Below, piece after piece: positions 1 to 64,000 of a stretch of 64,000 bases of DNA; positions within the stretch are counted from its first letter, which is position 1, and each line of letters starts with the position of its first letter. Source of the stretch: Lutibacter citreus (GTDB taxonomy: Bacteria > Bacteroidota > Bacteroidia > Flavobacteriales > Flavobacteriaceae). A program made the translations under genes and the position numbers. The stretch is taken from NCBI RefSeq assembly GCF_003260195.1, contig NZ_QEIH01000008.1, positions 186,001-250,000 of the forward strand, in the 5' to 3' direction. Below the pieces are notes generated by a model. That model had not been told where the DNA came from, ran no database searches, and was given only the letters and a program-made list of their open reading frames with translations.

Positions 1-146
1 ACTTTATCATTTACATTAAATGAAATTTCTAATAAAAATGGAAATAATTCCGGATTATCGATTACTAAATCTCTAATACGATTACGATTTACACGCAAAG
101 CTGATCCTAAATTTTCTAATTCTTGAATTAAAAATACTTTAGTCAT
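1..146 (-). CDS. Partial conserved hypothetical protein (C-terminus outside window)
   Basis: Only the first 48 residues are visible; the reading frame is open to the left edge. It begins MTKVFLIQELENLG and is hydrophilic, without a signal peptide. It resembles, from memory, small helical flavobacterial proteins found near purB that are sometimes mislabelled adenylosuccinate lyase; no lyase motif is visible here and the function is not known. Its ATG lies inside the end of the upstream small membrane protein gene (an ATGACTAA 8-base overlap), so the two are probably translationally coupled. Confidence 0.6.
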   Translation of the reverse strand, partial: MTKVFLIQELENLGSALRVNRNRIRDLVIDNPELFPFLLEISFNVNDK

Positions 147-264
147 TTTTTTTCTCTTTTGTTTTTTTAGGAGATAATTTTATTAATAAATAAGCAAAAG
201 CAATAATTATATGAAGTATTACTAAAATCATAATTGTGTAAAACCAAAAATTGGAAATGGCCAT
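139..264 (-). CDS. Small single-pass membrane protein (41 aa)
   Basis: This short gene encodes 41 residues starting MAISNFWFY, with one long hydrophobic helix (about residues 6-29) followed by a Lys-rich tail (KLSPKKTKEKKND), so an N-out, C-in inner-membrane topology is expected. A longer frame extends to position 357, but that would overlap the divergent DUF1028 gene; I chose the internal ATG because the hydrophobic segment then sits at the N-terminus. Its stop codon overlaps the start of the next minus-strand gene by 8 bases, which supports a real, translated gene. Function unknown. Confidence 0.5.
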   Translation of the reverse strand: MAISNFWFYTIMILVILHIIIAFAYLLIKLSPKKTKEKKND

Positions 265-326
265 ATTGTTGTATATTGTATTATAAAAAATAGGATATCT
301 GTCTTTAATTTCTAAATTTACAAAAT

Positions 327-1310
327 ATGAAATATTTGAGTGTGGTAATAGTAACATTACTATTTTATTTTAATGGGTTTTCACAGAAAGTCTATTCAAA
401 AAAAGAACCATTTGCTCATACTTATTCAATAGTTGCAAGAGATACAGTTACAGGTGAAATGGGTGTTGCAGTGCAATCACATTGGTTTTCAGTTGGTAGT
501 TTAGTTACTTGGGGAAAAGCAGGAGTTGGAGTTGTAGCAACACAATCATTTATAAACCCTTCATTTGGACCAAGAGGTTTAAGTTTATTAGAAAATGGGC
601 TAACACCAAAATTAGCTGTATCAACTTTATTAGAATTAGATGAAGGTAGAGACGTTAGGCAATTAGCAATTTTAGATGCACATGGAAATGTAGAAGCATA
701 TACAGGGGAAAAGTGTATTAAGAATGCAGGACATATTATTGGAAATAATTTTTCAGTGCAAGCAAATTTAATGGATAAAAATACGGTTTGGTCAGCAATG
801 GCTAAAGCTTATGAAAACAGTAAAGGAAGTTTAGCAGAACGTATGTTAGCAGCAATGAAAGCGGCTCAAAAAGAAGGTGGTGATATAAGAGGTAAACAAT
901 CTGCTGCAATTTTAATAGTGAAAGCAAAAAGTACCGGAAATAGTTGGCAAGATAAAGTGGTTGATTTACGTGTGGAGGATAACGAAAACCCCATTGAAGA
1001 GTTGGATCGTTTATTAACAATTCATACAGCATATGAATATATGAATAAAGGCGATTTAGCAGTAGAAATAGGAAATAATAAATTGGCTAAAGAGCATTAT
1101 ATGCATGCTCAGGAATTAAATCCAAATAATTTAGAAATGAAATTTTGGTACGCTATTACGTTGGCTAATAATGGTGAGTTAATTGAAGCGAAACATATTT
1201 TAAAAGAGTTGTTTCAACAAAATGAAAAATGGAAAGTGCTAATTCAAAGATTGGTAAAGCCAGAATTATTAACTATTTCGAAAAAAGAATTAGAAGAACT
1301 ATTAAACTAA
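327..1310 (+). CDS. DUF1028 family secreted protein with C-terminal TPR
   Basis: The protein (327 aa) has an N-terminal signal peptide (about residues 1-19, ending GFSQ). Residues 30-225 match the DUF1028 family, which has an Ntn-hydrolase-like fold; typical segments are the opening HTYSIVARD, GEMGVAVQSHWFSVG and GVGVVATQSF. Residues 235-325 form a TPR-like helical tail (YMNKGDLAVEIGNNKLAKEHY). The family reaction is not established, though a peptidase-like or amidase-like role has been suggested from the fold. The next gene starts 7 bases downstream, so they are probably cotranscribed. Confidence 0.85.
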   Translation: MKYLSVVIVTLLFYFNGFSQKVYSKKEPFAHTYSIVARDTVTGEMGVAVQSHWFSVGSLVTWGKAGVGVVATQSFINPSFGPRGLSLLENGLTPKLAVSTLLELDEGRDVRQLAILDAHGNVEAYTGEKCIKNAGHIIGNNFSVQANLMDKNTVWSAMAKAYENSKGSLAERMLAAMKAAQKEGGDIRGKQSAAILIVKAKSTGNSWQDKVVDLRVEDNENPIEELDRLLTIHTAYEYMNKGDLAVEIGNNKLAKEHYMHAQELNPNNLEMKFWYAITLANNGELIEAKHILKELFQQNEKWKVLIQRLVKPELLTISKKELEELLN

Positions 1311-1317
1311 TTAATTT

Positions 1318-1755
1318 ATGAAAAAAGGAATACTAAGTATTGTGGTTGTTTTTATCCTAATACAGTTAATAAGACCTAATAAAAACGATTCAGGAAATAA
1401 TATAAATCATATTTCAACAGTAATAAATGTACCTGAGAATGTTCAAAGTATTTTAAAAAAATCGTGTAATGATTGCCATTCAAACAATACAGTATATCCG
1501 TGGTATAGTAAAATAGCACCAGTATCTTGGTATTTAGCTTCACATGTAAATGATGGTAAAGAGCACTTAAATTTTTCAGAATGGACAGCTTATAATATAA
1601 ATCAGAAAAAACATATAATTAAGGATTTGGATGAAGTTTTAAAATCTCATGAGATGCCTTTAAAAAGTTATTTAATAATTCATAAAGATGCAAAAATGAA
1701 TGCGGAACAATTTGAGTTATTAAGTAATTGGGTGAAAACTATAAAAATAAATTAA
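1318..1755 (+). CDS. Haem-binding domain protein, membrane anchored
   Basis: This 145-residue protein has an N-terminal hydrophobic anchor (residues 3-19) and then a c-type haem attachment motif CNDCH (Cys50, Cys53, His54) followed by SNNTVYPWYSKIAP, the hallmark of the Bacteroidetes haem-binding (Haem_bd) family. Met113 in HEMPL is the likely distal haem ligand. It should be located on the periplasmic side as a small monohaem cytochrome, perhaps in electron transfer or haem sensing; its partner is not evident. It follows the DUF1028 gene by 7 bases and precedes carbonic anhydrase by 34 bases. Confidence 0.85.
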   Translation: MKKGILSIVVVFILIQLIRPNKNDSGNNINHISTVINVPENVQSILKKSCNDCHSNNTVYPWYSKIAPVSWYLASHVNDGKEHLNFSEWTAYNINQKKHIIKDLDEVLKSHEMPLKSYLIIHKDAKMNAEQFELLSNWVKTIKIN

Positions 1756-1789
1756 AAAAAGAATTGTTTAATTAATAAAACTTAAGAAA

Positions 1790-2425
1790 TTGGATATATC
1801 AAAAATATTTGAAAACAATAAAGTATGGATTGCAAATAAGCTAAGTGTAGATAAGGATTATTTTATAAATTTAGGGAAAGGGCAAAGTCCAGAGGTTTTA
1901 TATATTGGCTGTTCAGATAGCAGAGTTACTGCAGAAGAATTGATGGGAGCAAATCCAGGAGAAGTATTTGTACACAGAAATATAGCAAATATGGTTCCTA
2001 ATACAGATTTAAATGTAATGTCTGTAATAAATTACGCAGTGAGTAATTTAAAGGTAAAGCATGTAGTTATTTGTGGTCACTATTCTTGTGGAGGTGTTAA
2101 GGCTGCAATGCAATCTGAAGATTTAGGATTGTTAAATCCGTGGTTAAGAAATATTAGAGATGTTTATAGATTGCATAGAGTAGAACTAGGCTCAATTAAA
2201 GATGAAAATAAAAAATACGATAGATTAGTAGAGTTAAATGTACAAGAACAATGTGTAAATGTTATGAAAACAGCTGTTGTACAAAAAGCTATGTTAGAAA
2301 AAAGAATAACAATTCACGGCTGGGTTTGGGATATTCATAATGGCAATATTGTGGACTTAAAGATTGATTTTGATAAAATCTTAGAGGATATTAGAGATAT
2401 ATATCATTTGTCGAGTGACAAATAA
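1790..2425 (+). CDS. can: Beta-class carbonic anhydrase
   Basis: This cytosolic zinc enzyme interconverts CO2 and bicarbonate. The beta-class zinc ligands are all present: Cys41 in CSDSR with the Asp43-Arg45 dyad, then His97 and Cys100 in GHYSCGG. The length (211 aa) is normal. The start is TTG at 1790: an in-frame stop lies upstream at 1769-1771 and the first in-frame ATG is beyond the active-site Cys, so a TTG start is the only reasonable choice. It probably belongs to the same transcript as the two genes before it. Confidence 0.93.
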   Translation: MDISKIFENNKVWIANKLSVDKDYFINLGKGQSPEVLYIGCSDSRVTAEELMGANPGEVFVHRNIANMVPNTDLNVMSVINYAVSNLKVKHVVICGHYSCGGVKAAMQSEDLGLLNPWLRNIRDVYRLHRVELGSIKDENKKYDRLVELNVQEQCVNVMKTAVVQKAMLEKRITIHGWVWDIHNGNIVDLKIDFDKILEDIRDIYHLSSDK

Positions 2426-2468
2426 TTCATTTTAAAATTAAATTATACCTAGTTAAAGAAATAAAGAG

Positions 2469-2476
2469 TATCTTTG
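2469..2476 (+). promoter_or_regulatory. -7 promoter element of the cold-shock gene
   Basis: TATCTTTG matches the Bacteroidetes -7 consensus TAnnTTTG, 29 bases before the ATG of the cold-shock gene. No good -33 TTTG is seen at the usual distance. The predicted leader is roughly 23 nt, much shorter than the long structured leader of enteric cspA. Confidence 0.65.
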
Positions 2477-2505
2477 CAACAATATAATTTATAAAAATAT
2501 CAATA

Positions 2506-2697
2506 ATGAGTAAAGGTACAGTAAAATTCTTCAATGAAACTAAAGGTTTTGGATTTATTAAAGAAGATGACTCAAACAATGAACATTTCGTACATATTTC
2601 TGGTTTAATCGATGAAATCCGTGAAGGTGATGAAGTAGAATTCGAATTACAAGAAGGACGAAAAGGAATGAACGCAGTAAACGTAAAAGTTATTTAA
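2506..2697 (+). CDS. Cold-shock domain protein (CspA family)
   Basis: A 63-residue single cold-shock domain that binds single-stranded nucleic acid and acts as an RNA chaperone. Both RNA-binding motifs are present: RNP1 KGFGFI (residues 13-18) and RNP2 HFVHIS (27-32). The gene is monocistronic, with its own -7 element upstream and a strong terminator 30 bases downstream. Flavobacterial genomes usually carry several such genes, so a specific csp letter cannot be given. Confidence 0.93.
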   Translation: MSKGTVKFFNETKGFGFIKEDDSNNEHFVHISGLIDEIREGDEVEFELQEGRKGMNAVNVKVI

Positions 2698-2727
2698 GAC
2701 TTAAATAATATACATTTTAAAGTGTTT

Positions 2728-2758
2728 AAGCCTATCAAATTTTGATAGGCTTTTTTTT
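2728..2758 (+). terminator. Rho-independent terminator after the cold-shock gene
   Basis: A near-perfect inverted repeat (AAGCCTATCAAA / TTTGATAGGCTT) is followed directly by a run of eight T on the plus strand. It ends transcription of the cold-shock gene and separates it from the convergent outer-membrane gene. Confidence 0.9.
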
Positions 2759-2819
2759 GTGCTTTTATTTTACAATAATAACTTTTTTAGATTTGAAATG
2801 CTCTTTTTATAGAAATTGG

Positions 2820-3476
2820 TTATAAATAATAAGACAAGCCAAAAGATAAGCTTGAGGTATTTAAATTGAATCTAAAGCTGTTGCTTTTTGTAGAATTAGA
2901 TCTATTATTTTGTTCGCTTTTTGTATGGCTATAACCTAATGAGCCTGCTTGAGCTTCTAGAGCAAAGTTTTTATTAATAAAATAGGTAATCCCTGGGCGA
3001 ATTCCAATAAAATAATTATTTGATTTATAGTTGTACTCAGATGAATTATTTTCAAATACATCATTCCAATTTCTTGTATATTCAAAGTTCCCTTGTAAAT
3101 TTATAGAGACTTTTTCTCCAATACCAAAATGTTTTTTTATATAAGGGATTAAAGAAAAAGAATAGATTTTCTGTTCATTTTCAGCGGCATCATCATTATT
3201 AAAATCGCTACTAGATTTATTATAACTATAGCCAGTTCCTAAACCAATCACTAAATTATTATTAATGGCGTATCCAAATTTAGGTGTTATTGTAAAACCT
3301 AAATTTTCTCCAGTTAAATTTCCATTTTCTCTTATACTTTCATTATTATTGACACTTAATGAGATACCCCCTCCAAAATTCCAGGTTCCTTGTTTAATTG
3401 TTAAAGTTTTGTCTTTTTCTTGTGCAAAAAGAATTGTAACAGCAAAGAATAGAGTAATAAATAATGATTTTTTCAT
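2820..3476 (-). CDS. Outer-membrane beta-barrel protein
   Basis: The protein (218 aa) has a signal peptide (about residues 1-18, ending LFAQ) and then alternating amphipathic strands with Gly-aromatic turns typical of a small 8-stranded porin-like barrel (NFGGGISLSV, GFTITPKFGYAI, VIGLGTGYSYN, IGIRPGITYFI). It ends with an aromatic-rich strand LSFGLSYYL, as expected for barrel assembly. There is no OmpA-like peptidoglycan domain. Exact function is not visible. It stands alone, converging on the cold-shock gene and divergent from mnmA. Confidence 0.8.
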   Translation of the reverse strand: MKKSLFITLFFAVTILFAQEKDKTLTIKQGTWNFGGGISLSVNNNESIRENGNLTGENLGFTITPKFGYAINNNLVIGLGTGYSYNKSSSDFNNDDAAENEQKIYSFSLIPYIKKHFGIGEKVSINLQGNFEYTRNWNDVFENNSSEYNYKSNNYFIGIRPGITYFINKNFALEAQAGSLGYSHTKSEQNNRSNSTKSNSFRFNLNTSSLSFGLSYYL

Positions 3477-3623
3477 ATTTAATAATTTAAAGTTAAGTAT
3501 TTGTTTTAGCGAAGGTAATACCGTCGTTTATTTGTAATGTTATTTAAAAGTTAACTTTGTTTTTCTAAATAGTTTGGTAAATTACTAATCAAAAATTAAC
3601 TTTTCCTTACTAAAAGTAATCTG

Positions 3624-3631
3624 TATCTTTG
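3624..3631 (+). promoter_or_regulatory. -7 promoter element of mnmA
   Basis: TATCTTTG, a full match to TAnnTTTG, ends 18 bases before the ATG at 3650. Its final TTG could be misread as a start codon for mnmA with seven extra residues; the promoter match argues against that. Confidence 0.7.
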
Positions 3632-3649
3632 CTCTCTAAATTTTTTAAA

Positions 3650-4837
3650 ATGAAACGTGTAATAGTAGGGCTTTCTGGAGGTGTAGATAGTAGTGTAGCT
3701 GCATACTTGTTAAAAGAACAAGGATATGAGGTTATTGGCTTGTTTATGAAAAACTGGCATGATGATTCTGTTACTATTTCTAACGAATGTCCTTGGTTGG
3801 AAGATAGTAATGACGCAATGATTGTTGCAGATAAGTTAGGAATCCCTTTTCAAGTTGTTGATTTAAGTGAGCAGTATAAAGAACGTATAGTTGATTATAT
3901 GTTTAATGAATATGAAATGGGACGAACTCCTAATCCGGATGTTTTATGTAATAGAGAAATTAAATTTGATGTTTTTATGAAAATTGCAACGGATTTAGGA
4001 GCTGATTATGTAGCAACCGGACATTATTGTAGAAAAGGAGAGGAAGAGATTAATGGTGAAAATGTATATAAATTATTAGGAGGTGTTGACGGTAATAAAG
4101 ATCAATCTTATTTTTTATGTCAGCTATCTCAAGATCAACTTTCTAAAGCAATGTTTCCAATTGGAGAATTAACAAAACCAGAAGTTAGAAGAATTGCTGC
4201 TGAGCAAGATTTAATTACTGCAGATAAAAAAGATTCTCAAGGGTTATGTTTTATTGGGAAAGTTAGACTTCCTGAGTTTTTACAACAAAAATTAAAACCA
4301 AAAGAAGGTGTAATAGTTCAAATTCCATCAGATTTTGAAAAATACAATAGAGAGATTCCTATTTTTGCTTCAAAGGAAGAAGAATTAGCTTTTTTTGCTT
4401 CAAAATATAAATATTCCATTAAAGATGGAAAAATTGTAGGGAAACATCAAGGTGCCCACTATTTTACTAAAGGTCAAAGAAAAGGATTGGCAGTAGGAGG
4501 AACTAAAGAACCTTTATTTGTAATTGATACAGACGTAAAAGAAAATGTAATTTATACTGGAGAAGGTAAAACCCACCCAGGTTTGTATAGAAATACTTTG
4601 TTTGTTTCAAATGACGAAATCCATTGGGTTCGAAAAGATTTAGCATTAAAAAATGGGGAATCGTTAGCTGTTTTAGCACGCATAAGATATCGTCAAAAAT
4701 TAGAAAAAGCCATAATTTATAAAGTTGAAACAGGCTTGTATGTTCAATTTGAAAATAAGCAATCTGCAATTACAGAAGGACAATTTGTAGCTTGGTATAT
4801 AAATGAAGAATTAGTTGGTTCTGGTGTAATATCTTAG
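3650..4837 (+). CDS. mnmA: tRNA-specific 2-thiouridylase MnmA
   Basis: MnmA inserts sulfur at position 2 of the wobble uridine (U34) of tRNAs for Lys, Glu and Gln, using ATP and persulfide sulfur. The ATP PP-loop SGGVDSS lies at residues 9-15, and the two catalytic cysteines are visible as Cys100 (NPDVLCN) and Cys200 (SQGLCFIG). The 395-residue length is normal for Bacteroidetes, which carry an insertion relative to E. coli. The ATG at 3650 is preferred to an upstream TTG at 3629, which lies in the promoter element and would add only MLSKFFK. Confidence 0.95.
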
Positions 4838-4886
4838 TTTTCAGTATTATTTCTTATTTTAGGAAGGTAATTTTTAAATTTTAAAA

Positions 4887-6569
4887 GTGAAACGTTTATA
4901 TTTTTTTATCATAATTACCTTTTCCGTTTCTAACTTGTCGGCTCAAATTGAAGATGCTTGGGTATATTTTAAAGATAAACCAAGTGAGGCGAGTTATTTT
5001 TCTTCACCTTTAAAAATGTTAACTCAGCGATCTTTAGATAGAAGAGCACGATTTAGTATTCATTTAGATAGTAAAGATGTACCTATTGATGCGAGTTATG
5101 TATTAAAGATAAAAGAAAGTGGAGTTTCTATTTTGGCTAGGTCAAAGTGGTTAAATGCTTTGCATGTTCAAGATACAAAAGTTAATATTGATGCATTATT
5201 AAGTATAGAATTTAATGGGAATACAATAGTATCTTCAATTGAATATGCCAATAAATCATTAAATAGTTCTAAAACACCAAAATCCAAAAATAAAATTTCA
5301 AAAAAAAGAAATAAATTAGAGTTTAAAAAGGTTGATATTTATGGAGATGCAGAAAATCAGCTCTCAATGTTAAAAGGAGATTCGTTACATCTAAAAGAAT
5401 TAAAAGGTTTAGGGATTCAAATAGCTGTTTTGGATGCAGGTTTTCCAAACGTAAATTCTTTGTTGGCATTTAAGCAGGTTATAGATAATAATCAAATATT
5501 GGGTGGCTATGATTTTGTAAATAGAAGTTTAAATTATTTTACAGGGAATTATCACGGGATGTCTGTTTTATCAACTATGGCGGGATATTTAGAAAATGGA
5601 ATAAATGGAGCTACAAATAATTATATTGGAACAGCTCCGGGTGCAGAATATTACCTTTTTATAACTGAAGACTCAAACAAAGAGGTTAAACTAGAGGAAA
5701 GTTTATGGGTAGAAGCAGCTGAAAGAGCTGATAGTTTAGGAGTTGATATTATAAATACGTCTTTAGGATATTCGGTGTTTTTTGATAATACAAATCATAA
5801 CTATTCTTATAGTGATATGGATGGACAAACAGCCTTTATTACTCGTGGTGCAGAAATAGCATTTTCAAGAGGAATGATTTTAGTGAATTCAGCAGGGAAT
5901 GAAGGAGGTGATCCAGATTGGCCATATATAAATGCACCTGCTGACGGACCTTCAGTATTAACTATTGGGGCTGTAAAATCTAATGAGGAAATAGCATCTT
6001 TTAGTTCTTTTGGCCCAACTTATGACGGACGAATTAAACCAGATGTTTGCGCTCAAGGGCAAGGCACAGCTCTTATTAATACATCCGGAAACGTTGTTTT
6101 TGCTAACGGAACCTCGTTCTCTTCTCCTGTATTGGCAGGTGTTATTGCGTGTTTATGGCAAGCTTTCCCTAATAAAACAAATGATGAAATTGTACAGCTA
6201 GTTAGAGAGTCAGGTCATTTATACGATGTTTCAACAAAGACAAATGCAACAATTGATTATCAAATGGGATATGGAATTCCAAATTTTTCATCAATTTTTA
6301 ATGCTTTAGAAATTGAAAAAATACAAAAAGGTACTGCTGAAGTAGTTTTTTACCCAAACCCAGCATCTAATAATGTTTATATTAAATTTCCTAAAGGTAT
6401 AAGTAATTTGGAAATTACATTATTTAGTACTTCAGGTAGTAAAATAATAGAAGAACAGTTACATAGTGAAAATCCTAAATTAGATATATCCTATTTATCT
6501 ACAGGGTTATATCTTTTAAAGATAAACTATGGTAATGAGATTAAAGAATTTAAAATTTTAAAAAACTAA
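4887..6569 (+). CDS. Secreted S8 (subtilisin-like) serine peptidase with T9SS sorting domain
   Basis: This 560-residue exported protease begins with a signal peptide (to about Ala19-Gln20) and a pro-region. The subtilase catalytic triad is visible: Asp183 (VLDAG), His223 (NYHGMS) and Ser410 (GTSFSSP), with the oxyanion Asn338 in SAGNEG. Residues 485-560 form a type A T9SS C-terminal sorting domain, starting VVFYPNPASNN and ending FKILKN, so the protein should cross the outer membrane by the gliding-associated type IX system. The start is GTG at 4887. The next gene begins on the last base of this stop codon (TAATG), suggesting coupling. Confidence 0.93.
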   Translation: MKRLYFFIIITFSVSNLSAQIEDAWVYFKDKPSEASYFSSPLKMLTQRSLDRRARFSIHLDSKDVPIDASYVLKIKESGVSILARSKWLNALHVQDTKVNIDALLSIEFNGNTIVSSIEYANKSLNSSKTPKSKNKISKKRNKLEFKKVDIYGDAENQLSMLKGDSLHLKELKGLGIQIAVLDAGFPNVNSLLAFKQVIDNNQILGGYDFVNRSLNYFTGNYHGMSVLSTMAGYLENGINGATNNYIGTAPGAEYYLFITEDSNKEVKLEESLWVEAAERADSLGVDIINTSLGYSVFFDNTNHNYSYSDMDGQTAFITRGAEIAFSRGMILVNSAGNEGGDPDWPYINAPADGPSVLTIGAVKSNEEIASFSSFGPTYDGRIKPDVCAQGQGTALINTSGNVVFANGTSFSSPVLAGVIACLWQAFPNKTNDEIVQLVRESGHLYDVSTKTNATIDYQMGYGIPNFSSIFNALEIEKIQKGTAEVVFYPNPASNNVYIKFPKGISNLEITLFSTSGSKIIEEQLHSENPKLDISYLSTGLYLLKINYGNEIKEFKILKN

Positions 6570-7513
6570 TGGAAAATAGTATTACAAAACTATTCAATAT
6601 AAAATATCCAATTATTCAAGCTGGTATGGTTTGGAATAGTGGGTGGAGATTAGCATCTGCTGTAAGTAATGCAGGAGGATTAGGATTAATAGGCGCTGGA
6701 TCTATGTATCCTGAAGTATTAAGAGAACATATTCAGAAATGTAAAGCTGCTACGGATAAGCCATTTGGTGTAAATGTACCTATGTTATATCCTAATATTG
6801 AAGAAATAATACAAATTATTATTACTGAAGGCGTTAAAGTGGTTTTTACTTCAGCAGGAAATCCCAAAACTTGGACTTCATATTTAAAAGAAAAAGGGAT
6901 AACTGTAGTTCATGTTGTTAGTAGTGTGAAATTTGCAGTAAAATCTGAACTTGCGGGTGTTGATGCTGTTGTTGCAGAAGGTTTTGAAGCTGGAGGACAT
7001 AATGGTAGAGAAGAAACTACGACATTTACTTTAATTCCTATGGTTAAAGAAAAATTAACTATACCTGTTATTGCGGCTGGAGGAATTGCTACAGGAAGAG
7101 GAATGCTAGCTGCAATGGTTTTAGGTGCTGATGGTGTGCAAATAGGAAGTAGATTTGTTGCTAGTGAAGAATCTTCAGCACATATAAATTTTAAAGAAAA
7201 AGTTGTGAATACTCAAGATGGGGATACTCATTTAACACTAAAAGAATTAGCACCGGTTCGGTTGATTAGAAATAAATTTTACAATGAACTACAAGAATTA
7301 TATAAAGAAAAATCTTCAGTTGAAGTTCTAAAAGAAAAATTAGGTAGAGGTAGAGCTAAAAAAGGAATGTTTGAAGGAGATTTGGAAGAAGGTGAGTTAG
7401 AAATAGGGCAAATTGCAGGCCTTATTCATAACATTAAACCTGCTAAGGATATAATAAATGAAATATTATTAGAGTTTGATTCTGTAAAAGATTCAATATG
7501 TTTAAACGATTAA
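6569..7513 (+). CDS. Nitronate monooxygenase / 2-nitropropane dioxygenase family flavoprotein
   Basis: A TIM-barrel FMN enzyme (314 aa) of the NPD family. Visible signatures are the N-terminal YPIIQAGM, the segment VVAEGFEAGGHNG with the catalytic-type histidine, and the phosphate-binding segments IPVIAAGGIATG and GADGVQIGSRF. The family oxidises nitronates such as propionate 3-nitronate, but FabK enoyl-ACP reductases share this fold and motifs, so the substrate is uncertain. It overlaps the subtilase stop by one base and the next gene by 16 bases, so the three genes are cotranscribed. Confidence 0.88.
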   Translation: MENSITKLFNIKYPIIQAGMVWNSGWRLASAVSNAGGLGLIGAGSMYPEVLREHIQKCKAATDKPFGVNVPMLYPNIEEIIQIIITEGVKVVFTSAGNPKTWTSYLKEKGITVVHVVSSVKFAVKSELAGVDAVVAEGFEAGGHNGREETTTFTLIPMVKEKLTIPVIAAGGIATGRGMLAAMVLGADGVQIGSRFVASEESSAHINFKEKVVNTQDGDTHLTLKELAPVRLIRNKFYNELQELYKEKSSVEVLKEKLGRGRAKKGMFEGDLEEGELEIGQIAGLIHNIKPAKDIINEILLEFDSVKDSICLND

Positions 7514-8133
7514 TTTTACTAACTTCTTTAATTGTTTTTTTAATTGGAACGTCGTTGTATTTTTCGAATTATATAATTGAAAAAGAAACGAAGCCTTTTA
7601 TTTTTAAAAATGTAAAAAATATCCCTAAACATAAAGTTGGAGTTGTTTTAGGAACTACAAAATATTTGTTAAATGGAACTCTCAATTTATATTATAAGTA
7701 TAGGTTAATTACAGCCTATGATTTGTTTAAATCCAATAAAATTGAATTCATTTTAGTAAGTGGTGATAATAGTTCACCGTCTTATAATGAGCCTTTAACC
7801 TTTAAAGAAGATTTAATTAAATTGGGTGTTCCTGAAAGTAAAATATATATGGATTTTGCGGGGTTTAGAACGTTAGATTCTATGGTAAGAGCAAAAGAAA
7901 TATTTGGTTTAAGTGAATTTATTGTTATATCACAAGAGTTTCATAATGCAAGGGCAATTTATATTGGAAAGAAAAAAGGAATTAATGCTATTGGGTTTAA
8001 CGCTAAAAATGTTCCTTCTAAATATGGGTTTAAAACTAATATACGTGAGAAATTTGCACGCGTTAAAGTGTTTATAGATTTATTTTTTCATAAAAATCCT
8101 AAATTTTTGGGAGATAAAGTTATTATAAAATAA
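7498..8133 (+). CDS. SanA/YdcF-like DUF218 membrane protein
   Basis: This 211-residue protein has one N-terminal membrane helix (residues 5-24) and a DUF218 (ElyC/SanA/YdcF) domain facing the periplasm. Family signatures are visible: GVVLGTTKY near residue 50, ILVSGDN, the conserved Glu-Asp region of LTFKEDLIKLGV, and FIVISQEFHNARA. Relatives act in envelope barrier function or peptidoglycan and polysaccharide handling; the SanA branch affects vancomycin exclusion. It overlaps the preceding gene by 16 bases and is the last gene of that operon. Confidence 0.88.
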   Translation: MFKRLILLTSLIVFLIGTSLYFSNYIIEKETKPFIFKNVKNIPKHKVGVVLGTTKYLLNGTLNLYYKYRLITAYDLFKSNKIEFILVSGDNSSPSYNEPLTFKEDLIKLGVPESKIYMDFAGFRTLDSMVRAKEIFGLSEFIVISQEFHNARAIYIGKKKGINAIGFNAKNVPSKYGFKTNIREKFARVKVFIDLFFHKNPKFLGDKVIIK

Positions 8134-8197
8134 AAAGACCTTGATTAATCAAAGTTCGTTTTAGTTATCAAAGTAATTGATAGACATTATAATAAGT

Positions 8198-8467
8198 TTA
8201 GACTTGTTTTTTTTTATCTTCTTGTTTTTTAGCCACTTTTGGAGGCATTGGTCCTCTTAAGTGAATAATAAGACCATTTAAGAAATTACGTAAAAATTGG
8301 TCTCCACATTCCATGTATTTTGGATGATCCTCACTTCTAAAAATTGCTCCTAATTCACTTTTAGTTACTTTAAAGTCAACTAATTCACAAATTTTTATAA
8401 TATCAGTATCACGAAATTTGTGAGCTACTCTTAGTTTTTTAAAAACATCATTATTTGTTAATCCCAT
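8198..8467 (-). CDS. DUF1456 (YehS-like) protein, single-domain form
   Basis: An 89-residue cytosolic protein containing one DUF1456 unit (residues 1-70; conserved segments LTNNDVFKKLRVA, VTKSELGAIFRS and GDQFLRNFLNGL) and a short Lys-rich tail. E. coli YehS has two such units in tandem, whereas Bacteroidetes commonly have this single form. The function is unknown. A perfect -7 promoter element sits only four bases before the start codon, so the mRNA may be leaderless. Confidence 0.85.
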   Translation of the reverse strand: MGLTNNDVFKKLRVAHKFRDTDIIKICELVDFKVTKSELGAIFRSEDHPKYMECGDQFLRNFLNGLIIHLRGPMPPKVAKKQEDKKKQV

Positions 8468-8471
8468 AGTG

Positions 8472-8479
8472 CAAAGATA
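8472..8479 (-). promoter_or_regulatory. -7 promoter element of the DUF1456 gene
   Basis: On the minus strand TATCTTTG (TAnnTTTG) is separated from the ATG at 8467 by only CACT. Transcription would start at or beside the start codon. Confidence 0.65.
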
Positions 8480-8499
8480 AGATAAAAACCGTGTTAATT

Positions 8500-8982
8500 T
8501 TATATTTTAAGTTGCCAATATCCAACATCAATCCATTTATTAAATTTTAGGCCTACTTCTTTAAAATGCGCAATTTTTTTAAATCCAAATTTTTCGTGAA
8601 TAGCTATGCTTGCTTCATTAGGTAATGAGATTCCACCAATAATAGAATGGATATTTCTAGATTTTAAATCATTAATTAAATGTTCATATAGTTTCTTTCC
8701 TATTCCTTTTCCAATTGCGTTTTGCATTATGTAAATAGAACTTTCAACTGTAAAATTATATGCATTTCTTTTTTTCCAAGTGTCAGCATAGGCATAACCT
8801 AAAACTTTATTGTTTTCTTCATAAACAATCCAAGGATGTTTCTTTGTAACATTTTTAATTTGTTGAGAAATTTCATCTACACTAATAGGGTTTAAATCAA
8901 ACGTTACAATAGTGTTAAGAACATGGTAATTATAAATTTCAGAAATTATCTGAGCGTCAGCAACTTTAACATTTCTAATCAT
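8500..8982 (-). CDS. GNAT N-acetyltransferase, phosphinothricin-acetyltransferase-like
   Basis: A 160-residue acetyl-CoA-dependent N-acetyltransferase. The opening VADAQIISEIYNYHVLNT, the middle YADTWKKRNAY and IYIMQNAIGKGIGKKLYEHL (the Q/RxxGxG/A acetyl-CoA loop), and the closing GFKKIAHFKEVGLKFNKWIDVGYW are typical of the PAT/Bar/YncA subgroup. Members acetylate small amine substrates such as methionine sulfoximine, or unknown metabolites; the present substrate cannot be told. It is flanked by same-strand genes at modest gaps. Confidence 0.88.
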   Translation of the reverse strand: MIRNVKVADAQIISEIYNYHVLNTIVTFDLNPISVDEISQQIKNVTKKHPWIVYEENNKVLGYAYADTWKKRNAYNFTVESSIYIMQNAIGKGIGKKLYEHLINDLKSRNIHSIIGGISLPNEASIAIHEKFGFKKIAHFKEVGLKFNKWIDVGYWQLKI

Positions 8983-9036
8983 ATCTGTAATACCTCATTA
9001 ATTTATTATTAATTGAGAATCTATAATATTTTACTT

Positions 9037-9960
9037 TTAAACTTTATTTTGTTTAATTTCTAATTGCATTTGTTTTACTGTTTGTGTGCTATTATCATGG
9101 CTCCAACCTGGAGGTCCAAAAATGTACATAAATTTATGATACCAGTTTTTAGATTTTTTAGTGTCATTCCAAATATCTTTATATTCATGGGTTAAAATAA
9201 CCCAAGGGTTGTATGATTCTGGAGCATGTGTTACTCCATATTCAATAGAAATATTCTCATCTAATTCTTTCCAAGTACCAAAAACTTTATCAAAAATATT
9301 TAAAAACCCTCCATGATTTTTATCCATATATTCTATATTTCTCGCATGATGAACTTGGTGCATTGTATGGGTGTTAAATATTTTTTCAATAAATCCCATT
9401 TTTGGAATATAAACGGAGTGTAGTTGAAATTGCCATAAAGCTTCTATACCAAGACAAACTACTACCATTTCAGGTCTAAAACCTAATGCAGGTATCCACA
9501 TGTAAAATAAAGGTTTGTAAAGAATGGTAAACCATCCGTTCCTAACGGCAGTTCCAAGATTAAAATTGTCAGAAGAATGATGCACAATATGAGCAGCCCA
9601 TAAAGCTCTAACCATATGATTTTGTCTATGGAACCAATAGTAAGTGAAATCATCTAAAATTTGACAAATTAACCAGATATACCAAGCGTAACTAAAAGAT
9701 TCCCATCCAAAAATATTTGTTCTTATACCATTAATTTCAGGATTAAAAAATTCAAATACAAGATTGAAAATTACAATTGCCGAAACTGTTTTTATAAGTG
9801 GAGCAATTATTGCTGAGCCAATGCCCATAAAAAGACTGGCTCCTAAATCTTTCCATTCATATAATTTTTCTTTTTTGTGAGTTTTGCTATAAGTAAGTTC
9901 TAATAAAATTAAGGCAAGAAAGCAAGGAACTCCATATACTAGAGGGTTGGTAAAATCCAT
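9037..9960 (-). CDS. Sterol desaturase / fatty acid hydroxylase family membrane di-iron protein
   Basis: An integral membrane protein (307 aa) with four or more hydrophobic segments and the three histidine clusters that bind the di-iron centre: HRQNH (residues 111-115), HIVHH (124-128) and HTMHQVHH (198-205). The family hydroxylates or desaturates lipids using O2. Bacterial homologues act on various lipids, including ether lipids and carotenoids; the substrate here is unknown. It appears to be transcribed alone, 86 bases from the TauE-like gene's end. Confidence 0.9.
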   Translation of the reverse strand: MDFTNPLVYGVPCFLALILLELTYSKTHKKEKLYEWKDLGASLFMGIGSAIIAPLIKTVSAIVIFNLVFEFFNPEINGIRTNIFGWESFSYAWYIWLICQILDDFTYYWFHRQNHMVRALWAAHIVHHSSDNFNLGTAVRNGWFTILYKPLFYMWIPALGFRPEMVVVCLGIEALWQFQLHSVYIPKMGFIEKIFNTHTMHQVHHARNIEYMDKNHGGFLNIFDKVFGTWKELDENISIEYGVTHAPESYNPWVILTHEYKDIWNDTKKSKNWYHKFMYIFGPPGWSHDNSTQTVKQMQLEIKQNKV

Positions 9961-10046
9961 TTGATGGTTTTAATTAAAAGTTTCAATGTAAGGATATTTT
10001 AAAGAATCCTAGGTTAATTTATAATTAAACTCTAAAAGTTGTCTTT

Positions 10047-10430
10047 TTATTTTGTGAAAATTAATTTAATTGCAACTACTAACATAAAAAAACCAAATAT
10101 TCGTTTAAGTGTTTTTTGATCTATTTGCAATGCTATTTTAGATCCGAGGAAGCCACCAATAATAAATAATGCAGAAACAATTATGGCAACTCTCCAATCT
10201 ATATTACCTCCATCTCCTGCAGTATGATAATTATAAACAGCTAAGAAAGTTACTGGTGGTAACATTACAGCTAGGCTTAAACCTTGCGCGTTGTACTGAG
10301 TTAAACCTAAAAATAAAACAAATAGAGGAACCATAATAATTCCTCCTCCTACGCCAACCAATCCACTTAAAATACCTGCAGAAAGACCAATAATAATTAA
10401 AAACAGAACAGTTGTTAGTGTCATTTTCAT
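10047..10430 (-). CDS. TauE/SafE family membrane permease, half-size
   Basis: At 127 residues this is about half of a normal TauE/SafE protein (around 250 aa). It contains one unit: the signature GILSGLVGVGGGIIMVPLF at residues 19-37, an internal conserved segment QGLSLAVMLP, and four membrane helices ending with IFGFFMLVVAIKL. Such half-length versions occur in Bacteroidetes and probably dimerise, so it is not necessarily broken. The family exports sulfite, sulfoacetate or other organic anions. It lies 23 bases after the transglycosylase gene and may share its transcript. Confidence 0.85.
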   Translation of the reverse strand: MKMTLTTVLFLIIIGLSAGILSGLVGVGGGIIMVPLFVLFLGLTQYNAQGLSLAVMLPPVTFLAVYNYHTAGDGGNIDWRVAIIVSALFIIGGFLGSKIALQIDQKTLKRIFGFFMLVVAIKLIFTK

Positions 10431-10453
10431 CTTTAATTTATTACTGATAATAA

Positions 10454-11383
10454 TTAAATTTCAGAAGGAATTTTTATTTTATATAATTTTCGTGACTTAT
10501 TATTTAATTTATTTTCACGTAACCAAGGGTTGTGTGTTTTTAAAATTTTATAATTAATTCCTAAGTTTTTAGAAAATACAGCAATATTAGTAATAGCTGT
10601 ATCTACTTCAATTAATTTAGTTGGTTTTAAATTGTATAGATCTTCAGAGTCAAAAATAAATCCGTATTTGGCAGGATTAGATAAAATTTCTTTAACAGCT
10701 ACAATTCTAGGAAGATATCTTTTAGTTTCTTCGCCTAAAAGAAGATCGTAATAATCTTCTACTTTTTGAGCTTTTATTTTTCTAGACATACCAGCATTTC
10801 CTGCATTGTAAGCAGCAGCAGCCATAGTCCAGTTTCCAAATTTGTCTTTTGCAGCTTTTAAATATTTACATGCTACTTCGGTTGCTTTCTCTAAATTGTA
10901 ACGTTCATCAACATTAGAGTTTACTTCAAGTCCGTTTTCTTTTGCCGTGCTAGACATAATTTGCCAAAAACCTCTTGCTCCCGCAGGAGATGTAACGTTT
11001 TGTAATCCACTTTCAATTACAGCTAAATATTTAAAATCATTTGGAACACCATTTTTCGCTAAAATTGGTTCTATAATTGGAAAGTATTTATTTGCTCTTT
11101 TAAGAAGTAATAAACCATTAGATTGCCAATAAGTATTTACTAGAAGTTCACGATCTATTCGTTCTTTAATATCAGATTTTTCAATAGGAACTAATTCTCC
11201 CGCAAATTTTAAATTAGCCGGGATTTTTAAGGCCTTAATTTGATAGGTTTCACTTGTGTTTTTATCACTTTCTTCAAGTTTTACCTTTTCTTTATTTGTA
11301 TTGTCTTTTTTAGTGCCGAACATTAATAATGAACTTACCATTATAATGGCAACTAGACCTAAAATTTTAATTATATTTTTCAT
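10454..11383 (-). CDS. Lytic murein transglycosylase (MltD-like SLT domain)
   Basis: A 309-residue envelope protein with an N-terminal membrane/signal segment (residues 5-22) and a charged linker. The SLT domain (about residues 105-215) has the catalytic Glu124 in YLAVIESGLQN, then SPAGARGFWQIM and the AAAAYNAGNAGM signature. It cleaves peptidoglycan glycan strands with formation of 1,6-anhydro-muramyl ends. The C-terminal 70 residues (FSKNLGINYKILKTHNPWLRE) resemble a degenerate LysM-like binding segment, as in MltD. It heads a probable two-gene unit with the TauE-like gene. Confidence 0.9.
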   Translation of the reverse strand: MKNIIKILGLVAIIMVSSLLMFGTKKDNTNKEKVKLEESDKNTSETYQIKALKIPANLKFAGELVPIEKSDIKERIDRELLVNTYWQSNGLLLLKRANKYFPIIEPILAKNGVPNDFKYLAVIESGLQNVTSPAGARGFWQIMSSTAKENGLEVNSNVDERYNLEKATEVACKYLKAAKDKFGNWTMAAAAYNAGNAGMSRKIKAQKVEDYYDLLLGEETKRYLPRIVAVKEILSNPAKYGFIFDSEDLYNLKPTKLIEVDTAITNIAVFSKNLGINYKILKTHNPWLRENKLNNKSRKLYKIKIPSEI

Positions 11384-11493
11384 CTTTATAGAATTTTATT
11401 TTTTTATAATTTTAGTTATTTAACTAAATTGGCTGTATTAATTCCTGAGAATTAAGAATTTTAGTTTAAATAATTAACTAATGTTTTAAGATA

Positions 11494-11501
11494 CAAATTT
11501 A
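11494..11501 (-). promoter_or_regulatory. Candidate -7 element for the transglycosylase gene
   Basis: Minus-strand TAAATTTG fits TAnnTTTG and lies within a 7-base-arm palindrome (11491-11508). It is 110 bases before the gene start, so the leader would be long; no -33 element is seen. The 154-base gap 11384-11537 holds nothing else I can name. Confidence 0.35.
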
Positions 11502-11537
11502 TTTGTATTGATTAAGAAAAGAAAGCTTTTTTAACAG

Positions 11538-12200
11538 TTATTTTAGGACTTCAACAATTAATTTGCTAATTGTTTTTGCTTTATTTAAAATCATTATATG
11601 GGTTCCTTTATTAATTGTATGACAATTTTTTATATGTTTTATTGGAAACACATGATCTTCGGATCCGTGAATATGAAAAATATTATCTAAAACATTTTTT
11701 TGTTTCCAGTGCAAAACATTATAAATACTCCAGTTTAAGTATTTTTCATCTCTAACAGATAAATACTCTTTATAGAGTTCCACTCTTTTTTTTGCGAAAT
11801 CACCAAAAATATAGGACGAAAATTGTTCCATATTTTTTATAGATTTTGAAGGGAATAATTTATACAACCAAGTTCTTTTAAGGAGTTTTAATCTTTTTGG
11901 TAATTCACTTCTACATTTAACACTAGAAATTAAAATAATTTTTTTAGCATTTAAATGCTTGCTCATTTCCTGAACCATAATTCCTCCAAAGGAAACTCCA
12001 ATAAGTACTGGGTTTTCTTTCAATACAAGATTGGCCATTCTTTTGGAATAATCTTCTATTTTTTCATTGTCTGAAAGTGGAATTAACCATTCTATGTAAT
12101 TCACTTTAAATTCATTTTCAGGAAATTGTAAATATTCAAATATTTTAGAGCTTGCAGCCAATCCTGGTACAAAATATAGATTTATAGGTTGTTTATCCAT
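11538..12200 (-). CDS. Alpha/beta hydrolase
   Basis: A cytosolic 220-residue alpha/beta-hydrolase fold protein. The oxyanion region is FVPGLAASS (residues 10-18), the nucleophile elbow is GVSFGG with Ser70, the acid is the Asp in HGSEDHVFP, and the histidine is in KGTHIMI near the C-terminus. The substrate is unknown. Its ATG overlaps the stop of marC (ATGGATAA, 8 bases), so it is the last gene of an mtaB-marC-hydrolase operon. Confidence 0.85.
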   Translation of the reverse strand: MDKQPINLYFVPGLAASSKIFEYLQFPENEFKVNYIEWLIPLSDNEKIEDYSKRMANLVLKENPVLIGVSFGGIMVQEMSKHLNAKKIILISSVKCRSELPKRLKLLKRTWLYKLFPSKSIKNMEQFSSYIFGDFAKKRVELYKEYLSVRDEKYLNWSIYNVLHWKQKNVLDNIFHIHGSEDHVFPIKHIKNCHTINKGTHIMILNKAKTISKLIVEVLK

Positions 12201-12840
12201 TGTTTAATATTCCTAATAAAATTGGTTTTAGACCGCTAAAGAAAAATTCAACAGCAATTACCATTACAATTAATCCCATTAAACGCATCATAACTTTGTT
12301 TCCTGTAGATCCTAATCTATCTGTAAATTTACTTCCTCCAATAAGAATTATATAGGTTAATAATAAAACAACTGCAATAACACCAATTAATGTTGCTTTA
12401 AACATAATATTAGAAGAAGCGTCTTCCATAAGAATAATGGCATTGGTAATTGCTCCAGGGCCGCAAATCATTGGGATAGCCAATGGTGTAATTGATATAT
12501 CTTCAACATAGGCATCAATTTTTTCTTCTTCATCGGTGTGTTTCATAGAGCCAAGTCTAGCTTGTAACATATCCCAACCCATTGCAAAGAAAATTACGCC
12601 TCCAACAATTCTAAAACTATGAACAGAAATCCCGAAAAAATTAAATAAAATCTGACCAGAAAAGGCAAATGCTATAATTGTGAAAAAGGCAACTAAAGTG
12701 GCTTTTTTAGCGGTTTGTCTTCTGCGTTGTTTATTTAACGTAGAGGTCATTGACATAAAAATAGGCATTGTACCTAATGGATTTATCAATGTAAAAAATG
12801 AAGTAAAAACTAAAAGCCCGTATGTATAAAGATCTGTCAA
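12193..12840 (-). CDS. MarC family membrane protein
   Basis: A six-helix inner-membrane protein (215 aa) of the MarC/UPF0056 family. Visible family features are the N-terminal FTLINPLGTMPIF motif, GVIFFAMGWDMLQA, and ITPLAIPMICGPGAI with the conserved PGAI. E. coli MarC was once thought to cause multiple antibiotic resistance, but that role was not supported; transport of neutral amino acids has been proposed for the family. It lies 15 bases after mtaB and overlaps the hydrolase gene. Confidence 0.9.
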   Translation of the reverse strand: MTDLYTYGLLVFTSFFTLINPLGTMPIFMSMTSTLNKQRRRQTAKKATLVAFFTIIAFAFSGQILFNFFGISVHSFRIVGGVIFFAMGWDMLQARLGSMKHTDEEEKIDAYVEDISITPLAIPMICGPGAITNAIILMEDASSNIMFKATLIGVIAVVLLLTYIILIGGSKFTDRLGSTGNKVMMRLMGLIVMVIAVEFFFSGLKPILLGILNNG

Positions 12841-12855
12841 AACAATTTTAAATTA

Positions 12856-14190
12856 TTATATAAATGTAGGTACTTTTACCCAATCGAAACGTACAATTCC
12901 ATCGTTATCAATTTCAGTAAGTTTAATTGAATGCAGAGTATTTACTAATTCCGGATTCCATGGTGTTTTTACTTTTACATAATTTTCCGTAAAACCGTGT
13001 ATAAACCCTTCTTTATTTTCACTTTCAAATAAAACAGTTAAATTATTTCCTATTTGGCTTTCATAAAATGCTCTTCGTTTTTTTACAGATAGGCCTCTTA
13101 ACATTTTACTGCGTTTTGCACGAACCTTTTGAGGAACAACCCCTTCCATTTCAATAGCTTCTGTATTTGGTCTTTCAGAATAAGTAAATACGTGTAAATA
13201 TGAAATGTCTAATTGGTTTAAGTAGTTGTATGTTTCTAAAAATAATTCATCCGTTTCACCAGGGAAACCAATAATAACATCAACGCCAATACAAGCATTC
13301 GGCATTGCTTTTTTTATGGCGCTAACTCTACTATTATATGTATCTGTTAAATATCTTCGTTTCATTAATTTCAACAATTCATCACTACCACTTTGCAATG
13401 GAATATGAAAATGAGGAACAAAACTATTAGAGTTTGCAACAAATTCTATCGTTTCATTTTTAAGTAAGTTTGGTTCAATAGAAGAAATTCTTAATCGGTG
13501 AATTCCATCAACTTTGTCTAGAGCTTCAACCAATTCAAAAAAGGTGTGTTCGTGTTTTTTGTTTCCAAATTCACCTTTACCATAATCACCAATATTTACA
13601 CCAGTAAGTACAATTTCTTTAATTCCTTTTTCTGAAATTTCTTTGGCATTTTTTAAAACGTTGTTTAATTCATCACTTCTAGAAATACCTCTAGCCAACG
13701 GAATTGTACAATAGGTACATTTATAATCACAACCATCTTGTACTTTTAGAAAAGCACGAGTTCTATCGCCAATAGAGTAGGAACCAACATAAAAATCTGC
13801 ATCTTCAATTTCACAGGAGTGCACTTCACCCATTTCATTTTTTGAAAGATCATTTATATAGTCAGTAACTTTAAATTTTTCGGTAGCACCTAAAACCATA
13901 TCAACACCATCAACAGCGGCAAGTTCTTCAGGTTTAAGTTGTGCATAACAGCCAATAGCAATTAAAAAAGCATTTTCATTTTGTTTCAATGCGTTTTTAA
14001 CAATTGTTTTAAAACGTTTATCGGCATTATCTGTAACAGAACAGGTGTTAATTACGTATATATCAGCAATTTCATTAAAATCAACACGGTCAAAACCTTC
14101 ATTTTGAAAGTTTCTTGCTATTGTTGAAGTTTCTGAAAAATTAAGTTTACATCCAAGTGTGTAAAATGCCACTTTTTTTTGTGCGCTCAT
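12856..14190 (-). CDS. mtaB: tRNA t6A37 methylthiotransferase MtaB
   Basis: A radical-SAM enzyme (444 aa) that converts t6A to ms2t6A at position 37 of tRNAs reading ANN codons. The N-terminal UPF0004 domain provides the second iron-sulfur cluster through Cys14, Cys50 and Cys81, and the radical-SAM cluster uses Cys154, Cys158 and Cys161 (CDYKCTYC). A C-terminal TRAM domain follows (about 380-440). The spacing and the short KVAFYTLGCKLN start distinguish MtaB from MiaB and RimO. It is the first gene of a three-gene operon with its own -7 element. Confidence 0.93.
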   Translation of the reverse strand: MSAQKKVAFYTLGCKLNFSETSTIARNFQNEGFDRVDFNEIADIYVINTCSVTDNADKRFKTIVKNALKQNENAFLIAIGCYAQLKPEELAAVDGVDMVLGATEKFKVTDYINDLSKNEMGEVHSCEIEDADFYVGSYSIGDRTRAFLKVQDGCDYKCTYCTIPLARGISRSDELNNVLKNAKEISEKGIKEIVLTGVNIGDYGKGEFGNKKHEHTFFELVEALDKVDGIHRLRISSIEPNLLKNETIEFVANSNSFVPHFHIPLQSGSDELLKLMKRRYLTDTYNSRVSAIKKAMPNACIGVDVIIGFPGETDELFLETYNYLNQLDISYLHVFTYSERPNTEAIEMEGVVPQKVRAKRSKMLRGLSVKKRRAFYESQIGNNLTVLFESENKEGFIHGFTENYVKVKTPWNPELVNTLHSIKLTEIDNDGIVRFDWVKVPTFI

Positions 14191-14210
14191 TCTTGTACAT
14201 TTATCGGGTG

Positions 14211-14218
14211 CAAAAGTA
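14211..14218 (-). promoter_or_regulatory. -7 promoter element of mtaB
   Basis: Minus-strand TACTTTTG matches TAnnTTTG and ends 20 bases before the mtaB ATG. It sits in the 48-base gap between mtaB and the divergent monooxygenase gene. Confidence 0.6.
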
Positions 14219-14238
14219 CAGAATTTTATTTTGATAGT

Positions 14239-14556
14239 ATGTTAGCAAAAACACCAAATACACCTTATTATGCAGTAATTTTTTCAACCTTAAGAACTTC
14301 AATAGATGAAGGTTATATGGAAATGGCAGAAAAAATGGAAGAATTAGCAAAGCAACAAGATGGTTATTTAGGAATTGAATCTGCGAGAAACGAAGTTGGA
14401 ATTACAGTTTCTTATTGGGCAAGTTTAGATGCTATTTTAAAATGGAAAAATAATGCAGAGCATTTAGAGGCAAGAAAAATGGGGAAAGAACTTTGGTATA
14501 AAAAATACCAACTTAGAATTTGTAAAGTAGAGCACGAATATGGTTTTAAGAAGTAA
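14239..14556 (+). CDS. Antibiotic biosynthesis monooxygenase (ABM) domain protein
   Basis: A 105-residue ferredoxin-like dimeric-barrel protein of the ABM family: PYYAVIFSTLR, MEELAKQQDGYLGIESARNE and SYWASLDAILKWKNNAEH are typical of the YqjZ-like branch. Such proteins are small cofactor-free oxygenases or haem-degrading enzymes; the biochemical role here is unknown. The frame could be extended to 14179, but that would reach into mtaB's start on the other strand and its promoter; the ATG at 14239 gives the normal length. The next gene overlaps it by 17 bases. Confidence 0.85.
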   Translation: MLAKTPNTPYYAVIFSTLRTSIDEGYMEMAEKMEELAKQQDGYLGIESARNEVGITVSYWASLDAILKWKNNAEHLEARKMGKELWYKKYQLRICKVEHEYGFKK

Positions 14557-16144
14557 TTATTGGTTGTTGGTTATTGGTTGTTTATTGGTTATTTCTTGTA
14601 CTTCTGAAGAAACAAAAAAACGCGATTTAAAAGTATTTAGATATAATGAACATGCAAATATTACAACCTTAGATCCCGCTTTTGCAAAAGATTTACGTAC
14701 GGTTTGGGTTACAAATCAGCTGTTTAATGGTTTGGTTCAATTAGATGATAAATTAGAGGTACAACCTGATATTGCCAAATCTTGGGAAATTACTAATGAA
14801 GGTAAAACCTATGAATTCTATTTAAAAAAAGGAATTTATTTTCATAAACATTCCTTATTTGGAAAAGACTCAACAAGAATAGTTACAGCTAAAGATTTTG
14901 AATATAGTTTTAACCGATTAATTGATCCAAAAGTTACCTCTCCTGGAAAGTGGGTGTTGGAATTTGTAGATGATTTTAAAGCTAAAAACGATAGTACATT
15001 TGTTATTAATTTAAAGCAATCTTTTCCGCCTTTTTTAAGTTTAATGAGTATGAAATATTGCTCAGTAGTTCCTAAAGAAGCAGTTGATTTTTTTGGTAAC
15101 AATTTTAGGGCAAATCCCATAGGTACTGGACCTTTTAAGTTTAAATTATGGGTTGAAAACACAAAACTTGTCTTTAGAAAAAATGAATTGTATTACGAAA
15201 AAGATGAAAAAGGAAATAGCTTACCGTATTTAGAAGCTGTTGCTATTACTTTTTTACCAGATAAACAAAGTGAATTTCTTCAGTTTATACAAGGTAATTT
15301 AGATTTTATGAGTAGTATAGATGCTTCTTATAAAGATGATTTGTTAACCACAGAAGGAGAGTTGAAGGAACATCATAGAGATAAAATAAATATGATTTCT
15401 AGTCCGTATTTAAATACCGAATATTTAGGTGTTTATTTAGATGCTGAAGAGAAAGAAGTTAGTTCTATAAAAATAAGAAAAGCTATAAATTATGGTTTTG
15501 ATCGTGTAAAAATGTTGAAATTTTTAAGAAACGGAATTGGAACACCCGCTGTAAATGGTTTTATACCTAAAGGTTTACCAAGTTTTAATGAAATGAAAGG
15601 TTATACTTATCAGCCAGAAAAAGCAAAAAAATTGGTGCAAGAGTATATTAAAGAAACAGGTAATGAAAATCCATCAATAACCATAAGTACCAATAGCCAA
15701 TATTTAGATTTGTGTGAATACATTCAAAGAGAAGTTGGAAAAACGGGATTGCATGTTAATGTGGATGTGATGCCACCTTCTACATTAAGACAAACAAAAG
15801 TAAATGGGAAATTAAGTATTTTTAGAGGAAGTTGGGTTGCCGATTATCCTGATGCTGAAAATTACTTATTTATTTTTCATAGTAAAAACTTTTCTCCAAA
15901 CGGACCAAATTATGTGCATTACAGTTCTAAAGAATTTGATGATTTATATGAAGCTTCAATAAAAATTAATGATAATTTAAAACGCAGAAAACTATATCAA
16001 AAAATGGATAGTTTGGTAATGTCTTCGGGTGCTATAATTCCGTTATATTATGATGAAGTAGTGCGTTTTACACAAAAAAATATAATAGGTTTAGGAATTA
16101 ACCCTGTTAATATGTTAAGTTTAAAAAGTGTGAAAAAGAAATAA
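14540..16144 (+). CDS. Extracellular solute-binding lipoprotein, family 5 (oligopeptide type)
   Basis: A 534-residue SBP_bac_5 protein, the binding component of a peptide or nickel ABC importer. A lipoprotein signal ends at Cys20 (LLVISC), so it is membrane anchored. Family segments are visible: NITTLDPAFAKDLRTVWVTNQLFNGL, DIAKSWEITNEGKTYEFYLKKGI, GTGPFKFKLW and IRKAINYGFDR. No permease or ATPase genes for a peptide importer are adjacent, so it must work with products from elsewhere or in another role. It overlaps the ABM gene by 17 bases. Confidence 0.9.
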   Translation: MVLRSNYWLLVIGCLLVISCTSEETKKRDLKVFRYNEHANITTLDPAFAKDLRTVWVTNQLFNGLVQLDDKLEVQPDIAKSWEITNEGKTYEFYLKKGIYFHKHSLFGKDSTRIVTAKDFEYSFNRLIDPKVTSPGKWVLEFVDDFKAKNDSTFVINLKQSFPPFLSLMSMKYCSVVPKEAVDFFGNNFRANPIGTGPFKFKLWVENTKLVFRKNELYYEKDEKGNSLPYLEAVAITFLPDKQSEFLQFIQGNLDFMSSIDASYKDDLLTTEGELKEHHRDKINMISSPYLNTEYLGVYLDAEEKEVSSIKIRKAINYGFDRVKMLKFLRNGIGTPAVNGFIPKGLPSFNEMKGYTYQPEKAKKLVQEYIKETGNENPSITISTNSQYLDLCEYIQREVGKTGLHVNVDVMPPSTLRQTKVNGKLSIFRGSWVADYPDAENYLFIFHSKNFSPNGPNYVHYSSKEFDDLYEASIKINDNLKRRKLYQKMDSLVMSSGAIIPLYYDEVVRFTQKNIIGLGINPVNMLSLKSVKKK

Positions 16145-16179
16145 TTTTTTTAATTTAATTAGAGGCTTTTCTTTTTGAC

Positions 16180-16875
16180 TTACATTGTTATAACTTCTTT
16201 TAAAACTGCCCAAACATTTTTGGCTACTATCTTTTGCCCTTTAACCGTTGGGTGAATTCCATCTGCTTGGTTTAATGTAGGAATGCCAGCAACATCTTTT
16301 AATAAAAAAGGAATCAAGTGAAGCTGATTCTTTTTGGCTAATTCAGGGAAAATAGTTTTAAACTTAGTAGTATAATCTTTTCCCATATTTGGAGGGAGTT
16401 GCATTCCTGCCAATATAATTTTAGTATCTGAATTTTTTTCTAAAACAGCATCTATAATTGCTTGTAAATTTTCGCGGGTTTCTTTTAAAGGAACACCTCT
16501 TAAACCATCATTAGCGCCTAATTCTAAGACAAAAACATCAATTTTTTGATTATTTAATATCCAGTTTATTCTACTTTTTCCACCAGCAGTTGTTTCACCG
16601 CTAACTCCCGAATTAATAACGGTATAACCTAAAGAAAGTGAGTCTATTTTAGTTTGAATTAGAGCTGGAAAACCATCATTTACATCATTTAGTCCATAGC
16701 CTGCAGTTAAACTATCACCAAAACATAAAATAGTTTTTGTGGCACTATTAGTAGTATTAGCTTCAGTTTCAATTGGTGTTGTTTCAGTGTTTTTTTCCTT
16801 TTTAGAAGCGTCTGATCCACATGCTAGAAAAAGTAGGAAAAATGAAAAATAACAAAACTTTAAGAAAAACTTCAT
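16180..16875 (-). CDS. SGNH/GDSL esterase (TesA-like arylesterase), lipoprotein
   Basis: A 231-residue SGNH hydrolase. The chosen ATG at 16875 gives a lipoprotein signal (LFLACG, Cys19); a start at 16926 would bury the signal behind 17 polar residues and leave only 22 bases before the divergent gene. The hydrolase blocks are clear: CFGDSLTAGYG with Ser55, the Gly block NSGVSGETT, the Asn block ELGANDGLRG and the catalytic DGIHP near the C-terminus. TesA acts on acyl-CoA, lysophospholipid or aryl esters. It is divergent from ybbA/ybbP-like genes, the same association seen in E. coli. Confidence 0.9.
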   Translation of the reverse strand: MKFFLKFCYFSFFLLFLACGSDASKKEKNTETTPIETEANTTNSATKTILCFGDSLTAGYGLNDVNDGFPALIQTKIDSLSLGYTVINSGVSGETTAGGKSRINWILNNQKIDVFVLELGANDGLRGVPLKETRENLQAIIDAVLEKNSDTKIILAGMQLPPNMGKDYTTKFKTIFPELAKKNQLHLIPFLLKDVAGIPTLNQADGIHPTVKGQKIVAKNVWAVLKEVITM

Positions 16876-16948
16876 TCCACTATAATTAAAATTTAAAATC
16901 AATTGTTTAATTTTCAGTTTTTGCATTTTTAGGCAGTATATTTATTAA

Positions 16949-17653
16949 ATGAATACTATGACAAAGATATTAAACATTCATGAACTTGAGAAAACATATA
17001 CAAGTGGTTCAAAAAAATTAACAGTGCTAAGCAATATCTCTTTTGAAGTTGAAAAGGGAAGTACCTTTTCAATTGTAGGGCCTTCTGGAAGTGGTAAAAC
17101 TACCTTACTTGGTTTGTGCGCTGGTTTAGATCATCCAAGTAATGGAACTATTGAGTTGTGTGGGAGTAAGTTAGAAGATTTAAATGAAGATGAACGTGCA
17201 CAATTGCGTAATAAAAAAGTTGGTTTTATTTTTCAAAATTTTCAATTATTACCAACACTAACAGCACTAGAAAATGTAATTGTACCGTTAGAGTTACAAG
17301 GAAATAAAAATGCAGCTAAGATGGGTATGGAGTTATTGCAAAAGGTAGGATTGGCAGATCGTTTTCATCATTATCCTTCACAATTATCGGGTGGTGAGCA
17401 GCAGCGTGTAGCATTAGCCAGAGCTTTTTCTAACAAACCTTCTATTTTATTTGCTGATGAACCTACTGGAAATTTAGATGAAGAAACAGGTGAAAAGGTT
17501 ATTCAATTGCTTTTTCAATTAAATAAAGAAGCAGGAACAACCTTAGTTATTATTACGCACGATTTAGATTTAGCAAATAGAACACAACAAATATTGAGAC
17601 TAAAAGGGGGTAAAATAATGTCTAATGAAAAAACAATGGAGATTAATGAGTAA
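16949..17653 (+). CDS. ABC transporter ATP-binding protein (YbbA/LolD-like)
   Basis: An ATPase subunit of a MacB/LolCDE-type transporter (234 aa). Walker A GPSGSGKTT spans residues 44-52, the signature LSGGEQQR, Walker B ILFADEPT and the H-loop ITHD are intact. Pairing with a large FtsX-type permease and divergence from a TesA-like esterase identify the YbbA-YbbP type, thought to move lipids or lipoprotein-like substrates in the envelope. An alternative ATG lies three codons in (16958). Its stop overlaps the permease start by 8 bases (ATGAGTAA). Confidence 0.9.
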   Translation: MNTMTKILNIHELEKTYTSGSKKLTVLSNISFEVEKGSTFSIVGPSGSGKTTLLGLCAGLDHPSNGTIELCGSKLEDLNEDERAQLRNKKVGFIFQNFQLLPTLTALENVIVPLELQGNKNAAKMGMELLQKVGLADRFHHYPSQLSGGEQQRVALARAFSNKPSILFADEPTGNLDEETGEKVIQLLFQLNKEAGTTLVIITHDLDLANRTQQILRLKGGKIMSNEKTMEINE

Positions 17654-20186
17654 TTTATCTTCAAGAGCTTCTTTGCAATGGCTATTTAAAATGGCTTGGA
17701 GAGATGGAAAGGCTAGTATTTCTAGATTAATGCTATTTATGGCATCCATAATTTTGGGTATTGCAGCGGTGGTTTCCATTCAATTGTTTAGTGAAAATTT
17801 AAAGCAAAACATTAAAAATCAGTCCAAAGCTTTAATGGGTGCCGATTTTATTATAGACAGTAGACAGCTTCCTTCTAAAAAAGTACAAGCAATTATAGAT
17901 TCTTTAAATGTTGCAGCTTCAGAAGTAAATTTCGTTTCTATGGCTGCGTTTCCTAAAAATGATGGAACAAAATTAGTGAAAGTACGCGCTATTGAAGGTG
18001 ATTTTCCATTTTATGGAACCTTAGATACCGAACCTATTATTGCTTCTTCACAGTATCAAAAATCAGGTGGAGCATTGGTAGATGCTACTTTAATGCTACA
18101 ATTTAATTTAATACCAGGAGATTCTATTAAATTAGGGAAGCTAACATTTCCAATAATAGGAGCACTAAAATCTGTTCCTGGTAGTACAGCTGTTTCCTCT
18201 ACAGTAGCACCTCCAGTGTTAATTCCTTTTCGTTTTATAGATGATACTGAATTATTGCAATTAGGGAGTAGAAAAGAGTATCAATACTTTTTTGTAGCTA
18301 CACCTAAAACGGATTTGGAGCTTTTAGAAAAAAAAATAGATCCTATTTTAGATTATGAAAATGCCGATTTAGATACACATACAAGTACTAGTGAACGTTT
18401 GGGGAGACGCTATGATAATGTGAGTAAATTTTTAAATTTAGCAGCATTTATTGCCCTTTTATTGGGTTGTGTAGGTATTGCAAGTTCTGTTCATATTTAT
18501 ATAAAAGAAAAATTAAAAAATGTAGCAGTTTTAAAATGTATTGGAGCTACAAGAAAACAAACATTCTTAATTTATTTGATTCAAATTGCGGGAATTGGAT
18601 TGATTGGTGGGATTATAGGATCCTCTATTGGGGTAGGATTACAATATGCTTTTCCATATTTTTTAAAAGGTTTTTTACCGTTTGATGTTCAAATTTCTAT
18701 AACAGCACAGCCATTAATTATGGGAATATTATTGGGTGTTTTAATGTCTGTTTTATTTGCATTATTACCATTGTTAGGTACTTGGTACGTTTCTCCGTTA
18801 GAAGTGTTAAGAGGTACAGATGAAAATTTAGTAAAACCAAGAAAAGCTAGACTTTTTACCTTAGCTGCCATTTTACTTTTTATATTTTTATTTTCATTTT
18901 GGTTGTTAAAAGATGCTTTATTTGGATTGGTGTTTACTGTTGGGATTTTAATAACATTTTCTATTATGGCTGGAATGGCAAGCCTTTTTATGAAAGTTAT
19001 TAAAAAATATTTTCCAAGTAATTGGGGTTTTACAGAACGCCAAAGTTTGTTAAACTTATTTAGACCGAACAATCAGACCATGGTACTGATTTTAGCCATA
19101 GGTTTAGGAACCTTTTTTATTAGCACATTATATTTTACAAAAGATATTTTGTTAGCTAAAACATCTGTTGAAAATAATTCAGAAAATGCAAATATTATTT
19201 TAATGGATGTGCAAGCTGAACAAAATGAAGCGGTTGTAAATACGGTGATTTCAAAAGGTTTAAAGGTTATAAATAACATTCCTATTGTAACTATGCGTAT
19301 GTACCAAATTAAAGATAAATTGGTGAATGACATTCGTAAAGACAGTACTTCAACAATGAATCAATGGATTTTAAATCATGAGTTTAGAGTTACTTATCGA
19401 GACTCTTTATTAGTTTCAGAAGAATTATTAGAAGGGGTTTGGATAAAAAAAAGAGAACCGGGCGAATCTATTTTAGTTTCTATTTCAGATAATATAGCAA
19501 GAGATGCCGATTTAGAAATAGGAGATCAATTAATTTTTAATGTACAAGGAGTTTTAATGGAGACTAGCATTGGAAGTATTAGAAAAGTAGATTGGGGACG
19601 TATGCAAGTTAATTTCTCTGTGGTATTTCCAATAGGTGTTTTAGAAAATGCGCCACAATTTAATGTAGTGACAACCAATGTGCAAAATGAAGTAAATTCT
19701 GCAGACTTACAGCGAGATTTGGTAAAGAAATTTCCAAATATTTCAGTATTAGATTTACGACAGATGTACACTATAATTGAAGATATTTTAGATAAAATCT
19801 CATGGATTATTAATTTTATGGCTTTCTTTAGTATTCTTACAGGAATTATTGTTTTAATAGGTTCGGTTAAAAACAGTAAATATCAGCGAATTAAGGAAAG
19901 CGTATTGTTAAGAACATTAGGAGCAAAGAGCAAACAAATAATAAGAATTACGGCACTTGAATATGTTTATTTAGGGATTTTAGGAAGTTTATTAGGTATT
20001 TTATTGTCTTTAATAAGTAGTCAATTATTAGCCACACTTTTATTTAAAGAACCTTTTATTCCGTCTGTTGTTCCTTTTTTAGTATTTCTACCAGGAATTA
20101 CCATATTGGTTCTAATTATTGGTTTAAGTAATATTAGAAGTGTTTTAAAAAGTCCACCACTAGAAGTTTTGAGAAAAGAGAGCTAG
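17646..20186 (+). CDS. ABC transporter permease, FtsX-family (YbbP-like)
   Basis: An inner-membrane permease of 846 residues. An N-terminal helix (about 20-40) and periplasmic loop are followed by an FtsX block of three helices (about 250-380), a central pair of helices, a second helix and periplasmic domain (about 485-690), and a C-terminal FtsX block (about 710-840). Both blocks contain the ALP-like LKCIGATRKQ and LLRTLGAKSKQ loops. This duplicated 10-helix plan is that of YbbP rather than MacB. I chose ATG 17646, overlapping the ATPase stop, over an ATG 21 bases earlier. Confidence 0.88.
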   Translation: MSNLSSRASLQWLFKMAWRDGKASISRLMLFMASIILGIAAVVSIQLFSENLKQNIKNQSKALMGADFIIDSRQLPSKKVQAIIDSLNVAASEVNFVSMAAFPKNDGTKLVKVRAIEGDFPFYGTLDTEPIIASSQYQKSGGALVDATLMLQFNLIPGDSIKLGKLTFPIIGALKSVPGSTAVSSTVAPPVLIPFRFIDDTELLQLGSRKEYQYFFVATPKTDLELLEKKIDPILDYENADLDTHTSTSERLGRRYDNVSKFLNLAAFIALLLGCVGIASSVHIYIKEKLKNVAVLKCIGATRKQTFLIYLIQIAGIGLIGGIIGSSIGVGLQYAFPYFLKGFLPFDVQISITAQPLIMGILLGVLMSVLFALLPLLGTWYVSPLEVLRGTDENLVKPRKARLFTLAAILLFIFLFSFWLLKDALFGLVFTVGILITFSIMAGMASLFMKVIKKYFPSNWGFTERQSLLNLFRPNNQTMVLILAIGLGTFFISTLYFTKDILLAKTSVENNSENANIILMDVQAEQNEAVVNTVISKGLKVINNIPIVTMRMYQIKDKLVNDIRKDSTSTMNQWILNHEFRVTYRDSLLVSEELLEGVWIKKREPGESILVSISDNIARDADLEIGDQLIFNVQGVLMETSIGSIRKVDWGRMQVNFSVVFPIGVLENAPQFNVVTTNVQNEVNSADLQRDLVKKFPNISVLDLRQMYTIIEDILDKISWIINFMAFFSILTGIIVLIGSVKNSKYQRIKESVLLRTLGAKSKQIIRITALEYVYLGILGSLLGILLSLISSQLLATLLFKEPFIPSVVPFLVFLPGITILVLIIGLSNIRSVLKSPPLEVLRKES

Positions 20187-20580
20187 TCAATATTTTTAGC
20201 AACCAATGTAAATACCGCGAAAATTTCATTTATTAAAACAATTTAATTATAACTTTAAGGGCTTTTAAATAACTTGTATTTTTATATGTTTTTTTTAATT
20301 ATTGTTATTGAAGATGTTTAAGATATAAATAATTAAACTGCTTTAGTTCAATGGAATATTTTGAAAAATATTTTTGAAAACAAAAAAATGCAATTACATA
20401 GTACTTTTATTTACTAATTATAGCCTTGTAAATTATGTTAATAAAATGGATATTTGATTTTATTTATGTTAAAAAACATATTGAAACATGATAAAAATCA
20501 TAGTATTATTATGTAAAAAACATTAAATTGCAGGAATTATTGATTTTAAAGTTAAAGTTTGAACCCCACCTTATACTATA
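20187..20580. other. 394-base intergenic region upstream of the YfiR-TonB operon
   Basis: This AT-rich gap contains an all-A/T hairpin (20355-20372, possible weak terminator for the permease), a Crp/Fnr-like palindrome (20488-20501) and a weak -7-like TAAATTG (20524-20530). I see no open reading frame or RNA gene in it. Confidence 0.6.
20488..20501. promoter_or_regulatory. Candidate Crp/Fnr-family operator
   Basis: The perfect palindrome ATGAT-AAAA-ATCAT contains the TGAT-N4-ATCA core recognised by many Crp/Fnr-type regulators. Its centre lies about 42 bases before a transcription start that would be predicted from the weak -7-like TAAATTG at 20524-20530, the classical position for class II activation. 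The spacing argument is inference; the palindrome itself is seen directly. Confidence 0.45.
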
Positions 20581-21120
20581 ATGATTGACTTGAAATCACC
20601 CTTTTCTATTACTTTTTTTACTAAGGGATTAGTTTTTATATGTCTTTTTTTCTTTTGGGGTAATTCAGTTATATCACAAAATACACTTGTACCTGAAAAT
20701 ATTCAGGCAGCGCTCTTATCTAAAGTTTTAAAATTTAACCCAGATCTACCACAAAATACAACAATAAAAATGTTAGTTGTATATGATAATAATTCTGAAA
20801 TAAATAAGGATAAATTTATTAAGGGATTAGGTAATTCTATGTCTGTAAAGGCAATTAATCCAATGGAACTGAAACAAAATATTTCTGGCTATAATGTTGT
20901 TTATTTTATGTCAGGAATATATGATTATGCTGGGGTATGTAAAGCTAATAAGGTGCTATCAGTAACTGGTAGTGCTCAATATGTTGAGCAAGGTGAAATT
21001 TCACTAGGTTTTGGAATACAAAATAATAAGCCAAAGATATTGGTTAATCTAACTTCTTTAGATAAAGAGGGGCAGTCTTTCTCCTCCGATATTTTAAGAA
21101 TAGCCAAAATATTTAATTAA
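20581..21120 (+). CDS. YfiR family periplasmic protein (DUF4154)
   Basis: A 179-residue exported protein (signal segment about residues 14-32). The mature part follows the YfiR/DUF4154 plan: AALLSKVLKF, a beta strand IKMLVVYD, the middle YNVVYFMSG, then LSVTGSAQYVEQGEISLGF and the C-terminal ILVNLTSLDKEGQSFSSDILRIAKIF. In Pseudomonas YfiR binds and represses the CHASE8-containing cyclase YfiN and depends on disulfide bonds. Here only one mature cysteine (Cys120) is present, so those bonds cannot form. It is the first gene of the operon, 6 bases before the first receptor. Confidence 0.85.
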   Translation: MIDLKSPFSITFFTKGLVFICLFFFWGNSVISQNTLVPENIQAALLSKVLKFNPDLPQNTTIKMLVVYDNNSEINKDKFIKGLGNSMSVKAINPMELKQNISGYNVVYFMSGIYDYAGVCKANKVLSVTGSAQYVEQGEISLGFGIQNNKPKILVNLTSLDKEGQSFSSDILRIAKIFN

Positions 21121-21126
21121 CCAGCT

Positions 21127-23454
21127 ATGAATCTAAAAAGAAAAATATTTGTTTTTATTTTGGTTATTAGTGCCGGGTTGTTTACTGAAGTTTCAAGTCA
21201 GGAAAATAAAGTTTATAATGATATGACTTTAGATGAGATTTTAAATATTGATGTTGTAGTAACAGCATCTAAGCATCCTGAAGACCTTTTTGAAACACCT
21301 TTGTCTACAACTATTATAAGCAAAGAAGAAATTGAAAAATCTGGTGTTACCAGTATTCCTGAAGCTCTTAGGTTTGTTCAAGGTGTAATTGTTAGAGAGA
21401 TAACCCCAGGAAATTATGATATTCATATTAGGGGGTATGATGACATTACAAAAAATGCATATGTAACGCTACCTTATAATACTACAACGCTTGTTATGAT
21501 TGATAACCGAGTTGTATACAGTTATTTTAGTGGTGGAACATTTTGGGAAACGTTTCCAATTGATATTATTGATGTTGAAAGAATTGAAGTTGTTAGAGGG
21601 CCTGCATCAGCATTGTACGGGCCAAATGCTGTTACTGGTGTAATTAACATTATAACATCTCATGCTAATAAAAAAGGTAGGAATGTTTCATTAACTAGTA
21701 TAGTTGGGACTAACTACGCTAAAAATGCTAGTGTAAATATTGGATATAACTGGGATGATAAAACGAAGCTTTCATTTTCAGGTAATTTTACAGAACGCTA
21801 TCGTTTTAATGATGAGTATTATGATTTTAATAAAAAAGGATATACAGATATTGAAGATCTAACCATGTTTGTTTGTCCTGGTAAAGATGAAAACACCAAT
21901 GAGGATTGGAAATATAAAGAATACCAAGAAGCACTTGGCGCTTATTATGATGTAGATCTTAGTTTAAGAAAATTAGGAGGAAATATCTTTCTTTTACATA
22001 ATTTTTCTGAAAACTCAAATATAGATGTTGCTGTGGGAGCTCAAAAATCTCAAAGTCAAAAAACAGGATTTTTAAACTTTTCAACTCCTTTGTCTCAAAG
22101 TGAATCAGAAAGCTATTATTTAAATACAAGAATAAAGCACAAAAATTTGAGTGGTCAATTTAATTTGAATTCAGGACATGATAATAATAATTACAAATTT
22201 AATTCCTATAAATTCACCAATATTGAAGGTAACCTTGAATATTTTAAGCAGTTTAAATCTTTTAGTATTAGACCAGGAATAAGTTTTAAACATTTATCCT
22301 ATAATAGTTCTCTAACCTATAATGAACCGTTAGATTTTAACAAACTTAATTATAAATTTAAGGATGAGCCTAGAGAAACTTCTTCTTATTCAGCATTTAT
22401 ATTAACAGAATGGAATCCTATTTCAAACCTTAGAATGATAGGAGCTATTCGCCATGATAAGTTTGAGTTTAATAAAAATTGTTTTACTAATTTTGAATTA
22501 GCAACAACCTATCGTATTAATAAAAATAACTTAATTAGAGCGGTATATTCAAAAGCTAACAAATCGCCTTTTTTCTTAGATTCTTACATGAATGCTAAAA
22601 TGTCTGTAGCATACATTCAGCCAGCAACTGATACACAAAGTTCTTTAAATGTTCCTGTTAACTTAAATATAAAAGGTCAAGCGGATTTGAAATACCCAAC
22701 TATTATAAATCAAGAAATAGGTTGGAGAACTAAAATAAATTCAAATCTAAAATTAGATGTTGAATTGTTTTATTCAAAAGTGGATAATTTTGTGAATACA
22801 AACATTTACCGAAATTTTAAAGTAGAGCAACAACTAAACGCATTAGGAGAACCAGAATCTATAATTTCTTTAAGTGCTGATGGGGATGCAGTTTTTGAAA
22901 ATTACGATTTAAAAGCCGATCAATTTGGTGTTGGATTTACCTTAAATTATGAGTTTTCTAATACCTTTAGAGCTAATGTATTTGGAACCTATCAGATTAC
23001 TAATAATTCAGGGGAAAAAGATATTAGTATAGAAACTACCAACATACATTTTGATGATATTACCCCAGATAACATTCTTGTTTCAGAGGTAAATACAATA
23101 ATGAACCCCGTACAATGGAGTAGTGAAGTAACACCTTCATTTTTTGGAGGTTTCTTACTAAATTATAAGCCAAATAAAAAGTGGAATTTTTGTACAGATG
23201 CAAATGTATATTCTAATCAGGTTTTTACAAACTATAATTATTATAAATTGAATGACATAACTAGTATTGATGAGGCCTTAATAGAAAACCATATTAAAGC
23301 AAACATAATTTTAAATGCAAAAGCATTTCTTCAATTAAATAAAAATACATCCTCAAGTTTAACAATAAAAAATATATTAGGAAATCATCTTGAATATGGT
23401 TTTGCAGATCAGATTGGAAGACAATTACTGATTGGTATAAAATGGGAATTATAA
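21127..23454 (+). CDS. TonB-dependent outer-membrane receptor 1 of tandem pair
   Basis: A 775-residue receptor with a signal peptide (to about residue 24). It has a Plug domain (about 45-165) that starts LDEILNIDVVVTASK and contains the VVRGPASALYGPNAVTGVINI block, and a C-terminal 22-strand barrel ending LLIGIKWEL. There is no carboxypeptidase-like N-terminal domain and no SusD partner, so this is not a polysaccharide-utilisation receptor. The N-terminal motif is that of receptors often found beside YfiR-like proteins and kinases. Ligand unknown. It lies in the operon between yfiR-like and its paralogue. Confidence 0.9.
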   Translation: MNLKRKIFVFILVISAGLFTEVSSQENKVYNDMTLDEILNIDVVVTASKHPEDLFETPLSTTIISKEEIEKSGVTSIPEALRFVQGVIVREITPGNYDIHIRGYDDITKNAYVTLPYNTTTLVMIDNRVVYSYFSGGTFWETFPIDIIDVERIEVVRGPASALYGPNAVTGVINIITSHANKKGRNVSLTSIVGTNYAKNASVNIGYNWDDKTKLSFSGNFTERYRFNDEYYDFNKKGYTDIEDLTMFVCPGKDENTNEDWKYKEYQEALGAYYDVDLSLRKLGGNIFLLHNFSENSNIDVAVGAQKSQSQKTGFLNFSTPLSQSESESYYLNTRIKHKNLSGQFNLNSGHDNNNYKFNSYKFTNIEGNLEYFKQFKSFSIRPGISFKHLSYNSSLTYNEPLDFNKLNYKFKDEPRETSSYSAFILTEWNPISNLRMIGAIRHDKFEFNKNCFTNFELATTYRINKNNLIRAVYSKANKSPFFLDSYMNAKMSVAYIQPATDTQSSLNVPVNLNIKGQADLKYPTIINQEIGWRTKINSNLKLDVELFYSKVDNFVNTNIYRNFKVEQQLNALGEPESIISLSADGDAVFENYDLKADQFGVGFTLNYEFSNTFRANVFGTYQITNNSGEKDISIETTNIHFDDITPDNILVSEVNTIMNPVQWSSEVTPSFFGGFLLNYKPNKKWNFCTDANVYSNQVFTNYNYYKLNDITSIDEALIENHIKANIILNAKAFLQLNKNTSSSLTIKNILGNHLEYGFADQIGRQLLIGIKWEL

Positions 23455-23503
23455 TAAATATTAAAAATAATTATAATTTAAATGAAAAAGTTTTAAATAT
23501 TTA

Positions 23504-25825
23504 ATGAAAAACAGACTAAACATATTAATTTTAAACCTATTGCTTCTTTTGCTAAGTAGTCACTTATTAGCTCAGGATAAAAATGTTTATGAAAATATGT
23601 CTTTGGATGAGATTTTAAATATTGATGTTGTGGTAACAGCATCTAAACAACCAGAAGATCTTTTTGAAACCCCTTTATCGGTTACAATTATTAGTAGAGA
23701 AGATATAGATAACGCGGGTGCTACAAGTATTATGGAAGCATTACGCTTGTCTCAGGGGTTAATTGTTAGAGAAATCACTCCAGGGAATTTTGATGTGCAA
23801 ATTCGTGGTTTTGATGATATTACCAAAAATGCTTACGTTTCATTACCATACAATACTACAATTCTTGTAATGATTGATAATAGAATTGTTTACGACTATT
23901 ATTCAGGTGGTACACTTTGGGAAACATTACCAATAGATATTAATGATATTGAACGTATTGAAATTGTAAGAGGTCCAGCTTCAGCATTATATGGACCCAA
24001 TGCAGCAACAGGAGTTATTAATATAATAACCTCACATTCAAAAGAAAAAGGATTAAATATTTTTACTTCTGGTAAAATTGGAAATGCTAACACTAAAATT
24101 GCAAATGCAAATATTGGTTATAACTGGGATAATAAAACCAGTTTAACATTAACTGGTAATTTTACAGTACAAGATAGGTTTGATAAAATGTACTATAATT
24201 GGTGGGATCAGAAATACACAAATTTAGAAGATATGCACATGATGTTGGAAATTGAAAAGGATCCAAATACTCATGAAGTATGGAAATATGAAGATTTTAG
24301 TGAAGCCGTATCTAGTAAATATAATATTGATCAAAGTTTACAAAAAAGAGCGGCTAATATTTTCTTTACGCACGAATTTAATGAAAATGCAAACTTTAAC
24401 CTTTCATTTGGAGGTCAAAAATCAGAAAGCCAGAAAATTGGGTTTTCAAATTTTGCGACACCACTTTCACAATACAATTCTGAAAGCTTTTATATTGATA
24501 ATAAATTTAAAATAAATAATTTTTATGGGCAATGGAATGTCTCTAAAGGTGAAGTTTTAGGAAATTCCTTTAATACTTTTAAATTTAATAATTTAGATGC
24601 TAGTTTGGAATATTTATTCAGATATAAAAACTTAAGTTTAAGACCAGGTGTGAGTTATAAAAGAAGTTGTTATAATAGCCCAGTTACATATGATGAGGTA
24701 TTTGATCTTTCAAAACTAAATTATGAATTTAAAGATGAGCCTAGAAAGTTTACTAGTTATTCGGGGTCTTTACTTACTGATTGGAAGTTATCATCTAAAT
24801 TAAGAATGATTGGAGGATTACGTATTGATAAATTTAATATTAATAAAAACTATTTTGTAAATTTTGAACTGGCAAGCACTTATCGTTTAAATAAAAATAA
24901 TTTGTTACGAGCTGTAATTTCTCGAGCAAACCGTTCTCCTTCTTTTTATGATACATTTATAAATACAAAGATGAGTTTTTATTATGGACTGGCAACAGAA
25001 ACAAATACGGAGCCAGTTTATATACCTGTTGAACAGTATATTAAAGCTAAAAGAGATCAAAAATACCCAACTAATTCAAGTTTAGAATTAAGCTGGAGAA
25101 GTAAATTAAGCCCTAAAGTAAATTTAGATATTGAAGCATTTTTTCAAAAATCAGACAATCTTCTGGCATCTGTTGAATACAGAAAAATTAATTCCAAAGT
25201 TCAATTAAATGCAGATAACGAAGTTGAGAACGCAATTTCAGGATCTGGATTTGCTAGTATGAATTTTCAAAATTATGATTATGGATCCTCTCAGTTTGGG
25301 GTAAGTTTTATGTTGAATTATAGTCCTAATTCAAAATTAGATTTTAAACTTTATGGTACACTGCAAAAAACCTTTTTAAATGATAATACGGAGTTTGAAT
25401 TTGATATAATTGATACTAAATTCTCACTTGATCCAGAAACAAATATTTTAAACACTACTATATTTTCTAATGTTAATATGACTTTATTAAGTGATGAACT
25501 TACACCAACATTTTATGGTGGATTTTTGTTGAATTATAAACCAAATAATAAGTTTAACATTAATTTAAATAGTTATACTTATTCAAAACAAGTTTTTGAA
25601 GCTATGCCTATTGATAATGTAATTTCTGATTATACAGGTGTTTATCATAAAAAAACAGCAGCAATTAAAGCTAACTCAATTATTAACGCAAAAATTGGTT
25701 ATAATCTTAATAACAAAACATCAATAAATATATCCATGAAAAACATGTTAGGCAAACAAAGACAATTTGGTTTTGCTGATAATATTGGTACTACTTTTTT
25801 AATTGGTTGCCAATGGAAATATTAA
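23504..25825 (+). CDS. TonB-dependent outer-membrane receptor 2 of tandem pair
   Basis: A 773-residue paralogue of the preceding receptor, with a signal peptide ending LLAQ at about residue 24. The Plug domains are nearly identical (SLDEILNIDVVVTASK, SVTIISREDI, VRGPASALYGPNAATGV), while the barrel loops, such as the region after RFDKMYYNWW, differ clearly. That pattern points to tandem duplication followed by divergence of ligand-contact loops. The barrel ends TTFLIGCQWKY. It lies 49 bases after receptor 1 and 39 bases before the lipoprotein gene. Confidence 0.9.
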   Translation: MKNRLNILILNLLLLLLSSHLLAQDKNVYENMSLDEILNIDVVVTASKQPEDLFETPLSVTIISREDIDNAGATSIMEALRLSQGLIVREITPGNFDVQIRGFDDITKNAYVSLPYNTTILVMIDNRIVYDYYSGGTLWETLPIDINDIERIEIVRGPASALYGPNAATGVINIITSHSKEKGLNIFTSGKIGNANTKIANANIGYNWDNKTSLTLTGNFTVQDRFDKMYYNWWDQKYTNLEDMHMMLEIEKDPNTHEVWKYEDFSEAVSSKYNIDQSLQKRAANIFFTHEFNENANFNLSFGGQKSESQKIGFSNFATPLSQYNSESFYIDNKFKINNFYGQWNVSKGEVLGNSFNTFKFNNLDASLEYLFRYKNLSLRPGVSYKRSCYNSPVTYDEVFDLSKLNYEFKDEPRKFTSYSGSLLTDWKLSSKLRMIGGLRIDKFNINKNYFVNFELASTYRLNKNNLLRAVISRANRSPSFYDTFINTKMSFYYGLATETNTEPVYIPVEQYIKAKRDQKYPTNSSLELSWRSKLSPKVNLDIEAFFQKSDNLLASVEYRKINSKVQLNADNEVENAISGSGFASMNFQNYDYGSSQFGVSFMLNYSPNSKLDFKLYGTLQKTFLNDNTEFEFDIIDTKFSLDPETNILNTTIFSNVNMTLLSDELTPTFYGGFLLNYKPNNKFNINLNSYTYSKQVFEAMPIDNVISDYTGVYHKKTAAIKANSIINAKIGYNLNNKTSINISMKNMLGKQRQFGFADNIGTTFLIGCQWKY

Positions 25826-25864
25826 ATATAAAAAAACTAAAATAATATTAAACCCCAATTAATT

Positions 25865-26338
25865 ATGAAAAATAAATACTTTTTAATTACCCTTTTTTGT
25901 ATCACATTAAGTTTAGTTTCTTGTAGTAATGATGATTCAACAGAACCTCAATCAAAAAATGAAATGCTTACTGATAAGTCATGGATGGTTCAAAGTAAAA
26001 TTGTTACACCTTCTATTAGTTTGGGAGGAATGGAAATTTCAGATATTACAATGCTGGATGAAGAAGAGGTGAAAAGCTATATTTATAAATTTAGCAGTGA
26101 TGGAACTTTAGTTGTAAAGAATTCTTCTGAACAAATTATTCTTGAAACCTCTTGGGGTTTTAATTCAGATAAAACTCAATTAACCTTAAGTGATCCTTTA
26201 ATTTTTAATTACCCAGTTGTTGGAGAAATTGGTTTATCAACAATTACTCTTAATTCATTAACAACAACAAAAATGGTTGGTACTATTCCTTCAATTTATG
26301 ATGGTGTAAATTATGTTGTTACTATAACATTTGTTTAA
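25865..26338 (+). CDS. Small lipoprotein, lipocalin-like
   Basis: A 157-residue lipoprotein with lipobox LSLVSC (Cys20) followed by the acidic, Ser/Asn-rich stretch SNDDSTEP, which resembles a surface-export tether of Bacteroidetes lipoproteins. The mature part reads as a series of strands (KSWMVQSKIV, YIYKFSSDGTLVVKN, SWGFNSDKTQLTLSD, TMVGTI-like end), as in the lipocalin-like/DUF5004-type families. No ligand can be inferred. Its place between the receptors and the kinase suggests an accessory role in sensing or capture. Confidence 0.75.
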   Translation: MKNKYFLITLFCITLSLVSCSNDDSTEPQSKNEMLTDKSWMVQSKIVTPSISLGGMEISDITMLDEEEVKSYIYKFSSDGTLVVKNSSEQIILETSWGFNSDKTQLTLSDPLIFNYPVVGEIGLSTITLNSLTTTKMVGTIPSIYDGVNYVVTITFV

Positions 26339-26382
26339 AATAATTTGTAAAACAGAACTAAATTTAAATAAATATTTCACTT

Positions 26383-28131
26383 ATGATTTTTAAAAACTTA
26401 TCTATTAAAGTTAAAATGATATTGATAATTCAATTGGTGTCATTACTTTCTCTTTTGATAGGTTTTACTTATGTAATATTTAGCAATATTGCAAATTATA
26501 AGGAGGATATGAAAAATAACACAATAATTAATGCAACTCTTATTGGAGATTATTGTGCAGTACCTCTTTTATTTAATTCTTCAGAAAATGCAGTTGAAAC
26601 ATTGGATAAATTAGAAATTATTCCTTCTGTTAAAGTTGGAATTGTTTATAATGATAAAAATGAAATTTTTGCACAATTTTATAAAAATGGAGAAAAAACT
26701 CCAATTGAAAATTCAGAAATCAATACACCTTGGAATAAATTTGAAAATGATTATTTAAGTGTTTCTCATCCTATTTATTATGAAAATAAGTTAGCCGGTA
26801 AAATTTATTTAAGAGTTTCCACGGAGCAACTGTCATTAAAAATTAAGGATTATTTATTAACAATGTTTTTGCTTCTTATTTCTTTACTTATAGTTAATTA
26901 CATTCTTGCTCTTTGGCTACAAAGAGTACTTTCAGAGCCTATTTTAAATTTAACAAAGGCAACAAAAGAAATTTCTAAAGAAGGAAATTATCAGGTAAGA
27001 GTTCAAAAGAAAGGAAATGATGAAATAGGTATTTTAGTTGATGAATACAATAAAATGTTAGCGCAAATATATGAGAGAGAAGAGGCCTTAAAATTGAGAA
27101 CAAATGAGCTAACACAAACCTTAGGAGATTTAAAACAAACGCAAGAGAAGCTTATTAATTCTGAAAAATTAGCAGCGCTTGGTCAATTAATTGCAGGGGT
27201 AGCACACGAAATAAACACACCTCTTGGAGCTATTCGCTCATCAATAGGTAATATTAAAAATACCTTAATATTTGTGTTAAAAGAATATCCTATATTTATT
27301 AACGAATTACCTGAAAAATTAAAAAAAGAATTTTTCATTTTAATGGATAATTCTCTTAAAAGTAAGCATTCATTAACCTCAAAAGAAGAGCGAGTTTTTA
27401 AAAAAAATATTACTAAAATACTTGAAAAACATAATATTGAAAATGCATATTCATTTGCCGATACTTTTGTTGATATGTTGTTGGTTGATAATGTTGAAAA
27501 ATATTTAGATCTTTTAAAAAATAAAGATTCGGAGAAAATTATTGATATTGCATATAAAATTACCAGTCTGCAAAGAAGTACTGAAAATATTGAATTTGCT
27601 GCTGATAGAGCTTCAAAAGTTGTATTTGCACTTAAAAATTCATCAAGAATTAATAATTATGAAGAGTTGATATTAGCAGATATTATTGAAGGAGTTGAAA
27701 ATGTGTTAACGTTATATAATAATCAGATTAAACAAGGTATTGAAGTCTCTAAAAAATATGAAGAAATACCGAAAATATATTGTTATTTTGATGAACTAAA
27801 TCAGGTATGGACAAATATACTTCATAATGCTATATATGCTATGGATCTTAAAGGTAAATTAGATATTAAAGCATATACAGAAAAGGAGTATGTAGTAGTT
27901 TCAATTACAGATAGCGGAAAAGGTATTCCTCCAGAAGAAATTGATAAAATATTTGATCCCTTTTTTAGTACAAAACCAACTGGAGAAGGAACGGGTATAG
28001 GATTAGATATTTCCAAACGGATTATTGAAAAACATCAAGGAAAAATTAAAGTAGAGAGTAGGCCAGGAAAAACAACTTTTAGTATTTACTTGCCAATAAA
28101 TAAAAAGTTAGAAAATCAAATAAAACCATAA
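26383..28131 (+). CDS. Sensor histidine kinase with CHASE8-type periplasmic domain
   Basis: A 582-residue membrane kinase. Order: helix 1 (13-35), a periplasmic CHASE8-like domain (40-155; DYCAVPLLFNSSENAVETL, VKVGIVYNDKNEIFAQF, HPIYYENKLAGKIYLRV), helix 2 (158-180), HAMP (180-232), a coiled coil, the phosphoacceptor His275 in VAHEINTP, and an ATPase domain with N-box Asn478/Asn482, DSGKGIP and GTGIGL. Between His275 and the ATPase domain there is a helical insertion of about 100 residues, much longer than a normal dimerisation hairpin. CHASE8 is the domain through which YfiR acts on YfiN, which fits the YfiR-like first gene. Confidence 0.88.
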   Translation: MIFKNLSIKVKMILIIQLVSLLSLLIGFTYVIFSNIANYKEDMKNNTIINATLIGDYCAVPLLFNSSENAVETLDKLEIIPSVKVGIVYNDKNEIFAQFYKNGEKTPIENSEINTPWNKFENDYLSVSHPIYYENKLAGKIYLRVSTEQLSLKIKDYLLTMFLLLISLLIVNYILALWLQRVLSEPILNLTKATKEISKEGNYQVRVQKKGNDEIGILVDEYNKMLAQIYEREEALKLRTNELTQTLGDLKQTQEKLINSEKLAALGQLIAGVAHEINTPLGAIRSSIGNIKNTLIFVLKEYPIFINELPEKLKKEFFILMDNSLKSKHSLTSKEERVFKKNITKILEKHNIENAYSFADTFVDMLLVDNVEKYLDLLKNKDSEKIIDIAYKITSLQRSTENIEFAADRASKVVFALKNSSRINNYEELILADIIEGVENVLTLYNNQIKQGIEVSKKYEEIPKIYCYFDELNQVWTNILHNAIYAMDLKGKLDIKAYTEKEYVVVSITDSGKGIPPEEIDKIFDPFFSTKPTGEGTGIGLDISKRIIEKHQGKIKVESRPGKTTFSIYLPINKKLENQIKP

Positions 28132-28140
28132 TAGCGTAGC

Positions 28141-28536
28141 ATGGAAAAAACTGTAATTTTATGTGTTGATGATGAAAAAATAATATTAAATAGTATTAAA
28201 GCTCAGTTAAAAGAAAATTATGGTAATTCATTTTTGTATGAAACTGCAGAAAGTGCTCTAGAGGCTTTTGATATTATTGATGAAATAATGATGGATCAAC
28301 CTCAGAAACTTATAATAATTAGCGATTGGCTTATGCCGGTAATTAAAGGAGATGAATTTCTAATAAAAGTTCATGGTAAATATCCAAATTCGTTAAAAAT
28401 AATGTTAACAGGTCAGGCAGATTTGGAATCAATTAAAAAAGTAGAAACTGAAGGGAATTTATATAAATGTATTCAAAAACCTTGGTTAGTATCTGAACTG
28501 ATTTCTTGTATTGATTCTGGAATGCTATTAATTTAA
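28141..28536 (+). CDS. Stand-alone response regulator receiver protein
   Basis: A 131-residue receiver domain with no output domain. Acidic pocket residues Asp10-Asp11 (CVDDEK), phosphoacceptor Asp62 (ISDWLMP), Thr90 (LTGQAD) and Lys113 (QKPW) are all present. The TGQA and KPW forms are those of the RpfG/HupR-like receiver group. It is closely similar to the N-terminal receiver of the next gene and probably arose by duplication. It lies 9 bases after the kinase gene and could carry phosphoryl groups between the two kinases. Confidence 0.9.
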   Translation: MEKTVILCVDDEKIILNSIKAQLKENYGNSFLYETAESALEAFDIIDEIMMDQPQKLIIISDWLMPVIKGDEFLIKVHGKYPNSLKIMLTGQADLESIKKVETEGNLYKCIQKPWLVSELISCIDSGMLLI

Positions 28537-28545
28537 ACTATAAAT

Positions 28546-30297
28546 ATGAAAAAGGGGGTAATATTTTGTGTTGATGATGAAAAAATTGTTTTAAATAGTT
28601 TAAAAACCGAGCTGAAAAATGCTATTGGAAATGATTATATTATTGAAACGGCTGAATCAGGAATTGAAGCTTTAGAAGCTATAGAAAGTTTGATAGAATT
28701 AAATTACGAGATTCTAGTAGTAATAGCAGATTACGCCATGCCTATAATGAAAGGAGATGAGTTTTTAACCGAGCTTCATGAAAAATCACCAAGTACTTTA
28801 AACATATTATTAACCGGGCAAGCTACTGTTGAAGGAATTGCGAACTCAATAAATTACGCTGATTTATATAGATATATTTCTAAACCTTGGCATACTAACG
28901 ACCTTATTTTAACAGTTAATCAAGCTGTAAAAAGTTACCATCAAGAAAATCAAATTAAAATTCAAAATAAAGAATTAACTGAGTTAAGTTCTTCTTTAGA
29001 AAATAAAGTTCAATTACGTACTCAGGAACTAAAAAATAAAAATAGCTTACTTTTAGAAAAGCAGAAAGAGATTACTATTCAGAATGAAGAATTAGAAAAT
29101 TATAGAAATCACCTTGAAAACCTTGTTGAAGAAAGAACTTTGGAGCTAACAATGGAAAAGGATAAAGCTCAAGAAAGTGAGAGGTTAAAATCTGCCTTTC
29201 TAGCAAATATGTCACATGAAATTAGGACTCCTATGAGTGGGATATTGGGCTTTACCGAACTTCTGAAAGAACCATTACTTTTAAAAGAAAAGCAGCAGAA
29301 ATATCTTGAAATTATTAAAAAAAGTGGAGAACGTTTACTAAACATAATAAATGAAATAATTGATATTTCTAAAATAGAAGCTGGGATAGTTAAATCACTA
29401 GATTTAGAAATAAATGTTAATAATAAGATAGACTATTTATATACTTTTTTTAAAACAGAAACAGAAAAAAAGAAACTAGAATTTTTTTGCAAGAAAACAT
29501 TATCTAATGAACAAGCTGTTATTAAAACTGATGGCGGAAAATTAGATGCTATTCTTATTAATCTTATTAAGAATACTATTAAATATACCGATTATGGGTG
29601 TATAGAATTTGGGTACAATTTAAATAAGGAAAGTGATTCTAATCTGCTAGAATTTTATGTAAGAGATACGGGTATTGGAATACCAAAGGATCGTCAGCAA
29701 GCTATTTTTGATTTATTTGTGCAAGCAGATATTGAAGATAAAAATGCTATGCAAGGAGCTGGCTTAGGCCTCTCAATTACAAAGGCATATGTTGAAATGA
29801 TGAACGGTAAAATATGGGTGGAAAGTGAAGAAGGAAAAGGATCTATTTTCTATTTTACAATTCCGTATTGTCCCGTAAATTTAATAGTTAAAAAAGAGGT
29901 TTTAATTAGTAATTCTAGTTTAAATTTAAATAATAAACTAAAAATATTAATTGTTGAAGATGATGAAAGTGCAAAGCAGTATTTATCAATAATATTAGAA
30001 TCTTTTAGTAAAAATACTCTTTTGGCGGGCAATGGAAAAGAAGCAGTAGAAATCTGTAAAAATAATTTAGATATAGATTTAGTTTTAATGGATATTAAAA
30101 TGCCGGTTATGAATGGTTTTGATGCTACAAGAGAAATTAGACTGTTTAATAAGGATGTAATAATTATTGCACAATCTGCATATGCATTATTTGGAGATAA
30201 GGAAAAAACTCTTGAATCTGGATGTAATGATTATATTTCTAAGCCTATTAGTAAAAAACAATTAACAACTATAATATTAAAATACTTTAGTTTATAA
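28546..30297 (+). CDS. Hybrid histidine kinase with receiver domains at both ends
   Basis: A cytosolic 583-residue protein: N-terminal receiver (1-120; Asp62, TGQA, KPW), a long coiled coil (125-212), a HisKA domain with His224 (NMSHEIRTP), an ATPase domain (N339/N343, DTGIGIP, GAGLGL) and a C-terminal receiver (465-580; Asp471-472, Asp516 in LMDIKMP, Lys566). It lacks membrane helices, Hpt and any DNA-binding or nucleotide-cyclase output. It probably receives signal from the upstream kinase through its first receiver, with a final output encoded elsewhere. It is the last gene of the operon. Confidence 0.9.
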   Translation: MKKGVIFCVDDEKIVLNSLKTELKNAIGNDYIIETAESGIEALEAIESLIELNYEILVVIADYAMPIMKGDEFLTELHEKSPSTLNILLTGQATVEGIANSINYADLYRYISKPWHTNDLILTVNQAVKSYHQENQIKIQNKELTELSSSLENKVQLRTQELKNKNSLLLEKQKEITIQNEELENYRNHLENLVEERTLELTMEKDKAQESERLKSAFLANMSHEIRTPMSGILGFTELLKEPLLLKEKQQKYLEIIKKSGERLLNIINEIIDISKIEAGIVKSLDLEINVNNKIDYLYTFFKTETEKKKLEFFCKKTLSNEQAVIKTDGGKLDAILINLIKNTIKYTDYGCIEFGYNLNKESDSNLLEFYVRDTGIGIPKDRQQAIFDLFVQADIEDKNAMQGAGLGLSITKAYVEMMNGKIWVESEEGKGSIFYFTIPYCPVNLIVKKEVLISNSSLNLNNKLKILIVEDDESAKQYLSIILESFSKNTLLAGNGKEAVEICKNNLDIDLVLMDIKMPVMNGFDATREIRLFNKDVIIIAQSAYALFGDKEKTLESGCNDYISKPISKKQLTTIILKYFSL

Positions 30298-30356
30298 GCA
30301 GTTTGGAATTATTTTTTTGAATTTAAATAAACTTTATTAAATATAAACAACTGCTT
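30296..30356 (+). terminator. Possible terminator of the YfiR-TonB-kinase operon
   Basis: Arms AAGCAGTT (30296-30303, including two bases of the stop codon) and AACTGCTT (30349-30356) are followed by TTAATTTG. The loop is long (45 bases) and the T run short, so this is a weak call. Confidence 0.3.
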
Positions 30357-30401
30357 TTAATTTGTTAAGAGCAGGACATTTCTTCTAAATAAATGCTATA
30401 A

Positions 30402-31190
30402 TTATTTTAAAGGCGAAATTAATACTTCAAAAGTATCTAAGCCTTTTGAATTGTTAAAAAGTTCTTTTGATAATAATTTTCCTTCAACATAAGGGTACGC
30501 AGTAATTGGTTCTATACATAACATATTGGGTACTTCTGTCCAAAGCATAAAATTATTGTAACCACTAGTTTTAATATTAATATTGTAACCTTTTTCTTTA
30601 ATTAAAGTAATTTCATTGGTATTTAATATTGGATAAGCACTTGCTCCACTATCAATTATTTCTTGGAGTGTAATACTTTCTTTAGCAGTGTTACAAATTT
30701 CAGAATTATTTCCGTTTAATTTAAAAGCAGGGTGATACCCTAACATAAAAGGCATCCCTTTTTCTGAAATAACTTCAAAAGTTATATTTAAAGAGTTGTT
30801 GTTTAAGTTGAAAATCTTTTTAAAAGTAAAGTTATAAGGCCAAGAAACTAATCTTACCACAGATTTTTCTGGATATTTAGAGTTTTCAACAGCTGTGTAG
30901 GCTGTATATTTTTTTTGAAAAATACAGGTGTTTTCTGTTTGCTTTTCAATTTTATAATTCAACTCTCTTAAAAGTCCATGTTGATCTTGATTGTAATTTC
31001 CTTTAGGAGTTACAACATTAAATTTATTGGCTTTTGTAGGTCCAATAATAGGGAACATTTCAGTGTCAGAATTTCTCCATCCAGCAGTGCCTTTTTGGTG
31101 GATAAGTTCTTCTTTATTAAAAATATAACTTAATAATTCACCTTTATCAATTTCAACAATTGAGTTTTTATCAGAGCTAATTAAAATCAT
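30402..31190 (-). CDS. Aldose 1-epimerase (galactose mutarotase) family protein
   Basis: A cytosolic 262-residue protein with the beta-sandwich fold of mutarotases, LacX-like branch. Visible segments are the N-terminal GELLSYIFNKEELIHQ, MFPIIGPTK, DQHGLLRELNY with the conserved His, FMLGYHPAFKL with the catalytic-type His, and a C-terminal MLCIEPITAYPY containing the catalytic-type Glu. The family interconverts alpha and beta anomers of aldoses or phosphorylated sugars; the sugar is unknown. It appears to be monocistronic. Confidence 0.88.
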   Translation of the reverse strand: MILISSDKNSIVEIDKGELLSYIFNKEELIHQKGTAGWRNSDTEMFPIIGPTKANKFNVVTPKGNYNQDQHGLLRELNYKIEKQTENTCIFQKKYTAYTAVENSKYPEKSVVRLVSWPYNFTFKKIFNLNNNSLNITFEVISEKGMPFMLGYHPAFKLNGNNSEICNTAKESITLQEIIDSGASAYPILNTNEITLIKEKGYNINIKTSGYNNFMLWTEVPNMLCIEPITAYPYVEGKLLSKELFNNSKGLDTFEVLISPLK

Positions 31191-31221
31191 TTAGTTTAGA
31201 TTAAGTTAATAGTAAAAAACA

Positions 31222-31297
31222 TCAATCTAAACTTGTTTCAGAATCTTATAAGTTTAAAATGAACCTATGATAGAAATATGAAACAAGTTTAAATTGA
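31222..31297. repeat. Long-armed imperfect inverted repeat, REP-like
   Basis: Two 19-base arms (31222-31240 and 31279-31297) match in 18 of 19 positions as inverted copies, separated by 38 bases. Each contains ACTTGTTTCA or its complement TGAAACAAGT. The same core, AACTTGTTTCAGA, recurs near 53155. It lies downstream of the S9 peptidase and upstream of the mutarotase, both minus strand, and may also work as a transcript-end hairpin. Confidence 0.6.
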
Positions 31298-31333
31298 CAG
31301 AATTAAATTTACTCAAAATTTAATAGAGTAATT

Positions 31334-33460
31334 CTAGTTATTATTATCAACAATATAACCCATCATTTTTTTAATTAAATGAACTCTATCGTAACCTCTT
31401 ACGTTATGCTCATGCATTGGGTATGTGAAAAAATCTATTTGTACTTGTTGTTTAACCGCTTCTTGTAGTAATGTCATACTATGTTGTGGAACCACTGTTG
31501 GATCTATACTTCCATGGATAATTAATAATTTTCCGTCTAAGTTTTTAATATAATTAGAAACTCTAGCTTTTTTATAGCCTTCAGGGTTTTCTTGTGGAGT
31601 ATCCATATAACGTTCCCCATACATAACTTCATAATATTTCCAATCTATTACAGGTCCACCAGCAACTGCAGTAGTAAATACACCTGGATGACGCAGCATT
31701 AAACTAGTTGTCATAAAACCACCAAAACTCCATCCGTTCACAGCAATTCTATTATTATCAACATAGTTTAGGCTTTTTAAATAATCAATTCCTGTAAGTT
31801 GGTCTGTAATTTCAACATCTCCTAATTTACGATGAATAACGCTTTCAAAAGCAAAACCTCTGTTTTCAGAACCTCTATTATCTAAAGTAAATACTATATA
31901 ATTATTTTTTGAAGCAAAAGCTTGCATCCATAAATTAGAACCTCCTAACCAAGAATTTGTAATCATTTGGGCGTGAGGACCTCCATATACATAAACTAAT
32001 ACAGGATATTTTTTTGAAGCATCAAAATTTGCAGGTTTAATTATTCTAGTATATAATTTAGTTCCATCTTCTCCTTTTAAACTACCAAATTCTGTAGTTC
32101 CTAAAGCATATTCTTTTAAAGGATTTTCCGACGAATAAATTGAAGTTGATTTGCCCTTTTTAGTATCAATAATGTTAATGTTATTAGGGGTTGTAAGATT
32201 GCTATATTGATCAATTAAGTAATTTCCATTTGAGCTTAATTGGGTTCTATGAGTACCGGGATTTGTAGTTAACTTTGTGTATTTACCAGATTTTAAATTA
32301 ACTTTATATGTATGGTTTTCTCTAGCATCTTCACTTGTTCCAGCAATAAATACATTTTTTACTTTAGAATCAAAACCTAAAATATCTTTAACTACCCATT
32401 TAAATTTAGTTACTTGTTTTACAAGTTTTCCTTCGGTAGTATATTGGTATAAGTTCATAAAACCATCACGCTCGCTAAACCATAAAAAGTTAGAATTGCT
32501 GTTTGGTAAAAATACGGCGTCGTGTTCTGGTTCAGTCCATTTATCACTAGTTTCTTCAAATAATGTTCTTACTTTATTACCAGTTTCAATATTGTATATG
32601 TTGTACCAATAATGATTTTGACCTCTATTTATTTCTGCAACTAACACAAATTTTTCATCAGGTGTCCACGAAAGGTTTGTTAAATAATGCTCATCAGAAG
32701 TATCAATATTTAAGTAGGTTGTTTTTTTAGTTTCTAAATTAAAAATTCCAATTTTAGCAATTTCACTTCCTTGTCCCGCCATTGGGTATTTAATATTTTT
32801 TAAAGAGGCTGGGTACGTGTTAATATCAACTAAAGGATAGTTTGTTACATTGCTTTCATCTTTTTGGTAAAATGCTAAAAAATTACCTTTTGGACTCCAA
32901 AAAGTTCCTTTATGAATACCAAATTCACTTCTGTGAATTGCCTGTCCAGAGACTATATTTTCATCATCAATAGCTGTTACTGCTATTTTATCACTTGAAC
33001 TTGTGGCAACATAAAGATTATTATCAATTGTATAAGCTATTGATTTAGCGTTTGAATTGTACTCGTTGTTTTGAGCATTTTCATCAACGTTAATTGTAGC
33101 TTCTTTTGTATTGGTAATATAGTTGTAAACTTCAATAGTATTACCATTTCTAAAAGAAAAAGAAGTAGTAGAAATATCCTGTAAATTTGGAAAACGTTTT
33201 AAGGTAGTATATGTTTTATTTAGTGTTTCAAGAGAAATAGTTTTAATTTTAGAATTTTTTTTGGCATCTGTAAAAATTAATTCGTTTTCTTTTTGATATA
33301 CATAGGTATTTGAATTCTTAACCCAATGTCTGTTGTAAATTGAAGAAGGATACAAGCCTTTATAATAGCCCAAAACGGCATCGTCAATTGTTAGTTCTTT
33401 TTGTTGAGAGTATCCTAAAAATAATACACTAATAAATAGAAATGTCAATATTTTTTTCAT
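31334..33460 (-). CDS. S9 family prolyl peptidase (dipeptidyl peptidase IV type)
   Basis: An exported 708-residue protease: signal peptide (to about residue 18, LGYSQ), an N-terminal beta-propeller (DPP4_N, about 90-430) with the conserved Glu-rich HRSEFGI and FYQKDESNV segments, and a C-terminal alpha/beta-hydrolase domain with nucleophile Ser578 (GWSFGG), Asp in IHGSIDPTV and His in MHEHNVRG. It should remove X-Pro dipeptides from peptide N-termini in the periplasm. The size and motifs match the S9B branch common in Bacteroidetes. No operon partner is evident. Confidence 0.93.
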   Translation of the reverse strand: MKKILTFLFISVLFLGYSQQKELTIDDAVLGYYKGLYPSSIYNRHWVKNSNTYVYQKENELIFTDAKKNSKIKTISLETLNKTYTTLKRFPNLQDISTTSFSFRNGNTIEVYNYITNTKEATINVDENAQNNEYNSNAKSIAYTIDNNLYVATSSSDKIAVTAIDDENIVSGQAIHRSEFGIHKGTFWSPKGNFLAFYQKDESNVTNYPLVDINTYPASLKNIKYPMAGQGSEIAKIGIFNLETKKTTYLNIDTSDEHYLTNLSWTPDEKFVLVAEINRGQNHYWYNIYNIETGNKVRTLFEETSDKWTEPEHDAVFLPNSNSNFLWFSERDGFMNLYQYTTEGKLVKQVTKFKWVVKDILGFDSKVKNVFIAGTSEDARENHTYKVNLKSGKYTKLTTNPGTHRTQLSSNGNYLIDQYSNLTTPNNINIIDTKKGKSTSIYSSENPLKEYALGTTEFGSLKGEDGTKLYTRIIKPANFDASKKYPVLVYVYGGPHAQMITNSWLGGSNLWMQAFASKNNYIVFTLDNRGSENRGFAFESVIHRKLGDVEITDQLTGIDYLKSLNYVDNNRIAVNGWSFGGFMTTSLMLRHPGVFTTAVAGGPVIDWKYYEVMYGERYMDTPQENPEGYKKARVSNYIKNLDGKLLIIHGSIDPTVVPQHSMTLLQEAVKQQVQIDFFTYPMHEHNVRGYDRVHLIKKMMGYIVDNNN

Positions 33461-33521
33461 TATTTAAAATTATAAGTTCAATTTATAAAATTAAGAAAAA
33501 TAAAAAGAAAAATGGTGTTAT

Positions 33522-34541
33522 TTAGTCTTTGTTGAAGCCAATTCTTGCCATTATAGGGAAATGATCAGAATACTTAACATTATAAGTTTTGTAGTTGTTA
33601 ATTTTTAAATGATCATCAGCTAAAATAAAATCAATTCTAAACGGAAATGTATAATCGTATGTATTTCCAAAACCCTTACCTGCTTCTTCAAAAGCATCTT
33701 TTTTGTTTTCTTTTAAAGTGTGATAAACCCAAGAAAATGCATTGTTATTAAAATCTCCACAAATAACAGATTTAAGCGTTGTTTTTTTCTGGTGTTGAAT
33801 TATTAATGACGCTTGGTTGGCTTGTTTTTTAAAGGCATTTTGAACTCTAATTTTTAAACGTTCAGAATTTTCTTGAGTTAAAGTTTCTTTTTTAGGATTT
33901 ATCTTTAAAGATTCTAAATGAATATTATAAACTCTTAAAGTATCTTTTCCTTTTAAAATATCGGCAAAAATGGCATTGTTACTACTATTAGAAAAATTTA
34001 ATGAACCAGAGTTGAGAATTTTATATTTTGAAAAAATAGCATGTCCAAAGTTATTTTGATTCACTCTTATTTTAACATGTTTGTAAGGGTAGTTAAGGTC
34101 TTGTTTTTTTGTAGGATGAAACTCTTGAATACATAAAATATCGGGAGATTTATCTTTTATAAAATTATAGATATTTTGTTCAATTCCTTTTTCATCAATC
34201 CAATTGTACAAGTTAAACATACGAACGTTATAGCTCATGATTTTTAAATCATCATTCAGTAATACTTTTTTCTCTGAAAGTCCATAAAATTTAGATATGT
34301 ATTGAAAACCAATAAGTAAAATTATAACAGAAACTAAAAATTGTTTTTTCAGTTTTATAAGCCAATAAATTGCAAAAAGTATATTTATTACTATTAAAAA
34401 AGGAACAGCTAAACTTAAAAAAGAGAAAATTGAAAATGAGTTTGGAGAGAAAAAATACCCTAAATATGAAATTAGTAATATTGCTGCCAAAATTGAATTA
34501 ATGGCAAATAAAAACTTATCTAATAATGATAATTTTTTCAT
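33522..34541 (-). CDS. Endonuclease/exonuclease/phosphatase family protein with N-terminal membrane helices
   Basis: A 339-residue protein with three hydrophobic helices (about 10-30, 38-60, 68-88) and then an EEP domain (about 100-335). Catalytic segments are visible: LKIMSYNVRMFN, CIQEFH with the metal-binding Glu, VYNIHLES, CGDFNN and the C-terminal SDHFPIMARI with the catalytic His. The family cleaves phosphodiester or phosphomonoester bonds; membrane-bound members may act on lipids or sugar phosphates. It is the last gene of the TPR-ribH-mutL-rhomboid operon, 1 base after the second rhomboid. Confidence 0.88.
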   Translation of the reverse strand: MKKLSLLDKFLFAINSILAAILLISYLGYFFSPNSFSIFSFLSLAVPFLIVINILFAIYWLIKLKKQFLVSVIILLIGFQYISKFYGLSEKKVLLNDDLKIMSYNVRMFNLYNWIDEKGIEQNIYNFIKDKSPDILCIQEFHPTKKQDLNYPYKHVKIRVNQNNFGHAIFSKYKILNSGSLNFSNSSNNAIFADILKGKDTLRVYNIHLESLKINPKKETLTQENSERLKIRVQNAFKKQANQASLIIQHQKKTTLKSVICGDFNNNAFSWVYHTLKENKKDAFEEAGKGFGNTYDYTFPFRIDFILADDHLKINNYKTYNVKYSDHFPIMARIGFNKD

Positions 34542-34542
34542 A

Positions 34543-35376
34543 TTATTTTTTTCCAGCCCTAAATAAAAAATCTTTTTCGTCTTGAGTTAAACTTTCATAA
34601 CCCGATTTGCTAATTTTATCTAATATACCATCAATTATTTTTTGTTTTGGTATTTCAATATCTTTTTTTGAGGCTCTTTTATTAGATTTATAAACTGTTT
34701 TTAAATTAGATTTTTGTTTAGGTTTAAATAAGTTAGCAAAATAATCTAAAAAGTTTTCAAACCATTTACCAATATCATTTCCTTTATTTAATTGGCTCGC
34801 ATAAATAAATCCAAGTAACGCTCCTCCAATATGTGAAATAGCTCCTCCATTTATTGGGTTTGCTAATTGCAATATACTTAAAGATACCCAAATTGCAGCT
34901 AAAACCCATAATTCTACACTACCAATAAATCTTAATTGTACTGAATATCGTGGTATTTTGGTTGCAATTCCTACAAAAATACAGGTTACTGCAGCTGAAG
35001 CTCCGCCAAGTGGAGTTCCTAATTTATTTGTAAGATAATAGTAAGCTAAAAAAACAATTGCTCCAAAAATAGCACCTAAAAAATAAAAGTTTAAAAATTG
35101 TTTTTTGGTGTAAAAATTTAAAAAAAGATTACCAATATAATATAAAACTAAAAGGTTGGATAATATGTGAAATAATCTTTGGTGTATAAATGCATAAGAT
35201 ATTAGGGTCCATGGTTTTAACAGAAAGTTATTAAAACTTGTTGGTAAAGCCAACCAATTTATTGCAAATGAGGTGAACAATACAGTGATTAAAAATAAAA
35301 TAACATTAATGTAAATTATCCGCTCAACAATGTTAGCTTTATTATAGGCTTGTTGTATTTCGTTAATTATATTCAA
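34543..35376 (-). CDS. Rhomboid family intramembrane serine protease, second of pair
   Basis: A six-helix membrane protease (277 aa) with catalytic Ser in PLGGASAAV and catalytic His in ISHIGGALLGF, plus a HxxxN-like YAFIHQRLFHILSN segment. A Lys-rich C-terminal extension of about 80 residues follows the membrane domain. The TTG at 35376, immediately after the upstream rhomboid's stop, gives the usual MNIINE start; a longer frame from TTG 35421 would overlap the upstream gene by 44 bases. It has the usual family GxS form with Ala (GGAS), so it should be active. Confidence 0.85.
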   Translation of the reverse strand: MNIINEIQQAYNKANIVERIIYINVILFLITVLFTSFAINWLALPTSFNNFLLKPWTLISYAFIHQRLFHILSNLLVLYYIGNLFLNFYTKKQFLNFYFLGAIFGAIVFLAYYYLTNKLGTPLGGASAAVTCIFVGIATKIPRYSVQLRFIGSVELWVLAAIWVSLSILQLANPINGGAISHIGGALLGFIYASQLNKGNDIGKWFENFLDYFANLFKPKQKSNLKTVYKSNKRASKKDIEIPKQKIIDGILDKISKSGYESLTQDEKDFLFRAGKK

Positions 35377-35377
35377 A

Positions 35378-36112
35378 CTAATTCCAGCGTTTAAATTGAT
35401 TTTGTTTCCAATACCAAGCAATTATAAATCCTATTAAAGCACCACCAACATGGGCAAAATGGGCTACATTTCCTACCGAATATTTAGTCATTCCAAAGAA
35501 TAAATCACCAATAATAATTGCTGGGATAAAATATTTTGCAGCAATAGGTACTGGGAAAAAGATCAATGCTAATTTTGAATTAGGAAAGCTCATTCCAAAA
35601 GCTACAAGAACACCATAAATAGCTCCAGATGCTCCAACCGCAGGAGTATGGTAGGTTGCATAAAATTCTGATAGTTTAGTTTCTGAAATAGTTTCTAAGA
35701 TTTGATTGTTATAGCTACCAGTGGTTAATATATTTTGAATATCAGTGCTTGATAAACCTATATTTACTAATTGATCGTAAACGCCATTGAATTGATAATA
35801 ATTTACTAATGTATAGATAGCACCTGCACCTAAACCGGCAGAAAGGTAGAAAAATAAGAATTTATTTCTTCCCCACATTTGTTCTAAAGGTGTACCAAAA
35901 GCCCAAAGACCATACATATTAAATAAGATGTGAGTAACCCCACCATGCATAAACATATGTGTTAGAAATTGCCAAAAACCAAATTTTGGATTCTCTGGAA
36001 AATAGAGCGCAAACATACTTTGTAAATCTACGCCTTGTATAAGTTGTGGTACAATAAATAATATTACATTAATTATTATAAGGTGCTTAACAGCTTCTGT
36101 AATTCTTCCCAT
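35378..36112 (-). CDS. Rhomboid family intramembrane serine protease, first of pair
   Basis: A 244-residue rhomboid with six predicted helices, an HMFMHGGVTHILFNMYGLW segment with the stabilising His and Asn residues, catalytic Ser in VGASGAIYGV and His in FAHVGGALIGF. A roughly 40-residue loop before the catalytic helix (LVNIGLSSTDIQNIL) is longer than in E. coli GlpG. It lies 19 bases after mutL and directly before a second rhomboid, an arrangement typical of flavobacteria. Substrates are unknown. Confidence 0.92.
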   Translation of the reverse strand: MGRITEAVKHLIIINVILFIVPQLIQGVDLQSMFALYFPENPKFGFWQFLTHMFMHGGVTHILFNMYGLWAFGTPLEQMWGRNKFLFFYLSAGLGAGAIYTLVNYYQFNGVYDQLVNIGLSSTDIQNILTTGSYNNQILETISETKLSEFYATYHTPAVGASGAIYGVLVAFGMSFPNSKLALIFFPVPIAAKYFIPAIIIGDLFFGMTKYSVGNVAHFAHVGGALIGFIIAWYWKQNQFKRWN

Positions 36113-36131
36113 ATTTTATCTGATTAACAAA

Positions 36132-37946
36132 TTAATTGTTAAACTTTTTATCAATTTCATCAATATTAATTGTAACAAAAGTAGTTTTTCTAAACGGAGA
36201 TAAATCGGGTTGTTTGCAAGAAAAAAGTTTATTTACTAACTCTTCTTGTTCTTTTAAATCTAATTTACTTCCTGTTTTTATAGCTAAACTTTTAGCTAAA
36301 CTTTTTGCCATTATATCTAGTTGGCTAAAGCTAGCATCTGGTATATCGTTTTTTATATCTTCTAGTAATTGTTCAATAATAATTGTTATTTGGCTTTCAA
36401 CAATAGTTACAGGCATACCTTTTACAACTATTGTATCATCTAGTATTTTATCAAATAAAAAACCTACATTTTCTAAATCTTCTTTAATATCTTTTATTAG
36501 TTCAATATCCGATTTGTTAAAAGAAATTTCAAGAGGAAATAACAATTGCTGACTCATTGCATCTTTAACTGTTATGTTTTCTAAAAACTCTTCATATAAA
36601 ATACGTTGATGCGCTAAATTTTGATTTATATAAACAATACCAGATTTAATACTACTTACTATATATTTATTATGAACCTGATATGTTTTACTATTTTGTT
36701 TTTCTTCAGAAAACATTGAAGGGTTAATAGTTTCAGATTTTACTTCAATCTTATCTAAATCTATTTCTGTATATAAACTTTCCCATTGAGCCGATGTTTC
36801 TTTTTTAAAAGGAGAGTTTAATGGTTTTTGAGTTTCAGCCTTAAAAGGGTTAAAGTTTTGGTCAACATTTATACTCGGAGTTGTACTTTTTTTATTCTTA
36901 AATTCATAAGGAGTATCAAATGAAGCACTTCTTTCAAAATCCAATACTGGCGCTACGTTATACTGCCCTAAACTATGTTTTATTGTTGAGCGTAAAATAG
37001 CATATAAGGTTTTTTCATCTTCAAACTTAATTTCAGTTTTTGTTGGATGAATATTTATATCAATACTTTTTGTTGGTACGGTTAAATATAAAAAATAAGT
37101 AGGGTGGAAGCCATTTGAAAGTAAACTTTCAAAAGCGCTTGTTACGGCATGATTTAGGTAAGCATTTTTAATAAATCTATCATTTACAAAAAAGAATTGT
37201 TCTCCTCTTTTTTTCTTTGCAAACTCTGGTTTAGCAACATATCCGTTTATTTCAACAATATCAGTTACTTCTTTAATAGGAACTAATTTTTCATTGGTTT
37301 TTTTACCAAAAATAGCTACAATTCGTTTACGTAAATTACTAGCTACTAAATTGTATATTTCATTTTCGTTATGGTAAAATGAAAAAGAAATTGATGGGTG
37401 TGCCAATGCAACTCGTTGAAATTCATTTACAATATGGCGAGTTTCAATGGTATTTGATTTTAAAAAATTTCTTCGTGCTGGTATGTTGTAAAATAAGTTT
37501 TTAACTGCTATTGAGGTTCCTATAGAGGTTCCAATATTTTCTTGTGAAATAACTTTACTGCCTTCTATTTTTATATAACTTCCTAATTCTGAATTTTCTT
37601 GCTTTGTTTTTAAATCTACGTGAGCAATGGCGGCAATAGAAGCTAATGCTTCACCTCTAAATCCTTTGGTTTGTAGATTAAATAAGTCTTCTGCTTTTTT
37701 TATTTTAGAAGTTGCATGTCTTTCAAAAGATAAACGCGCATCTGTTTGGCTCATTCCTTTTCCATTGTCAATAACTTGAACAAGGGTTTTGCCTGCTTCT
37801 TTAATTATAAGTTTAATGTTAGTTGCACTGGCATCAATTGCATTTTCAAGCAATTCTTTAACAACAGATGCCGGACGTTGAACAACTTCTCCAGCAGCAA
37901 TTTGATTTGCAACATGGTCAGGAAGTAGTTGAATAATATCAGACAT
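36132..37946 (-). CDS. mutL: DNA mismatch repair protein MutL
   Basis: A 604-residue MutL that links mismatch recognition by MutS to strand removal. The N-terminal GHKL ATPase motifs are clear: ENAIDA, DNGKGM and TKGFRGEALASI. The C-terminal dimerisation domain begins near residue 420. The metal-binding endonuclease motif of MutH-lacking bacteria (DQHA-x2-E-x4-E) appears as NQNLAHQRILYEE, so the first Asp, the His and the first Glu are replaced. Its start overlaps the stop of the preceding small gene by one base (TAATG). Confidence 0.95.
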   Translation of the reverse strand: MSDIIQLLPDHVANQIAAGEVVQRPASVVKELLENAIDASATNIKLIIKEAGKTLVQVIDNGKGMSQTDARLSFERHATSKIKKAEDLFNLQTKGFRGEALASIAAIAHVDLKTKQENSELGSYIKIEGSKVISQENIGTSIGTSIAVKNLFYNIPARRNFLKSNTIETRHIVNEFQRVALAHPSISFSFYHNENEIYNLVASNLRKRIVAIFGKKTNEKLVPIKEVTDIVEINGYVAKPEFAKKKRGEQFFFVNDRFIKNAYLNHAVTSAFESLLSNGFHPTYFLYLTVPTKSIDINIHPTKTEIKFEDEKTLYAILRSTIKHSLGQYNVAPVLDFERSASFDTPYEFKNKKSTTPSINVDQNFNPFKAETQKPLNSPFKKETSAQWESLYTEIDLDKIEVKSETINPSMFSEEKQNSKTYQVHNKYIVSSIKSGIVYINQNLAHQRILYEEFLENITVKDAMSQQLLFPLEISFNKSDIELIKDIKEDLENVGFLFDKILDDTIVVKGMPVTIVESQITIIIEQLLEDIKNDIPDASFSQLDIMAKSLAKSLAIKTGSKLDLKEQEELVNKLFSCKQPDLSPFRKTTFVTINIDEIDKKFNN

Positions 37947-38233
37947 TAAAATAATTTATGTAGTTCAAAAAGATACGCAACAATACCAACAAGTATTGCT
38001 ATAATTAAAGCTAACCTAATATTGGTAGATCTATCTGTAGCACTTCTTTTATTTTTAACCCAATCGTTTTTTAGATTGTTTTTGGATAAGGAAATTCTAG
38101 GTGCATCCTTATCTTTATTATCGCCATGATACTTTGCCTCTAAATTATCTAAACGCTCTTTGCGCTCATTATAATAACGAGGTTTGTAATCAAACACATA
38201 ATGTGAACGAGGTTTAAATAATTTACCAAACAT
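37946..38233 (-). CDS. Small conserved membrane protein between ribH and mutL
   Basis: A 95-residue protein with a Lys/Arg/Tyr-rich cytosolic part (FKPRSHYVFDYKPRYYNER) and one C-terminal membrane helix (residues 73-91), so it is tail-anchored. I recognise it as a conserved Bacteroidetes neighbour of ribH and mutL that is sometimes mislabelled as a riboflavin synthase subunit; nothing in it supports that. It overlaps mutL by one base and is therefore translationally coupled. Function unknown. Confidence 0.8.
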   Translation of the reverse strand: MFGKLFKPRSHYVFDYKPRYYNERKERLDNLEAKYHGDNKDKDAPRISLSKNNLKNDWVKNKRSATDRSTNIRLALIIAILVGIVAYLFELHKLF

Positions 38234-38308
38234 AAAATAAAATTATACAGTATCCTCAAAAATACTGAATTATAAATTTGTGGTCAAGTTTTTTAGAAAA
38301 GTAGGGTG

Positions 38309-38788
38309 TTAAAACTCTCTTAAAGCTGCCATTTTTATAGCTGCAATAGCACATTCAACACCTTTGTTACCATGTATACCTCCTGAGCGGTCTAAAGATT
38401 GCTGTTTGTTATTATCTGTTAAAACACAAAATATAACAGGGGTATCATAAATTACATTAAGGTCTTTTATACCCTGAGTTACACCTTCACAAACAAAATC
38501 AAAATGTTTTGTTTCACCTTGAATTACATTACCAATTGCAATAATTGCATCTACTTTTTGAGATTCAATCATTTTTTTGCAACCATATATTAATTCAAAA
38601 CTCCCAGGAACATCCCATTTTGTAATATTTTCTGCAATAGCTCCATTTTCAATAAAAGCTTTTTTAGCACCCAAATAAAGGTTGTGAGTTATTTCTGGAT
38701 TCCATTCAGAAACAACAATCCCAAATCGAAATTTCTTCGCATTTGGGATTGTTGCTTTATCGTAATAAGATAAATCAGTTGTTGCCAT
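38309..38788 (-). CDS. ribH: 6,7-dimethyl-8-ribityllumazine synthase
   Basis: RibH condenses 5-amino-6-ribitylaminouracil with dihydroxybutanone phosphate, the penultimate step of riboflavin synthesis. The 159-residue protein has the usual plan: RFGIVVSEWNPEIT (substrate-binding Trp), WDVPGSFELIYG, AIIAIGNVIQGETKHFDFVC with the catalytic His, and NKGVECA. Other rib genes are not adjacent. It lies 6 bases after the TPR gene and 75 bases before the small membrane protein gene in the same direction. Confidence 0.96.
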   Translation of the reverse strand: MATTDLSYYDKATIPNAKKFRFGIVVSEWNPEITHNLYLGAKKAFIENGAIAENITKWDVPGSFELIYGCKKMIESQKVDAIIAIGNVIQGETKHFDFVCEGVTQGIKDLNVIYDTPVIFCVLTDNNKQQSLDRSGGIHGNKGVECAIAAIKMAALREF

Positions 38789-38794
38789 TAAAGC

Positions 38795-39559
38795 TTAGTT
38801 TTTAGAAGCAAATGTTGCTTTATTAATATAAATATCAATGTTTCTAGCTTCGTTTGCTTTTGGATAGTCTTTTTTAATTCTTTTGAAAAGATCTAAAGCT
38901 TTATCATATTTATTTAAATCCATAGCTGTGTTTGCAGCTTTAAATAAAAATAATGGTGTTGAAAAATTGTTATCTCTTAAATTGGCTGCTTTTAAATAAT
39001 AGTCTAAAGCATCTTCAGGTTGGTTAATATCAGAAAAAGCATCTCCAATAGCACCTTTTGCTGTAGGAGCTAATAATTCATCATCAGAAGAAAATTTCTC
39101 TAAATATTCAATAGCTTCCTTGTAATTTTTTAATTTTAAATAAGAGATACCAGCATAATAGTTAGCTAAATTTCCTGCTTTAGTACCACTATATTCACTT
39201 GCAATGTCTGTAAAACCATATTTACCATCATTACCATTTAAACTTAATGTTAAAAGAGAATCAACGGCAACTGTACTATTCATTGCGTCTTCAAAGTATG
39301 TTTTAGGGAAAGCCAATTCATCAGCAGCAACTTTTTCTTGAGGTTCTTTAACATATTTTTGGTAAGCTAAATAACCTAATATAAGAACTGCAACCGCAGC
39401 TAAAATAACAAAAATTGCTTTTTGATTTTTAATTACAAATTGTTCTGACTTTGATGCTGTTTCATCTAAAGTGTTAAATACTTCAGCTGTAGTAGAATTA
39501 CTTTCTATAGTATTTTGAGCTCCTTGTACTTTTTTTGCTTTCTTTTTATATGTTGCCAT
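38795..39559 (-). CDS. Membrane-anchored tetratricopeptide repeat protein (YfgM-like)
   Basis: A 254-residue protein with a cytosolic Lys-rich N-terminus (MATYKKKAKKV), one membrane helix (about 48-66) and periplasmic TPR units (about 125-245; NLANYYAGISYLKLKNYKEAIEYLEKF, GDAFSDINQPEDALDYYLKA, FKAANTAMDLNKYDKALDLFKRI). This topology is that of YfgM, which partners with the SecYEG/PpiD machinery in enterics; that role is inference here. It heads the minus-strand operon that includes ribH and mutL. Confidence 0.88.
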   Translation of the reverse strand: MATYKKKAKKVQGAQNTIESNSTTAEVFNTLDETASKSEQFVIKNQKAIFVILAAVAVLILGYLAYQKYVKEPQEKVAADELAFPKTYFEDAMNSTVAVDSLLTLSLNGNDGKYGFTDIASEYSGTKAGNLANYYAGISYLKLKNYKEAIEYLEKFSSDDELLAPTAKGAIGDAFSDINQPEDALDYYLKAANLRDNNFSTPLFLFKAANTAMDLNKYDKALDLFKRIKKDYPKANEARNIDIYINKATFASKN

Positions 39560-39580
39560 TTATTCTAAAATTTGTAGGCG

Positions 39581-39588
39581 CAAAAATA
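39581..39588 (-). promoter_or_regulatory. -7 promoter element of the TPR-ribH-mutL operon
   Basis: Minus-strand TATTTTTG matches TAnnTTTG and ends 21 bases before the TPR gene's ATG. No -33 element is evident. It lies in the 112-base divergent gap shared with recF. Confidence 0.55.
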
Positions 39589-39671
39589 GTTTTTTTAATT
39601 GGAAAGTAAAAATGCATTTGTACCTAAATTTTCATTTATTTTGAATATTTTTATGACCCGAAAAAAAATAG

Positions 39672-40751
39672 ATGTATTTACAAAAAATTACTTTAGTCAA
39701 TTTTAAGAATTTTGAAACGCAAAGCTTTGATTTTGAGTCTAAAATAAATTGTTTTGTAGGTAATAATGGTGTTGGAAAAACTAATGTTTTAGATGCAATT
39801 TATTATTTGTCTTTTGCTAAAAGTTACTTTAATTCGGTTGCTTCTCAAAATATAAGACATGGTCAGGACTTTTTTATGGTTCAAGGGGAGTATTTAATCA
39901 AAGAAAAATTAGATACTGTAATTTGTAGTTTAAAAAGAGGTAACAAGAAAGTTTTAAAAAGAAATGGGAAGGTTTATGAAAAATTTTCAGATCATATAGG
40001 GTATTTACCTTTGGTAATAATTTCACCTGCAGATAGAGATTTAATAATTGAAGGGAGTGAAACTAGAAGAAAATTTATTGATAATGTTATTTCACAATCA
40101 GATAAAAATTATTTACAAACCATTTTAAAGTATAATAAGGTTTTAGCTCAAAGAAATTCTTTGTTAAAATATTTTGCAGCAAATAGAACTTTTGATGCAT
40201 TAAATTTAAATGTTTATAATGAGCAGTTAAAATCATATGGTGAAGTGATTTTTGATAAACGTTCAAAATTTTTGGATGCATTTATTCCTATTTTTAGAGA
40301 GCGGTATAAATCTATTTCAAATAGTATGGAGGAAGTTAATATGTTTTATAAAACACAATTAATGGGGGCTGATATTATGGAATTGTTTGATAAAAGTTTA
40401 GAGAAAGATAGGGTGCTACAATATACAAGTGTAGGTACACATAAAGATGATTTAACATTTGAAATTGACGGTTACCCTGTAAAGAAATTTGGCTCTCAAG
40501 GACAACAAAAGTCATTTTTAATTGCGTTAAAGTTGGCGCAATTCGATTTTATTAAATCGCAATCTGCCGTGAAACCAATATTGTTGTTGGATGATATTTT
40601 TGATAAATTAGATGATTCAAGAGTAGAACAATTAATTTCACTAGTTAATAATGATAATTTTGGACAATTATTTATTAGTGATACACACGAAGAACGAACA
40701 GAAGAAGTTGTAAGACGGACAAATCAATCATATAAAATATTCAAGATATAA
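39672..40751 (+). CDS. recF: DNA replication and repair protein RecF
   Basis: A 359-residue SMC-like ATPase that helps load RecA at single-strand gaps. Walker [10 protein letters not shown] lies at about residues 32-40, the signature is [14 protein letters not shown], and Walker B is [11 protein letters not shown]. The family opening [13 protein letters not shown] is typical. In many bacteria recF sits next to dnaN, but here dnaN is 19 kb away, as is usual in flavobacteria. It overlaps the following DUF721 gene by one base (TAATG). A weak TATTTTTA (39646-39653) might be its -7 element. Confidence 0.96.
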
Positions 40752-41047
40752 TGGCTAAAAGATCAAACGAGTTTCATTCAATTAGTGATTTAATGAAAGA
40801 TGTAATTAAAGAAAATAAGCTTTCAAAAGGAATGCATCAAATATCTGTTAAAGATGCTTGGGCAAAACTAATGGGACAAGGCGTAGTTTCTTATACTGAA
40901 AATATTCAATTGCAGGGTAAAACGTTGGTTGTGAATTTAAAATCTTCTGTTTTACGTGAAGAGTTGAGCTATGGAAAGGAAAAAATGGTTAAAATGTTAA
41001 ATGAAGAGTTAGGAGAAAATCTAATCTCTAAAATAATATTATGTTAA
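40751..41047 (+). CDS. DUF721 (DciA-like) protein
   Basis: A 98-residue DUF721 domain protein: FHSISDLMKDVIKENKLSKG, VKDAWAKLMGQGVVSYTENIQLQGKTLVVNLKSSVLREEL. DciA proteins of this family load or assist the replicative helicase DnaB in bacteria lacking DnaC, so a replication role is likely. The association with recF in one transcript supports a DNA-replication job. The gene ends 4 bases before a bidirectional terminator. Confidence 0.88.
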   Translation: MAKRSNEFHSISDLMKDVIKENKLSKGMHQISVKDAWAKLMGQGVVSYTENIQLQGKTLVVNLKSSVLREELSYGKEKMVKMLNEELGENLISKIILC

Positions 41048-41050
41048 AAA

Positions 41051-41076
41051 AAATCCGTTTTTAACGGATTTTTTTA
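41051..41076. terminator. Bidirectional terminator between recF-dciA and ndk
   Basis: AAATCCGTT (41051-41059) and AACGGATTT (41063-41071) form a 9-base stem with a TTT loop, followed by T on the plus strand and preceded by A (T on the minus strand). It serves both convergent units. Confidence 0.88.
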
Positions 41077-41078
41077 TT

Positions 41079-41513
41079 TTATAAGAAAGCTCCTGAGAAT
41101 ACTTCTCTTCCAGAAAAATGGAAAGCACCTTCAATTTGGGCATTTTCATTACTATCCGATCCGTGAATGGCATTACTACCAATAGATTCAGCATATAATT
41201 TTCTAATTGTTCCTTCAGCAGCATCTTCTGGATTTGTAGATCCAATTAAAACTCTAAAATCTTCAACAGCATTTTCTTTTTCTAAAATTACTGCTACAAT
41301 AGGGCCGCTTGTAATAAAATCAACTAATTCACCAAAAAAAGGACGCTCCTTATGAATTTCATAAAAGGCACTAGCACCTGCTTTAGTTAGTCTGGTCATT
41401 TTCATTGCAACAATTTTAAATCCTGCAGCATTAATTTTTTCCAGAATTGGTCCAATTACTCCTTTTTCAACCGCATCCGGTTTAATCATTGTAAAAGTTC
41501 TGTTTGTTGTCAT
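41079..41513 (-). CDS. ndk: Nucleoside-diphosphate kinase
   Basis: Ndk transfers the gamma-phosphate of ATP to nucleoside diphosphates through a phosphohistidine. The 144-residue protein has the complete family pattern: [14 protein letters not shown] at the start, ERPFF, and the active-site NAIHGSDS with His117. Length and motifs are normal. It is monocistronic, with a perfect -7 promoter element 26 bases upstream and a shared terminator downstream. Confidence 0.97.
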
Positions 41514-41538
41514 TTTTATAATTGGTTTTTAAACGCAT

Positions 41539-41546
41539 CAAATATA
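41539..41546 (-). promoter_or_regulatory. -7 promoter element of ndk
   Basis: Minus-strand TATATTTG is a full match to TAnnTTTG, ending 25 bases before the ndk ATG. Confidence 0.65.
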
Positions 41547-41643
41547 GCTTTTTCATTATTAAATAAAAGTAATTATTTAATATGTTAAACTTTAATGATT
41601 AACGTACTGTTTTTTTAAGTAAACTTTAATAAAGATACAATAC

Positions 41644-41680
41644 TTTTTGAAATATTTTCTTTTATTATATTGTATATTTG
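41644..41680 (+). promoter_or_regulatory. Promoter of the nrnA-gldI operon (-33 and -7)
   Basis: The -7 element TATATTTG (41673-41680) is preceded by TTTTTG (41644-41649) with a 23-base gap, slightly longer than the usual 19-21. Only six bases separate the -7 element from the ATG at 41687, so transcription would begin at or next to the start codon. Confidence 0.6.
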
Positions 41681-41686
41681 CGGCCT

Positions 41687-42718
41687 ATGAGTACGAATGA
41701 AATTAAGGAAATAAAAGAATTACTTTCCAGCCCAAAGAAAATAGTTATTGTTCCACATAGAAATCCGGATGGAGACGCTATGGGGTCTAGTTTAGCAATG
41801 TATAATTATTTGATTAATTTAGGGCATGAAGCTACGGTTGTGGCTCCAAATGATTATCCAGATTTCTTAAAATGGATGCCAAATTCTAAGGATGTTTTAA
41901 AATTTGATATGCAAAACAGACAATCTAAAAAAGCAATTGAAGAATCGTCAATTATATTTTTATTAGATTTTAATGCATTGCATAGGGTTGGTTCTGATAT
42001 GGAAAAAACATTGAAAGAATATAAGGGTTCGTATATAATGATAGATCATCATCAACAGCCAGATGATATTGCAACATATTTATTTTCCGATACTTCAATT
42101 TGTTCAACCTGTCAAATGGTATATCATTTTTTAGAAAAAATGGATGGTATTTCTGAAATTAATAAAGAAATAGCAACTAGTTTGTATACAGGAATTATGA
42201 CCGATACAGGTTCATTTAGGTTTCCTTCAACAACAAGTGTTACTCATAGGATTATTGCAGATTTGATAGATAAAGGAGCTGAGAATGCTAAGATTCATAA
42301 TAATGTGTATGATTCAAATTCATTTAGTAGACTACAATTATTAGGTAAATCATTAACTAATATGGTTGTAATTAAAGAACTTAAAACAGCCTATATAACT
42401 TTGTCTCAAGCAGAATTAGATGCATATAATTATCAAAAAGGAGATACTGAAGGAGTTGTAAATTATGCTTTATCTGTTGATGGAGTTATTTTTGCAGTAA
42501 TTTTTATTGAAGACTCTGATCAATCAATTATAAAAATATCTTTAAGATCAAAAGGAAAGTTTTCGGTAAATAAATTTGCTAGAAACCATTTTGATGGAGG
42601 AGGTCATGACAATGCAGCAGGAGGAAAATCAACCATTTCATTAGAAGATACTGTTGCTGAATTTTTAAAGATTTTACCAGAATACAAATCGGAGCTTTTA
42701 AATTCATATGAAGCATAA
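41687..42718 (+). CDS. DHH/DHHA1 phosphoesterase, NrnA-like (nanoRNase / pAp phosphatase)
   Basis: A 343-residue DHH-family phosphoesterase. Metal-binding motifs are present: IVPHRNPDGDA near residue 25, a LLDFNA Asp, the DHH triad in MIDHHQQPDD, and MTDTGSFRF; the DHHA1 domain ends with GGGHDNAAGG. NrnA degrades oligoribonucleotides of 2-5 nt and dephosphorylates pAp. The longer frame from TTG 41678 starts within the promoter element and is rejected. In flavobacteria this gene precedes gldI, as here; they overlap by 11 bases. Confidence 0.9.
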   Translation: MSTNEIKEIKELLSSPKKIVIVPHRNPDGDAMGSSLAMYNYLINLGHEATVVAPNDYPDFLKWMPNSKDVLKFDMQNRQSKKAIEESSIIFLLDFNALHRVGSDMEKTLKEYKGSYIMIDHHQQPDDIATYLFSDTSICSTCQMVYHFLEKMDGISEINKEIATSLYTGIMTDTGSFRFPSTTSVTHRIIADLIDKGAENAKIHNNVYDSNSFSRLQLLGKSLTNMVVIKELKTAYITLSQAELDAYNYQKGDTEGVVNYALSVDGVIFAVIFIEDSDQSIIKISLRSKGKFSVNKFARNHFDGGGHDNAAGGKSTISLEDTVAEFLKILPEYKSELLNSYEA

Positions 42719-43250
42719 TTTTTTCATACTTCTTTTAATACCGTTGTTGCTTTCTTGTGAAGCTGAACCAAGAAGAGCTATTTTAAGAAAGTCTTCTTCA
42801 GGAATTAAAAAGTCTATTTTGTTGAATAAAAACTTAATAGCAAATCAAGAATCTGATTTCAGAAAAATAATGAAACAAGATAGTTTAAATAACTATCTTG
42901 CGAGCGATTTTGGATTTTGGTATAAAATAAATTACAAATCAAAAGAGAATTATTTCCCTAAAAATGGAGATGAAATAATATATACTTATGAAGTTTTTAG
43001 TTTAAACGATAAGATTATATATAATAATAAGGAAGTTGGAATTCAAAAATATGTTACCGATAATCAAGAAATTGTTGAAGGGTTACGTGAAGGTTTAAAA
43101 TTAATGAATATTGGAGATAATATTACTTTTTTATTTCCTTCTCATAAAGTTTTTGGATATTTGGGCGATAAAAATAAAGTAGGTATTAATCAACCATTAA
43201 TATATAAAGTTCAATTAATTAAAATAAATAAAAAAAATGAAAGTAATTAA
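42708..43250 (+). CDS. gldI: Gliding motility lipoprotein GldI (FKBP-type peptidyl-prolyl isomerase)
   Basis: A 180-residue lipoprotein with lipobox LLLLSC (Cys16) and a C-terminal FKBP domain (about 80-175; GDEIIYTYEV, EIVEGLREGLKLMNIGD). The position after a DHH phosphoesterase and before two further isomerases matches gldI of Flavobacterium. GldI is required for gliding in Flavobacterium johnsoniae, presumably by helping fold other envelope Gld proteins. Most FKBP active-site aromatic residues look degenerate, which is usual for GldI. It overlaps the next gene by 14 bases. Confidence 0.9.
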   Translation: MKHNFFILLLIPLLLSCEAEPRRAILRKSSSGIKKSILLNKNLIANQESDFRKIMKQDSLNNYLASDFGFWYKINYKSKENYFPKNGDEIIYTYEVFSLNDKIIYNNKEVGIQKYVTDNQEIVEGLREGLKLMNIGDNITFLFPSHKVFGYLGDKNKVGINQPLIYKVQLIKINKKNESN

Positions 43251-43965
43251 ATTATTAGTTGTTTGTACAGTTGTTGTAACACTAATTTCATGTAACAAAA
43301 ATGGAGTTTCAAACAAATCATTAAACAGCCAATTAGATTCAGTAAGTTATGCTATTGGTTTAGATATGGGAATGAAATTAAAAGCGAATTTTGAAGATGC
43401 AGATGCAGAATTATTTATTCAAGGATTTCAAAATGCACTTGATTCAACAAACATTTTAATAGCGCCAGATCAATTAAATGCAACAATTAGTGCTTATTTC
43501 CAAAAGAAGCAACAAGCAGATATGATAAAACAACAAGCAGAGGCAGCTGAAAAAGCAGCAGCTGAGTTTGGAGATGTAAAAAAAGAAGGAGAAAAATTCT
43601 TGGAAGAGAATAAAACTAAATCTGGAGTAACTACTACAGCAAGCGGACTTCAATATTCAATTATAAGAGAAGGTAGTGGTGAAAAACCAACTGCAGCTTC
43701 TCAAGTAAGAGTACATTATCACGGAACTTTAATTGATGGTACTGTTTTCGATAGCTCTGTTGATAGAGGAGAGCCTGCACAATTTGGTGTTGGTCAAGTT
43801 ATTAAAGGGTGGACTGAAGGTCTTCAATTAATGTCAGTAGGTTCAAAATTCAAATTTTATATACCTCAAGATTTAGCTTATGGAGCTACACCACGCCCAG
43901 GAGGAGCAATTAAACCATTTATGCCACTTATTTTTGAAGTGGAATTATTGGAAATAGTAAAATAG
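43237..43965 (+). CDS. FKBP-type peptidyl-prolyl isomerase lipoprotein (FkpA/Mip-like)
   Basis: A 242-residue lipoprotein (LISC, Cys19) with an N-terminal dimerising helical FKBP_N domain (about 30-130; SYAIGLDMGMKLKANF, long Ala/Gln/Lys-rich helix) and a C-terminal FKBP domain (145-240) with the active-site residues YHGTLIDGTVFDSS, VIKGWTEGL and LAYGATPRPG intact. It catalyses proline cis-trans isomerisation and acts as a periplasmic chaperone. It lies between gldI and the double-domain isomerase in one transcript. Confidence 0.93.
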   Translation: MKVIKLLVVCTVVVTLISCNKNGVSNKSLNSQLDSVSYAIGLDMGMKLKANFEDADAELFIQGFQNALDSTNILIAPDQLNATISAYFQKKQQADMIKQQAEAAEKAAAEFGDVKKEGEKFLEENKTKSGVTTTASGLQYSIIREGSGEKPTAASQVRVHYHGTLIDGTVFDSSVDRGEPAQFGVGQVIKGWTEGLQLMSVGSKFKFYIPQDLAYGATPRPGGAIKPFMPLIFEVELLEIVK

Positions 43966-43978
43966 AAAATTTAAAAGT

Positions 43979-45091
43979 ATGAGAGTTTTAAAATTATTTA
44001 TTGTAGTTATCTCTATAGGTTTATTTTCTTGTAAACCTACAAAATATGCAGATTTAGAAGATGGTATGTATGCCGATATGCTAACTAATAAAGGTACAAT
44101 ATTGTTAAAACTTGAATTTGAAAAAACACCAATAACAGTGGCTAATTTTGTTTCTTTAGCCGAAGGAACAAATAAGCTTGTTAATGAAAAATATAGAGGA
44201 AAAGCATTTTATGATGGGTTAATTTTTCATAGAGTGCTTCCCAATTTTATGATTCAGGGTGGTGATCCGTTAGGAAAAGGTTCTGGAGGGCCAGGTTATA
44301 AGTTTGTTGATGAATTTCCAAAAGACGAAAAAGGAAATTTGTTATTAAAACATGATAAACCAGGTACCTTGTCAATGGCAAATTCAGGTCCAAGAACAAA
44401 TGGAAGCCAATTCTTTATAACACATAAAGAAACTCCTTGGTTGGATGGTAAACATACTGTTTTTGGTAATGTGTTAGAAGGACAATCTGTTGTTGACTCA
44501 ATAGCACAGAATGATACAATAAAAAAGCTTGAAATTATTAAAATTGGTAAATTAGCAAGAAGATTTAAAGCAGGTAAGTTGTTTTCTGAATATTATGATA
44601 ATATTAAGGCAGAAGATAAAGCACGAAAAGAAAAACTTGAAGCTGCAATTGCAAAAAGAGTGAATTCATTTAGTGAAAACAACCCTAAAGCTAAAGAATT
44701 ACCATCAGGTTTAAAAGTATTTATTACTGAAACAAAAAATGGTGAATCTCCAAAGGATGGCGATAAAGTAAAGGTAAACTATATTGGGTATTTTGCTGAT
44801 GGTAAATTATTTGATACAAGTATTAAGGAAGTAGCAAAAGAATATGGTGTTTATAACCAAACTAGAGACGATCAAAATGGATATGCCCCTTTTGAAACTA
44901 TTTACGGACCAGAGGCTAGGTTAATTCCTGGATTTAGAGAAGGATTACAAGAAATGAAATTTGGTGATAAAGCTATGCTTTTTATACCATCACATTTAGG
45001 ATATGGAGCTCAGGGTGCGGGTAATGTTATACCTCCAAATACAGATTTAGTATTTGAATTAGAGCTTGTTGAATTAGTGAAAAACAATTAA
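43979..45091 (+). CDS. Dual-domain peptidyl-prolyl isomerase lipoprotein (cyclophilin + FKBP fusion)
   Basis: A 370-residue lipoprotein (FSC, Cys18) joining two unrelated isomerase folds. The cyclophilin domain (about 28-195) carries FHRVLPNFMIQGGDP with the catalytic Arg, NGSQFFIT and WLDGKHTVFG. A charged helical linker (200-240) leads to an FKBP domain (about 245-368) with VNYIGYFADGKLFDTS, LIPGFREGL and HLGYGAQGAGNVIPP. Such dual-family immunophilins have been reported from Flavobacterium and from Toxoplasma. It sits 13 bases after the FKBP gene. Confidence 0.93.
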   Translation: MRVLKLFIVVISIGLFSCKPTKYADLEDGMYADMLTNKGTILLKLEFEKTPITVANFVSLAEGTNKLVNEKYRGKAFYDGLIFHRVLPNFMIQGGDPLGKGSGGPGYKFVDEFPKDEKGNLLLKHDKPGTLSMANSGPRTNGSQFFITHKETPWLDGKHTVFGNVLEGQSVVDSIAQNDTIKKLEIIKIGKLARRFKAGKLFSEYYDNIKAEDKARKEKLEAAIAKRVNSFSENNPKAKELPSGLKVFITETKNGESPKDGDKVKVNYIGYFADGKLFDTSIKEVAKEYGVYNQTRDDQNGYAPFETIYGPEARLIPGFREGLQEMKFGDKAMLFIPSHLGYGAQGAGNVIPPNTDLVFELELVELVKNN

Positions 45092-45105
45092 ATAAAAGTA
45101 ATTCA

Positions 45106-45675
45106 ATGATAGAGTCATTAATTGATAAAGACGTTGAATTATTTATTTTCCTAAACAATTTAGGAACTACCCAATGGGATAGCTTTTGGCTTATTATTAC
45201 AAATAAGTTTAGTGCTATCCCATTATATATTCTCTTATTATATTTAACGTTTAAAAAATTAGGCTTTAAAAAAACTGTTATCATAGTTTTATTTATTGGG
45301 CTTTTAATTGCTGTAACAGATCAAACAAGTAATTTATTTAAATATGGTTTTAAAAGATTACGACCTTGCCATAATGAGAATATTTCTCATTTAGTAAGAT
45401 TAGTAAAAGACAGTTGCGGTGGGTTATATTCTTACTTCTCAGCACACGCAGCTAATTCAATGTCAATAGCCTTATTTTTTAGTTTTTTGCTAAAGGATAA
45501 ATTTAAATTTATTCCTTACATATTAATTACTTGGGCGCTTCTTGTTGCTTATAGTAGGGTTTATATAGGAGTTCATTTCCCAGGAGATATTATTACAGGT
45601 ATTCTTATAGGAGCAGTTTATTCAGTATTGTTTTATTGGGCTTTACAGCTGTTTTTTAGAAAATATTTGAAATAG
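45106..45675 (+). CDS. PAP2 family membrane phosphatase
   Basis: A 189-residue inner-membrane PAP2 (type 2 phosphatidic acid phosphatase) with five or six helices. The three catalytic motifs are present: KYGFKRLRP (KxxxxxxRP), YFSAHAAN (PSGH variant with Ala for Gly) and SRVYIGVHFPGD. Relatives dephosphorylate undecaprenyl pyrophosphate, phosphatidylglycerophosphate or lipid A. It follows the isomerase genes by 14 bases; a second PAP2 gene follows, and a glycolipid-modification operon converges on them. Confidence 0.9.
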   Translation: MIESLIDKDVELFIFLNNLGTTQWDSFWLIITNKFSAIPLYILLLYLTFKKLGFKKTVIIVLFIGLLIAVTDQTSNLFKYGFKRLRPCHNENISHLVRLVKDSCGGLYSYFSAHAANSMSIALFFSFLLKDKFKFIPYILITWALLVAYSRVYIGVHFPGDIITGILIGAVYSVLFYWALQLFFRKYLK

Positions 45676-45721
45676 TTTTTTTTTGTATATTGTGCAATGA
45701 ACCTTTTATAATTGCTAAAAT

Positions 45722-46447
45722 TTGTTAATATACCTTAAGAATTATTTTATTATACTTTGTGTTTTTACAGTATTTCAATCTAAAGCAGCCGCATTAGATA
45801 CAATTCATTCAAAAAGTTTTTTTAAAAAAAGTATTATTCCATTATCTTTAGTAGGGTTGGGAGTATTTTTGAATAAAAGTAACTTTGAAAAAGATTTTCA
45901 AGTTGATCTAAGGAATAAAATTGGAAATTCATACAATACTAAAATCGACGATTACCTTTTACATGTGCCAATAGCTCAAATGTATATTGCAGATTTAATG
46001 GGTGTTAAAAGTAAAAATCATTGGTTTGATCAAACTAAATACTTACTCATATCTAATGTTATTTCTTCCGGAATAACAAATAAGTTAAAGACAATTACTA
46101 AAAAAGCACGTCCAAATGGAGCCGAACATGCTTTTCCTTCTGGTCATACCACAATAGCATTTACAAATGCAACTGTTATGTTTAATGAATTTAAAGAAGC
46201 GTCTCCAGTTTTAGCTTTTAGTGGTTATGCTTTTGCAGCAGCAACAGGTAGCTTTAGAGTAGTAAACAATAAACACTGGATTTCAGATGTTTTAGTTGGT
46301 GCAGGAATAGGAATAATTGTAACACAAATCATTTATCATTTTGAACCATTGAAGAGATTTAACCCGTTCAAAAAAAATGATAATATTGTAATAGTTCCGC
46401 AAATTTCAGAAAATAATTATGGAATGTATTTTTCTTATAAATTTTAA
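45722..46447 (+). CDS. PAP2 family phosphatase, exported
   Basis: A 241-residue PAP2 protein with an N-terminal signal or anchor (residues 5-22) and the motifs KKARPNGAEHAFPSGHTT and KHWISDVLVGAG. Only the TTG at 45722 gives a start; the frame has a stop six bases before it and no ATG until the conserved core. It has fewer membrane helices than the previous PAP2 and ends with a possible strand segment (YGMYFSYKF), hinting at periplasmic or outer-membrane attachment. Its stop overlaps that of the convergent gene by 3 bases. Confidence 0.82.
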   Translation: MLIYLKNYFIILCVFTVFQSKAAALDTIHSKSFFKKSIIPLSLVGLGVFLNKSNFEKDFQVDLRNKIGNSYNTKIDDYLLHVPIAQMYIADLMGVKSKNHWFDQTKYLLISNVISSGITNKLKTITKKARPNGAEHAFPSGHTTIAFTNATVMFNEFKEASPVLAFSGYAFAAATGSFRVVNNKHWISDVLVGAGIGIIVTQIIYHFEPLKRFNPFKKNDNIVIVPQISENNYGMYFSYKF

Positions 46448-47112
46448 TTACTCTTATAAATATGCTTATTAATTGGGTTTAAAAATATTAAGAAAAATAT
46501 AACTCCAAATGCTAATTCGTACAGTTCCCATTTTCTGTTTGATGTCATAAATAGAAGCAACCCAGTACATAATAAAAATGAAATTGTATGGTGCCATTGT
46601 ACTATTGGAACTGCAAATGTGTTAGCTAAAGTTCTGATTATTCCAGTTTTACGGTATAAGAATGGAGTAATTAATAAGTAAATAATTAATACGGCAGTTA
46701 ATAATTGACTAAAGATTAGTTTATTTATTTTTTTTCCATCAACAACCATATTGTGAAGATTGGTTTCTCCCTGAGCATTATTTTCAATAAAATATTCTGA
46801 AGACTCTACATGGAAAATACGTTGTCCCCAAGAAATTTCTTCTCCAGCACCAAACATAAAAATAACAGCAATTCCTACTATTCCTACTTTCCAAAGTAAC
46901 TTTTTATATTTTTGTAATTTAAAAAAACGATAAAATAATAATATGCTTGAACAGCATAATAAAAAAGCGGTTCCATATTCAACAAAACCATCTTCTTTGG
47001 TATAAACTTCGTCAAAAAACTGAATATTTGTATTCGAATAATAAATTCCGAAACCAAATACTAATAGTAAAAATATGTAAGCAATTTTGTCTGTTCTTGT
47101 AAGTGTTTTCAT
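46444..47112 (-). CDS. Conserved multi-helix membrane protein, function unknown
   Basis: A 222-residue integral membrane protein with six hydrophobic segments (about 12-28, 46-62, 76-92, 135-152, 172-187, 199-214). The most striking stretch is MFGAGEEISWGQRIFHVES near residues 87-105, with acidic and aromatic residues at a membrane boundary, and a later VQWHHT. I do not recognise a named family. It follows the GT39 gene by 12 bases and is the last gene of a four-gene unit likely to modify a lipid-linked sugar or lipid A. Confidence 0.75.
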   Translation of the reverse strand: MKTLTRTDKIAYIFLLLVFGFGIYYSNTNIQFFDEVYTKEDGFVEYGTAFLLCCSSILLFYRFFKLQKYKKLLWKVGIVGIAVIFMFGAGEEISWGQRIFHVESSEYFIENNAQGETNLHNMVVDGKKINKLIFSQLLTAVLIIYLLITPFLYRKTGIIRTLANTFAVPIVQWHHTISFLLCTGLLLFMTSNRKWELYELAFGVIFFLIFLNPINKHIYKSN

Positions 47113-47124
47113 TGGGTAAAAGTA

Positions 47125-48756
47125 CTATTTTTTTGAAACTATATAAAACTTTCTAATTAGACGTTCTTTACTTTTTGAACCGCTGTTTAGATTGTAAGTT
47201 TCTGTTAATTTTAAATTGTATTTGTTATTTAATTTTGATATTATTTCTTCATTATTTTCATTCATTACCAGTAATCCAAAATTATTTTCAGAAGGTAAAA
47301 CTAGAGTATTATTTTTATAAATATCTTTTATTATTCCGTTATAATCCCAAATTAATTCTGGAGTAAGAGAGCCTACACTATATGTAGAAATATTATTTTT
47401 CAATTCAATTTTATGTAATTTATTTATTGAGTTGTAAGCTTCATTTTTAGTAAAATTTTCAGCTATTGGAAGTCCAAATAAAAACAGTACCATGATAAAA
47501 GTGACTGTTAAGTAAAACACTTTTTTAATGTCTTTTTTTATTAAAAAAAGTATAATTAAGACTCCAATTGTTAAAGTAGAAATTGAAGTTAATGTGTAGC
47601 TTATTATATATTCTTTAAAATTATCGCCTAAAACAAAAGGTAGAACAAATGGGATGCTAATTGCTATTAACGCTATTAATCCAAAATTAAAATACGCAGG
47701 GATTTTATCTATTTTAGATTTTGAGTTATTAAAATGTTTAATTAAATATTGAATATAAAATCCAGTGTTAAACGCTAGTGGAATTAAAACGGGCATTAAA
47801 TACCGTGCTTTTTTCTCAGGAATTAATGAAAGTAAAATTACCGCACTAATTGTCCAAAAAAATGAAAATTGATATGCTTTTTTGTTGTCAACACGCTTAA
47901 TTAAATAAGGGTATAACAACCCAATAAATGCAGGGATTGTCCATAAGCCAGACTGTGTAAAGAAGCTCCAGTAATAATAAAAAGGTTTCACGTTATAACT
48001 ACTCCAATTACCAGTTTCTTTGGTTGCAATTGCTAAAAATGCTTCAGGATCTTGTAATCTTACATAAATAAACCACCATCCTCCAATAATAATTGAGGCA
48101 ATAAATAAAATAATTAGATGCCCTATTTTTGTTTTAAAATCTTTGAATTTATAAACAATACTGTAGGAGATTACAAAAGGTAATAATACGGCAAACAATG
48201 AAACGGGACCTTTACTCATAATAGAAAAACCAATGAATATTCCAGAAATTAATGCATTTTTCCAAACGGATGTGTTTTCTTTAAAAAAGAGGAATAAATA
48301 ATACAATCCAGCTATCATAAAACCGTGAGCAAATATATCCCAAGGAGCTTCGTTTATAATTGCAAACACATAAAATGAAGTAATTATAATTAAACTATTT
48401 CTAAAACTATGTCTTTTAGTGAGTTGTAATTTTAATGAAAAATAATATATAAATACTCCCAAAAAAAGAACCATTAAAGCGGCAGGAAGCCTTAAACCTA
48501 TAAGGTTGTTTGCACCAAATATAATCCCAGAGATTGCTGTAAACCAAGTTGGTAATGGCGGTTTTTGATATCTTGGCTCACCATTCATTGTAGTTAATAA
48601 CCAATTGTTGTCATTAATCATTTCTCTAGCAGTAATAAAATTACGAGCCTCCATTATGGTTACAGCCGGAATATTTAAATTTACAATTAGCATTAATACA
48701 ATAACAATACAAATTGTAGCTAAAGGATATTTTTCAATAGTTTTAATCATAATCAA
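47125..48756 (-). CDS. Glycosyltransferase family 39 (ArnT/PMT-like)
   Basis: A 543-residue polytopic membrane glycosyltransferase, with about 11-12 helices. The N-terminal periplasmic loop has the conserved acidic motif PAVTIMEARNFITAREMI and then EPRYQKPPLPTWF, the usual ArnT/PMT-like pattern. It uses a polyprenyl-phosphate sugar as donor and transfers the sugar to lipid A or protein in the periplasm. An alternative ATG is two codons in (48750). It follows the LAB_N protein gene and, with the GT2 gene, makes the ArnC-ArnT-like pair. Confidence 0.9.
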   Translation of the reverse strand: MIMIKTIEKYPLATICIVIVLMLIVNLNIPAVTIMEARNFITAREMINDNNWLLTTMNGEPRYQKPPLPTWFTAISGIIFGANNLIGLRLPAALMVLFLGVFIYYFSLKLQLTKRHSFRNSLIIITSFYVFAIINEAPWDIFAHGFMIAGLYYLFLFFKENTSVWKNALISGIFIGFSIMSKGPVSLFAVLLPFVISYSIVYKFKDFKTKIGHLIILFIASIIIGGWWFIYVRLQDPEAFLAIATKETGNWSSYNVKPFYYYWSFFTQSGLWTIPAFIGLLYPYLIKRVDNKKAYQFSFFWTISAVILLSLIPEKKARYLMPVLIPLAFNTGFYIQYLIKHFNNSKSKIDKIPAYFNFGLIALIAISIPFVLPFVLGDNFKEYIISYTLTSISTLTIGVLIILFLIKKDIKKVFYLTVTFIMVLFLFGLPIAENFTKNEAYNSINKLHKIELKNNISTYSVGSLTPELIWDYNGIIKDIYKNNTLVLPSENNFGLLVMNENNEEIISKLNNKYNLKLTETYNLNSGSKSKERLIRKFYIVSKK

Positions 48757-48774
48757 TTACTATTTAATCAACAA

Positions 48775-49395
48775 TTAAACTTGTTTTTTTAAAATAACAA
48801 TGTTTCTAATATAAATGGCTGAGCCCATTAAATGACCAACCAATAATACAGGATCTTTTCTTAGTACTGCATAAGTTAAAATTAAAATAGATCCTATTAA
48901 ACTAAGTAGCCAAAAACCAAACGGTAAAGATGACTCTTTATTTTTTTCCGAATATAACCATTGATATACAAATCTTAAAGTAAAAATAATTTGTGCCACA
49001 CTACCTAAAATTAGTAACCATAGTGGAATTGCATCATTTCTAAATAATTTATCTATATCATACGAATTGTTATTGTATGAATATATTACTAAAAGAACTG
49101 GAAATAAGAATAAAAACCATCTTAATATTTTTGGAGCTTTTTGCCATTCTCCCTGTAATTGTAAATTTCTAATATAAATAAAGTAGGTGAGTGCCTGACC
49201 TAGCATAATTGCAAAATCTTCACGTAAATATCCGTATACAAAAAGTAAGAAAGAAGCCAGTAAGCTTAATTTCCAAAATAAAGATGGAGTTAATACTTTT
49301 TTACTTTTTTCTGATAATATCCATTGTAATACAAGTCTTCCAGAAAACAGTAATTGTGCAAAAAAACCTACAGTATATATGAGCCAGTTACTCAT
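48775..49395 (-). CDS. Membrane protein with two lipid-A-disaccharide-synthase N-terminal (LAB_N) units
   Basis: A 206-residue membrane protein made of two similar three-helix units. Each has the pattern GFFAQLLFSGRLVLQWILSEK / LGSVAQIIFTLRFVYQWLYSEK followed by PFWxLSLxxS and a final VGHLMGSAIYIRN or LGQALTYFIYIRN. This is the LAB_N domain also found fused to LpxB; free-standing copies occur next to ArnC/ArnT-like genes. Its role may be to bind or flip the lipid-linked sugar. It overlaps the GT2 gene's stop by one base. Confidence 0.88.
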   Translation of the reverse strand: MSNWLIYTVGFFAQLLFSGRLVLQWILSEKSKKVLTPSLFWKLSLLASFLLFVYGYLREDFAIMLGQALTYFIYIRNLQLQGEWQKAPKILRWFLFLFPVLLVIYSYNNNSYDIDKLFRNDAIPLWLLILGSVAQIIFTLRFVYQWLYSEKNKESSLPFGFWLLSLIGSILILTYAVLRKDPVLLVGHLMGSAIYIRNIVILKKQV

Positions 49396-50108
49396 TAACC
49401 TTTGTTTGCAATATTATAATTTATATATTTTTTTTTCATCCATAAATATGCAAAGCAATCCATTAAAGGCCCAAGAAGTCTGTTCCATAAACCATATTTT
49501 GCTTCACCAGCAATACGAGGAAAATGTTGAACAGGTATTTGTTTTATGTTCCCATCTTGTAATAAAATCATTGCAGGTAAAAATCTATGAAGACCTTTAA
49601 ACATTGGGATTTTTTTTGCGTATTCTGTTTTTATTACTTTTAGAGGGCAGCCAGTATCATCCATGCCATCATGAGTAAAAGAACGACGAATACCATTTGC
49701 AATAGTTGAAGACATATTTTTTACAAATGAGTCTTTTCTATTGGCTCTTACCCCTGTTACAAGGTCATATTCACCAACTTCATTTAATAATAGATTAAAA
49801 TCTTCGGGTGCAGTTTGTAAATCAGAATCAATATAACCTACAAGTTCAGTATCTGTATTTTGAAAACCAGCGGAAATAGCAGCACTAAGTCCACAATTTT
49901 CTTTAAAATTTATAAAACTAAAATCAGAATTATTAGAGCAAATTTCCTCAATAAGCTCTTGGCTTTTGTCTTTACTACCATCATTTACAAATAAAACCTT
50001 TGTTTTTTTAGTTGCAATTTTAATGTATTTAGAAAGTTCTTGTTCAACACGCAGCAAATTATCTTCTTCGTTGTAAACAGGTACAATTATAGTAAATTGG
50101 TAATTCAT
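49395..50108 (-). CDS. Glycosyltransferase family 2 (ArnC / dolichyl-phosphate-mannose-synthase-like)
   Basis: A 237-residue GT2 enzyme. The GT-A features are clear: FTIIVPVYNEEDNL at the start, VLFVNDGSKDKS and the metal-binding IDSDLQTAP. It lacks the two C-terminal membrane helices of ArnC and so resembles the soluble or peripheral DPM1-like type. It would make a polyprenyl-phosphate sugar for the GT39 enzyme two genes downstream. It is the first gene of the minus-strand glycolipid operon. Confidence 0.9.
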   Translation of the reverse strand: MNYQFTIIVPVYNEEDNLLRVEQELSKYIKIATKKTKVLFVNDGSKDKSQELIEEICSNNSDFSFINFKENCGLSAAISAGFQNTDTELVGYIDSDLQTAPEDFNLLLNEVGEYDLVTGVRANRKDSFVKNMSSTIANGIRRSFTHDGMDDTGCPLKVIKTEYAKKIPMFKGLHRFLPAMILLQDGNIKQIPVQHFPRIAGEAKYGLWNRLLGPLMDCFAYLWMKKKYINYNIANKG

Positions 50109-50497
50109 TTTATGGGTGTAATTTTTTGTAATTTAGAAAGACCTACTGATTGTTTAATGAAGCCTTATAAAATATTCGGTAAATTTAAAATATTTATTTT
50201 GATATAGTGCAACACATAAAACAATGTTTCATCTTTAGTAGTAGAAGTATCTAAAATTTGACGAAAATAGTTTTATCAGATTGAATAATAAAAATGTTGA
50301 AATATGTATAATTATAGAAGATATGATATTGAAATTATATTATTAGACAAACTTTTAATAACAAGCATTTTTAACCCAATTAATTTAAAATAAACACTTA
50401 ACACATCATTTTAAGAATGCTTTAAATCCTATTAAAGTATAATTTTTCCATTAAGTAATTGTTACTATCTTTACAACTTCAAAACAAACGATTATTA
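50109..50497. other. 389-base divergent intergenic region between GT2 and cysS
   Basis: No open reading frame or RNA gene is seen. It holds an imperfect inverted repeat (AAGCATTTTTAA at 50363-50374; TTAAGAATGCTT at 50411-50422; 11 of 12 positions) about 45 bases before the cysS -7 element. It could be an operator or chance in AT-rich sequence. No clear promoter for the GT2 operon is visible. Confidence 0.5.
50466..50473 (+). promoter_or_regulatory. Probable -7 promoter element of cysS
   Basis: TATCTTTA differs from TAnnTTTG only at the last base and ends 24 bases before the ATG at 50498. Confidence 0.45.
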
Positions 50498-51976
<1,479 letters not shown>

Positions 51977-51977
51977 A

Positions 51978-52238
51978 TTGAAAGGGGTAACCAAAATATT
52001 GGCAATTCCATTTATTTGGTTAGTGCGGTTTTATCAGGCCGCAATTTCTCCGTATACGCCTTCAGCTTGTAGATATTCCCCAACATGTTCAAGTTATACA
52101 TTAGAAGCTTTACAAAAACATGGAATATTTAAAGGTGGTTGGTTAGCAATTAAAAGAATTGGTAGCTGTCATCCTTGGGGAGGAAGTGGGTATGATCCTG
52201 TACCAGAAAAAGACGATAATAAAAAAAAGAGTCACTAA
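51978..52238 (+). CDS. yidD: Membrane protein insertion efficiency factor YidD
   Basis: An 86-residue protein with the characteristic [28 protein letters not shown] and the [13 protein letters not shown] motif, including the three conserved cysteines. YidD assists insertion of membrane proteins by YidC. The start is a TTG at 51978, two bases after the cysS stop; there is no in-frame ATG before the conserved core. It lies between cysS and lgt in one transcript. Confidence 0.95.
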
Positions 52239-52261
52239 CAATTAAATTACATAAATAAAAA

Positions 52262-53080
52262 ATGATTTTACTTCAAATTAACTGGAATCCATCACCAGAA
52301 ATTTTCAAAATTGGTTCATTTGCAATAAGATATTATAGCTTAATGTTTGTATTTGCATTTATGTTTGGTTTGTATTTAATGAAAAAAATATTTATAAATG
52401 AAAAAATTTCTATTGAGAAATTAGATTCATTATTTATATATACCGTGATTTCTGTATTAATAGGAGCTCGAATTGGACATTTTTTATTTTACGATCCAGA
52501 GTTTTTAATTAAAAAACCTTTAGAAGTAATTTTACCTTTTAGATTTTCGCCAAAATTTGAATTTACGGGTTTTGCTGGTTTAGCCAGTCATGGAGCTGTA
52601 ATAGGTGTAATTATTGCAATGTATTTGTACAGTAAAAAGGTTTTGAAAAAACCAATTTTATTTATTTTAGATAGAATTGTTGTACCTGTGGCTTTAGGAG
52701 GTATGTTTGTTCGTTTAGGTAATTTAATGAATTCTGAAATTATTGGAAAACCAACAAATAGCGATTATGGATTTGTGTTTAAAAGACTTGGAGAAGATTT
52801 CCCTCGTCATCCTGCACAATTATATGAAGCTATGAGTTACTTAGTAATTTTCATTATTCTATATTTCGTTTATTGGAAAACGGATAAAAAGAAACAATTA
52901 GGTTATATGTTTGGGCTGTTTTTTGTAATGCTTTGGACTGTAAGATTTTTTGTTGAATTCTTTAAAAAGGCTCAGGTGGAAGGCCGAGAAGATTGGATTT
53001 TAGGATTAAATACCGGACAAGTATTAAGTATACCTTTAATTATTATTGGTTTATATTTTATGCTTAGAGATAAAAAATAG
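52262..53080 (+). CDS. lgt: Prolipoprotein diacylglyceryl transferase
   Basis: A 272-residue, seven-helix inner-membrane enzyme that attaches diacylglycerol to the lipobox cysteine of prolipoproteins, the first step of lipoprotein maturation. Visible signatures are IRYYSLMFVFAF, GARIGHFLFYDPEF (with the catalytic Arg-Gly-His region), FGLASHGAVIG-like FAGLASHGAVIG, GNLMNSEIIGKP, HPAQLYEA and the C-terminal NTGQVLSIPL. The many lipoproteins in this window are its substrates. It ends 20 bases before a strong terminator. Confidence 0.97.
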   Translation: MILLQINWNPSPEIFKIGSFAIRYYSLMFVFAFMFGLYLMKKIFINEKISIEKLDSLFIYTVISVLIGARIGHFLFYDPEFLIKKPLEVILPFRFSPKFEFTGFAGLASHGAVIGVIIAMYLYSKKVLKKPILFILDRIVVPVALGGMFVRLGNLMNSEIIGKPTNSDYGFVFKRLGEDFPRHPAQLYEAMSYLVIFIILYFVYWKTDKKKQLGYMFGLFFVMLWTVRFFVEFFKKAQVEGREDWILGLNTGQVLSIPLIIIGLYFMLRDKK

Positions 53081-53100
53081 AGTAGTTAATACTCCAAAAA

Positions 53101-53138
53101 AAGCTGATGGTATTTAAATACCATCAGCTTTTTTTTTT
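53101..53138 (+). terminator. Rho-independent terminator after cysS-yidD-lgt
   Basis: A perfect 13-base stem (AAGCTGATGGTAT / ATACCATCAGCTT) with a TTAA loop is followed by eight T. Confidence 0.95.
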
Positions 53139-53150
53139 GAACTTTGTTAT

Positions 53151-53166
53151 CCTGAACTTGTTTCAG
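53151..53166. repeat. Degenerate REP-like palindrome copy
   Basis: CCTGAACTTGTTTCAG contains CTGAA / TTCAG arms and shares the 13-base core AACTTGTTTCAGA with the inverted repeat at 31222-31297. It resembles, from memory, the CCTGAAACAAGTTCAGG palindromes scattered between flavobacterial genes. It lies between lgt's terminator and the convergent methyltransferase gene. Confidence 0.5.
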
Positions 53167-53242
53167 ATTTTCATTATAATAAATTTAGTATGAAGGGTTT
53201 CAATACCTTATCTAATACCCAGTTTATTATAAAGAATAATAA

Positions 53243-54418
53243 TTAAACCTTCTTACAAATTAAAACAATATGTTTATCATCAATATCGGTAGTGAAAAAG
53301 AGGTAATTATTTCCACCGTCTTTTAGTCCCGTTTTTTTTCTGATTTGAACAACAGTTTCAGGGAAATTTCTAATTGTTATATTCGCTTTTTTTGAAGGAA
53401 TTAATTTTTTAAGAAGCTTTTTGTCATACGAAATAGTATTTTCAATAATAAAATGTCTTCCTGGAAAATTCATTATTACATCTGAAGTATATAAATGTGA
53501 GTGTTGGTGTAATTTATCAATTTTTAATTGACTAGAAATTTGTTTAAATGCACCAGCTTTTAAAATAGCTGAATTTGGCTCAAATAAATACTTTTTTGGT
53601 TTTGAAAAGCTAGTAGAAACCTGTTCATTTAATTTAAAATTAAAATATTGATTTTTACTTTTTAGTAAGTTTGAAGTTTTGATAAATATTTCTGAATTGT
53701 ATTTTTTTTCTAATATAAATAAGAGCTCTTTAACTTCATTTTCAATAGAAATAACATGTATTTCTTTAACAAATTTTAATTCTGAAATGGCACTTTTAAT
53801 ATCCAAAATAGGAGATACTTTTAAAAGTATATTTTCTGTATTTTTAAAAAGCTCATCTAAATGTTTAGGAATATTAGGGGTGCAATCATTTAATAAAAAA
53901 ACTTTTCCTTTTAAATCATTTCTACGTGACGGGTCTGCATAAATCCAATCATATTTTTTTTTAGATTTCACTATATAATTAATACCATCTCCAACAAAAG
54001 TTTCAATATTTTCAATATTTAGTTGTTTTAGGTTGTGCGCTACTAATTGGGATAATTTTTCATTTAATTCACAATGTGTTACATTTTTTACCTTTTTAGA
54101 GAAATAGCACGAGTCAATTCCATATCCTCCAGTTACATCAATTATTGAGTCTCCTGAAACAAGATTAGCTTTATAGTTTGCTGTAATTTCAGAAGAAGTT
54201 TGTTCTATATTTAATTTGTTTGGATAATAAATATTTTCAGTTGAAAACCAAGTTTGTAGTTTCTTTTCACATTTAGATTTGGATACAATTTGTTCAACCA
54301 ATTCCTGAATAGAAATAGATGTAAACGGACTTCCTTTTAAAACCAGTTTAGTAATATCTGATTTTAAATTGGAATTTATAAATTTCTGTACTTCTGTATT
54401 TAAAATATTGGTGTTCAA
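53243..54418 (-). CDS. Class I SAM-dependent methyltransferase with THUMP-like C-terminus
   Basis: A 391-residue protein with an N-terminal helical region, a Rossmann methyltransferase core (about 95-215: DSIIDVTGGYGIDSCYFSKK for SAM binding, WIYADPSRR as motif IV) and a C-terminal THUMP-like domain (about 300-391; FPGRHFIIENTISYDKKLL, ANITIRNFPETV). The DPSRR motif is typical of this Bacteroidetes/Actinobacteria group. The methylated substrate, perhaps RNA, is unknown. It ends a four-gene minus operon, one base after the DUF1697 gene. Confidence 0.87.
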   Translation of the reverse strand: MNTNILNTEVQKFINSNLKSDITKLVLKGSPFTSISIQELVEQIVSKSKCEKKLQTWFSTENIYYPNKLNIEQTSSEITANYKANLVSGDSIIDVTGGYGIDSCYFSKKVKNVTHCELNEKLSQLVAHNLKQLNIENIETFVGDGINYIVKSKKKYDWIYADPSRRNDLKGKVFLLNDCTPNIPKHLDELFKNTENILLKVSPILDIKSAISELKFVKEIHVISIENEVKELLFILEKKYNSEIFIKTSNLLKSKNQYFNFKLNEQVSTSFSKPKKYLFEPNSAILKAGAFKQISSQLKIDKLHQHSHLYTSDVIMNFPGRHFIIENTISYDKKLLKKLIPSKKANITIRNFPETVVQIRKKTGLKDGGNNYLFFTTDIDDKHIVLICKKV

Positions 54419-54419
54419 A

Positions 54420-54968
54420 TTATTTATTAGATAGTTCAGTTAGTTTGGTGATAGTTTTCCAATTTCTTGAGGTTGCTGAAGAATTTAATTTACGTTCAAA
54501 TAAATTGTTATTCAGTTTTGTTTTTCCATATCCGTTAGGACAATATAAATAGATTGTTTTATTTTTTATAATAAACTCATCATCATTGTTCATAATTAGA
54601 TTTTCAATTTGAGATACTCCTTCTAAATTAGGTCTGTTATTTAATAAAGTAACATATAAATGTGAGATTTCAATATCTTTCTTTTGTTCTAAAAATGGGT
54701 TTGAGTTAAAAATTAATTCCAATTGATTATTGCTCAATACCAAAACATTAACATCATAATCATAATGTTTTTTTATAGTGTTAAAAATTAATTTTTCAAT
54801 TTTTTTTGAAGTTGAAATTTTAGATTTAAATAAAATATTTCCACTTTGAATATAGGTAGTTACTTCCTTTAAATCTACACTTTCTAAAAGCGTTCTTAAA
54901 ACTGCCATTTTTATTATGTTCTTTCCAGAAACATTAATTCCACGTAAAAGAGCAATATAGGAAGGCAT
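54420..54968 (-). CDS. DUF1697 domain-containing protein
   Basis: A 182-residue DUF1697 protein: opening YIALLRGINVSGKNIIKMA, then TYIQSGNILF and a C-terminal SATSRNWKTITKL, all typical. The family has a two-domain alpha/beta fold and no known reaction. Length is normal and there is no signal peptide, so it is cytosolic. It sits between the AI-2E-type transporter (3-base gap) and the methyltransferase (1-base gap). Confidence 0.92.
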   Translation of the reverse strand: MPSYIALLRGINVSGKNIIKMAVLRTLLESVDLKEVTTYIQSGNILFKSKISTSKKIEKLIFNTIKKHYDYDVNVLVLSNNQLELIFNSNPFLEQKKDIEISHLYVTLLNNRPNLEGVSQIENLIMNNDDEFIIKNKTIYLYCPNGYGKTKLNNNLFERKLNSSATSRNWKTITKLTELSNK

Positions 54969-54971
54969 TTA

Positions 54972-56054
54972 TTATATATTTTTTGTTAGTGATTGTACAA
55001 TTTTGTTATCTGCTAAAAAAGCTTTTAAAATAACTTTAATGGCTGTGTAAGTAGGTACTGCGACTATCATTCCAGTAACACCAAACAAAACTCCACTAAT
55101 CATAATTACTAAGAATATTTCAAGTGGATGAGATTTTACACTATTGGAAAATATTACTGGTTGGCTCAAGAAATTATCAATTAGTTGAGCAATTACATAA
55201 CCAATCATTACATAAATAGTTGTTGGTAAAATTTCGGTATGAAAGTCTTGCCCTAAGTTACTGCTCATTGATAAAAATAGCATTATAAGCCCACCAATTA
55301 TTGGTCCTATATATGGAATTAGATTTAATAAGGCACATAAAAAAGCAATTACAATAGCGTTTTCAATTCCAAAAATTAAAAGAGTAATGGTGTAAATTAC
55401 AAATAGGATTGTTATCTGAAATACTAGACCAATAAAATATCTTGAAAGTAAGTTTTGTATTGTTTTTAATGATGTTTTTAGTTTGTTTTTACTATTATCA
55501 CTTACTATAACATAAATGGAATTTTCCATAATATGAGTATCTTTCATTAAAAAGAAAGTTATAAATAATACAGAAAATAATCCAATACTTAAATTTCCAA
55601 CAGTTCCAATTACAGAGTTTAATAAATTTGGTATTGCCGTTAAATTTTTGAATAAATCAGCATTTTTAATTTCGTTTAAAACATCAATATTATGTGCTAA
55701 AAAATAGTTGTTAGTCTCACTTAATAATTGTTCAATATTTGTTTGAAGCTGGTCTATATTTAACAATGATAAATTTTCTCCTTGTTGAATTATTAAAGGG
55801 ATAAACATACTTATAAGTCCAGTTAATATTCCAATAAAAATAAGTAGAGTTGCAATAACCGCTAATGTATTAGGGAATTTTAATTTCTTTTTTAAGAATC
55901 GGATAATTGGGCTTCCTATTAATGAAATTACAGCTGCAATTGCAATATAAACTAGTATTGATTGAATTTTAAATAAAAAATAAAGCAATAAAAACACTCC
56001 AAGAATTATGGCAATTGCTTTTATTATTCCATTTGTAATTGTATTTGAAGTCAT
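54972..56054 (-). CDS. AI-2E family transporter
   Basis: A 360-residue polytopic membrane protein of the AI-2E exporter/YdiK/PerM family. Two N-terminal helices, a helix at 65-85, a periplasmic helical loop, and the C-terminal conserved stretch ALLNLIPYIGPIIGGLIMLF followed by LEIFLVIMISGVLFGVTGMIVAVP are visible. Family members export autoinducer-2 or run a Na+/H+ antiport; the substrate cannot be told. It lies 3 bases after the phosphoesterase gene. Confidence 0.92.
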   Translation of the reverse strand: MTSNTITNGIIKAIAIILGVFLLLYFLFKIQSILVYIAIAAVISLIGSPIIRFLKKKLKFPNTLAVIATLLIFIGILTGLISMFIPLIIQQGENLSLLNIDQLQTNIEQLLSETNNYFLAHNIDVLNEIKNADLFKNLTAIPNLLNSVIGTVGNLSIGLFSVLFITFFLMKDTHIMENSIYVIVSDNSKNKLKTSLKTIQNLLSRYFIGLVFQITILFVIYTITLLIFGIENAIVIAFLCALLNLIPYIGPIIGGLIMLFLSMSSNLGQDFHTEILPTTIYVMIGYVIAQLIDNFLSQPVIFSNSVKSHPLEIFLVIMISGVLFGVTGMIVAVPTYTAIKVILKAFLADNKIVQSLTKNI

Positions 56055-56057
56055 ATA

Positions 56058-57281
56058 TTATTTTTTAATTTCAACAATTGCTCCATTTGATGGGTTCCAA
56101 ATATCTAAATTATCGGGGATTTCAAACCTTGCATTATTACTTAATTCTCCAACTTTATTAGCATTGTCAGTTTTAATTGTTCGTGTGATAATTGATTCAC
56201 TAGAAACAAAAATCCATTTAAATTGATTAAACATGCCTGAATCCCTAGTCCAAGATTTAATGTCGTTATTTTTTCTAATTGGAGCTCCCCAACAACCTTC
56301 GCCAACATAAACAGTTCCGTTTTTATTATCTCTAATAAAACCTTCATCATTTCCTTCTTTTGTAGATGGTTTAATTGGCCAGGTAGTTTTTACGGTATGT
56401 GCATCACACTCAACAACAAGGTTTACTTTATAGTTGTAAAATAGGTTTGCCCAATTTGTATATTGAAATGTACCCTCTTTTTTTCTTGAAACATGAGGTC
56501 GCATTGGTTTATGATATTGTATAATTTTCCAATCATCTAATTTATTTGCTGAAAGTTCATTTTTTAACCAATTAGTTTGCCCTCCAGGAATAGAAATTTC
56601 GGTGTTTAATGTGTAAATTCTCAAATATTGTTTTCCTACAGGAATACTATAATAGATTTTTTCATGAGGTACATCAAACAATTTATATATAGAATTATTT
56701 TCTTTTTCATGATTTCCACGAGCAGCAATTAAAGGAAACATTCTATTATCTTTTGCAATTGTTAATTGCCAGTCATCCATCCATTGAATCCATTGTTCAT
56801 CAGTATCTCCAGAAGTCATATCACCTCCAAATAGTATAATATTAGGCTTTAGCTTTGAAACAATTATATTGGCGTTTTTTCTTGATTTTCTATTATTTCT
56901 AGAATCTCCACCTGATATAATTGATATTCGTTCTTTTTTACCAGGAGCCGTTTTAAACCAAAAACGTTCACTAACACCTTCACTATCTTTTATAATAAAA
57001 TAGTAAGCAGTGTTCGGTTTTAAATTTATCAATCTAACAAAATGGTTATTCATTCCTCTAAATTGAACAATTCTATCAGGCGATTTTTTGTTTGAATATT
57101 TCTTAAAATTAGTATTGTGGTCTTTTTTACCATAATAAACCATTGGATTTGTTCCACTAATTTGATTCCATCCAATAACAACAGAAGTTGAGGCATTATT
57201 TCTAAGCATTAACCTATATTTATCGTTTGATGCATAACTGGTTAATATTCCTATGAAAAATACAATTAAGATTTTTCTCAT
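56058..57281 (-). CDS. Exported purple-acid-phosphatase-like metallophosphoesterase
   Basis: A 407-residue secreted protein: signal peptide (to about Ala17), an N-terminal fibronectin-like domain (20-110, VVIGWNQISGTNPMVYYGKK), then a calcineurin-like metallophosphoesterase domain. Metal-binding segments are ISGGDSRNN, ILFGGDMTSG, ARGNHEKE, QYHKPMRPHV and VECDAHTVK. In the last, the usual GHxH is CDAHT, which matches the plant-type purple acid phosphatase group with variation. It should hydrolyse phosphomonoesters in the periplasm. It heads the four-gene operon. Confidence 0.88.
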   Translation of the reverse strand: MRKILIVFFIGILTSYASNDKYRLMLRNNASTSVVIGWNQISGTNPMVYYGKKDHNTNFKKYSNKKSPDRIVQFRGMNNHFVRLINLKPNTAYYFIIKDSEGVSERFWFKTAPGKKERISIISGGDSRNNRKSRKNANIIVSKLKPNIILFGGDMTSGDTDEQWIQWMDDWQLTIAKDNRMFPLIAARGNHEKENNSIYKLFDVPHEKIYYSIPVGKQYLRIYTLNTEISIPGGQTNWLKNELSANKLDDWKIIQYHKPMRPHVSRKKEGTFQYTNWANLFYNYKVNLVVECDAHTVKTTWPIKPSTKEGNDEGFIRDNKNGTVYVGEGCWGAPIRKNNDIKSWTRDSGMFNQFKWIFVSSESIITRTIKTDNANKVGELSNNARFEIPDNLDIWNPSNGAIVEIKK

Positions 57282-57421
57282 AATAAAAATTGAGATTAAA
57301 ATGTTCTTTACAATATTACAAAATATTCAACTAATAGATTTTACAAAACTTAGAATAAAAAAGGATAATAGTTTTAATTTATTTACTTAATAGAATATTT
57401 TTAACCAAAATTTTTAGTAAA

Positions 57422-58273
57422 ATGAAGAGCGAGAAGATTTATTCAATAAAATCATTTAATTTACTTAAGTTATCAGTTATTTTGGTATTTCTTGGAAGAG
57501 CCTACCAACATCTTTTTTGGGATGCGCCTTTAAGAACTTTCTTTTGGGATGAAGGTTTGTTAAAACCAGTAATTGAATCTTTATTTAAAACAAATTGGCA
57601 AGATTATGTAACTAGCTCTAAATTAGATTTGTTTTTAGAGAATTTAATAGTTGGGTTAGGAATATTTTATCTCTTGTGTTCTTTAGCTGTTATTTTTTAT
57701 GATGCTTCAAAAAAAATATTTAAGTTTTTAATAGTACTTGGAGGTATTGGCTTACTGTTTTTGGCCTTTTTATTAATGAAGGAACGCTTTTATCAATTTG
57801 CTCAATTTTTTGAATATAGTTTACAATTTGGTATTCCAATAGTTTTTGTATTGTACAATAAGCAAAGGGTTTACAGGAACTTAAATGTTATTTTAAAAAT
57901 ATTGACAGCATTAGTTTTTGTAGCACATGGGCTTTATGCTATTGGGTATTATCCGGTACCAGGATATTTTATAGGAATGGTAATTAATATTTTTGGTTTT
58001 TCAGAAGAAGGGGCAAAACTATTTTTATTAGTTGCAGGAGTGTTGGATATACTTGTTGCTATATTAATTTTTATTCCAAAATTAGCTAGGGTTGCTTTAA
58101 TTTATGCTTTTATTTGGGGAACTTTAACATCTTTAGCTAGAGTTGTAGCAGGATTGTCAATTGATTTTTTTTGGGAATCAATTCATTTAAATTTGTTTCA
58201 AACAATATACAGATTACCACACGGGTTAATACCATTGTATTTATTGCTGAGAATGAAAAAAGAAGGAAACTAA
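57422..58273 (+). CDS. Polytopic membrane protein, DoxX-like, function unknown
   Basis: A 283-residue membrane protein with seven or so helices. It falls into two halves: residues 14-150 (LGRAYQHLFWDAPLRTFFWDE, GLGIFYLLCSLAVIFY) and 155-280 (VFVAHGLYAIGY, LFLLVAGVLDILVAILIFIP, ALIYAFIWGTLTSLARVVAG), which look like repeated DoxX-type units. No catalytic motif is visible. It is divergent from the phosphoesterase operon (140-base gap) and converges on acpH with only 6 bases between. Confidence 0.75.
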   Translation: MKSEKIYSIKSFNLLKLSVILVFLGRAYQHLFWDAPLRTFFWDEGLLKPVIESLFKTNWQDYVTSSKLDLFLENLIVGLGIFYLLCSLAVIFYDASKKIFKFLIVLGGIGLLFLAFLLMKERFYQFAQFFEYSLQFGIPIVFVLYNKQRVYRNLNVILKILTALVFVAHGLYAIGYYPVPGYFIGMVINIFGFSEEGAKLFLLVAGVLDILVAILIFIPKLARVALIYAFIWGTLTSLARVVAGLSIDFFWESIHLNLFQTIYRLPHGLIPLYLLLRMKKEGN

Positions 58274-58279
58274 GAACTT

Positions 58280-58882
58280 TTATATTTCTTTAGAAGCTAT
58301 TAATTCAATTATTTTTTTATCTGTAAAATCTATAATTTCTTGAAAAAAGGAAGTGAAGTCTGCTTCAAACTCATCATAATGAAGTTTTAAATCTTCAATT
58401 GCTAAATCCATTTGAGAAATTCCTTTTGTACGTCTGTTCATACCACCTAAAACACGTTCTATACCTTCTAAAGATGCATAGTTAACTAGCCAGTTGTATT
58501 TTATCATGTTTGGGAGTAGTTTTTGAAGCTCTTCAGGGAAACTGTCCACGTGTTTAGTTAAAAATTGATATACATTTTCGGCATAAGTTTCAAGAGGAAT
58601 TTCTGAATAATTACTCCAGTTTTTAGCTAAAAAATGATCGTATAATATATCAATAATTACTCCGTCAAAATGACGATATCTAGGATTAAGACGACGCATA
58701 CTTCGTTTTACAATAGGATGTGTATCTGTAAAATTGTCAATATTTCTATGCAGAATTAAGCCAACTTGAATTTCTTTTGGGTATTTTTTATAACTTTTAC
58801 CTTTTATTGCATCTGAAATAAAATTTCCAATTAAAATATTATTATCGTTTTTGGATAAGTATATATGGGCTAAAAAATTCAT
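58280..58882 (-). CDS. acpH: Acyl carrier protein phosphodiesterase (AcpH)
   Basis: A 200-residue HD-like metal-dependent hydrolase that removes the 4'-phosphopantetheine arm from holo-ACP. Family segments are present: NFLAHIYLS, NFISDAIKGKSYKKYP, GLILHRNIDNFTDTHP and RYRHFDGVIIDILYDHFLAKNW, with the conserved His/Asp residues. Length matches E. coli AcpH (193). It lies 27 bases downstream of a terminator hairpin and so probably has its own promoter in that short gap. Confidence 0.92.
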   Translation of the reverse strand: MNFLAHIYLSKNDNNILIGNFISDAIKGKSYKKYPKEIQVGLILHRNIDNFTDTHPIVKRSMRRLNPRYRHFDGVIIDILYDHFLAKNWSNYSEIPLETYAENVYQFLTKHVDSFPEELQKLLPNMIKYNWLVNYASLEGIERVLGGMNRRTKGISQMDLAIEDLKLHYDEFEADFTSFFQEIIDFTDKKIIELIASKEI

Positions 58883-58909
58883 AGAGTAATTTTGAACAAT
58901 AATACAAAA

Positions 58910-58930
58910 AAATCTGCCATTGGCAGATTT
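58910..58930 (-). terminator. Terminator hairpin downstream of the lipoprotein gene
   Basis: AAATCTGCC (58910-58918) and GGCAGATTT (58922-58930) form a 9-base stem with a 3-base loop; on the minus strand it is followed by seven T. It ends the lipoprotein transcript before acpH. The apex GCC-ATT-GGC is identical to that of the hairpin at 59615-59637. Confidence 0.88.
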
Positions 58931-58987
58931 AGAATGTTTGATATTTAAAGTGATATTTAAAAAATGGGAGTCTATTAATTTTAATAA

Positions 58988-59539
58988 TTATTCTGTCCAA
59001 TTAAAAGACTCTATACTTATACCTGTAAAACAGTCATCTATACAATTTTTGGGGAGAAAACCACAAAGAGAAATCAATCCGTTTTCTAGAGTTTCAAAAT
59101 AAATGATGTTCTTTTTTTTATTCACAATTAAATATTTTTCAGCACAAATTTTGTATACTTCATCAATTGTTAAAGGATTTGCACCATAATCGTGAGAGCC
59201 AAGATTTTCTAAAGTTTCTGAATACGAATCAATCGGGTCTTTTTCACCATTTGAATTATTTATTTGATATCTATGATTAGTTCGTGAAATTACAATTCCA
59301 TTTTTTATTTCTAATTTAGTAGTACTTCCAAAACCGGTCCAAGAACCAAAAGTAGTTTCATAAGTATAAGAATTTCCATTTTCATTTTTTAGTTGTTCCC
59401 AAACATCCAAACTTTTATTATAACTATAGTTATTTTCACCCTTTTTTTCAAAAATATCCTCTTTTTCACAAGAAATATTAACTATTGCCGCTATTGTAAT
59501 TAGAAACGCTAAATTTATTAATTTTAAAATTTTAATCAT
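58988..59539 (-). CDS. Hypothetical lipoprotein
   Basis: A 183-residue lipoprotein with a basic N-terminus (MIKILK), a hydrophobic stretch and lipobox VNISC (Cys24). The mature part has strands with many Asn, Ser and Tyr, and four cysteines near the C-terminus (ISLCGFLPKNCIDDCF). It resembles flavobacterial DUF6174-like lipoproteins (SYTYETTFGSWTGFG, IVISRTNHRY), but I cannot name a family with confidence. A longer frame reaching 59626 would start inside a terminator hairpin and hide the lipobox, so the ATG at 59539 is used. Confidence 0.75.
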   Translation of the reverse strand: MIKILKLINLAFLITIAAIVNISCEKEDIFEKKGENNYSYNKSLDVWEQLKNENGNSYTYETTFGSWTGFGSTTKLEIKNGIVISRTNHRYQINNSNGEKDPIDSYSETLENLGSHDYGANPLTIDEVYKICAEKYLIVNKKKNIIYFETLENGLISLCGFLPKNCIDDCFTGISIESFNWTE

Positions 59540-59614
59540 TTTGTTATAATATTGTTTAATAACAATACGTAATATGATCTTGAAATGCGACATTAAAAAT
59601 TTAATAATGCAAAA

Positions 59615-59637
59615 AAAATCCGCCATTGGCGGATTTT
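59615..59637 (-). terminator. Terminator after dnaN
   Basis: AAAATCCGCC (59615-59624) and GGCGGATTTT (59628-59637) form a 10-base stem with a 3-base loop, followed on the minus strand by a run of eight T. It lies 23 bases after the dnaN stop. Confidence 0.92.
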
Positions 59638-59660
59638 ATATAGTTGTAATTTTAAAAATA

Positions 59661-60779
59661 TTAGCTATTTAACATAACAGGCATTACTAACATAGTAATA
59701 AATTCACCTTCTTCAATACCGTCAATAGGAGTTAAAATTCCAGCTCTGTTTGGTAAGCTCATTTCAATTAATACTTCATTTGAATTTAGATTGCTTAACA
59801 TTTCAGTTAAAAAACGAGAGTTAAAACCAATTTGCATATCATCACCTTGGTACTCACAAACTAAACGTTCTTCGGCTTTGTTTGAATAATCTATATCTTC
59901 AGCAGAAATATTTAATTCAGTTCCTGCCATTTTTAATCTAATTTGGTGTGTAGTTTTACTAGAGAAAATAGAAACACGTTTAACTGAGTTTAAGAAAGTA
60001 CCTCTATCTACAGTTAATTTATTAGGATTTTCTTTAGGAATTACCGCGTCGTAGTTTGGATATTTACCATCAATTAATCTACAAACTAAAATTACATTAT
60101 CAAATGTAAATTTTGCGTTTGCATCATTATATTCAATAGTTACATCGCTATCTACACTACCTAATATACCTTTTAATAAGTTTAAAGGTTTTTTAGGCAT
60201 AATAAATTCAGCAGCTTCATTTGCAGAAACATCTGTTCTAGAATATTTAACTAATTTATGAGCATCTGTAGCTACAAAAGTTAAATTATCTGTACTAAAC
60301 TGAAAAAATACACCACTCATTACAGGTCTTAAATCGTCATTTCCAGCAGCAAAAATTGTTTTAGAAATGGCAGTTGCCAATACATTTCCAGGTATTATAG
60401 TGCTACTTGGAGATTGAATAGAGACCGCTTTAGGAAACTCATTTCCATTAAAATAAGCCATATCATATTTACCATGACTAGAACTAATTTCAATAGTGCT
60501 ATTTTCTTGAGTTTTAAAAGTTAATGGCTGGTTGGGAAAAGTTTTCAAGGTATCTAATAACAGTCTTGCTGATACAGCAACAGAACCTTCAGATTCTGAT
60601 TCAACTTCAATTGTTGTACTCATTGTTGTTTCCAAATCCGAGGCAGATATTTTTAATTCGTTCAGATTTAATTCAAACAAGAAATTATCCAAAATAGGCA
60701 ATGTGTTACTACTATTAATAACGCCACCTAAAACTTGAAGTTGTTTTAATAATTGGCTACTAGATACTATAAATTTCAT
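59661..60779 (-). CDS. dnaN: DNA polymerase III beta subunit (sliding clamp)
   Basis: A 372-residue clamp protein that encircles DNA and tethers DNA polymerase III. It has three similar domains of about 120 residues; recognisable segments are MKFIVSSSQLLKQLQVLGGVI, SARLLLDTLKTFP, ATDAHKLVKYSR, FPNYDAVIP-like KYPNYDAVIPKEN, and the C-terminal LVMPVML that forms the protein-binding cleft edge. Monocistronic, with a perfect -7 element upstream and a strong terminator downstream. It is not next to recF or dnaA in this window. Confidence 0.97.
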   Translation of the reverse strand: MKFIVSSSQLLKQLQVLGGVINSSNTLPILDNFLFELNLNELKISASDLETTMSTTIEVESESEGSVAVSARLLLDTLKTFPNQPLTFKTQENSTIEISSSHGKYDMAYFNGNEFPKAVSIQSPSSTIIPGNVLATAISKTIFAAGNDDLRPVMSGVFFQFSTDNLTFVATDAHKLVKYSRTDVSANEAAEFIMPKKPLNLLKGILGSVDSDVTIEYNDANAKFTFDNVILVCRLIDGKYPNYDAVIPKENPNKLTVDRGTFLNSVKRVSIFSSKTTHQIRLKMAGTELNISAEDIDYSNKAEERLVCEYQGDDMQIGFNSRFLTEMLSNLNSNEVLIEMSLPNRAGILTPIDGIEEGEFITMLVMPVMLNS

Positions 60780-60804
60780 TTAAGATTATTTTAATGATAT
60801 TTTA

Positions 60805-60812
60805 CAAATATA
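60805..60812 (-). promoter_or_regulatory. -7 promoter element of dnaN
   Basis: Minus-strand TATATTTG is a full match to TAnnTTTG and ends 25 bases before the dnaN ATG. Confidence 0.65.
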
Positions 60813-60971
60813 TTCTAAATAAATTGTTTTAAAAAAGTTATTTATTAACAGTTGAAAACTGAGAAAATACGTTTAAGTTGAAGAGTTAAAGGTAGTTATA
60901 AAAATTAATTTTTAAAAGTTATAATTATGTTAATATAGAACACTCAAAACTCAATCCTATTAATTAAATTT

Positions 60972-60979
60972 TATATTTG
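60972..60979 (+). promoter_or_regulatory. -7 promoter element of the PIG-L deacetylase gene
   Basis: TATATTTG matches TAnnTTTG and ends 26 bases before the ATG at 61006. Confidence 0.6.
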
Positions 60980-61005
60980 TTTCACTACTAAAATTATTAA
61001 AATTT

Positions 61006-63522
61006 ATGAAAAAAATAGTTGCAATTCTATTACTATCCCTTATTTATATACCTTTTATTAATGCCCAATCACCAAAAAAACCAACTTCTGGAGATTTATT
61101 TGAATCTATTCAAAAGTTGAATTTTTTAGGTACTGTTTTATACTTAGCGGCACATCCTGATGATGAAAATACAAGGTTGATTTCCTATTTTTCAAATGAT
61201 GTAAAAGCGAGAACAGGGTATTTAAGTTTAACACGTGGTGATGGAGGTCAAAATTTAATAGGACCTGAGATTAGAGAACAATTGGGTGTAATTAGAACAC
61301 AAGAGTTATTAGCAGCCCGAAGAATTGACGGTGGTGAACAATTTTTTACAAGAGCCAATGATTTTGGTTATTCTAAACATCCTGATGAAACCTTAGATAT
61401 TTGGAATAAAGAAGAGGTATTAAAAGATGTTGTTGCAGTAATTAGAAAGTTTAAACCAGATGTAATTGTAAATAGGTTTGACCATAGAACTCCTGGTTCC
61501 ACTCACGGTCATCACACATCATCTGCAATGCTTAGTTTTGAAGCTTTTGATTTGGCAGCTGATGCCAATTATAAAACTCATTTAAAAAACGATAATTTGT
61601 GGAGCGCAAAAAGAATGTTTTTTAATACATCTTGGTGGTTTTATGGAAGTGAAGAGAAATTTAATAATGCCGATAAAACAAATTTATTAAGTTTAGATAT
61701 CGGTACATATTATAAAAACAAAGGATTATCTAATAGTGAAATTGCTTCTTTAAGTAGAAGTCAACATCAGTCTCAAGGTTTTGGAAGTACAGGAACAAGA
61801 GGAAGTCAAATTGAATATTTAGAATTTTTGAAAGGTGACTTTCCGAAAAATAAAGATGTTTTTGATGGAATTGATACAAGTTGGAATAGAGTAGAAGGAG
61901 GTAATAAAATAGGTGAAGTTTTATATAACGTTGAAAAAAACTTTAATTTTAATAACCCAGCAGCGAGTATTCCAGATTTACTAATAGCATATAAATTAAT
62001 ACAAAACTTAAAAGATGAACATTGGAAACAATTGAAATCTGAAGAAATAAAGCAACTTATAGCGGGTTGTGCTGGTTTGTATATTGAAGCTGTTGCAAGC
62101 AGTTCATCTGCAACTAGAAATTCAACTAATAAAATTAATATTGAAGCTATTAACAGGAGCGAATTTCCAATTAAATTGAATTCTATAAAAATAAAACCTC
62201 AAAATTTTATTGAAAGTAAAGAGATTGATTTGAAAAATAATAGTTCTCAAAATTTTTCAGTGGAGGTTAAAATACCTGCGAATACTCATTTTACATATCC
62301 TTATTGGTTGGATAAAAAAGGAAGTTTGGGAATGTATAAGGTTGAAGAAACAAACTTAATTGGTTTACCTGAAACACCAAGAAGTGTAAAAGTAGATTTT
62401 AATCTAAGTTTTAATGGTGTTCAAATTCCTATTTCAAAAAATATTGTTTATAAATATAACAGTCCTGTAAAAGGAGAGGTTTATAAACCTTTTGAAATTT
62501 TGCCAAAAGTATCAGCTTCATTTACAGAAAAGGTGCATATTTTTTCTGAAGAGAAATCTCAAAAAATAAAAATTAAAGTAAAATCTGAAAAAGATAACCT
62601 TTCGGGTAAATTAATTTTATGTACTCCAAAAGATTGGAAAGTATCTCCAGAGTTTTTGGCATTTAAAATAGATCAAAAAGGGCAAGAAGAAACGTATGAA
62701 TTTGAATTGACCCCTCCAGTAGGACAATCTGAAGGCGTAATAGGAACCATAGTTGAAGTAGAAGGTGAAAGCTTTACAAATGAATTGATTGAATTGGATT
62801 ATGATCATATTCCATTTCAGTCTATTGTAATGCCTTCAGAAGCAAAAGTTGTGCACTTAAATATTAAGAAAAAAGGGCAAGTAATTGGTTATTTACATGG
62901 AGCTGGTGATATGGTACCAACTAGTTTACGTCAAATAGGTTATTCAGTTGTAGAGTTAAAAGAAGATGACATTACTCCAGATAAATTAAAGAATTTTGAA
63001 GCGGTTGTTCTTGGAATTAGAGCCTATAATACAAATGAAAGAATTAAATATTATCAAAAGCATTTACATAATTATGTAAAAAATGGAGGAACTTTAATTG
63101 TGCAATACAATACAAATCATAGAGTTAAAGTTGATAATGTAGGACCATACCCATTAACACTTTCAAAAGATAGAGTAACCGATGAAAATGTGAAAGTTGA
63201 AATTATAAATCCTAATAACCAATTGTTAACTTTTCCTAATAAAATTGAAGCGTCAGATTTTAATGGTTGGGTACAAGAACGTGGCCTATACTTTCCTAAT
63301 AAATGGGATTCAAAGTATAAGACTGTAATAAGAATGAATGATAAAGATGAATCTCCAAAAGACGGAAGTTTGTTAGTTGCAAAATACGGAAATGGAAATT
63401 TTATTTATACAGGATTAAGCTTTTTCAGAGAATTACCAGCAGGTGTTCCTGGTGCGTATAAATTGTTTGCAAATATGCTTTCTATTGGGAAAAATAATAA
63501 TGATAAACCTTTAAAAAATTAA
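61006..63522 (+). CDS. Exported PIG-L (LmbE-like) deacetylase with large C-terminal region
   Basis: An 838-residue secreted protein with a signal peptide (to Ala20). The PIG-L domain (40-290) has the zinc motif AHPDDE (residues 49-54), RGDGGQN and the third ligand region HGHHTSS. The family removes acetyl groups from N-acetylglucosamine-type sugars. A long region follows: beta-sandwich (about 360-600, NEW3-like) and a C-terminal domain resembling a class I glutamine-amidotransferase/ThuA fold (about 620-830; VIGYLHGAGDMVPTSLRQIGYSV, VLGIRAYNTNERI). A 34-residue membrane protein and a Na+/solute symporter follow. Confidence 0.9.
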   Translation: MKKIVAILLLSLIYIPFINAQSPKKPTSGDLFESIQKLNFLGTVLYLAAHPDDENTRLISYFSNDVKARTGYLSLTRGDGGQNLIGPEIREQLGVIRTQELLAARRIDGGEQFFTRANDFGYSKHPDETLDIWNKEEVLKDVVAVIRKFKPDVIVNRFDHRTPGSTHGHHTSSAMLSFEAFDLAADANYKTHLKNDNLWSAKRMFFNTSWWFYGSEEKFNNADKTNLLSLDIGTYYKNKGLSNSEIASLSRSQHQSQGFGSTGTRGSQIEYLEFLKGDFPKNKDVFDGIDTSWNRVEGGNKIGEVLYNVEKNFNFNNPAASIPDLLIAYKLIQNLKDEHWKQLKSEEIKQLIAGCAGLYIEAVASSSSATRNSTNKINIEAINRSEFPIKLNSIKIKPQNFIESKEIDLKNNSSQNFSVEVKIPANTHFTYPYWLDKKGSLGMYKVEETNLIGLPETPRSVKVDFNLSFNGVQIPISKNIVYKYNSPVKGEVYKPFEILPKVSASFTEKVHIFSEEKSQKIKIKVKSEKDNLSGKLILCTPKDWKVSPEFLAFKIDQKGQEETYEFELTPPVGQSEGVIGTIVEVEGESFTNELIELDYDHIPFQSIVMPSEAKVVHLNIKKKGQVIGYLHGAGDMVPTSLRQIGYSVVELKEDDITPDKLKNFEAVVLGIRAYNTNERIKYYQKHLHNYVKNGGTLIVQYNTNHRVKVDNVGPYPLTLSKDRVTDENVKVEIINPNNQLLTFPNKIEASDFNGWVQERGLYFPNKWDSKYKTVIRMNDKDESPKDGSLLVAKYGNGNFIYTGLSFFRELPAGVPGAYKLFANMLSIGKNNNDKPLKN

Positions 63523-63523
63523 T

Positions 63524-63628
63524 ATGTCGTCACCTAAATATATCTGGAAAAAAGAATATACAATGGTGTTGGTTGTAAATGCTATTTACATTGTATTGTT
63601 TTATATAATAACAAATATATATTCTTAA
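63524..63628 (+). CDS. 34-residue single-helix membrane protein
   Basis: A very short gene encoding 34 residues, beginning MSSPKYIWKKEY and ending with one hydrophobic helix (about residues 13-31). The ATG is one base after the PIG-L gene's stop and the symporter begins three bases after its stop, so its place inside a tight three-gene unit supports real translation. It may be a small accessory subunit of the symporter, as YhdT-type (DUF997) proteins are for PanF; that is inference. Confidence 0.6.
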   Translation: MSSPKYIWKKEYTMVLVVNAIYIVLFYIITNIYS

Positions 63629-63631
63629 AAT

Positions 63632-64000
63632 ATGACTCAAATAGACTGGATTATACTTATTGGAACCTTGTTATTTATTGTTTCTTACGGAGCTTACAAA
63701 ACAAAAGGAAGTAAAAATGTAACGGATTATATTAAGGGTGGAAGTGAAGCCAAATGGTGGACTATTGGTTTATCAGTAATGGCAACTCAGGCAAGTGCTA
63801 TTACTTTTTTATCTACTCCTGGACAGGCGTTTCATAGCGGAATGGGATTTGTACAATTCTATTTTGGATTACCTATTGCCATGGTTGTAATTTGTTTGGT
63901 TTTTATACCAATATATCACAGGTTAAAGGTTTTTACAGCTTATGAATATTTAGAATCTAGATTTGATTTAAAAACAAGAAGTTTAGCCGCTATTTTATTT
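63632..64000 (+). CDS. Sodium:solute symporter (SSS family), N-terminal part
   Basis: The first 123 residues of a Na+/solute symporter, cut by the right edge. Helix 1 (DWIILIGTLLFIVSYGAY), the KNVTDYIKGGSEAKWWTIGLSVMATQASAITFLSTPGQAF region (helix 2 with the sodium-site residues) and helix 3 are typical. The solute is unknown; the upstream deacetylase suggests an amino sugar or its derivative. It is the third gene of the PIG-L unit. Confidence 0.9.
   Translation, partial: MTQIDWIILIGTLLFIVSYGAYKTKGSKNVTDYIKGGSEAKWWTIGLSVMATQASAITFLSTPGQAFHSGMGFVQFYFGLPIAMVVICLVFIPIYHRLKVFTAYEYLESRFDLKTRSLAAILF

Follow-up and report, generated by a model that had tools for sequence, protein, structure and literature searches.

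A conserved flavobacterial gene cassette encodes a YfiR-like protein, TonB receptors and a CHASE8 histidine kinase

In the FecA-FecR-FecI system, the occupancy of a TonB receptor is signalled across the cell envelope. Two further systems, YfiBNR of Pseudomonas aeruginosa and YfiR-DgcN-YfiB of Escherichia coli, comprise a DUF4154 protein and a CHASE8-HAMP membrane protein. YfiN homologues in which histidine kinases replace the GGDEF domain have also been described (Malone et al. 2012, PMC3375315), in an article whose main text contains no occurrence of 'TonB'. In addition, NCBIfam defines the three families NF053590 (TOL_0244 TonB receptor), NF053591 (TOL_0243 YfiR-like) and NF053592 (HK_near_YfiR_like). 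Full-text searches, with most subscription journals outside their reach, showed no paper on the link to receptors among those listed. The wiring of YfiR to kinases is already known, while the link to receptors and the mosaic make-up are less charted.

Here we analysed a 64-kb stretch of Lutibacter citreus DNA (the window). Rechecking of the ORF coordinates located seven ORFs on the plus strand at 20581-30297, with gaps of 6, 49, 39, 44, 9 and 9 bases. Pfam identified a DUF4154 protein, two Plug proteins, a CHASE8-HAMP kinase, a receiver and a REC-HisKA-HATPase-REC protein, along with a lipoprotein without a Pfam family. Both layout and gene identities agree with an earlier sequence-only reading of this DNA. 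The same reading had presented the control of a kinase by YfiR, instead of c-di-GMP signalling, as the particular feature of the locus. CHASE8 does reside on a kinase, and the genome gave no match to GGDEF or EAL, but as a new idea this was preceded by PMC3375315 and NCBIfam.

The locus shares its DUF4154 protein and CHASE8-HAMP membrane protein with YfiBNR and YfiR-DgcN-YfiB. Unlike these, it encodes a kinase rather than a GGDEF protein, possesses TonB receptors, and lacks both an OmpA-like YfiB and the cysteine pairs of YfiR. Closer in kind are the YfiN homologues of Malone et al. 2012, where a YfiR gene likewise accompanies a YfiN-type input on a histidine kinase (PMC3375315). The window also has the same three parts as the NCBIfam trio. 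However, its YfiR gene comes first, two receptors and the lipoprotein precede the kinase, and the lone receiver and second kinase are extra. All of its proteins score below the NCBIfam cut-offs (153 and 146 versus 645 for the receptors, 17.8 versus 125 for YfiR, 164.8 versus 194 for the kinase), whereas the consecutive TonB receptor, YfiR and CHASE8 kinase of a locus from the same class, L066, pass them (752 versus 645, 143 versus 125 and 219 versus 194). With FecA-FecR-FecI the likeness would be that the state of a TonB receptor is signalled inward, but Pfam detected no STN, FecR-like or sigma-factor family in the seven proteins.

The 394 intergenic bases that precede the operon (20187..20580, plus strand), presumably its promoter region, gave no Rfam match at the gathering threshold. 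Since the same held for the entire 64-kb window (0 matches), a known riboswitch at the operon was dropped from consideration. No tRNA was found in the window either. The source genome (5.1 Mb, completeness 99.98) was searched with domain profiles and contained a single DUF4154 match. The absence of GGDEF and EAL, first read for the surroundings of the operon, extends to the whole genome, with 0 matches each in the genome-wide search, and a c-di-GMP output was discarded on these grounds. HPt was matched once, on a contig other than that of the cassette; this protein may serve a different system.

The first gene (20581..21120, plus strand) encodes a YfiR-like periplasmic protein of 179 residues. 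Its match to DUF4154 (YfiR/HmsC-like) reaches 32.2 bits, above the cut-off of 24.9, and covers profile positions 2-143 of 143, which settles the domain assignment that had been proposed. The profile also matched all five members of the window YfiR family (E up to 0.01), while a PDB search with the profile of this family gave no sequence match at E up to 1. In spite of a pLDDT of only 67.9, the AlphaFold model of the window protein had chains of 4zhu, 5eb1, 4yna and 4xjy as its top six Foldseek matches in the PDB, with a best E-value of 3.4e-6 and TM-scores, normalized by query, of 0.39-0.49. We take 4zhu, titled 'bacterial repressor protein', to be YfiR. The next match after the YfiR chains was the Rhodothermus marinus binding protein 6k1y, and short binding-protein genes of this kind are reported near a chemotaxis-receptor gene (PMC10805632). 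As judged from the model, the window protein has the YfiR fold, which is of single-domain binding-protein type. P. aeruginosa YfiR (PaYfiR) has two cysteine pairs, 71-110 and 145-152 (PMC4655355). The window protein contains cysteines at positions 21 and 120 only, the former within the signal-peptide region, and the window family has other residues at the positions aligned with the four cysteines of E. coli YfiR. Disulphide control as in PaYfiR was consequently abandoned as an explanation. According to PMC4887326, the nearest folds to PaYfiR are small-molecule binders, and PaYfiR binds tryptophan and vitamin B6 weakly. Among the five cassettes, 34 of the C-terminal 46 residues of YfiR are invariant, compared to 44 of the preceding 100.

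The CHASE8-HAMP sensor histidine kinase (26383..28131, plus strand, 582 residues) was identified by Pfam and by its NF053592 score of 164.8 against 194 bits. CHASE8 (PF17152), predicted for this gene from the sequence, occupies residues 40-143 and was detected above threshold (30.1 bits, cut-off 27). It is followed by HAMP (35.8 bits) and HATPase_c (97.6 bits), while HisKA, at 25.1 bits, falls slightly below its cut-off of 26.9. An alignment with the Ulvibacter orthologue (genome G454) revealed the H-box with H275, as well as N482 and the G-boxes. By our own reading of the sequence, about 100 additional residues separate the H-box from the HATPase domain.

For the YfiR-YfiN pair, genetics and homology models had led to the proposal that the hydrophobic C-terminal YfiR residues V160, F162 and L183 contact the AAVVF motif in the input domain of YfiN (Malone et al. 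2012, PMC3375315). We aligned 32 pairs, namely those of E. coli, the window, four relatives named below and 26 loci from the survey. L099, L100 and L110 were omitted, L076 (a kinase with an NF053592 match and no CHASE8 call) was added, and L065 was represented by its HMM-matched parts only. The phenylalanine of AAVVF was present in 32 of 32 CHASE8 partners of YfiR, including the window kinase, where the motif reads VPLLF. But the same phenylalanine occurred in 14 of 15 control CHASE8 domains located away from DUF4154 in the same genomes. It is thus a trait of the CHASE8 family, uninformative on YfiR binding, and was rejected as evidence for it. On the YfiR side, positions V160 and F162 were placed through an alignment with E. 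coli YfiR, which is our own mapping of the published residue numbers. At F162, phenylalanine was found in 18, isoleucine in 12 and leucine in 2 of the 32 proteins; the window protein has isoleucine there and proline at V160.

Between YfiR and the kinase lie two TonB-dependent receptors and a lipoprotein. Receptor 1 (21127..23454, plus strand, 775 residues) was recognized by its Pfam Plug domain and has no STN domain; receptor 2 (23504..25825, plus strand, 773 residues) likewise has a Plug domain, and the two are 51% identical. In a receptor tree, in which the seven cassette rows occupy less than half of the columns, receptor 1 of the window and of an uncultured Lutibacter clusters with the sole receptor of each Ulvibacter and Algibacter cassette; the sister of this group is receptor 2 of both Lutibacter. 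It looks as if the receptor duplication predates these lineages, with Ulvibacter and Algibacter having lost the second copy. The small lipoprotein (25865..26338, plus strand, 157 residues) has no Pfam family over cut-off but is encoded in all five cassettes, its four orthologues being 27-49% identical to it. Its model, of low confidence (pLDDT 62.7, pTM 0.55), is mostly beta, with a DUF4822 protein and numerous lipocalins as its best matches, all of which fall short of E 0.001; a ligand-binding role would be a guess. Pfam revealed no OmpA-like domain in the lipoprotein, and homology to YfiB was dropped for this reason. Among 877 survey ORFs, phmmer matched it only once, to the Ulvibacter orthologue.

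The operon ends with a lone receiver (Response_reg in Pfam; 28141..28536, plus strand, 131 residues) and a hybrid kinase with the Pfam-based architecture REC-coil-HisKA-HATPase-REC (28546..30297, plus strand, 583 residues). The lone receiver and the N-terminal receiver of the hybrid kinase are 45% identical, and both keep D10, D11, D62, T90 and K113 (hybrid numbering) in an alignment with the orthologues from G454. Between the last gene and its Ulvibacter counterpart, 109 of 130 receiver residues and 64 of 87 coil residues are shared, but 81 of 222 in the core of the kinase, a pattern that looks like an exchange of the core. Both window receivers match those of L139, L142, L146 and L092 at 57-69 bits, versus less than 32 bits for the CheY-like receivers of L078, L081, L084 and L086. 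The matching receivers reside in or near REC-kinases downstream of other kinases, so that pairs of a kinase followed by a REC-kinase with this receiver type, that is, the two-kinase block, recur elsewhere. In the two partner kinases checked, those of L139 and L092, the sensor part is 7TMR-DISM, unlike in the window.

To find relatives of the cassette, the kinases of the window and of G454 were searched against genome contigs, which yielded 30 loci. Four of these showed 74-76% identity across nearly the full kinase. An uncultured Lutibacter has 7/7 genes in the order of the window, and Ulvibacter litoralis (L128), Algibacter pectinivorans and A. amylolyticus each have 6/7, with one receptor apiece. 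The seven genes, which the sequence-only reading had grouped by strand and spacing, are hence conserved together in related genomes. In Ulvibacter and the two Algibacter, the last kinase measures 465-468 residues; its C-terminal receiver is absent in Ulvibacter and present in Lutibacter. Flanking ORFs of the four relatives did not match the window ORFs at 12-40 kb, apart from two weak receiver matches in Algibacter, and by reading, shared flanks among the relatives were seen for the two Algibacter only. A close YfiR was found in 2 of 299 genomes of the family, the source genome and G454 (a weak match in G198 proved to be a helicase and was dropped), and two congeners gave no YfiR match. Thus, the cassette is sporadic in the family as far as these genomes indicate, and its transfer is plausible. 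In the congener G649, two of the flanking genes have orthologues (87% and 77% identical) on separate contigs, and no empty site was readable there.

The partners within the cassette appear to differ in their affinities. The YfiR tree places the window family with L102, L106, L108, L109, L112 and L119 (100/99), but in the CHASE8-HAMP tree these six make up a separate clade (100/99) with the window family outside. Topology tests, with E. coli, L072 and L073 omitted, rejected a forced grouping of the window YfiR with L081, L084 and L086 (p 1e-15) and of the window CHASE8 with the six loci (p 0.011). Neither the window CHASE8 forced with L081, L084 and L086 (p 0.13) nor a forced YfiR clade of just the six loci, which carry type-B YfiR (p 0.18), was rejected. 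This discordance between the two trees weakens the case for co-inheritance of YfiR and CHASE8. Beyond the cassette, the receptors are most closely related to the receptor pair of L111, a locus in whose kinase no CHASE8 was matched at E 0.001. From these comparisons, the cassette is probably a mosaic in which YfiR with the receptors, CHASE8, and the receivers each resemble a different set of loci. We hold this with moderate confidence, because the tree groups were named after the trees had been viewed and the interpretation is post hoc.

Across the phylum, 59 DUF4154 matches were found in 39 of 395 Bacteroidota genomes, and NF053592 matches of at least 100 bits occurred in 23 of the 395, the source genome included; NF053592 matches under about 60 bits, many of which span the HAMP part alone, were disregarded. 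CHASE8 was located within 6 kb of DUF4154 in 29 of 59 cases. No GGDEF was found within 20 kb of any of the 59, even though GGDEF occurs somewhere in 31 of 41 genomes inspected. Among the 29 CHASE8 partners, 24 have a kinase domain and three are truncated at a contig end (L077, L079, L109); the other two are a chemotaxis-type protein (L119) and a protein with an end that we read from the sequence as a SpoIIE-like phosphatase (L099). Conversely, 16 of 45 CHASE8 matches were not within 6 kb of a listed DUF4154, one of them, in G454, belonging to the cassette.

At the level of ORFs, 57 DUF4154 proteins were called outside the window. A TonB receptor lies at most three genes away on the same strand for 37/57, against 0/141 for the background of ORFs more than six genes distant from DUF4154 in the same loci. 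A kinase is fused or at most four genes away for 35/57 (background 5/141), and 26/57 have both neighbours. No receptor was found for 20 and no kinase for 22 of the 57, with all neighbour counts being lower bounds owing to contig ends, the YfiR of L065 miscalled on the wrong strand and that of L110 uncalled. In five loci (L094-L098), a HisKA-HATPase protein without a CHASE8 match carries DUF4154 at its N-terminus; in L094 and L098, a receptor is encoded upstream of the fusion and receiver and kinase-receiver genes downstream. L107 combines CarboxypepD_reg, TonB_C (43.1 bits, cut-off 24.6) and DUF4154 in one protein of 434 residues adjoining a receptor, and its genome is the only one among nine of its family with DUF4154. 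YfiR is tied to kinases by the former and to receptors by the latter.

Taken as a conserved unit with CHASE8 on a kinase and no GGDEF or EAL match, the cassette likely has phosphotransfer, not c-di-GMP, as its output. We favour, with some reserve, a self-contained trans-envelope cassette that would lead from the receptors via YfiR and the CHASE8 kinase to the receivers and the second kinase. The two TonB receptors would import a ligand, and the periplasmic YfiR-like protein would shift its state with the ligand or with receptor occupancy. Its conserved C-terminal face might then push on CHASE8 of the kinase and thereby alter autophosphorylation. The kinase would pass phosphate to the lone receiver and to the paralogous one at the N-terminus of the second kinase, where the latter would set the activity of this enzyme. 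The C-terminal receiver of the second kinase could finally deliver phosphate to an HPt protein or regulator encoded elsewhere. Here, the binding of YfiR to CHASE8, the sign of its effect, the direction of signalling, the ligand and the order of phosphotransfer are what we infer. Several observations count against this scheme: the isoleucine and proline of the window YfiR at F162 and V160, the discordant trees, the 22 of 57 DUF4154 ORFs for which no kinase was found, the CHASE8 matches distant from DUF4154, and the YfiR loci with a TonB receptor whose kinases have no CHASE8.

YfiR could instead serve mainly the TonB receptors, as a periplasmic accessory that binds substrate with its single domain, and not gate the kinase, which would sense the ligand through its own CHASE8. 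The receptor is the more frequent neighbour (37/57 ORFs, as against 29/59 matches near CHASE8), L107 has its fusion beside a receptor with no kinase found, and small-molecule binding by the folds nearest to PaYfiR, together with its weak binding of tryptophan and vitamin B6 (PMC4887326), would suit such a role. The grouping of the window YfiR with loci of differing CHASE8 and the unspecific contact phenylalanine point the same way. However, the five DUF4154-kinase fusions, and four f14 loci that combine YfiR with a CHASE8 kinase and have no receptor within three genes, argue against it, and we consider an accessory role rather unlikely. Considerably less probable is a redox or envelope-stress switch resembling YfiBNR, with the lipoprotein acting as YfiB. 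P. aeruginosa YfiB sequesters YfiR (PMC4655355), and the operon encodes a lipoprotein, as do all five cassettes, but Pfam finds no OmpA-like domain in it, its low-confidence beta model has weak lipocalin-like matches, its sole counterpart among the 877 survey ORFs (phmmer) is that of Ulvibacter, and the window YfiR lacks cysteine at the four E. coli positions. The locus might also be an ordinary one for nutrient uptake, similar to a polysaccharide locus and its hybrid regulator, with a co-transcribed two-component system and a YfiR resemblance devoid of signalling meaning. In favour of this, Bacteroidota commonly encode TonB receptors and kinases. Yet by Pfam the seven proteins include neither SusD nor a glycoside hydrolase nor a DNA-binding output, and the links of YfiR to receptors and to kinases far exceed the background of the same loci, which leaves this the least probable of the explanations, if by little.

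Tentatively, and with more doubt than conviction, we suggest that YfiR domains in Bacteroidota generally read the state of TonB receptors in the periplasm and couple these receptors directly to histidine kinases, as a further route of inward signalling besides that of FecA, FecR and sigma factors, and that the window holds a functional recombinant of two halves, receptor/YfiR and kinase, that differ in origin. The receptors beside YfiR, counted above for 37/57 surveyed YfiR ORFs, would then acquire a signalling role open to testing, and YfiR, so far familiar from studies of c-di-GMP and biofilms, would become a general input adaptor. Because the flavobacterial cassette is small and present in cultured type strains, and GGDEF has no match in the window genome or in G454, it would offer a clean test case for the reading of receptors. 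Certain other loci with YfiR and a TonB receptor have 7TMR-DISM or other kinases without CHASE8, and L092, with its order YfiR-receptor-receptor-kinase-REC-kinase, comes close to that of the window.

Fifteen CHASE8 domains in the genomes surveyed lie distant from DUF4154 (L170-L184), and three genomes (G275, G283 and G341) together hold 8 of them. The Phe of the AAVVF motif, the proposed YfiR contact in the CHASE8 input domain (Malone et al. 2012), was kept in 14 of the 15. Elsewhere, CHASE8 was observed in one protein with a chemotaxis signalling domain (L119:7336-9228) and in another with a SpoIIE-like phosphatase, so labelled by sequence reading (L099:15176-16708). At L067:6628-8409, a HAMP-SpoIIE protein and a DUF4154 gene are two genes apart.

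We compared the last kinase gene of the cassette (window 28546-30297) with its counterpart in Ulvibacter (L124:10754-12157). Judged from these sequences, the kinase core looks exchanged, because it is 36% identical, whereas the receiver and the coil reach 84% and 74%. The gene order YfiR-receptor-receptor-kinase-REC-kinase at L092:1409-10157 resembles that of the cassette, but its kinase is of the 7TMR-DISM type, unlike the CHASE8 kinase of the window. The sole HPt match in the window's genome (L158, G000:C22:43409) is a candidate relay partner, although it lies on a different contig from the cassette.

In family f8 (L068, L069 and L071), DUF4154 has a common gene context, with a peptidase-like gene on one side and a periplasmic-binding-like gene on the other (labels by reading); L069 carries two DUF4154 genes. 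Neither a receptor nor a kinase was found around these genes, which perhaps represent a different use of the domain. Five histidine kinases carry an N-terminal DUF4154 (L094-L098), and none of the five has a CHASE8 match. A single protein in G133 (L107:9326-10630) combines CarboxypepD_reg, TonB_C and DUF4154 and adjoins a TonB receptor; this fusion could physically link YfiR to the TonB box of a receptor.
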